A stretch of DNA of 18,141 nt from Candidatus Eiseniibacteriota bacterium (GTDB lineage: Bacteria > JAFGKV01), in assembly GCA_025453925.1 (NCBI GenBank), contig JALOPK010000022.1, positions 1 to 18,141 of the forward strand. Reading direction: 5' to 3'. Position numbers and translations under genes: made by a program. Below, piece by piece: positions 1-18,141 of this stretch. The notes below the pieces were generated by a model. It did no database searches, had not been told where the DNA came from, and saw only the letters and a list, made by a program, of their open reading frames with translations. The first letter of the stretch is position 1. Each line of letters opens with the position of its first letter.

Positions 1-29
1 GGAGCCTCGGGCGGCGAGCGGGGCTCTTC

Positions 30-65
30 ATATGGGACGAGCCCTATGTTTGACTCGTCCTATAT
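30..65 (-). terminator. Hairpin downstream of the secreted-protein pair
   Basis: ATATGGGACGAG (30-41) can pair with CTCGTCCTATAT (54-65), a 12-bp stem with one G-U pair and a 12-nt loop. It starts 18 nt past the stop of the minus-strand gene ending at 84, where a transcription terminator is expected. No T-run follows it on the minus strand, so intrinsic termination is uncertain; it may instead be an mRNA-stabilising 3' hairpin. Confidence 0.35.
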
Positions 66-83
66 GCTCTGCAACGGGACTGC

Positions 84-650
84 TCAGCGTTCTCTCGCGA
101 GCAGCGTGAACCCTCCCGGCTTCGCGGCTGAACTCGTGCTGCTGCGCTCGAACTCGCCCACCGTATTTGATTCGGGCGATGTCTGCACCGCATTCCGCGC
201 CTTTCCCTTGAAGTAGTAGGTCTGCGCAGAGTTCCCGATGCCATCCGTGAAGTCGTACTGCACTGTCGGTGCACTCACCGTGTGCCACGGTGTCGCGCTC
301 GGCGTGAAGTACGCGCTCGTGCTCCGGTACAGGTCGTACACCGTCGCCAGCGCCACCGCGTCCCAGCTCAGGCGTGCCGTGGTGGAACTCACTAGGGTGA
401 TCGCCAACACCATTGCGTCCAGTGGCGCCAAGCTCGCCCCATGCCAGAACCCGTGGTACGTCTGGTAGGTGCTGCCCGCTGACACCCCCACGGGCGACGA
501 TTGGGCGAGGGTGCCGGTCATTGCATACGTCGTCCCGCTCATTGCCCCACCTGCAGATCCAATGACCGACTCTCTCAGGAAGTACGTCTGGGCTGAGGCT
601 GCCCCGCAGAGCAGCACCATTGAGATCAACGTGACAGATGTGCTTCTCAT
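84..650 (-). CDS. Secreted fibronectin III-like protein, partner of the repeat protein
   Basis: A 188-aa exported protein of unknown role. Residues 1-20 form a signal peptide (MRSTS, hydrophobic core, AASA before Gln21). Residues 22-75 carry a G-G-x-M-S-G-T-T-Y-x-M-x-G-T-x-x-Q-S pattern ending in Y-H-G-F-W, a module common at the N-terminus of secreted proteins in candidate-phylum genomes. Residues 78-165 form a fibronectin III-like fold (LSWDAV, YDLYRS, YYFKGKARN, SPESNTVGEF). The ATG overlaps the stop of the 840-aa repeat-protein gene in an ATGA, with GGAGG just upstream inside that gene, so the two are translationally coupled. No catalytic motif is visible. A structural or adhesion role at the cell surface is inference; the partnership with the upstream gene is firm from gene structure. 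Confidence 0.85.
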   Translation of the reverse strand: MRSTSVTLISMVLLCGAASAQTYFLRESVIGSAGGAMSGTTYAMTGTLAQSSPVGVSAGSTYQTYHGFWHGASLAPLDAMVLAITLVSSTTARLSWDAVALATVYDLYRSTSAYFTPSATPWHTVSAPTVQYDFTDGIGNSAQTYYFKGKARNAVQTSPESNTVGEFERSSTSSAAKPGGFTLLARER

Positions 651-3169
651 TGCGATCCTCCGGTGATTGGCGAACTCTCGCAGTCGGTGTTGCGCGGCGC
701 CCCGACGTTCACCCTCCGCCTCGCGCCCGACTCCTCACTCGCCTTCTCACGGAGTTCGGGGTACAGATACGCGTCCCTCTCCGCCGCCTTGCAGTAATCG
801 AGACGCTTCGTCTCATACCCCTTGCGCTTCGCCACCACGCGGTAGCAGAACCCTACGGTGCTGGCGCCGTCCTCCTGCTCGATCACATCGAAACCGGTCG
901 CACCGCGCTCCACGTAGACGCCGTGACACCGACCTGAGAGCTCGACGAACACCTTTATCGGATTCGCCGCACCGATGGTCACGGTCTCCAGGAAGACCGG
1001 GTCCAGTTCGATGTGACAGCGCCCATTCACAAGCTGCCCTTCCCCGAAGTCCTCGAACCAGTTCTCGGGGCTCTCCTGGCAGTAGAGGAGGGTGGGTCCT
1101 TTCGATGTCTTCACGATGCAGCTCTTGGTGCCGGAAGCAGCGAAGTTGCCGGAGGAATAGACACCATATCCACTCGTCGAATTGACCACGCCATAGACGC
1201 CGTAGGTGGTACCCGTGCTGGCAATGGCGAGGGACCAGAGGCCATGCCCTTCCGTGGAGTAGCTCACGAATTGCCCACCATAGGTCCAGCCGTTGGTCGC
1301 ACTCGCCTTGCCATAGACCCCCGCACCTGAGGTCGACGCGCTCGTTCCGTAGACTCCGCGGGTAGTGCCCGTAGTCGCGGTTGCCTCGCCAATGACGCCT
1401 CGTCCCTCGTAGGAGTGGCTTTGCCCATAGACGCCAGGACCCGAGGTCCAGTCCGCCGTCGTGCAGCCCCACACGCCTATCCCGTCTGCCGCGTAGCTCT
1501 CGAACTTCCCACCGTAGCTGTGACCGGTCGTCGCGGTCGCCTTGCCATGGACACCGCACCCATTCGGCGATGCCGTTTCGCCCAGCACGCCATACGTGAG
1601 ACCTGTCGAGGCTGTCGTGTACCCGAACACGCCTATTCCCTCCGTCGAGACGTTTCCTCCGAATACTCCGCAGGTCAGACCGGTTGTCGCGGTGCAGTGC
1701 CCCCATACGCCTCTACTAAAGGCCTCAGTGGCCGTCGCCTCTCCGATCACCCCATACTGGTGCGACGTGCCTACCACCCCTGCACCGGCGTCCGTCGAGC
1801 TGCTCTCGCCGTACACGCCATAGGCAAACCCGCTCATCGCCGTTGCCTTGCCGACCACGCCGCGCCCCCCATCCGATCGCGTCTCACCGCATACGCCGTC
1901 GACTACCCCAGTGGTCGCATTGGCCACCCCATACACGCCCTTCCCTTCCGTCGACTCACTTCTGCCGTATACCCCAGAGACCGTGCCGATGGTCGATGTC
2001 GCCAATCCGACAACGCCGGTCCCTGACGCGGCGCTGCTCGAGAAATGACCGCCTGGCGCAGTTCCCGTTGTCGCGATCGCGCGTCCACACACGCCCACCC
2101 CTTCGGGCGAGTAGTCCTCGAAGAGGCCGCCATAGGTTTGACCCGAATTGGATGAGGCGATGCCGTGCATGCCTCTGCCGCCGGTGGCTGAGGCCTCCCC
2201 GCGGACGGCGTCGGCGGCACCTGTGGTCGCCATAGCAGTACCGAGCACGCCGTAGCCGTTGGCTTCCATCCCGCACCCGCGGACGCCGTTCACGCCCTTC
2301 CCCTCCACTCCAACGCCGTTTGGCGAGGAACAGAAACCGTACACCCCTGTGGTCGATCCCGTACCCGACGTGGCGACACCTGAAACGCCCCACCCCCAAT
2401 TCGACAGGCACTTTCCGTACACCCCCCATGCGCCCTCACCGTACACCCCCCCGGCATCCTCGGAGGCGCTCGTTCCCTTTACTCCATACGCATCTCCGCT
2501 GGTGGCGGCGGCGTGCCCGTAGATCCCACTTCCATCGGATGAGTAGCTCACCCCATGCACACCGAAGGTGGCCCCCGTCTGGCTGGTCGCCACACCGTAG
2601 ACCCCTTGGCCGGCGGTTGACTGAATCGTGCCGTACACGCCCATCGTCGTCCCCGCCGTTGAGTGCGCATGGGCATATACCGCAACGCCAAGGTCTCCTC
2701 GTGTCTCGAAGTCGCCTCCAAATGCGTAACCGTTCGTGGAGCTGTTCCTCGCTCCGATCATCGCCTGGCTCATGTCGGATCCCTCGATCATCGTCCCGGG
2801 TACCAACCCGCTCGCCATATAGGCATAGCCGACGGAACCGAGCCGAACTCGGGGCGTCTGCAGATCGCCGCCGATCGTCACCTCCAACCACGCGTCACCA
2901 ACGAACGGATATCCGATGGGCGGCTGCGGAGGCCCGCCCAGCAACACGCTGAAGACACCGGCCGTGACTCCCACCGTCTGAGTTTCGCTGTCCCAGACAG
3001 GACTCCCTCCCGTCTCCTGTTCGTACAGCAGGAACTGCATGGAGTAGGGACCATCCGCTATTGGGTTCCCTCCCGTATCCGTCACCTTGCCCTGGTAGCT
3101 CATCATCTGGGGGATGTCGGCGGCGGCGAGAGTGCAGAGGACAGCGATCATGATCATCGCGTGTCGCAT
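647..3169 (-). CDS. Large secreted GVYG-repeat protein
   Basis: An 840-aa exported protein. The ATG at 3169 is chosen over longer options because a full AGGAGGT lies at 3174-3180 and a signal peptide follows (hydrophobic residues 5-17, Ala-Ala-Ala before Asp18). Residues 18-118 are a head domain (MSYQGKVTDTGG, then FLLYE, GVFSVLLGG and GDAWLEV) seen at the start of many long-repeat surface proteins. Residues about 145-675 hold roughly twenty copies of a 26-residue unit, G-V-Y-G-x-S-x-S-T-x-G-x-G-V-Y-G-x-A-x-A-T-T-G-x-T-x, which probably folds as a beta-solenoid or fibre. Residues about 680-795 form a conserved end domain (GTKSCIV, YCQESPE, GFDV, CYRVVAKRKGYE) resembling the cap found after such repeats. 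No peptidase S74 autocleavage motif is visible. Function is unknown; a surface fibre or adhesin is inference. Its stop overlaps the start of the next gene. Confidence 0.85.
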   Translation of the reverse strand: MRHAMIMIAVLCTLAAADIPQMMSYQGKVTDTGGNPIADGPYSMQFLLYEQETGGSPVWDSETQTVGVTAGVFSVLLGGPPQPPIGYPFVGDAWLEVTIGGDLQTPRVRLGSVGYAYMASGLVPGTMIEGSDMSQAMIGARNSSTNGYAFGGDFETRGDLGVAVYAHAHSTAGTTMGVYGTIQSTAGQGVYGVATSQTGATFGVHGVSYSSDGSGIYGHAAATSGDAYGVKGTSASEDAGGVYGEGAWGVYGKCLSNWGWGVSGVATSGTGSTTGVYGFCSSPNGVGVEGKGVNGVRGCGMEANGYGVLGTAMATTGAADAVRGEASATGGRGMHGIASSNSGQTYGGLFEDYSPEGVGVCGRAIATTGTAPGGHFSSSAASGTGVVGLATSTIGTVSGVYGRSESTEGKGVYGVANATTGVVDGVCGETRSDGGRGVVGKATAMSGFAYGVYGESSSTDAGAGVVGTSHQYGVIGEATATEAFSRGVWGHCTATTGLTCGVFGGNVSTEGIGVFGYTTASTGLTYGVLGETASPNGCGVHGKATATTGHSYGGKFESYAADGIGVWGCTTADWTSGPGVYGQSHSYEGRGVIGEATATTGTTRGVYGTSASTSGAGVYGKASATNGWTYGGQFVSYSTEGHGLWSLAIASTGTTYGVYGVVNSTSGYGVYSSGNFAASGTKSCIVKTSKGPTLLYCQESPENWFEDFGEGQLVNGRCHIELDPVFLETVTIGAANPIKVFVELSGRCHGVYVERGATGFDVIEQEDGASTVGFCYRVVAKRKGYETKRLDYCKAAERDAYLYPELREKASEESGARRRVNVGAPRNTDCESSPITGGSQ
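1145..2740 (-). repeat. Tandem 78-bp coding repeats (26-aa GVYG units)
   Basis: About 1.6 kb of the gene consists of degenerate 78-bp units, each encoding two half-units of the form GVYG-(S/T-rich) and GVxG-(A/T-rich, usually A-T-T-G). Some units are altered: GGxF replaces GVYG near residues 347, 373, 553 and 631, at roughly regular intervals. Protein spacing is much better conserved than the nucleotide sequence, which argues for old repeats kept by selection on the protein rather than recent slippage. Many long open frames in the other five frames here are by-products of this composition. Confidence 0.8.
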
Positions 3170-3537
3170 GGCGACCTCCTGGAGAGTGGTGCACGAACTT
3201 GACGAATGGACGCCTTGGCCGAGGGCAGGCCGGGCTTCCTTTCGCGCCTTGTCACGCCTCCACATAGCCGTTAGGCCTCGTTTTCTCGCTCGGGTCCGCG
3301 TTCTGAAGAGCGCATGGAAGGCCGGGCTTCGGCAGGGCCGCATCGGTTGACACCATGGAATCCGTCTCAGTGTCGGGTCAGAGCGCCGTTCGACGATGGG
3401 GGCCATGCCCGGGGCAGCACGCGCGAAGGCGGGGCCTGTCAGAGCGACCTGGCGCCTGGGCAGGTGCGATGACGCGCACCAGCCATACATTGGGAGACTC
3501 CTCACGACCGACAACCACGAATCGACGAGGTGATTGA
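3170..3537. other. Divergent intergenic region, no gene
   Basis: This 368-nt gap separates the minus-strand repeat-protein gene from the plus-strand methyltransferase and must hold both promoters. A TTGACA occurs at 3347-3352 on the plus strand, but no TATAAT-like box lies 16-18 nt downstream. A GGCCGGGCTTC word occurs twice (about 3228 and 3320). I see no convincing RNA gene. A 60-codon open frame at 3355-3537 lacks a ribosome site and looks like chance. Confidence 0.6.
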
Positions 3538-4284
3538 ATGACCGCCACTCCCCGTCTGTATGACGACCTGGCATGGCTGTGGCCCTTGTGGGGAGCTGCA
3601 GAAGGCGACTACGCTCTGTGGTGCGCTCAGGTTGTCCGTCTCATTCGGCAGTATGCCACCGGATCTCTCGGAACGATCCTGGACATCGGCTGCGGCGGCG
3701 GTAAGAACGCCTTCAACCTCAAGCGGCACCTCCAGGTGACGGGCCTTGATCTCAGTCCGGCGATGCTGGAGCTGGCCCGCGCACTGAACCCCGAGAGCGA
3801 GTTCCTCCAGGGTGACATGCGGAGCCTGGAACTCCGGAGACGGTTCGATTGCATCCTCCTGGATGACGCGATCACCTACATGGTGACCAGGGAGGACCTC
3901 GCGGCGGCCTTCGCGGGGGCGTTTCGTCATCTACGTTCCGGGGGTGTCATGGTCGTGTCGCCAGACGAAACCAAGGAGACCTTTCAGCAGAACCGCACCC
4001 GAGTATCGTACGCCGAGACGAAGGCAAAGCCGGAGAGCATCGACGTGGTATTCGTCGAGAATGACTACGATCCCGATCCGGCGGATGACCAATTCGACGG
4101 CACCTTGGTCTACCTGATTCGGGAGGCGGGCCGGCTCCGCGTCGAGACAGATCGCCACGTGCTGGGCCTGTTCCCCCTGGAGGTCTGGCGGACCACACTG
4201 CGATCCGCCGGCTTCGAGGTTCATGAGGAAGCCCCCGTGATGCCAGATACCGTCCAGCCGGTGTTCGTGTGCGTGAAGCCCTGA
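3538..4284 (+). CDS. Class I SAM-dependent methyltransferase
   Basis: A 248-aa Rossmann-fold methyltransferase using S-adenosylmethionine. Motif I is ILDIGCGGG at residues 47-55; GLDLS at 69-73 carries the acidic residue that binds the ribose hydroxyls; GDMRSL near 94 is motif III-like; and FDCILLDDAITYM near 106 is the post-II strand. The C-terminal half (residues about 140-248) holds an extra beta-rich insert as in small-molecule methyltransferases of the Methyltransf_25 type. The substrate cannot be read from the sequence. The ATG has GAGGTGATT just upstream. It heads a co-directional run of four genes, followed within about 26 nt by a membrane protein. Confidence 0.88.
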   Translation: MTATPRLYDDLAWLWPLWGAAEGDYALWCAQVVRLIRQYATGSLGTILDIGCGGGKNAFNLKRHLQVTGLDLSPAMLELARALNPESEFLQGDMRSLELRRRFDCILLDDAITYMVTREDLAAAFAGAFRHLRSGGVMVVSPDETKETFQQNRTRVSYAETKAKPESIDVVFVENDYDPDPADDQFDGTLVYLIREAGRLRVETDRHVLGLFPLEVWRTTLRSAGFEVHEEAPVMPDTVQPVFVCVKP

Positions 4285-4310
4285 CAGTCGATCGGAGCAT
4301 TCCCGGGGGC

Positions 4311-4901
4311 ATGCTGGGCCTTCTCGTCCGCGCCTCGGCGCCGTTCACCTCAGTCATCGTCGGGCTTCTTCTGCTCCACAGCGCGTGGCTCACCATTGTG
4401 CTCTACCATGTTCAGATTCTGTTCTGGTCATGGGGGGAGTTTCACCGGCTCCGCTACGGTTGGAGCATGCCGGCGGCGCTGGCGATGGGCATTCCGGCAG
4501 CCCTTTCTGGCCCTCTCACCTACGTGCTGCTTCCGCGCATGGTGTCGGTTCCCCTGCGCGAATGGCTGGCAAGCATCGGTCTCCAGGGGTCGGCGTTCGT
4601 GGCCTTTGTCTTCTACTACGGCCTCGTGCATCCCCTTCTCGAGCAAGCCCACTGGGGCACGATCCGCCGCGACGGCCGGCTCGGTGTCTGGTCGCATATC
4701 ACCTTCGCCGCCTACCACGGGCTGGTGCTGCACGCCTTCATGCGAACCGAATGGGCGATCGTGTGTCTGTTCATACTCGCCAGCTCGTCGTTCGCGTGGC
4801 ATCGCGTGCATACCCGCCCTTCCGGCGGGCTTGCCATACCGGCGTTCTCCCACCTCCTTGCGGACTTCGCCTTGGTGCTCGCTGTGTGGGCACGACTGTA
4901 G
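4311..4901 (+). CDS. CPBP-like intramembrane protein with altered active-site motif
   Basis: A 196-aa membrane protein with about six hydrophobic segments (near 13-33, 53-73, 92-112, 126-146, 148-163, 174-193). It looks like the CPBP family (type II CAAX prenyl endopeptidase and bacteriocin-processing relatives): HPLLEQAHWG at 107-116 matches the place of the family's EExxxR motif, FAAYH at 132-136 fits FxxxH, and HLLAD at 181-185 fits HxxxN/D. The first Glu (E111) is kept, but the second is Gln112 and the Arg is Gly116, so proteolysis may be lost. A GTG at 4269, overlapping the methyltransferase end, would add 14 residues; I prefer the ATG at 4311 because GGAG lies at 4294-4297 and the hydrophobic part starts there. 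The family call is moderately sure, from motifs only. Confidence 0.65.
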   Translation: MLGLLVRASAPFTSVIVGLLLLHSAWLTIVLYHVQILFWSWGEFHRLRYGWSMPAALAMGIPAALSGPLTYVLLPRMVSVPLREWLASIGLQGSAFVAFVFYYGLVHPLLEQAHWGTIRRDGRLGVWSHITFAAYHGLVLHAFMRTEWAIVCLFILASSSFAWHRVHTRPSGGLAIPAFSHLLADFALVLAVWARL

Positions 4902-4983
4902 CGAGGTGGCGGGCGGGGGCTTGAAGGCCGCTCCGTTCCGCACCCCATGACATCGGCGGGGCACGTTCACGGAGGGGTTATCC

Positions 4984-5256
4984 ATGGCTGAGAGACTGAC
5001 TGATCTTCCGAATGTGGGCGCAACCTGCGCCGCGCGTCTGCAGTCCGCGGGCATCACGACGCCTGAGGAACTCGCCGCTGCCGGCAGCGTCAACGCCGCG
5101 CTGCGGATCCGGGCAGTCGAAGGAGACGAGGGACCGTGCCGGAGTCTGCTTGCCGGGCTCGAGGGGGCAATCAGAGGGATCCGCTGGCACGACATCCCGA
5201 AGGCCGACCGCGACCGGCTCTGGCGCGAATACCGCCGGCAAGCGGAGGAAGGGTAG
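4984..5256 (+). CDS. Stand-alone TfoX C-terminal domain protein
   Basis: A 90-aa protein matching the C-terminal domain of TfoX/Sxy. It opens with LTDLPNVGATCAARLQSAGITTPEELAAAGSV in pattern, a helix-hairpin-helix-like fold seen in TfoX_C, then an alpha-helical tail (GLEGAIRGIRWHDIP, DRDRLWREYRR). The N-terminal TfoX domain is absent; such single-domain versions are common in bacteria and mostly uncharacterised. Full TfoX/Sxy proteins activate competence genes together with cAMP-CRP in gamma-proteobacteria. GGAGGGG sits 7 nt before the ATG. It ends 24 nt before the large cyclase gene, so the two are probably co-transcribed. A regulatory, DNA- or protein-binding role is inference. Confidence 0.85.
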   Translation: MAERLTDLPNVGATCAARLQSAGITTPEELAAAGSVNAALRIRAVEGDEGPCRSLLAGLEGAIRGIRWHDIPKADRDRLWREYRRQAEEG

Positions 5257-5280
5257 GGGAGTGCCGCCAGGGGTTTCCGC

Positions 5281-8200
5281 GTGAGACAACTCATTCCCCC
5301 GTTCATCCACGATCGGGCCGGCGGGCGGCGGGACACTGGCCGGTTCCGAGCGACCGTGCTCTCCCTGGACATTGTTGGGTTCACCTCGATGACCCAGCGT
5401 CTCATGATCCTTGGCCGCGCAGGAGCAGAGGCTGTGACGGGGATCATCAACGAGGTATTCGATCCCGCCGCTCGCGAGATCGACCGGCACGGAGGATGGA
5501 TCGGCAAGTTCGTCGGGGATCAGGTGGTTGCCTTCTTTCAGACGGATAGCCATCTCGTTGCCTGCCACGCCGCAGAGGCGCTCCAGGGGTTCTTCAGGGG
5601 GCTACCCCCGTTTGCAACCCCCGTGGGAGCAGTCCGACTGCACGCGCGCATCGGAATCGCACAGGGCATGGTGAGCTGGGGGATCCTGCGCGGTCCCACG
5701 CGCGATGTCTTTTATTTCCGCGGCCGCGCCCTCTCCCGGTGCATGCGCGCCCAGGCCCGATGCGAACCGGGAGGGATCTCAATCGACTCTCCTCCTGCCG
5801 CCGCCGCTTCCCGCTTCGAGACCTCGGGCACCGAGCCGCGGCCTCCGTCACTGGACTCTGCCCTTGTGTCTCGATTCGTTCCTACCTCGGTCCTGGAACT
5901 GGAGGAGGCCGGGGAGTTCCGGGAGATCGCCTGCGTGTTCCTGGCCTTTCGACCGGAGAAACGCCGGCTCTCCCATGCCTTCCTCCGCAGGTTTGTGCCG
6001 GTGATCGTTGATGCGGTCGGCGCCCACGACGGGTTCCTCAGCGAACTGGACTTCGGCGACAAAGGGAGTTTGGCCCTGGTGTACCTGGGCGCGCCCGTGG
6101 GGATGGAGCGGCCGGCCGCCCACGCGGCCAGTCTCGCCTTGCAGATTCGTGCGAAGACGGCCGGGTGGGCGACGATCCGCGCGGGAATCAGTCAGGGCCG
6201 CGTGTTCGCCGGCTTCGTGGGGAGCGATCTCCGGTGCGAATACAAGGCGGTCGGTAGCGTGGTGAACCTGGCGGCGCGCCTGATGAGTGCTGCCCCGTGG
6301 GATCGTGTCTACCTCGACCAGAATGCCGTGCGCAGGGTGGATCGGTTTCGCACCGCGCCGGTGACGCCGGTCGCGCTGAAGGGATACGCCGATCCCATCC
6401 CGGCATTCGAGCTGCTTGCCCGAAGCGAGGACTCCTCAACACGGGGAGTCGCCGCACCGCTCGTCGGGAGGCGGCGAGAGCTGGAGCGGATGCGCCGGTT
6501 CCTCGAGCCTCTCGAGCTCGGACGGTCCGTCGGAGTGCTGTACGTAGATGGGAGCGCGGGAATCGGCAAGAGCCGCCTGGTGCAGGAACTCCGGACTGAG
6601 GCCACGGAAGGCGGGTGCATGTGGATACCCATGCCCTGCGACGAGATCCTGCGGCAGAGCCTGAATCCGCTCCGCTACCTTGCTCGGGAGTACTTCGGGT
6701 GCACCAGCGGGCGCACCGGGGAGCAGCGCGTGGCCGGGTTTGACGCACGGTTCCGCGCGCTCATCGAACGGGCGGATCCCGATGGTCGCGCCGAACTCGA
6801 ACGCTGTCGGTCCATACTCGGTGCCGCGGTGGATCTCCGCTGGGAAGACTCCCCATACGAGCGGCTCGATGCTCGTGGCAGAAGGGAACTGACCTTCAGG
6901 GCATTCAAACTCCTGCTCAAGGTCGAAGCCCGGCAACGCCCCGTGATCTTGGAACTGGAGGACTGCCAGTGGGTAGACGCCGACACGGCAGAGTTCATCC
7001 GGGCTCTGATGCAGAATGTCGACGAGTATCCGCTGGCGGTGATCGCAGTCGCCCGTTTGCACGATGACGGATCGGCGTTTCGCCTCTCGCTGGGGAACGT
7101 CGCCCAGGATCACGTGTGCCTGGACCGCATGGATGAAGAGACCACCAACGAGTTGCTGTGCGGCCTTCTTGGCGGCGCGCCATCGTCCCAGTTCCGCGAG
7201 CTGCTATGGCGGCGGAGCGAAGGGAATCCATTCTACCTGGGACAACTGGCTCGTTTCATGATGGAGACCGGTGCCATCTGCCTCAGGCATGGGCACTACG
7301 ACGTGGCGGGCGATGCGGGGGAACTTCCCGATACGATCTCCGCTGTGCTCACGGCGCGCATTGACCGGCTTGCCGGCCAGTTGCGCGACGCAGTCAAGCA
7401 TGCCTCGGTGCTGGGGCGCGAGTTCAACATCCGATTGCTGGATGCCATGTTGAACGGCGAGCGCACCGAGATGCTCCTGGAGGCGGGGAGCAGGGAGGCG
7501 ATATGGGAACCGCTTTCCGAACTGGTCTACATCTTCGGGCATGCACTGATCCGTGAGGCCGCGTATCAGATGCAGCTCCAGCGAACCCTGAGGAAGCTTC
7601 ACCGACTGGCCGCGGAGACTATTGAGGACCTCTATCGAGCGGACCTGTCGCCTCACGCGGGTGCACTCGCCCACCACTACGACCGAGCCGGGGATGTCAT
7701 GCGGGCCGAACCCTACCTGTGGCGGGCGGCGGAGGCGGCGGAATCGCGCTGGGGCAATCAGGAGGCATTGGCGTGCTATCGCAGGCTCGCCTCCTATCCG
7801 GGCGACGCAGATCGCGAAATCGATCTCGGCAGACGACAGGTCACCTTGCTGGAGCGGATCGGGAAGCTTGAGGATGCCGAGCGGACGGCCCGGGAGTGTG
7901 TCGACAAGAGTCGCCAACTTCACGAACCGGGCCCGCTGATCGGGAGTCTGAACGCGTTGGGTAACGTGCTCTTTCGCAGGGGCATGCCCGATGACGCTCA
8001 TGACTGCTTCCAGGAAGCACTACGTCACGCCACCGCCCATAACGATCTGAAGGGGATCTCGGCAGCGGCCAACAACATCGGCAGGATCCATCGTCTCCAC
8101 GGCCGTTTCCAGGAAGCGATGTCGTTCTTCAAGAAAGACCTGCGGGTGGGTTTGCGACTTGGCGATCGGAAAGGCGTGGCATACACGCTGGGGAACATGG

Positions 8201-9078
8201 GTGGAGTTTTCGGATCCCTTGGTGATCTGCGCCGGGCTCGCCGGTGCTTCGAGCAGGCCCTTCGAGTGGCCGAGGAGTTCGGCGACAGGTTCGGAATCGC
8301 AATATCCTGCGCCAGCATCGGCTTAGTCTGCGTGCTTCGGGGAGAGTACGACCAGGCGATCCGATACTTCGCCCGACAGAAGGAAGTGGCCGAGGAGACG
8401 GGTGATCTGTACAACGTCGCCTATGCCGCGGGGAACATCGGGGAAGTTCTGGAGAAGACCGGGGAGCCCCGCGAGGCCCTTCGGCTCTACGAGAAGAAAC
8501 TGGAGATCTCCCTTGAGATGGGCTACCAGCAAGGAGTCGGCATCGCGCTCAGTTGCCTCGGCCGGGTATGGGCAGAATTGGGAGACCACAGGACAGCCAT
8601 CGGTCTTCACGACAGGGCTATCGCGATCGGGCGTGAGTTGCGCCTGGATGACTACCTCTGTGGATACCTGAATCTCCGGGTTCAAGCCGAACTCCTCCTG
8701 CTCCCGGGGCCGGGCCCGGCCAGGGTGGAAGCATTGGAGGAAATGGCGCGCCAGGCGCTGCAGGTTGCCGCGAGGGTCGGCAAGACTGAGGAGGCCACGG
8801 TAGCCGGGGTACTGCTTGCACGGCTCGAGGCAGCCCGCGGAGCCGTGGTCGCGGCGACTTCCCGTCTGCTGGGACTGCGGCATGCGGCGACCCCGCGGGC
8901 CGAGGCGCGTATCCTCCACGCGCTATTCGACATCACCGGGGATGAGCAGTACAGGGCTGAGGCCCGCGAGGCCTATGACCGAGTTCTGGCGGAGTGCCCC
9001 GATTGCAGGCTCCGACGGGAGCGATCCGGGCTCGACGCCGCTGATCCGAAACTGGAGACACCAGCCCGGCTAACCTGA
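5281..9078 (+). CDS. Soluble adenylyl cyclase-like protein: two cyclase domains, P-loop NTPase, TPRs
   Basis: A 1265-aa cytosolic signalling protein, predicted to make a cyclic nucleotide (probably cAMP). Cyclase domain 1 (about 20-180) has DIVGFT with D30 and KFVGD with K76 and D80, the two metal-binding Asp, but lacks the Asn/Arg pair. Cyclase domain 2 (about 215-385) lacks the first metal Asp (FLAF) yet has FGDKG (K261) and VVNLAAR (N329, R333), the transition-state residues. Together they could form one working site, as in animal soluble adenylyl cyclase. VGRRREL at 395 begins an NTPase with Walker A GSAGIGKS (424-431) and Walker B ILELEDCQW (from about 556). Residues about 790-1120 are TPR-like helices (GDRKGVAYTLGNMG and similar). 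Start is a GTG 24 nt after the TfoX-like gene; its ribosome site is weak. Oddity: Lys322 stands where Thr or Asp usually contacts the purine, so the product is not certain. Confidence 0.9.
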   Translation: MRQLIPPFIHDRAGGRRDTGRFRATVLSLDIVGFTSMTQRLMILGRAGAEAVTGIINEVFDPAAREIDRHGGWIGKFVGDQVVAFFQTDSHLVACHAAEALQGFFRGLPPFATPVGAVRLHARIGIAQGMVSWGILRGPTRDVFYFRGRALSRCMRAQARCEPGGISIDSPPAAAASRFETSGTEPRPPSLDSALVSRFVPTSVLELEEAGEFREIACVFLAFRPEKRRLSHAFLRRFVPVIVDAVGAHDGFLSELDFGDKGSLALVYLGAPVGMERPAAHAASLALQIRAKTAGWATIRAGISQGRVFAGFVGSDLRCEYKAVGSVVNLAARLMSAAPWDRVYLDQNAVRRVDRFRTAPVTPVALKGYADPIPAFELLARSEDSSTRGVAAPLVGRRRELERMRRFLEPLELGRSVGVLYVDGSAGIGKSRLVQELRTEATEGGCMWIPMPCDEILRQSLNPLRYLAREYFGCTSGRTGEQRVAGFDARFRALIERADPDGRAELERCRSILGAAVDLRWEDSPYERLDARGRRELTFRAFKLLLKVEARQRPVILELEDCQWVDADTAEFIRALMQNVDEYPLAVIAVARLHDDGSAFRLSLGNVAQDHVCLDRMDEETTNELLCGLLGGAPSSQFRELLWRRSEGNPFYLGQLARFMMETGAICLRHGHYDVAGDAGELPDTISAVLTARIDRLAGQLRDAVKHASVLGREFNIRLLDAMLNGERTEMLLEAGSREAIWEPLSELVYIFGHALIREAAYQMQLQRTLRKLHRLAAETIEDLYRADLSPHAGALAHHYDRAGDVMRAEPYLWRAAEAAESRWGNQEALACYRRLASYPGDADREIDLGRRQVTLLERIGKLEDAERTARECVDKSRQLHEPGPLIGSLNALGNVLFRRGMPDDAHDCFQEALRHATAHNDLKGISAAANNIGRIHRLHGRFQEAMSFFKKDLRVGLRLGDRKGVAYTLGNMGGVFGSLGDLRRARRCFEQALRVAEEFGDRFGIAISCASIGLVCVLRGEYDQAIRYFARQKEVAEETGDLYNVAYAAGNIGEVLEKTGEPREALRLYEKKLEISLEMGYQQGVGIALSCLGRVWAELGDHRTAIGLHDRAIAIGRELRLDDYLCGYLNLRVQAELLLLPGPGPARVEALEEMARQALQVAARVGKTEEATVAGVLLARLEAARGAVVAATSRLLGLRHAATPRAEARILHALFDITGDEQYRAEAREAYDRVLAECPDCRLRRERSGLDAADPKLETPARLT

Positions 9079-9100
9079 CTGACGCATGCGCGGGCGATCA

Positions 9101-9153
9101 CGGCTGGCGAAGCGCCGGAGGCGCAGACGCACCTGCTCGGCCCTCGCCAGCCG
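9101..9153. terminator. Large inverted repeat between convergent genes
   Basis: CGGCTGGCGA (9101-9110) is a perfect inverted match of TCGCCAGCCG (9144-9153). Inside, GCGCC (9112-9116) pairs with GGCGC (9120-9124) around a GGA loop. It sits in the 94-nt gap between the end of the cyclase gene (9078) and the end of the minus-strand membrane-protein gene (9173), exactly where a two-way terminator is expected. No T-runs flank it, so Rho-independent action is not proven. Confidence 0.5.
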
Positions 9154-9172
9154 CGGCCGGGGCAGCGGATCC

Positions 9173-9460
9173 TCAGTCTGAAGGCGGGGCCGCCTCCCCG
9201 TGGACTGCAGCCCGCACCTTGCAGGCGAAGGGGTGTTTCTTCGAGCCATGCCCCTTGTGGTGCGCAGGGTGACCGCCGAACAGCAGGTGGCCCAGCACGA
9301 ACAGCCCGACAGCCTGCCAGTAGCCGATGGCGGTCAGGCCGAAGATGGGCGGCATGAGCCAGTTCCAGAGGTGCTGGACGACCAGGCCAAGCACCAGGCC
9401 GAGGGCTGCCACGCCGGCTATGCCGAGTACCACCCACCCGAAGATCGTCAGTGCTTTCAT
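9173..9460 (-). CDS. Small two-span membrane protein with His-rich tail
   Basis: A 95-aa inner-membrane protein. Spans are near residues 4-30 and 45-62, with HLWNWLMPPIFGL between them (30-42), a motif I recognise from small conserved hypothetical proteins that often follow ECF sigma factor genes. The tail has five His (64, 67, 68, 71, 76) in GGHPAHHKGHGSKKHP and might bind metal. The ATG at 9460 is preferred because AAGGAGGACGCG lies just before it, although the frame is open further upstream. It begins 25 nt after the sigma factor stop and is likely co-transcribed. Possible roles are modulation of the sigma factor or being its target; neither is shown by the sequence. Confidence 0.8.
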   Translation of the reverse strand: MKALTIFGWVVLGIAGVAALGLVLGLVVQHLWNWLMPPIFGLTAIGYWQAVGLFVLGHLLFGGHPAHHKGHGSKKHPFACKVRAAVHGEAAPPSD

Positions 9461-9485
9461 CGCGTCCTCCTTATTGAACGTTGTC

Positions 9486-9995
9486 TCACGACTGAATGAT
9501 GCCCTGTTCCTGAAGCCGAACCCGGATCGCATCCACGGCGCGCTTCTTCCGCGCCATCAAGGTGCCCATTGGCTCGCCGGTCTCGGCGGACATTTCCCGA
9601 AAGGTTTTGCCGTCGAGGACATTGGCGACGAAGGCGTGGCGCTGCGGCGCGGGGAGCGCGTCCACCGCCACGGCAACCGCCTCGATGACCTCTGCGTTGT
9701 CCATCAGCTCGTTTGCGTCGGGGGTCCCGTTGAGGAGCGCCTCTATGCCGGCGTTTTCCTCACGGGCCTTTCGGCTCCTATCGGATCGCACCAGGTCCAC
9801 ACAGCGGCGGCGAACCAGCGTGTACAACCACCCGATCATACTCTCGACGGTCGGGAGGATGTCGGGGGCCTCCATGATGCCCAGCATCACTTCCTGGACG
9901 ACGTCGTCGGCCTCCGCATCGGAGCGCAGGATGCGCCGCGCCCGGGCGACCAGACGCTCCCTGTACTCCTCGAACACCTCTGCGACCAACGACAC
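9486..9995 (-). CDS. ECF-type RNA polymerase sigma factor
   Basis: A 169-aa sigma-70 family protein of the extracytoplasmic function type. Region 2 spans about residues 5-75 (YRERLVARARRILRS, DADDVVQEVMLGI pattern, WLYTLVRRRCVDLVR) and region 4 about 110-165 (LPAPQRHAFVANVLDGKTFREMS, then the helix-turn-helix ETGEPMGTLMARKKRAV). The start is a GTG at 9995 with AAGGAGC 5 nt upstream; the frame stays open to 10280, but that extension has no homology to sigma factors and is Arg/Pro-rich. No zinc-finger anti-sigma gene lies next to it; the only partner is the small membrane protein downstream. It probably directs a stress or envelope regulon, but its target promoters cannot be read here. Confidence 0.9.
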   Translation of the reverse strand: MSLVAEVFEEYRERLVARARRILRSDAEADDVVQEVMLGIMEAPDILPTVESMIGWLYTLVRRRCVDLVRSDRSRKAREENAGIEALLNGTPDANELMDNAEVIEAVAVAVDALPAPQRHAFVANVLDGKTFREMSAETGEPMGTLMARKKRAVDAIRVRLQEQGIIQS

Positions 9996-10108
9996 GGTCC
10001 GCTCCTTCCCGCGAAATGCAGGAATCCCTATCTCTTGCTCCGGCGTGGACACTGCGCGCGACAACTGCGGCGCCAATCCTTGCGACGGATCGTCATCACG
10101 GCTGCGTC

Positions 10109-10136
10109 TGGCTGTAGCCACCCCGCTCCGCGGGGT
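10109..10136 (-). promoter_or_regulatory. Two adjoining hairpins in the sigma factor leader
   Basis: Two inverted repeats lie 114-141 nt upstream of the sigma factor start: TGGCT-GT-AGCCA at 10109-10120 and ACCCCGC-TCC-GCGGGGT at 10120-10136. If the promoter is upstream, they would be in the 5' leader and could act as an operator, an attenuator or a stable RNA fold. Nothing links them to a known regulator. Confidence 0.25.
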
Positions 10137-10251
10137 CTCGTGCCAATCCGACCGGGCGTCTCGCCGTAAGCCTGGCGGATCCTCACCAGGAGCCTTCACC
10201 CCATGGTCGGCGCCACTACGGGTCCTATTGCACAACCCACGGCGTCGCGGC

Positions 10252-10280
10252 TTGCGCGAAGGGCAAGAATATGCTATCAC
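10252..10280 (+). promoter_or_regulatory. Possible promoter of tRNA-Arg
   Basis: TTGCGC (10252-10257) and TATCAC (10275-10280) are 17 nt apart and end 11 nt before the tRNA. The overlapping TATGCTAT at 10270-10277 is AT-rich against a GC-rich background. Both boxes are weak matches, so the call rests mainly on position. Confidence 0.3.
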
Positions 10281-10291
10281 TTAGCCCGTGC

Positions 10292-10367
10292 GCACCCGTA
10301 GCTCAAAGGATAGAGCATCTGACTTCGGATCAGAGGGCTGCAGGTTCGAGTCCTGCCGGGTGTACCA
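10292..10367 (+). tRNA. tRNA-Arg (anticodon UCG)
   Basis: A full 76-nt cloverleaf with encoded CCA. Acceptor GCACCCG pairs with CGGGTGT (one G-U). The D arm is GCTC-AAAGGAT-AGAGC. The anticodon stem TCTGA/TCAGA holds loop CTTCGGA, giving anticodon TCG, which reads CGN arginine codons. The T arm is GCAGG-TTCGAGT-CCTGC. It stands alone, divergent from the ECF sigma factor gene. tRNA genes can be integration sites, but I see no 3'-end duplication in this window. Confidence 0.97.
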
Positions 10368-10376
10368 GCCACAGCC

Positions 10377-10415
10377 CGCGTTCTCTCGTTGGGCCTGGGG
10401 GCCGGCGAGAATGCG
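10377..10415 (+). terminator. Hairpin after tRNA-Arg
   Basis: CGCGTTCTC (10377-10385) pairs with GAGAATGCG (10407-10415) with one G-U pair; the loop holds GGCC-TGGG-GGCC, which may pair too. It begins 10 nt past the tRNA CCA. A second palindrome, GGGGATTCCCC, follows at 10420-10430. No T-run is present, so this is a probable but unproven terminator. Confidence 0.4.
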
Positions 10416-10567
10416 CGCGGGGGATTCCCCGATGCACACCAACAGGCGCAGGAGCCCTTGATGGCGCCACGCGCCGTTTGAGCAGGATTCCAGATGATCC
10501 GCCCGTCAATGCGACGCTCTGAGCTGGGCCTTCCCGTCCTCACACCATCCGCGAGAGGGTCGCCCTG

Positions 10568-11137
10568 ATGTTCATCGGCTGCAGGCATCTGCGGGAGCTG
10601 CTTGAGAGCCAGCGCGAGATCATCGAGCGGCATGTCGACCGGCACAAGTGGTTCCGCCATATCGATAGTCGGGAAGCTGCCATCAGCGACTTCATCGAGA
10701 AGTTCGGTTGGATCATGCGGGAGTTCCACTGTACGCAGGTCTGCACCGATCGTACGGAATGCGAGCAGCCATCCCGCCTCACTAGTGATGGTCGTCTCCC
10801 CTACTCTCCTCCCCAGAGGCGCGAACACCCGATCTCGCCGTCAAGGCTCGAACTCATGCGTTGCGTGGAGGTGGCCGGCGATGGCCCCCTTGGCGACAAG
10901 CAGGCGTCTGCCCCTGCGTTCTTCTCCAGGTGTCGCCATCTGGATATGCTCCTGGAGAGCCAAGCCGACATCATCCAGCGACACCTCGAGCGCCATATGT
11001 GGTTCCGCCGCATCGACAACCGTGAGGAAGCCCTCAGGGATTTCGTGAGTGAGTTCGGGTGGGTCATGCGGGAGCTCTACTGCGGGAGTATCTGCGGCGA
11101 CCGGCGGGAATGCCCGGCCGAGCAGGATCGGCCATGA
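10568..11137 (+). CDS. Tandem-duplicated Cys/His module protein, function unknown
   Basis: A 189-aa soluble protein with two copies of one module, residues 4-65 and 121-182, about 60% identical (37 of 62 by eye) with no gaps. Each copy has C-R-H-L, L-L-E-S-Q, H-x3-H-x-W-F-R, D-F, F-G-W-x-M-R-E and C-x3-C-x5-C. Potential ligands keep the same spacing: C5, H7, H22, H26, C55, C59, C65 against C122, H124, H139, H143, C172, C176, C182, every one offset by 117. This pattern suggests bound zinc, iron or an Fe-S cluster, but I do not recognise a characterised family. The linker (66-120) has low complexity and its own Cys99. No signal peptide or membrane span is seen. GAGAGGG lies 9 nt before the ATG. 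It is alone between the tRNA and a secreted-protein gene. Confidence 0.8.
   Translation: MFIGCRHLRELLESQREIIERHVDRHKWFRHIDSREAAISDFIEKFGWIMREFHCTQVCTDRTECEQPSRLTSDGRLPYSPPQRREHPISPSRLELMRCVEVAGDGPLGDKQASAPAFFSRCRHLDMLLESQADIIQRHLERHMWFRRIDNREEALRDFVSEFGWVMRELYCGSICGDRRECPAEQDRP
10577..11113 (+). repeat. Intragenic duplication of a 62-codon module
   Basis: Codons 4-65 (10577-10762) and 121-182 (10928-11113) are two copies of the same module, 351 nt apart, separated by an unrelated 55-codon linker. Words such as GTGGTTCCGCC and GAGAGCCA are shared at nucleotide level, but third positions differ widely, so the duplication is not recent. Confidence 0.8.
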
Positions 11138-11425
11138 TGGTCAGTGCCATCGGGCATCGGTTGACAGTGATCCGCCGTCAGTAGGCCCCCGAGCCGAGTT
11201 TCACCGGCGCCTCGGCATCCCCAATTCGACTCCCACGCGGGAAATGCAGCAACCGAGCCGTGCCGACTCAGTCTTCATACCCCCCGGCTGCCTTGACTCC
11301 CGGATGAACTTGCGGCACTTTCCGTGCAGGTGCCAGGGGCCATGTCATGCCTGGCCCCTGGGCGGCCGGGAGGATGTCCGCGTCGATGCCGCTCGACGCG
11401 TGATCCCACACACCAGGAGGTGGCC
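11138..11425 (+). other. Upstream region of the secreted calcium-type repeat protein
   Basis: These 288 nt hold no convincing gene. TTGACA at 11161-11166 and TTGACT at 11293-11298 are -35-like but lack good -10 boxes at the right distance. The main structure is the inverted repeat at 11333-11361, listed separately. The ribosome site CCAGGAGGTGGCC ends directly before the ATG at 11426 and is nearly the same as the one before the repeat-protein gene starting at 3169. Confidence 0.5.
11333..11361 (+). repeat. Perfect 10-bp inverted repeat in a gene leader
   Basis: CCAGGGGCCA (11333-11342) and TGGCCCCTGG (11352-11361) form a perfect 10-bp stem with a 9-nt loop, 64 nt upstream of the secreted-protein start. 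It could be a terminator for the duplicated-module gene, a leader hairpin that stabilises or attenuates the next mRNA, or an operator. There is no T-run after it. Confidence 0.55.
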
Positions 11426-13534
11426 ATGGCTCAGGTTTCGTGGGCTCGCGTGGTCGGTTTGTGTCTCATCCGAATCTTGCTCTTCGCGGAGGTGGGGATC
11501 TCGGATCCCGCCCAGACAGCCCAGCGACGCTTTATCGTTCACGACAAGGGATTGCAGCAGTTAGGCATGGACAACCGGGGGGAGCTCGGGAACCCTGACG
11601 CGCTGCCCATATGGTTGCCGGAGCTTGAGTATCCCCGGGGTAGCGGCACTACTTTCCTGTTCTCTGCCGGGTTGTGGGTGGGAGGGATCAGAGACGGCGT
11701 GCCGATTGTCTCGGTGTGCACCGACGGTGACAACGGGACGAAGGAGTTTTCAGGTCAGGAGCTCGCGACACAGCCGGACCAGGAGAACTACAGCATCGAG
11801 AGCATCGGGTGGCTCGGGAAGAGCACTGATTCGCTCACCACGAGCGATCAGGAGTCGGCGCTGCTCGGCAGAGTCGAGACGCCATATGGCCAGTCCATCA
11901 ACATCGGGTGTGTCCACTACCTCGGCCTTGGTCGCTACGGCGTCGATGACGACGGCGACGGCCGAATCGATGAGGATCCCGCAGGCGACATCTCATGCGA
12001 CTACCAGGATAACGACGACGACGGGTTGTATGACGGGGAGGACTCTGATCTGGATGGCGACATGGTTCCCGGCAGCCGTGACGACGATGGTGACGGACTA
12101 ATCGACGAGGATGATGCCGCTCGTGCGCCTCAAGAGTTCCTTACGGTGTTTGCGGACACATGTGAGGCGTGTGTTGATCGCCCAGATAGCGATTGCGTGG
12201 TTCCGCTGGGAGTGCTTGTGGTGCAGCACTCATACCAGTGGTACGAGACGTTTGCGGATGATTTCATCCTCTGCAAGTACGATGTCCGGAATATCGGAGA
12301 AACGACACTTACGGGCGTGGCATTGGGAGTATTCGCTGATTTCGACGTGACCTTCCCGATGGATTGGGGTGGGTCGCCGGACAACATTACGTTCTTCCTG
12401 GACAGTCTCTCTATGGCAGTCGGGGCTGATAACGACTTCGACTATGGGCAACTCGCCGCGCGCTTCTTCGGCCTCCGGTTGATCGAGACTCCCCCGTCCC
12501 CGACTCCAGTCACCTATGCCAGCTTTGAACGCATGACCGGAGGAGACCCCACCAACAACGCCGGGAAGTACACGTGCATGACGTCAGGCGTCGTGGATCC
12601 TCCGTCAGATTATGCATGGGGGGATTGGAGGTTTCTGATCTCTGTTGGCCCTTTGGGTGACTTGCACCCCGGCGAATCGATGACAATCGTCTTCGCAATC
12701 GTCAACGGTGTGGAGGAGCAAGACCTGATCGATCATGCCATCTATGCCCGGAATATGTGGGAGAGTGGGTTGCTGGGACCATCGGCACCCGCGTCACCGG
12801 CCTTCACGGTGCGACCTGTCAACCGTGGCGCCGAGGTGTTATGGGCGGACAATGCGGAGCCCAGCATGGACCGGCTGACCGGGAGGCCGGACTTCCAGGG
12901 CTACCACATCTGGCGAACCGCGGACGGCATCCAATGGACGTTAGCGGCGAGCTACGATCTGCCCGACACGATTGGGCTCAATCTGGGCTGGCCGCCGGAC
13001 GCAAACGAGGATGCCGCGAACGAGAACGGGTACGTGTACGAGTACGTGGATGAGGGGCTGATGAACGGGGCGAGGCTGCGCTATGTGGTGACGGCGTTCG
13101 ACGATGGGCACAACGGGGATGGGATCAACACGGAAGCATGGGACCAGTACCATGATGGCACGGGCGTGCTGGAATCCGACCGATCGCCGGGTCTGCAGCA
13201 GGAGGTGGTGCCCGCTGAAGCCAGGGTGGCCGAAGGGTGCGTGGACAGTGTGTACGTCGTGCCGAACCCCTACATAGGCTCGTCAGTGCTCGATCGGTAT
13301 GGCCTGGATGGGCGAGGCGTGATCGAGTTCCGAGGGTTGCCACCGGTGTGCGCTATCGCGATCTACACACTGGCTGGCGATGTAGTGCGGGAGCTGGAGC
13401 ATGTGAATGGGCTGTCGTGGGAAGCGTGGGATGTGCGGAGCTCGGAGAACCGTGACGTGGCGGGGGGAGTCTACCTATACAGGATCTCCAGCGGAAGCAG
13501 GGAGCGCATCGGGAAGCTCGCGATCGTCAGGTAG
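11426..13534 (+). CDS. Secreted protein with Asp-rich calcium-type repeats and C-terminal sorting-like domain
   Basis: A 702-aa protein probably exported: residues 6-25 are hydrophobic after a short start (MAQVSWAR), a weak signal peptide. Residues about 45-170 resemble the N-terminal part of large secreted proteins in FCB-type bacteria (FLFSAGLWVGG). Residues 174-231 are Asp-rich, with DDDGDGRIDED, DNDDDGLYDG, DLDGDMVPG and DDDGDGLIDED, like thrombospondin type 3 or dockerin-type calcium loops. Residues about 450-595 hold a fibronectin-like part (FQGYHIWRT, YEYVDEG, RYVVTAFDDG). Residues about 606-702 (VYVVPNPY, IEFRGLP, IYTLAGDVVREL, WDVRSSENRDVAGGVYLYRI) match the FlgD Ig-like/type IX sorting-style end. 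The ATG has AGGAGGT 6 nt upstream; a longer frame from 11324 lacks one. No enzyme motif is seen. It lies alone and converges on the transporter genes. Confidence 0.85.
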   Translation: MAQVSWARVVGLCLIRILLFAEVGISDPAQTAQRRFIVHDKGLQQLGMDNRGELGNPDALPIWLPELEYPRGSGTTFLFSAGLWVGGIRDGVPIVSVCTDGDNGTKEFSGQELATQPDQENYSIESIGWLGKSTDSLTTSDQESALLGRVETPYGQSINIGCVHYLGLGRYGVDDDGDGRIDEDPAGDISCDYQDNDDDGLYDGEDSDLDGDMVPGSRDDDGDGLIDEDDAARAPQEFLTVFADTCEACVDRPDSDCVVPLGVLVVQHSYQWYETFADDFILCKYDVRNIGETTLTGVALGVFADFDVTFPMDWGGSPDNITFFLDSLSMAVGADNDFDYGQLAARFFGLRLIETPPSPTPVTYASFERMTGGDPTNNAGKYTCMTSGVVDPPSDYAWGDWRFLISVGPLGDLHPGESMTIVFAIVNGVEEQDLIDHAIYARNMWESGLLGPSAPASPAFTVRPVNRGAEVLWADNAEPSMDRLTGRPDFQGYHIWRTADGIQWTLAASYDLPDTIGLNLGWPPDANEDAANENGYVYEYVDEGLMNGARLRYVVTAFDDGHNGDGINTEAWDQYHDGTGVLESDRSPGLQQEVVPAEARVAEGCVDSVYVVPNPYIGSSVLDRYGLDGRGVIEFRGLPPVCAIAIYTLAGDVVRELEHVNGLSWEAWDVRSSENRDVAGGVYLYRISSGSRERIGKLAIVR

Positions 13535-13555
13535 CCGAGACGGATCACGACGGTT

Positions 13556-13576
13556 TCGGTGGTCTTTGGGCACCGA
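13556..13576. terminator. Short hairpin between convergent genes
   Basis: TCGGTG (13556-13561) pairs with CACCGA (13571-13576) around a 9-nt loop, in the 63-nt gap between the secreted-protein stop and the stop of the small transporter partner. The stem is short and has no T-run, so the call depends on its position. Confidence 0.25.
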
Positions 13577-13597
13577 GCACCGGCCCTGGCGATTCGC

Positions 13598-13693
13598 CTA
13601 CCTGTTGGTCAGCACCTTCCGGAAGCAGTAGACAACCAGAGTCAGAACCAAGACCCATGATGTCGCCATGAAGATGACGCCGCCCAGGGTCAT
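13598..13693 (-). CDS. 31-aa single-span partner of the NSS transporter
   Basis: A very short gene encoding MTLGGVIFMATSWVLVL, then TLVVYCFRKVLTNR. One hydrophobic helix covers residues about 5-23 and is followed by a basic tail (R25, K26, R31), so it should lie N-out or anchored with its C-terminus in the cytoplasm. AGGAGGGAGGG precedes the ATG, inside the end of the transporter gene, and the ATG overlaps the transporter stop as ATGA. Many NSS-family transporter genes are followed by tiny membrane proteins; MetS, the small subunit of the Corynebacterium MetPS importer, is the studied example. Sequence similarity to MetS is not clear to me, so partner status rests on gene order, coupling and topology. 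Confidence 0.75.
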   Translation of the reverse strand: MTLGGVIFMATSWVLVLTLVVYCFRKVLTNR

Positions 13694-15270
13694 GTTGTCC
13701 CTCCCTCCTTGGTCTCAGATACCTCAAGTCGCCGCCGCCGCCAGGTCCACCACACCAGCAGCGCGATGATCGCCCACATCCCGAAGACCAGCGCCCTGGC
13801 GCCCCAAACGTATGGTCGGTCGGGAATGGCCACCGCCTTCATCGTGATCATGGGCCAGAACTGCTGGTATGACCAGACCCCCAGCAGCGTGAACAGGTAC
13901 AGGGGTGTCACGTACTTGATCACATGCTTGAAGACGAGCGGGACGCGAAGCCGCGCCCCCTGCATCAGATCCTCCCAGGCGCGATCGATCCCATACACCC
14001 AGGCAAAGAGGATGACCTCGATGGTCGCGAAGACGACGAGGAACACCGAGACGCCCCAGAAATCCAGTTCGTCGACAAACCCATGACCCAGGAAGAAGAT
14101 GCCCGGGAGACAGGCCGCGAAGGAGACGACACCGAGGACGATGGTCGCCTTCTTGCGCCCCATCCCGACCTCATCTTCCAGGAATGAGATCGCAGGTTGG
14201 ATCAAGGACACCGACGACGTGATGCCTGCGATGAAGAGAAGGAGGAACCAGAGCCCCGAGAACAATGCGCCCAAAGGGATCTTCGCGAAGATCAGGGGCA
14301 TGGTGACGAAACCGAGATTAAACGTCCCGCTCGCTGCGACTTCGCGGGCACCCATTGCGCCGAAGAACAGAAACGCCGCCGGGATCACGATGGAGCCGCC
14401 GAGGATAACCTCGCAGAACTCATTGGTGCTCGCCGCCGTGAGGCCGGAGAGGGCGACATCGTCGTCTCGCTTGAGGTAGCTCGCATAGGTGAGGATCACG
14501 CCGATCCCGACCGAGAGCGTGAAGAAGATCTGCCCTGCCGCCTCCAGCCAAACCTGGGCGTTTCCGAGGCTTCGTAGATCGGGATTCCACATGAAGCCTA
14601 GGGCGTTGGAGACCGAGAGCTCGGGATGGTTCGCATCTGGCGTTCCCAGTGTGAGCACGCGAATCGCGAGAAGAGCCGCGATCACGACCAAGGTCGGCAT
14701 CGCCCACCGCGACAGGCGCTCGATCCCCCCCTGCACACCTCGGTAGATGAAGTAGAAGTTCGCGAGGAAGGTGAGCGCGAAGAACAGGAGCGCCGGCGTG
14801 AGGCTGGTGAAGAACTCATTATCGATAATGCCCTGATAGCCTGACAAGAACGCCTTCATGCCGTCCTGACCCGATGCCTTGAAGAGGTCGCCGGTGAAGG
14901 AGAAGAAGGCGTAGGCGAGTGTCCACGACTCAACGTACATATAGTAGATGAGGATAACGAACGGCCCCAGTACCCCGATAGTGCCCAGGTACTTGGCTGC
15001 GCGGTGCCTGCCGTCCAACGCATCGAACATGCCAGGGGCGGTGCCGTGGCCGCGGATGCCGCCCATGCGGCCCAGGGTCCACTCCACCCACATGAGAGGA
15101 ATGCCCAGGAGAAGAAACGCGACGAAGTACGGGATCATGAAGGCGCCTCCGCCGTTGAGGGTCGCCTTGGCGGGGAATCGCAGGAAGTTGCCCAAGCCCA
15201 CGGCGCTGCCTGCCACGGCGAGGATGACGCCGAGGCGCGATCCCCAGTGCTCTCGATCATGGTGTGCCAT
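13690..15270 (-). CDS. Sodium-dependent transporter of the NSS/SNF family
   Basis: A 526-aa inner-membrane symporter of the neurotransmitter:sodium symporter family (LeuT fold), expected to take up an amino acid or similar solute with Na+. The hallmark TM1 motif GSAVGLGNFLRFP is at residues 21-33, followed by GGGAFMIPYF (TM2) and GIPLMWVEWTLG. About 11-12 spans can be counted. AGITSSVSLIQP marks TM8, whose small polar residues form the second sodium site in LeuT. The ATG at 15270 starts MAHHDREHWGSR, the usual pattern just before TM1; the ribosome site GGCAGGT is modest. Substrate is unknown. Its stop overlaps the start of a 31-aa membrane protein, which supports a MetPS-like two-part arrangement. 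Confidence 0.92.
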   Translation of the reverse strand: MAHHDREHWGSRLGVILAVAGSAVGLGNFLRFPAKATLNGGGAFMIPYFVAFLLLGIPLMWVEWTLGRMGGIRGHGTAPGMFDALDGRHRAAKYLGTIGVLGPFVILIYYMYVESWTLAYAFFSFTGDLFKASGQDGMKAFLSGYQGIIDNEFFTSLTPALLFFALTFLANFYFIYRGVQGGIERLSRWAMPTLVVIAALLAIRVLTLGTPDANHPELSVSNALGFMWNPDLRSLGNAQVWLEAAGQIFFTLSVGIGVILTYASYLKRDDDVALSGLTAASTNEFCEVILGGSIVIPAAFLFFGAMGAREVAASGTFNLGFVTMPLIFAKIPLGALFSGLWFLLLFIAGITSSVSLIQPAISFLEDEVGMGRKKATIVLGVVSFAACLPGIFFLGHGFVDELDFWGVSVFLVVFATIEVILFAWVYGIDRAWEDLMQGARLRVPLVFKHVIKYVTPLYLFTLLGVWSYQQFWPMITMKAVAIPDRPYVWGARALVFGMWAIIALLVWWTWRRRRLEVSETKEGGTT

Positions 15271-15493
15271 GCATACCTGCCTGTGTTCGGGGTAGCGGGA
15301 CGTGTGACTTGCGTGAATAACAGCCCCCGGGGCAGGGCGCGCAAGGGCGGAATCCGATGTCAGAACTGACTGCCAGGGCATCGGTGGGGAAGAACCATGC
15401 CGTGGCACGGCGGCCCCGCGGAGCGTGTGTCGAATACCGGAGATACCGGGCGGGTACTGTCCGATGACTTCGCGCTTCACCCGGGAGGGAATC

Positions 15494-15733
15494 ATGCGCA
15501 TCGACGAACAACTGGCGTCGGTCTTCAGGTGTCCGAAGTGTCACCACAGCGGTGCGGTCGCACGGAGATTTGCAGGAACGGGTACCGGAATCACTCGATT
15601 GCTGGACATCCAGCACAACAAGTTCATCGCGCTGTCGTGCCGGAACTGTGGCTTCACGGAGCTCTATCAGCCTGACGTCCTCGAAGGGGCGGGGAATCTG
15701 GGAAACATCCTGGACGTCGTCTTCGGAAGCTGA
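15494..15733 (+). CDS. Small zinc-ribbon protein (DUF2082 / zinc_ribbon_13 type)
   Basis: A 79-aa protein with two zinc knuckles, CPKC (C13, C16) and CRNC (C49, C52), which should hold one zinc ion. TGTGITRLLDIQHNKFIALSC in pattern and the ending GNLGNILDVVFG match a family of small bacterial and archaeal zinc-ribbon proteins described only as possible nucleic-acid binders. The ATG at 15494 follows GGGAGGG closely; an in-frame ATG at 15425 would add 23 residues without homology. It is divergent from the NSS transporter gene; the 223 nt between them hold no obvious promoter boxes. Function is unknown. Confidence 0.85.
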   Translation: MRIDEQLASVFRCPKCHHSGAVARRFAGTGTGITRLLDIQHNKFIALSCRNCGFTELYQPDVLEGAGNLGNILDVVFGS

Positions 15734-15992
15734 GCGCCCTACCGCGAGACCCGCCTGCAGGGACTTCACCGCCGCGCCGGCGTCATGCACACCCCGGAAC
15801 CCGTACGACACATCCCCGGCCCGTGGCGGCGCGCCCGGATTGGCCTGCGCGTTCGGTGACTATCGGTCGATGACAAGGATCGGGCGCGACCGACGTTGAT
15901 GGCTCGGGTTCGATGGGATCAGGTCGAAACCTGTCTGTTCTCACGACCAACCAGTTCCGGCAGCCGTGAGGCATCATCGAATGCAGTTCCGC
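15734..15992 (+). other. Intergenic region upstream of the Hcp operon promoter
   Basis: These 259 nt contain no gene I can support. A small hairpin, CAGGT-CGAA-ACCTG (15920-15933), is followed by TCTGTTCT and may end transcription of the zinc-ribbon gene, though it lies nearly 190 nt past the stop. The remainder is GC-rich and featureless until the AT-rich promoter begins. Confidence 0.5.
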
Positions 15993-16020
15993 TTGACAGA
16001 TTTACACATAACGGTATATT
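15993..16020 (+). promoter_or_regulatory. Sigma-70-type promoter of the cupin-ferredoxin-Rrf2-Hcp operon
   Basis: TTGACA (15993-15998, exact -35 consensus) and TATATT (16015-16020) are 16 nt apart, within the most AT-rich stretch of the window. Transcription would begin near 16027, giving a leader of about 53 nt before the cupin ATG. The -10 box lies inside a perfect inverted repeat, so a repressor bound there would block RNA polymerase. Confidence 0.75.
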
Positions 16021-16026
16021 AATACC
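16013..16026. promoter_or_regulatory. Inverted repeat over the -10 box, likely Rrf2 operator
   Basis: GGTAT-ATTA-ATACC is a perfect 5-bp inverted repeat with a 4-nt centre, covering the -10 box and start region. Rrf2-family repressors (NsrR, IscR and relatives) bind palindromes in such positions, and an Rrf2 gene is the third gene of this operon. Autoregulation by that protein is inference. Confidence 0.55.
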
Positions 16027-16079
16027 TGAATCTCTCTTTTCTACCGGAAGTCAGCACTCCATCGCCGAAGAGGTGCATC

Positions 16080-16418
16080 ATGTTGGTCCTGAATGCGCAC
16101 AAGGCTGCCGACAAGGCTACGCCACATGGCGTGAGCGTCCGGCCGCTGCACGAGACTCAGCATGTCCAAATCGTCCACATCACCCTGGAGCCGGGGGAAT
16201 CGCTGAAACGGCATATCACCCCGGTTGACGCCTGCTTCTATGTCCTCGAGGGTCGGGGCATCGTTGAGATCGGCGAGGAGCGGCGAGCTTGCGTGGCCGA
16301 TGATCTCATCGCGAGTCCGGCCCGAATACCCCACCGCTGGCTCAACGAAGGCACCGCGACGCTGCGGATTCTCGTCGTGAAGACACCCCGTCAGACCGAA
16401 GCCTCCAGGATTCTTTGA
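16080..16418 (+). CDS. Small cupin-domain protein
   Basis: A 112-aa single-domain cupin. Motif 1 is GESLKRHITPVDACFYVLEGRG in pattern at residues 39-60, with H45 and E57 as likely metal ligands and T47 in place of the usual second His. Motif 2 is P80-x4-H85-x3-N89 (in DLIASPARIPHRWLNEG). Such cupins may bind Fe, Zn or Mn, or act as sensors; no substrate is evident. GAAGAGGTG lies 6 nt before the ATG. It is the first gene behind the operon promoter and is followed after 130 nt by the ferredoxin-like gene. In this setting a role in nitrosative or redox stress is inferred from the neighbours only. Confidence 0.88.
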   Translation: MLVLNAHKAADKATPHGVSVRPLHETQHVQIVHITLEPGESLKRHITPVDACFYVLEGRGIVEIGEERRACVADDLIASPARIPHRWLNEGTATLRILVVKTPRQTEASRIL

Positions 16419-16546
16419 GAACGACCTGGATGATTGGATGGCTGGACGGTTGTATGATTCGACGTTCGATGTTGGATGTTCAGTGCCCCCACCACTTCAT
16501 CCATCCAATCCTCCATCATTCCCGCATTCCATCATTCGAGGTTTTC
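16419..16546. repeat. Low-complexity intergenic element with opposed halves
   Basis: The 130-nt gap between cupin and ferredoxin genes is built of short words. The left half is rich in TGGATG/GATGTT (including GTTCGAT-GTTGGAT-GTTC), and the right half in CATCC/ATTCC/CATCATTC. GATTGGATGG (16432-16441) and CCATCCAATC (16501-16510) are perfect inverted arms, so the transcript could fold into a long hairpin. I recall similar word-repeats between genes in several environmental bacteria, but no named family. The end supplies the ribosome site GAGG of the ferredoxin gene. Confidence 0.6.
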
Positions 16547-16548
16547 CC

Positions 16549-17334
16549 ATGCCAGTTCGACAGATCATTCGTATCGACGAGGAGAAGTGCGACGGGTGCG
16601 GCCTGTGCGCTACCGCATGTGCAGAGGGCGCCATCGCCATCATCGACGGCAAGGCACGGCTTGTCAGCGAGACCTACTGTGACGGTCTGGGTGCGTGTCT
16701 CGGCGAGTGTCCGCGCGGCGCCATCACGATGGAAGAGCGGGAAGCACCCGCGTTCGACGAGGAGGCCGTGATGCACGCCAAGGCCGCGGCGCCTCCGCCG
16801 AAAGCCGAGCCCCTTCCCTGCGGGTGCCCGGGCAGTCAGGTGCGAGCAATCACCGCGTGCGAGTGTTCCGAGTCGCCTGCGGTCGCGTCGACGGAGGATG
16901 CGCCCTCCTGCCTGCGCAACTGGCCCGTTCAAATGAAGCTGGTGCCGGTCAGCGCGCCCTATCTCCGCAACGCGGATCTGGTGATCGCCGCAGACTGCGT
17001 GCCCTTCGCCTTTGCCAGTTTTCACCAGCGCTTCCTGCCTGGTCGAGTGCTGCTCGTGGGCTGTCCCAAGCTCGATGACGCAGGGTTCTATCGTGGCAAG
17101 CTGGCCGACATCTTTCGACTGAACAACATCCGGTCCCTCGAGGTCGTGCACATGGAGGTTCCGTGCTGCAGCGGCCTCGTGCGTCTGGCACTCGGGGCTG
17201 CCGCGGATGCGCACGCCTGCATTCCCGTGACGCTTACAAAGATCGGCATCGCCGGGGACGTGCTGGAATCGCACACCGTGGCGGCATCTCCCCTGTGCGG
17301 CCAGGACCCCCCTGCCCGGACGAACGGGCAGTAG
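16549..17334 (+). CDS. Hcp-associated ferredoxin-like iron-sulfur protein
   Basis: A 261-aa soluble protein. Residues 5-60 form a bacterial ferredoxin domain: C14-x2-C17-x2-C20-x3-C24 is complete, while the second set has C44, C50 and C54 but Leu47 in place of one Cys, so with the matching Cys elsewhere it could hold one [4Fe-4S] and perhaps one [3Fe-4S] or other cluster. A Pro/Ala linker follows, then PCGCPGS near residue 98 and a conserved domain from about 120 (LRNWPVQMKLVPVSAPY, ADLVIAADCVPFA, LLVGCPKLDD, VVHMEVPCCSGLVRL) rich in Cys. I recognise this arrangement from proteins encoded beside hybrid cluster proteins; an electron-donor role to Hcp is likely but inferred. The ATG at 16549 has GAGG about 8 nt upstream. 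It ends 11 nt before the Rrf2 gene. Confidence 0.88.
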   Translation: MPVRQIIRIDEEKCDGCGLCATACAEGAIAIIDGKARLVSETYCDGLGACLGECPRGAITMEEREAPAFDEEAVMHAKAAAPPPKAEPLPCGCPGSQVRAITACECSESPAVASTEDAPSCLRNWPVQMKLVPVSAPYLRNADLVIAADCVPFAFASFHQRFLPGRVLLVGCPKLDDAGFYRGKLADIFRLNNIRSLEVVHMEVPCCSGLVRLALGAAADAHACIPVTLTKIGIAGDVLESHTVAASPLCGQDPPARTNGQ

Positions 17335-17345
17335 TCAGGGCGGCC

Positions 17346-17816
17346 GTGGATCGCGTTCTCTCCATCTCCGACGCGGCCAGCCTCGGGTTGCACGCTATGA
17401 TGCTGCTCGCGCGAAGCGATCAGGATGCGCTCGTGAGCGCCCGTACGTTGGCTGGCGAGCTGGACGCCTCAGAAGCGCATCTCGGGAAGGTGCTGCACCA
17501 ACTGACGAAGTCGGGGCTCCTCCGTGCGCGCCGCGGCCCCCACGGTGGCTTCCGTCTCCGCCGCCCTGCGAATGAGGTCACTTTGCTCAACGTCTACGAG
17601 GCAATCGAAGGGCCGCTGTCGACTGCCACCTGCCTCCTCGGCCGTCCACGATGCGACGGACGATCCTGCGTGCTCGGCGGCCTGCTGGAATCCGTTCAGC
17701 ACACCGTCCGCAACCACCTTCAGTCCAAGCGCCTCTCCGACTTCCGGAGTGCGCACGTGTCACCGATTCTGGGTGCGGCAGAGACGTCGCCCCTATCCAT
17801 GGAGGTCCGAACATGA
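17346..17816 (+). CDS. Rrf2-family Fe-S transcriptional regulator
   Basis: A 156-aa DNA-binding regulator. The winged helix-turn-helix is at about residues 8-75 ([38 protein letters not shown]), typical of Rrf2 proteins. Three cysteines, C96-x6-C103-x4-C108, occupy the place of the Fe-S ligands of IscR and NsrR, so it probably senses NO, oxygen or cluster status. The start is a GTG at 17346, 11 nt after the ferredoxin-like gene, with the weak ribosome site CAGGGCGG; no better start lies near the first helix. Its TGA overlaps the ATG of hcp. The inverted repeat over the operon promoter is the likely binding site. Specificity for NO (NsrR-like) rather than Fe-S status is inferred from the hcp neighbour. 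Confidence 0.88.
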
Positions 17817-18141
17817 GCATGTTCTGCTACCAGTGCGAGCAAACGGCCCGGGGCACCGGGTGTACCATCGCCGGCGTCTGCGGCAAGGATGCCACCACCT
17901 CGAATTTGCAGGATCTCCTGATCTATGGACTCGAGGGCCTGGCCATGTACGCCCACCGGGCGCGGGTCCTGGGTGCGATGGACGAAGAGATCGACCGATT
18001 CACCCTCGAAGTACTGTTTACCACCGTGACCAATGTGAACTTCGACAGCGATCGCCTCGTTGCGATGCTGCATCGGCTGGGCGCGCTCAAGGACCGGGCT
18101 CGGCAGATGTATGAGACTGCGAGCGTCGCGACCGGTTCGCG
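17813..18141 (+). CDS. hcp: Hybrid cluster protein / hydroxylamine reductase, 5' part
   Basis: The first 109 codons of hcp; the gene runs off the window. The start [17 protein letters not shown] carries C5-x2-C8-x8-C17-x5-C23, the N-terminal cluster motif of class I Hcp from anaerobes ([4Fe-4S]), unlike the C-x2-C-x11-C-x6-C motif of enterobacterial class II. The next part ([21 protein letters not shown]) is also typical. Hcp holds a hybrid [4Fe-2O-2S] cluster and reduces NO to N2O or hydroxylamine to ammonia; NO detoxification is the accepted physiological role. GGAGGT lies 6 nt before the ATG, which overlaps the Rrf2 stop as ATGA. The cluster ligands and the C-terminal domain lie outside the window. 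Confidence 0.95.

What the first reader, a model, noticed from the sequence alone, without database searches (positions are those of the whole stretch)
10568..11137. Two identical-spaced Cys/His modules in one unrecognised protein
Seven potential metal ligands in copy 1 (C5, H7, H22, H26, C55, C59, C65) recur in copy 2 at exactly +117 with no gap over 62 residues and about 60% identity. The invariant set, with H-x3-H and C-x3-C-x5-C, looks like a metal or Fe-S site. A duplicated form may hold two metal centres in tandem or form an internal dimer. I know of no characterised protein with this module.
Basis: seen in the sequence. Interest (0 to 1): 0.62.

Follow-up and report, generated by a model that had tools for sequence, protein, structure and literature searches.

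The report
Duplicated metal-stapled helical hairpin protein
The window holds a two-copy version of a small, undescribed Cys/His protein family that also occurs singly in one family of Patescibacteria and in tailed phages; it looks like a helical hairpin held at one end by a Cys cluster, probably metal-binding, and its cellular job is unknown.

Summary
ORF 10568-11137 encodes 189 aa with two 62-residue modules, 37/62 identical at exactly +117, and all seven named Cys/His recur. The gene is conserved and coding: the same-genus homologue is 71% identical and differs mostly at third codon positions.

The module is a real family with no match in Pfam, NCBIfam, PHROGs, PADLOC or the PDB. I found 33 copies: 4 in two Fermentibacteria-type genomes, 9 in one Patescibacteria family (7 of 9 genomes), and 20 in 12 IMG/VR contigs, 5 of which carry a terminase. 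Tandem forms arose at least three times.

The AlphaFold2 model (pLDDT 81) is a two-helix hairpin. It puts C5, H7, C55, C59 and C65 at one end and H22, H26 near the turn, roughly 25 Å away by helix rise. Eight phage copies lack every Cys yet keep H26-K-W, D41-F, W48 and E52/D52. So there are two layers: a dispensable Cys pole, probably Zn or Fe-S, and a conserved core. H7 is not invariant.

Function is unproven. Several neighbours are RNA-related, which is suggestive but post hoc. I judge it a new protein family of moderate interest.

The parts
10568..11137 (+). Gene of the tandem Cys/His hairpin protein, 189 aa, pI 6.3, 22.5 kDa
   Evidence: homologue in the same genus
10580..10762 (+). Module 1 (residues 5-65): C5-x-H7 ... 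H22-x3-H26-K-W28 ... D41-F42 ... F46-G-W48 ... E52 ... C55-x3-C59-x5-C65
   Evidence: family alignment; AF2 hairpin
10763..10930 (+). Linker between modules, residues 66-121, about 56 aa; low-confidence stretches 69-85 and 107-118, one predicted helix 93-103
10931..11113 (+). Module 2 (residues 122-182), same seven Cys/His at +117
   Evidence: groups with copy 2 of the same-genus homologue, 99/96 support
10292..10367 (+). tRNA-Arg(TCG) gene ending 200 bp upstream of the module gene; association with the protein is only suggestive
11324..13534 (+). 736-aa protein of unknown family, next to the module gene here and, in swapped order, in the same-genus genome; part of the conserved neighbourhood, link to function unknown

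Best explanation
This is a tandem-duplicated member of an undescribed family of roughly 60-80-residue helical-hairpin modules shared by a few bacterial lineages and tailed phages. Each full module is two antiparallel helices. The Cys pole (C5, C55, C59, C65, often helped by H7) joins the N-terminus of helix 1 to the C-terminus of helix 2, most likely by binding one Zn or an Fe-S cluster. A second, separate conserved core (H22-x3-H26-K-W28 with D41-F42, W48 and E52) lies from the turn to mid-hairpin. It forms the packing or interaction surface and possibly a weaker His/Asp metal site. The tandem form would act as a covalent pseudo-dimer of a protein that is otherwise a single-module unit, and I think it most likely serves as a metal-dependent adaptor or regulator rather than an enzyme. 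Shown: the duplication, the family, its distribution, the conservation, and loss of the Cys pole as a set in one phage clade. Predicted: the hairpin. Inferred: metal binding, pseudo-dimer, adaptor role, phage-mediated spread.
For: Halves 37/62 identical, score 232 against shuffle maximum 67. Single-copy relatives in Patescibacteria and phage contigs. AF2 single-module model pLDDT 81, helices 7-30 and 36-59 in A8 numbering, i.e. protein residues 6-29 and 35-58, which puts C5/H7 and C55/C59/C65 together and H22/H26 at the other end. Cys set lost together in 8 of 8 second phage modules while H26/K27/W28/I32/D41/F42/W48 stay invariant. Tree: Fermentibacteria copies pair across species (99/93 and 99/96); G391 copy 2 pairs with another G391 gene (100/98), not with its own copy 1; phage Cys-less copies form one group (100/98); so three separate tandem events. 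Five of 12 phage contigs carry a terminase. No known-family match.
Against: No metal was measured. No coordinates were available, so distances come from helix boundaries. pTM is only 0.54, and an alignment of 17 sequences is shallow. The tandem model is poor (pLDDT 66, pTM 0.51), so a pseudo-dimer is not shown. Fold searches returned nothing usable. H22 follows the Cys pole in part (D in 7 of 8 Cys-less copies), so the two layers may not be fully independent. Nothing directly shows an adaptor or regulatory role.
Confidence: 0.5

Rival explanations
1. One multi-ligand metal or Fe-S site per module built from all seven Cys/His.
For: All seven recur in both copies and H22 is strictly kept in the 25 Cys-bearing copies but becomes D in 7 of 8 Cys-less ones, so H22 is partly coupled to the Cys.
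Against: The predicted hairpin separates H22/H26 from the Cys by about 17-21 helical residues, roughly 25-31 A. H26 is kept in all Cys-less copies, and H7 is missing in several relatives.
Confidence: 0.12
2. An RNA- or tRNA-linked accessory factor, for example a metal-dependent partner of tRNA or RNA end-processing enzymes, used by phages and a few bacteria.
For: tRNA-Arg 200 bp upstream in the window; tRNA-Gly 73 bp away in a 16S-tRNA cluster in L078 and tmRNA 206 bp away in phage L059; CysRS-module-Dus with gaps of 23 and 29 bp in L077, AspRS beside the module and a tRNA-editing domain two genes on in L072/L073; in a group of phage contigs a gene set with DUF6267 and, where sequence allows, a polynucleotide-kinase-like gene. 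Only 4 of 252 ORFs sampled in the Patescibacteria lie within 250 bp of a tRNA.
Against: The pattern was noticed afterwards and the neighbour classes are broad. The sampled base rate covers tRNA genes only and rests on 3 tRNAs. Neighbours are not conserved between groups. Cys-bearing modules are neutral to acidic (pI 4.7-7.1), which does not favour direct RNA binding. tRNA genes are also common insertion sites.
Confidence: 0.2
3. A purely structural disulfide- or zinc-stapled hairpin, functionally like a small structural or decoy protein, with the conserved core only for folding.
For: Cys at both ends of a helical hairpin resembles stapled hairpins of the twin CX3C type (from general knowledge); the Cys pole can be lost.
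Against: H26-K-W and D41-F stay near-invariant across very diverged copies, including Cys-less ones, more than folding alone usually requires. The proteins have no obvious export signal by eye, so stable disulfides in the cytoplasm are unlikely.
Confidence: 0.12

Closest known systems
WhiB-like [4Fe-4S] proteins (Wbl; some are phage-encoded)
   Same: Small, four conserved Cys, found in bacteria and phages (general knowledge)
   Different: WhiB has C-xn-C-x2-C-x5-C followed by a G[VI]WGG turn; here it is C-x49-C-x3-C-x5-C with the conserved Trp before the Cys trio, plus H-x3-H. No member matches any WhiB model at E<=1.
Small Tim chaperones and other twin CX3C / CX9C stapled helical hairpins
   Same: Helical hairpin with Cys at both ends (here predicted)
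   Different: N-terminal side here is C-x-H, not CX3C; the setting is the bacterial or phage-infected cytoplasm; no Pfam match.
Treble-clef or zinc-ribbon small proteins
   Same: Small Cys/His proteins likely to bind zinc
   Different: Predicted all-helical, no C-x2-C knuckles and no beta hairpin; no Pfam zinc-ribbon match for any member.
DUF6267 / phrog_455 gene neighbourhood of Kyanoviridae-type phages
   Same: In a group of phage contigs the module gene lies just upstream of a DUF6267 gene
   Different: DUF6267 is a neighbour, not a homologue. In the two cultured-phage regions read, no comparable gene is annotated in that position, and tblastn finds no module in INPHARED.

Membership tests
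WhiB-like proteins | C-xn-C-x2-C-x5-C with a downstream G[VI]WGG turn | tested here: not met
   Alignment shows C-x49-C-x3-C-x5-C with W48 upstream of the Cys trio
WhiB-like proteins | Match to the curated family model | tested here: not met
   No WhiB match among 15 members scanned against Pfam or NCBIfam at E<=1
Twin CX3C small Tim-type hairpins | CX3C on both helices | tested here: not met
   Only the C-terminal side has C-x3-C; the N-terminal side has C-x-H
Twin CX3C small Tim-type hairpins | Helical hairpin | tested here: inconclusive
   Predicted hairpin with pLDDT 81 but pTM 0.54; not solved
Fe-S or Zn metalloproteins in general | Bound metal in purified protein | not testable with these tools
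   Only conservation of Cys/His is shown
The HKW / Cys-pole module family defined here | H26-[KMR]-W28 ... D41-F42 ... [FY]-[GA]-W48 ... E52 hairpin core | tested here: met
   Both window copies carry it; W48 and F42 are invariant in all 33 copies
The HKW / Cys-pole module family defined here | Cys pole C5, C55, C59, C65 | tested here: met
   Present in both window copies; 23-25 of 25 Cys-bearing copies; absent as a set in 8 phage second modules

The most novel reading that the evidence does not exclude
A new class of metal-dependent adaptor carried by tailed phages and captured by Fermentibacteria and a Patescibacteria family, which acts on tRNA or RNA end metabolism. One Cys-bearing module senses metal or redox state, and a second, Cys-less basic module in phages contacts nucleic acid or the partner enzyme.
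Probability: 0.1. Interest if true: 0.75.

Novelty: new variant of a known kind. Interest (0 to 1): 0.47.

Why it matters
It defines a protein family that the libraries searched do not hold (Pfam, NCBIfam, PHROGs, PADLOC, PDB) and that crosses between phages and two very distant bacterial groups. It contains a natural experiment: copies that have lost a whole Cys cluster while keeping the rest of the module. That makes the role of the Cys pole and of the His-Trp core separately testable with small, easily expressed proteins.

Tried and rejected
Pfam, NCBIfam, PHROGs, PADLOC and PDB sequence searches gave only chance-level matches, for example TscT, BEX, PBDC1 and a designed coiled coil. The first viral hits L012-L015 share only a YCGYICSVR string in unrelated frames and were rejected. 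Plasmid and INPHARED phage tblastn found nothing. Searches of 386 diverse bacterial genomes and of samples of the Patescibacteria phylum (379) and class (380) found no carrier beyond the two groups; scores of 0.005-0.05 were short chance matches. The single genome-contig scan used narrow patterns, so the cellular distribution is a lower bound. Foldseek and VIA-align gave no usable match. An alignment of the His half alone was too variable for a pattern search. The tandem AF2 model was too weak to judge packing. The link to the phage gene set was followed into two cultured phage regions without finding a counterpart.

Full report
What is in the window. The ORF at 10568-11137 (+) encodes 189 residues with two modules at residues 5-65 and 122-182. 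Residues 5-66 and 122-183 align without a gap at +117 with 37/62 identities, and C5, H7, H22, H26, C55, C59 and C65 recur in the second copy, while H31 and H54 do not. The score of the two halves (232) is far beyond 2000 shuffles (mean 26, SD 5, maximum 67). The same-genus genome G001 (contig JAFGKV010000294.1, titled Candidatus Fermentibacteria) has a 71% identical tandem homologue. Codon differences of 44/32/98 at positions 1/2/3 show selection on the protein.

Family and distribution. Profile searches starting from these copies found a single-module protein of 79 aa in a Patescibacteria genome (L008, titled Candidatus Uhrbacteria). The family occurs in 7 of the 9 held genomes of that genome's family, in none of the other genomes sampled in its order, class and phylum, and in none of about 384 other bacterial genomes. 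The third genome of the window's phylum, G002, lacks it. The collection-wide scan used narrow patterns, so carriers may have been missed. In viral contigs, iterative searches converged on 12 IMG/VR contigs. Five of these, of 31-192 kb, also encode a terminase large subunit, so the family is carried by real tailed phages. Two phage contigs come from metagenome 3300035698, one of those assembled from stratified Ace Lake, Antarctica (PMC8542988). No cultured phage in INPHARED has it.

Conservation separates two layers. I aligned 33 copies with hand-picked limits. Among the 25 Cys-bearing copies C55 and C59 are invariant, C65 is in 24, C5 in 23, H22 in 25 and H26 in 24; H7 is in only 19. Eight second modules of phage proteins lack all Cys, yet keep H26-K27-W28, I32, D41-F42 and W48 in 8 of 8, and E52 or D52 in 8 of 8. 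In them H22 is D in seven and H in one, and R51 is lost. These Cys-less copies are also basic (pI 8.0-9.9), whereas Cys-bearing copies have pI 4.7-7.1. The Cys pole is therefore lost as a set, and the His-Trp/Asp-Phe/Trp core does not depend on it. H22 is partly coupled to the Cys.

Predicted structure. AlphaFold2 on module 1 with 17 aligned sequences gave mean pLDDT 81.2 and pTM 0.54, with helices 7-30 and 36-59 in A8 numbering, one more than protein numbering. In an antiparallel hairpin this places C5/H7 beside C55/C59/C65, and H22/H26 near the turn opposite D41, about 17-21 residues (25-31 A by helix rise) from C5. I had no coordinates, so this distance is an estimate. The tandem model is poor (pLDDT 65.9, pTM 0.51), so an internal dimer is not shown. 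Fold searches found nothing significant.

History of the tandem. A maximum-likelihood tree of the modules (72 columns, so weak in its depths) pairs copy 1 with copy 1 and copy 2 with copy 2 across the two Fermentibacteria species (99/93 and 99/96), with all four together at 93/90. The duplication is thus older than the species split and specific to that lineage as sampled. G391 copy 2 groups with a separate G391 gene (100/98) rather than with copy 1, and the phage Cys-less copies form their own group (100/98). Tandems arose at least three times.

Neighbours. In phage contigs L052, L053, L054, L055, L057 and L058 the module gene lies between a roughly 155-180-aa gene (phrog_2086-like in L057) and a roughly 750-aa or longer DUF6267/cytidylyltransferase-like gene (in L054 with one further gene between), followed in most by a gene whose L057 member resembles polynucleotide kinase. 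L056 was too short to examine. Cellular neighbours differ from genome to genome. Several are RNA-related: tRNA-Arg 200 bp upstream in the window, a 16S-tRNA cluster (L078), a phage tmRNA (L059), and CysRS with Dus, or AspRS, next to the module gene. In sampled contigs of the Patescibacteria family 4 of 252 ORFs lie within 250 bp of a tRNA. With 2 of 8 module loci this close, the naive probability is 0.007, but the pattern was noticed afterwards and the sample held only 3 tRNAs, so I treat it as a lead.

How it most likely works. I favour a small helical hairpin whose ends are joined by a metal bound at the Cys pole, with the conserved His-Trp/Asp-Phe core as the functional surface, made into a covalent pair in this genome. 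Metal identity, metal binding and partner are not shown.

Known or new. The family has no match in Pfam, NCBIfam, PHROGs, PADLOC or PDB sequences. It resembles known small Cys/His and stapled-hairpin proteins in kind but fails the membership features tested for WhiB and twin CX3C proteins. I rate it a new variant of a known kind, with an open function.

Noticed in passing
window 11324-13534; L079 8045-10585: The 736-aa protein next to the module gene has a homologue (72% DNA identity) beside the module gene in the same-genus genome, but the order of the two genes is swapped; nothing else on the 11.6 kb compared is shared.
   Followed up: partly
L059 4418-4771 (-): A tmRNA gene (Rfam 117.8 bits, predicted tag ADFGQLRQAA) on a 31-kb phage contig that also has a terminase, 206 bp from the module gene.
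   Followed up: partly
L046 366-440, 1206-1277, 2356-2451, 5729-5824: Four tRNA genes on a 33.7-kb phage-like contig; ARAGORN reads one with a four-base anticodon (taag).
   Followed up: no
L045 4376-4828, 7514-8257, 8385-8921: A 74-kb phage contig carries Hsp20 and separate DFP-type and flavoprotein-type (CoaBC-like) genes near the module gene.
   Followed up: no
L052-L058, e.g. L057 108-5768: Conserved phage gene set: phrog_2086-like, module, DUF6267 with a KIDG ligase-like motif plus a cytidylyltransferase-like domain, and a PNK-like/nucleotidyltransferase protein; looks like a nucleic-acid end-processing set.
   Followed up: partly
window 647-3574 (-): 975-aa protein with many GVYG...S..G.GV.G.A-type repeats and no Pfam match, possibly a repetitive surface or fibre-like protein.
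   Followed up: no
window 16080-17816: Cupin, ferredoxin-domain protein and Rrf2-type regulator genes in a row, an ordinary redox-type cluster near the finding but about 5 kb away.
   Followed up: no
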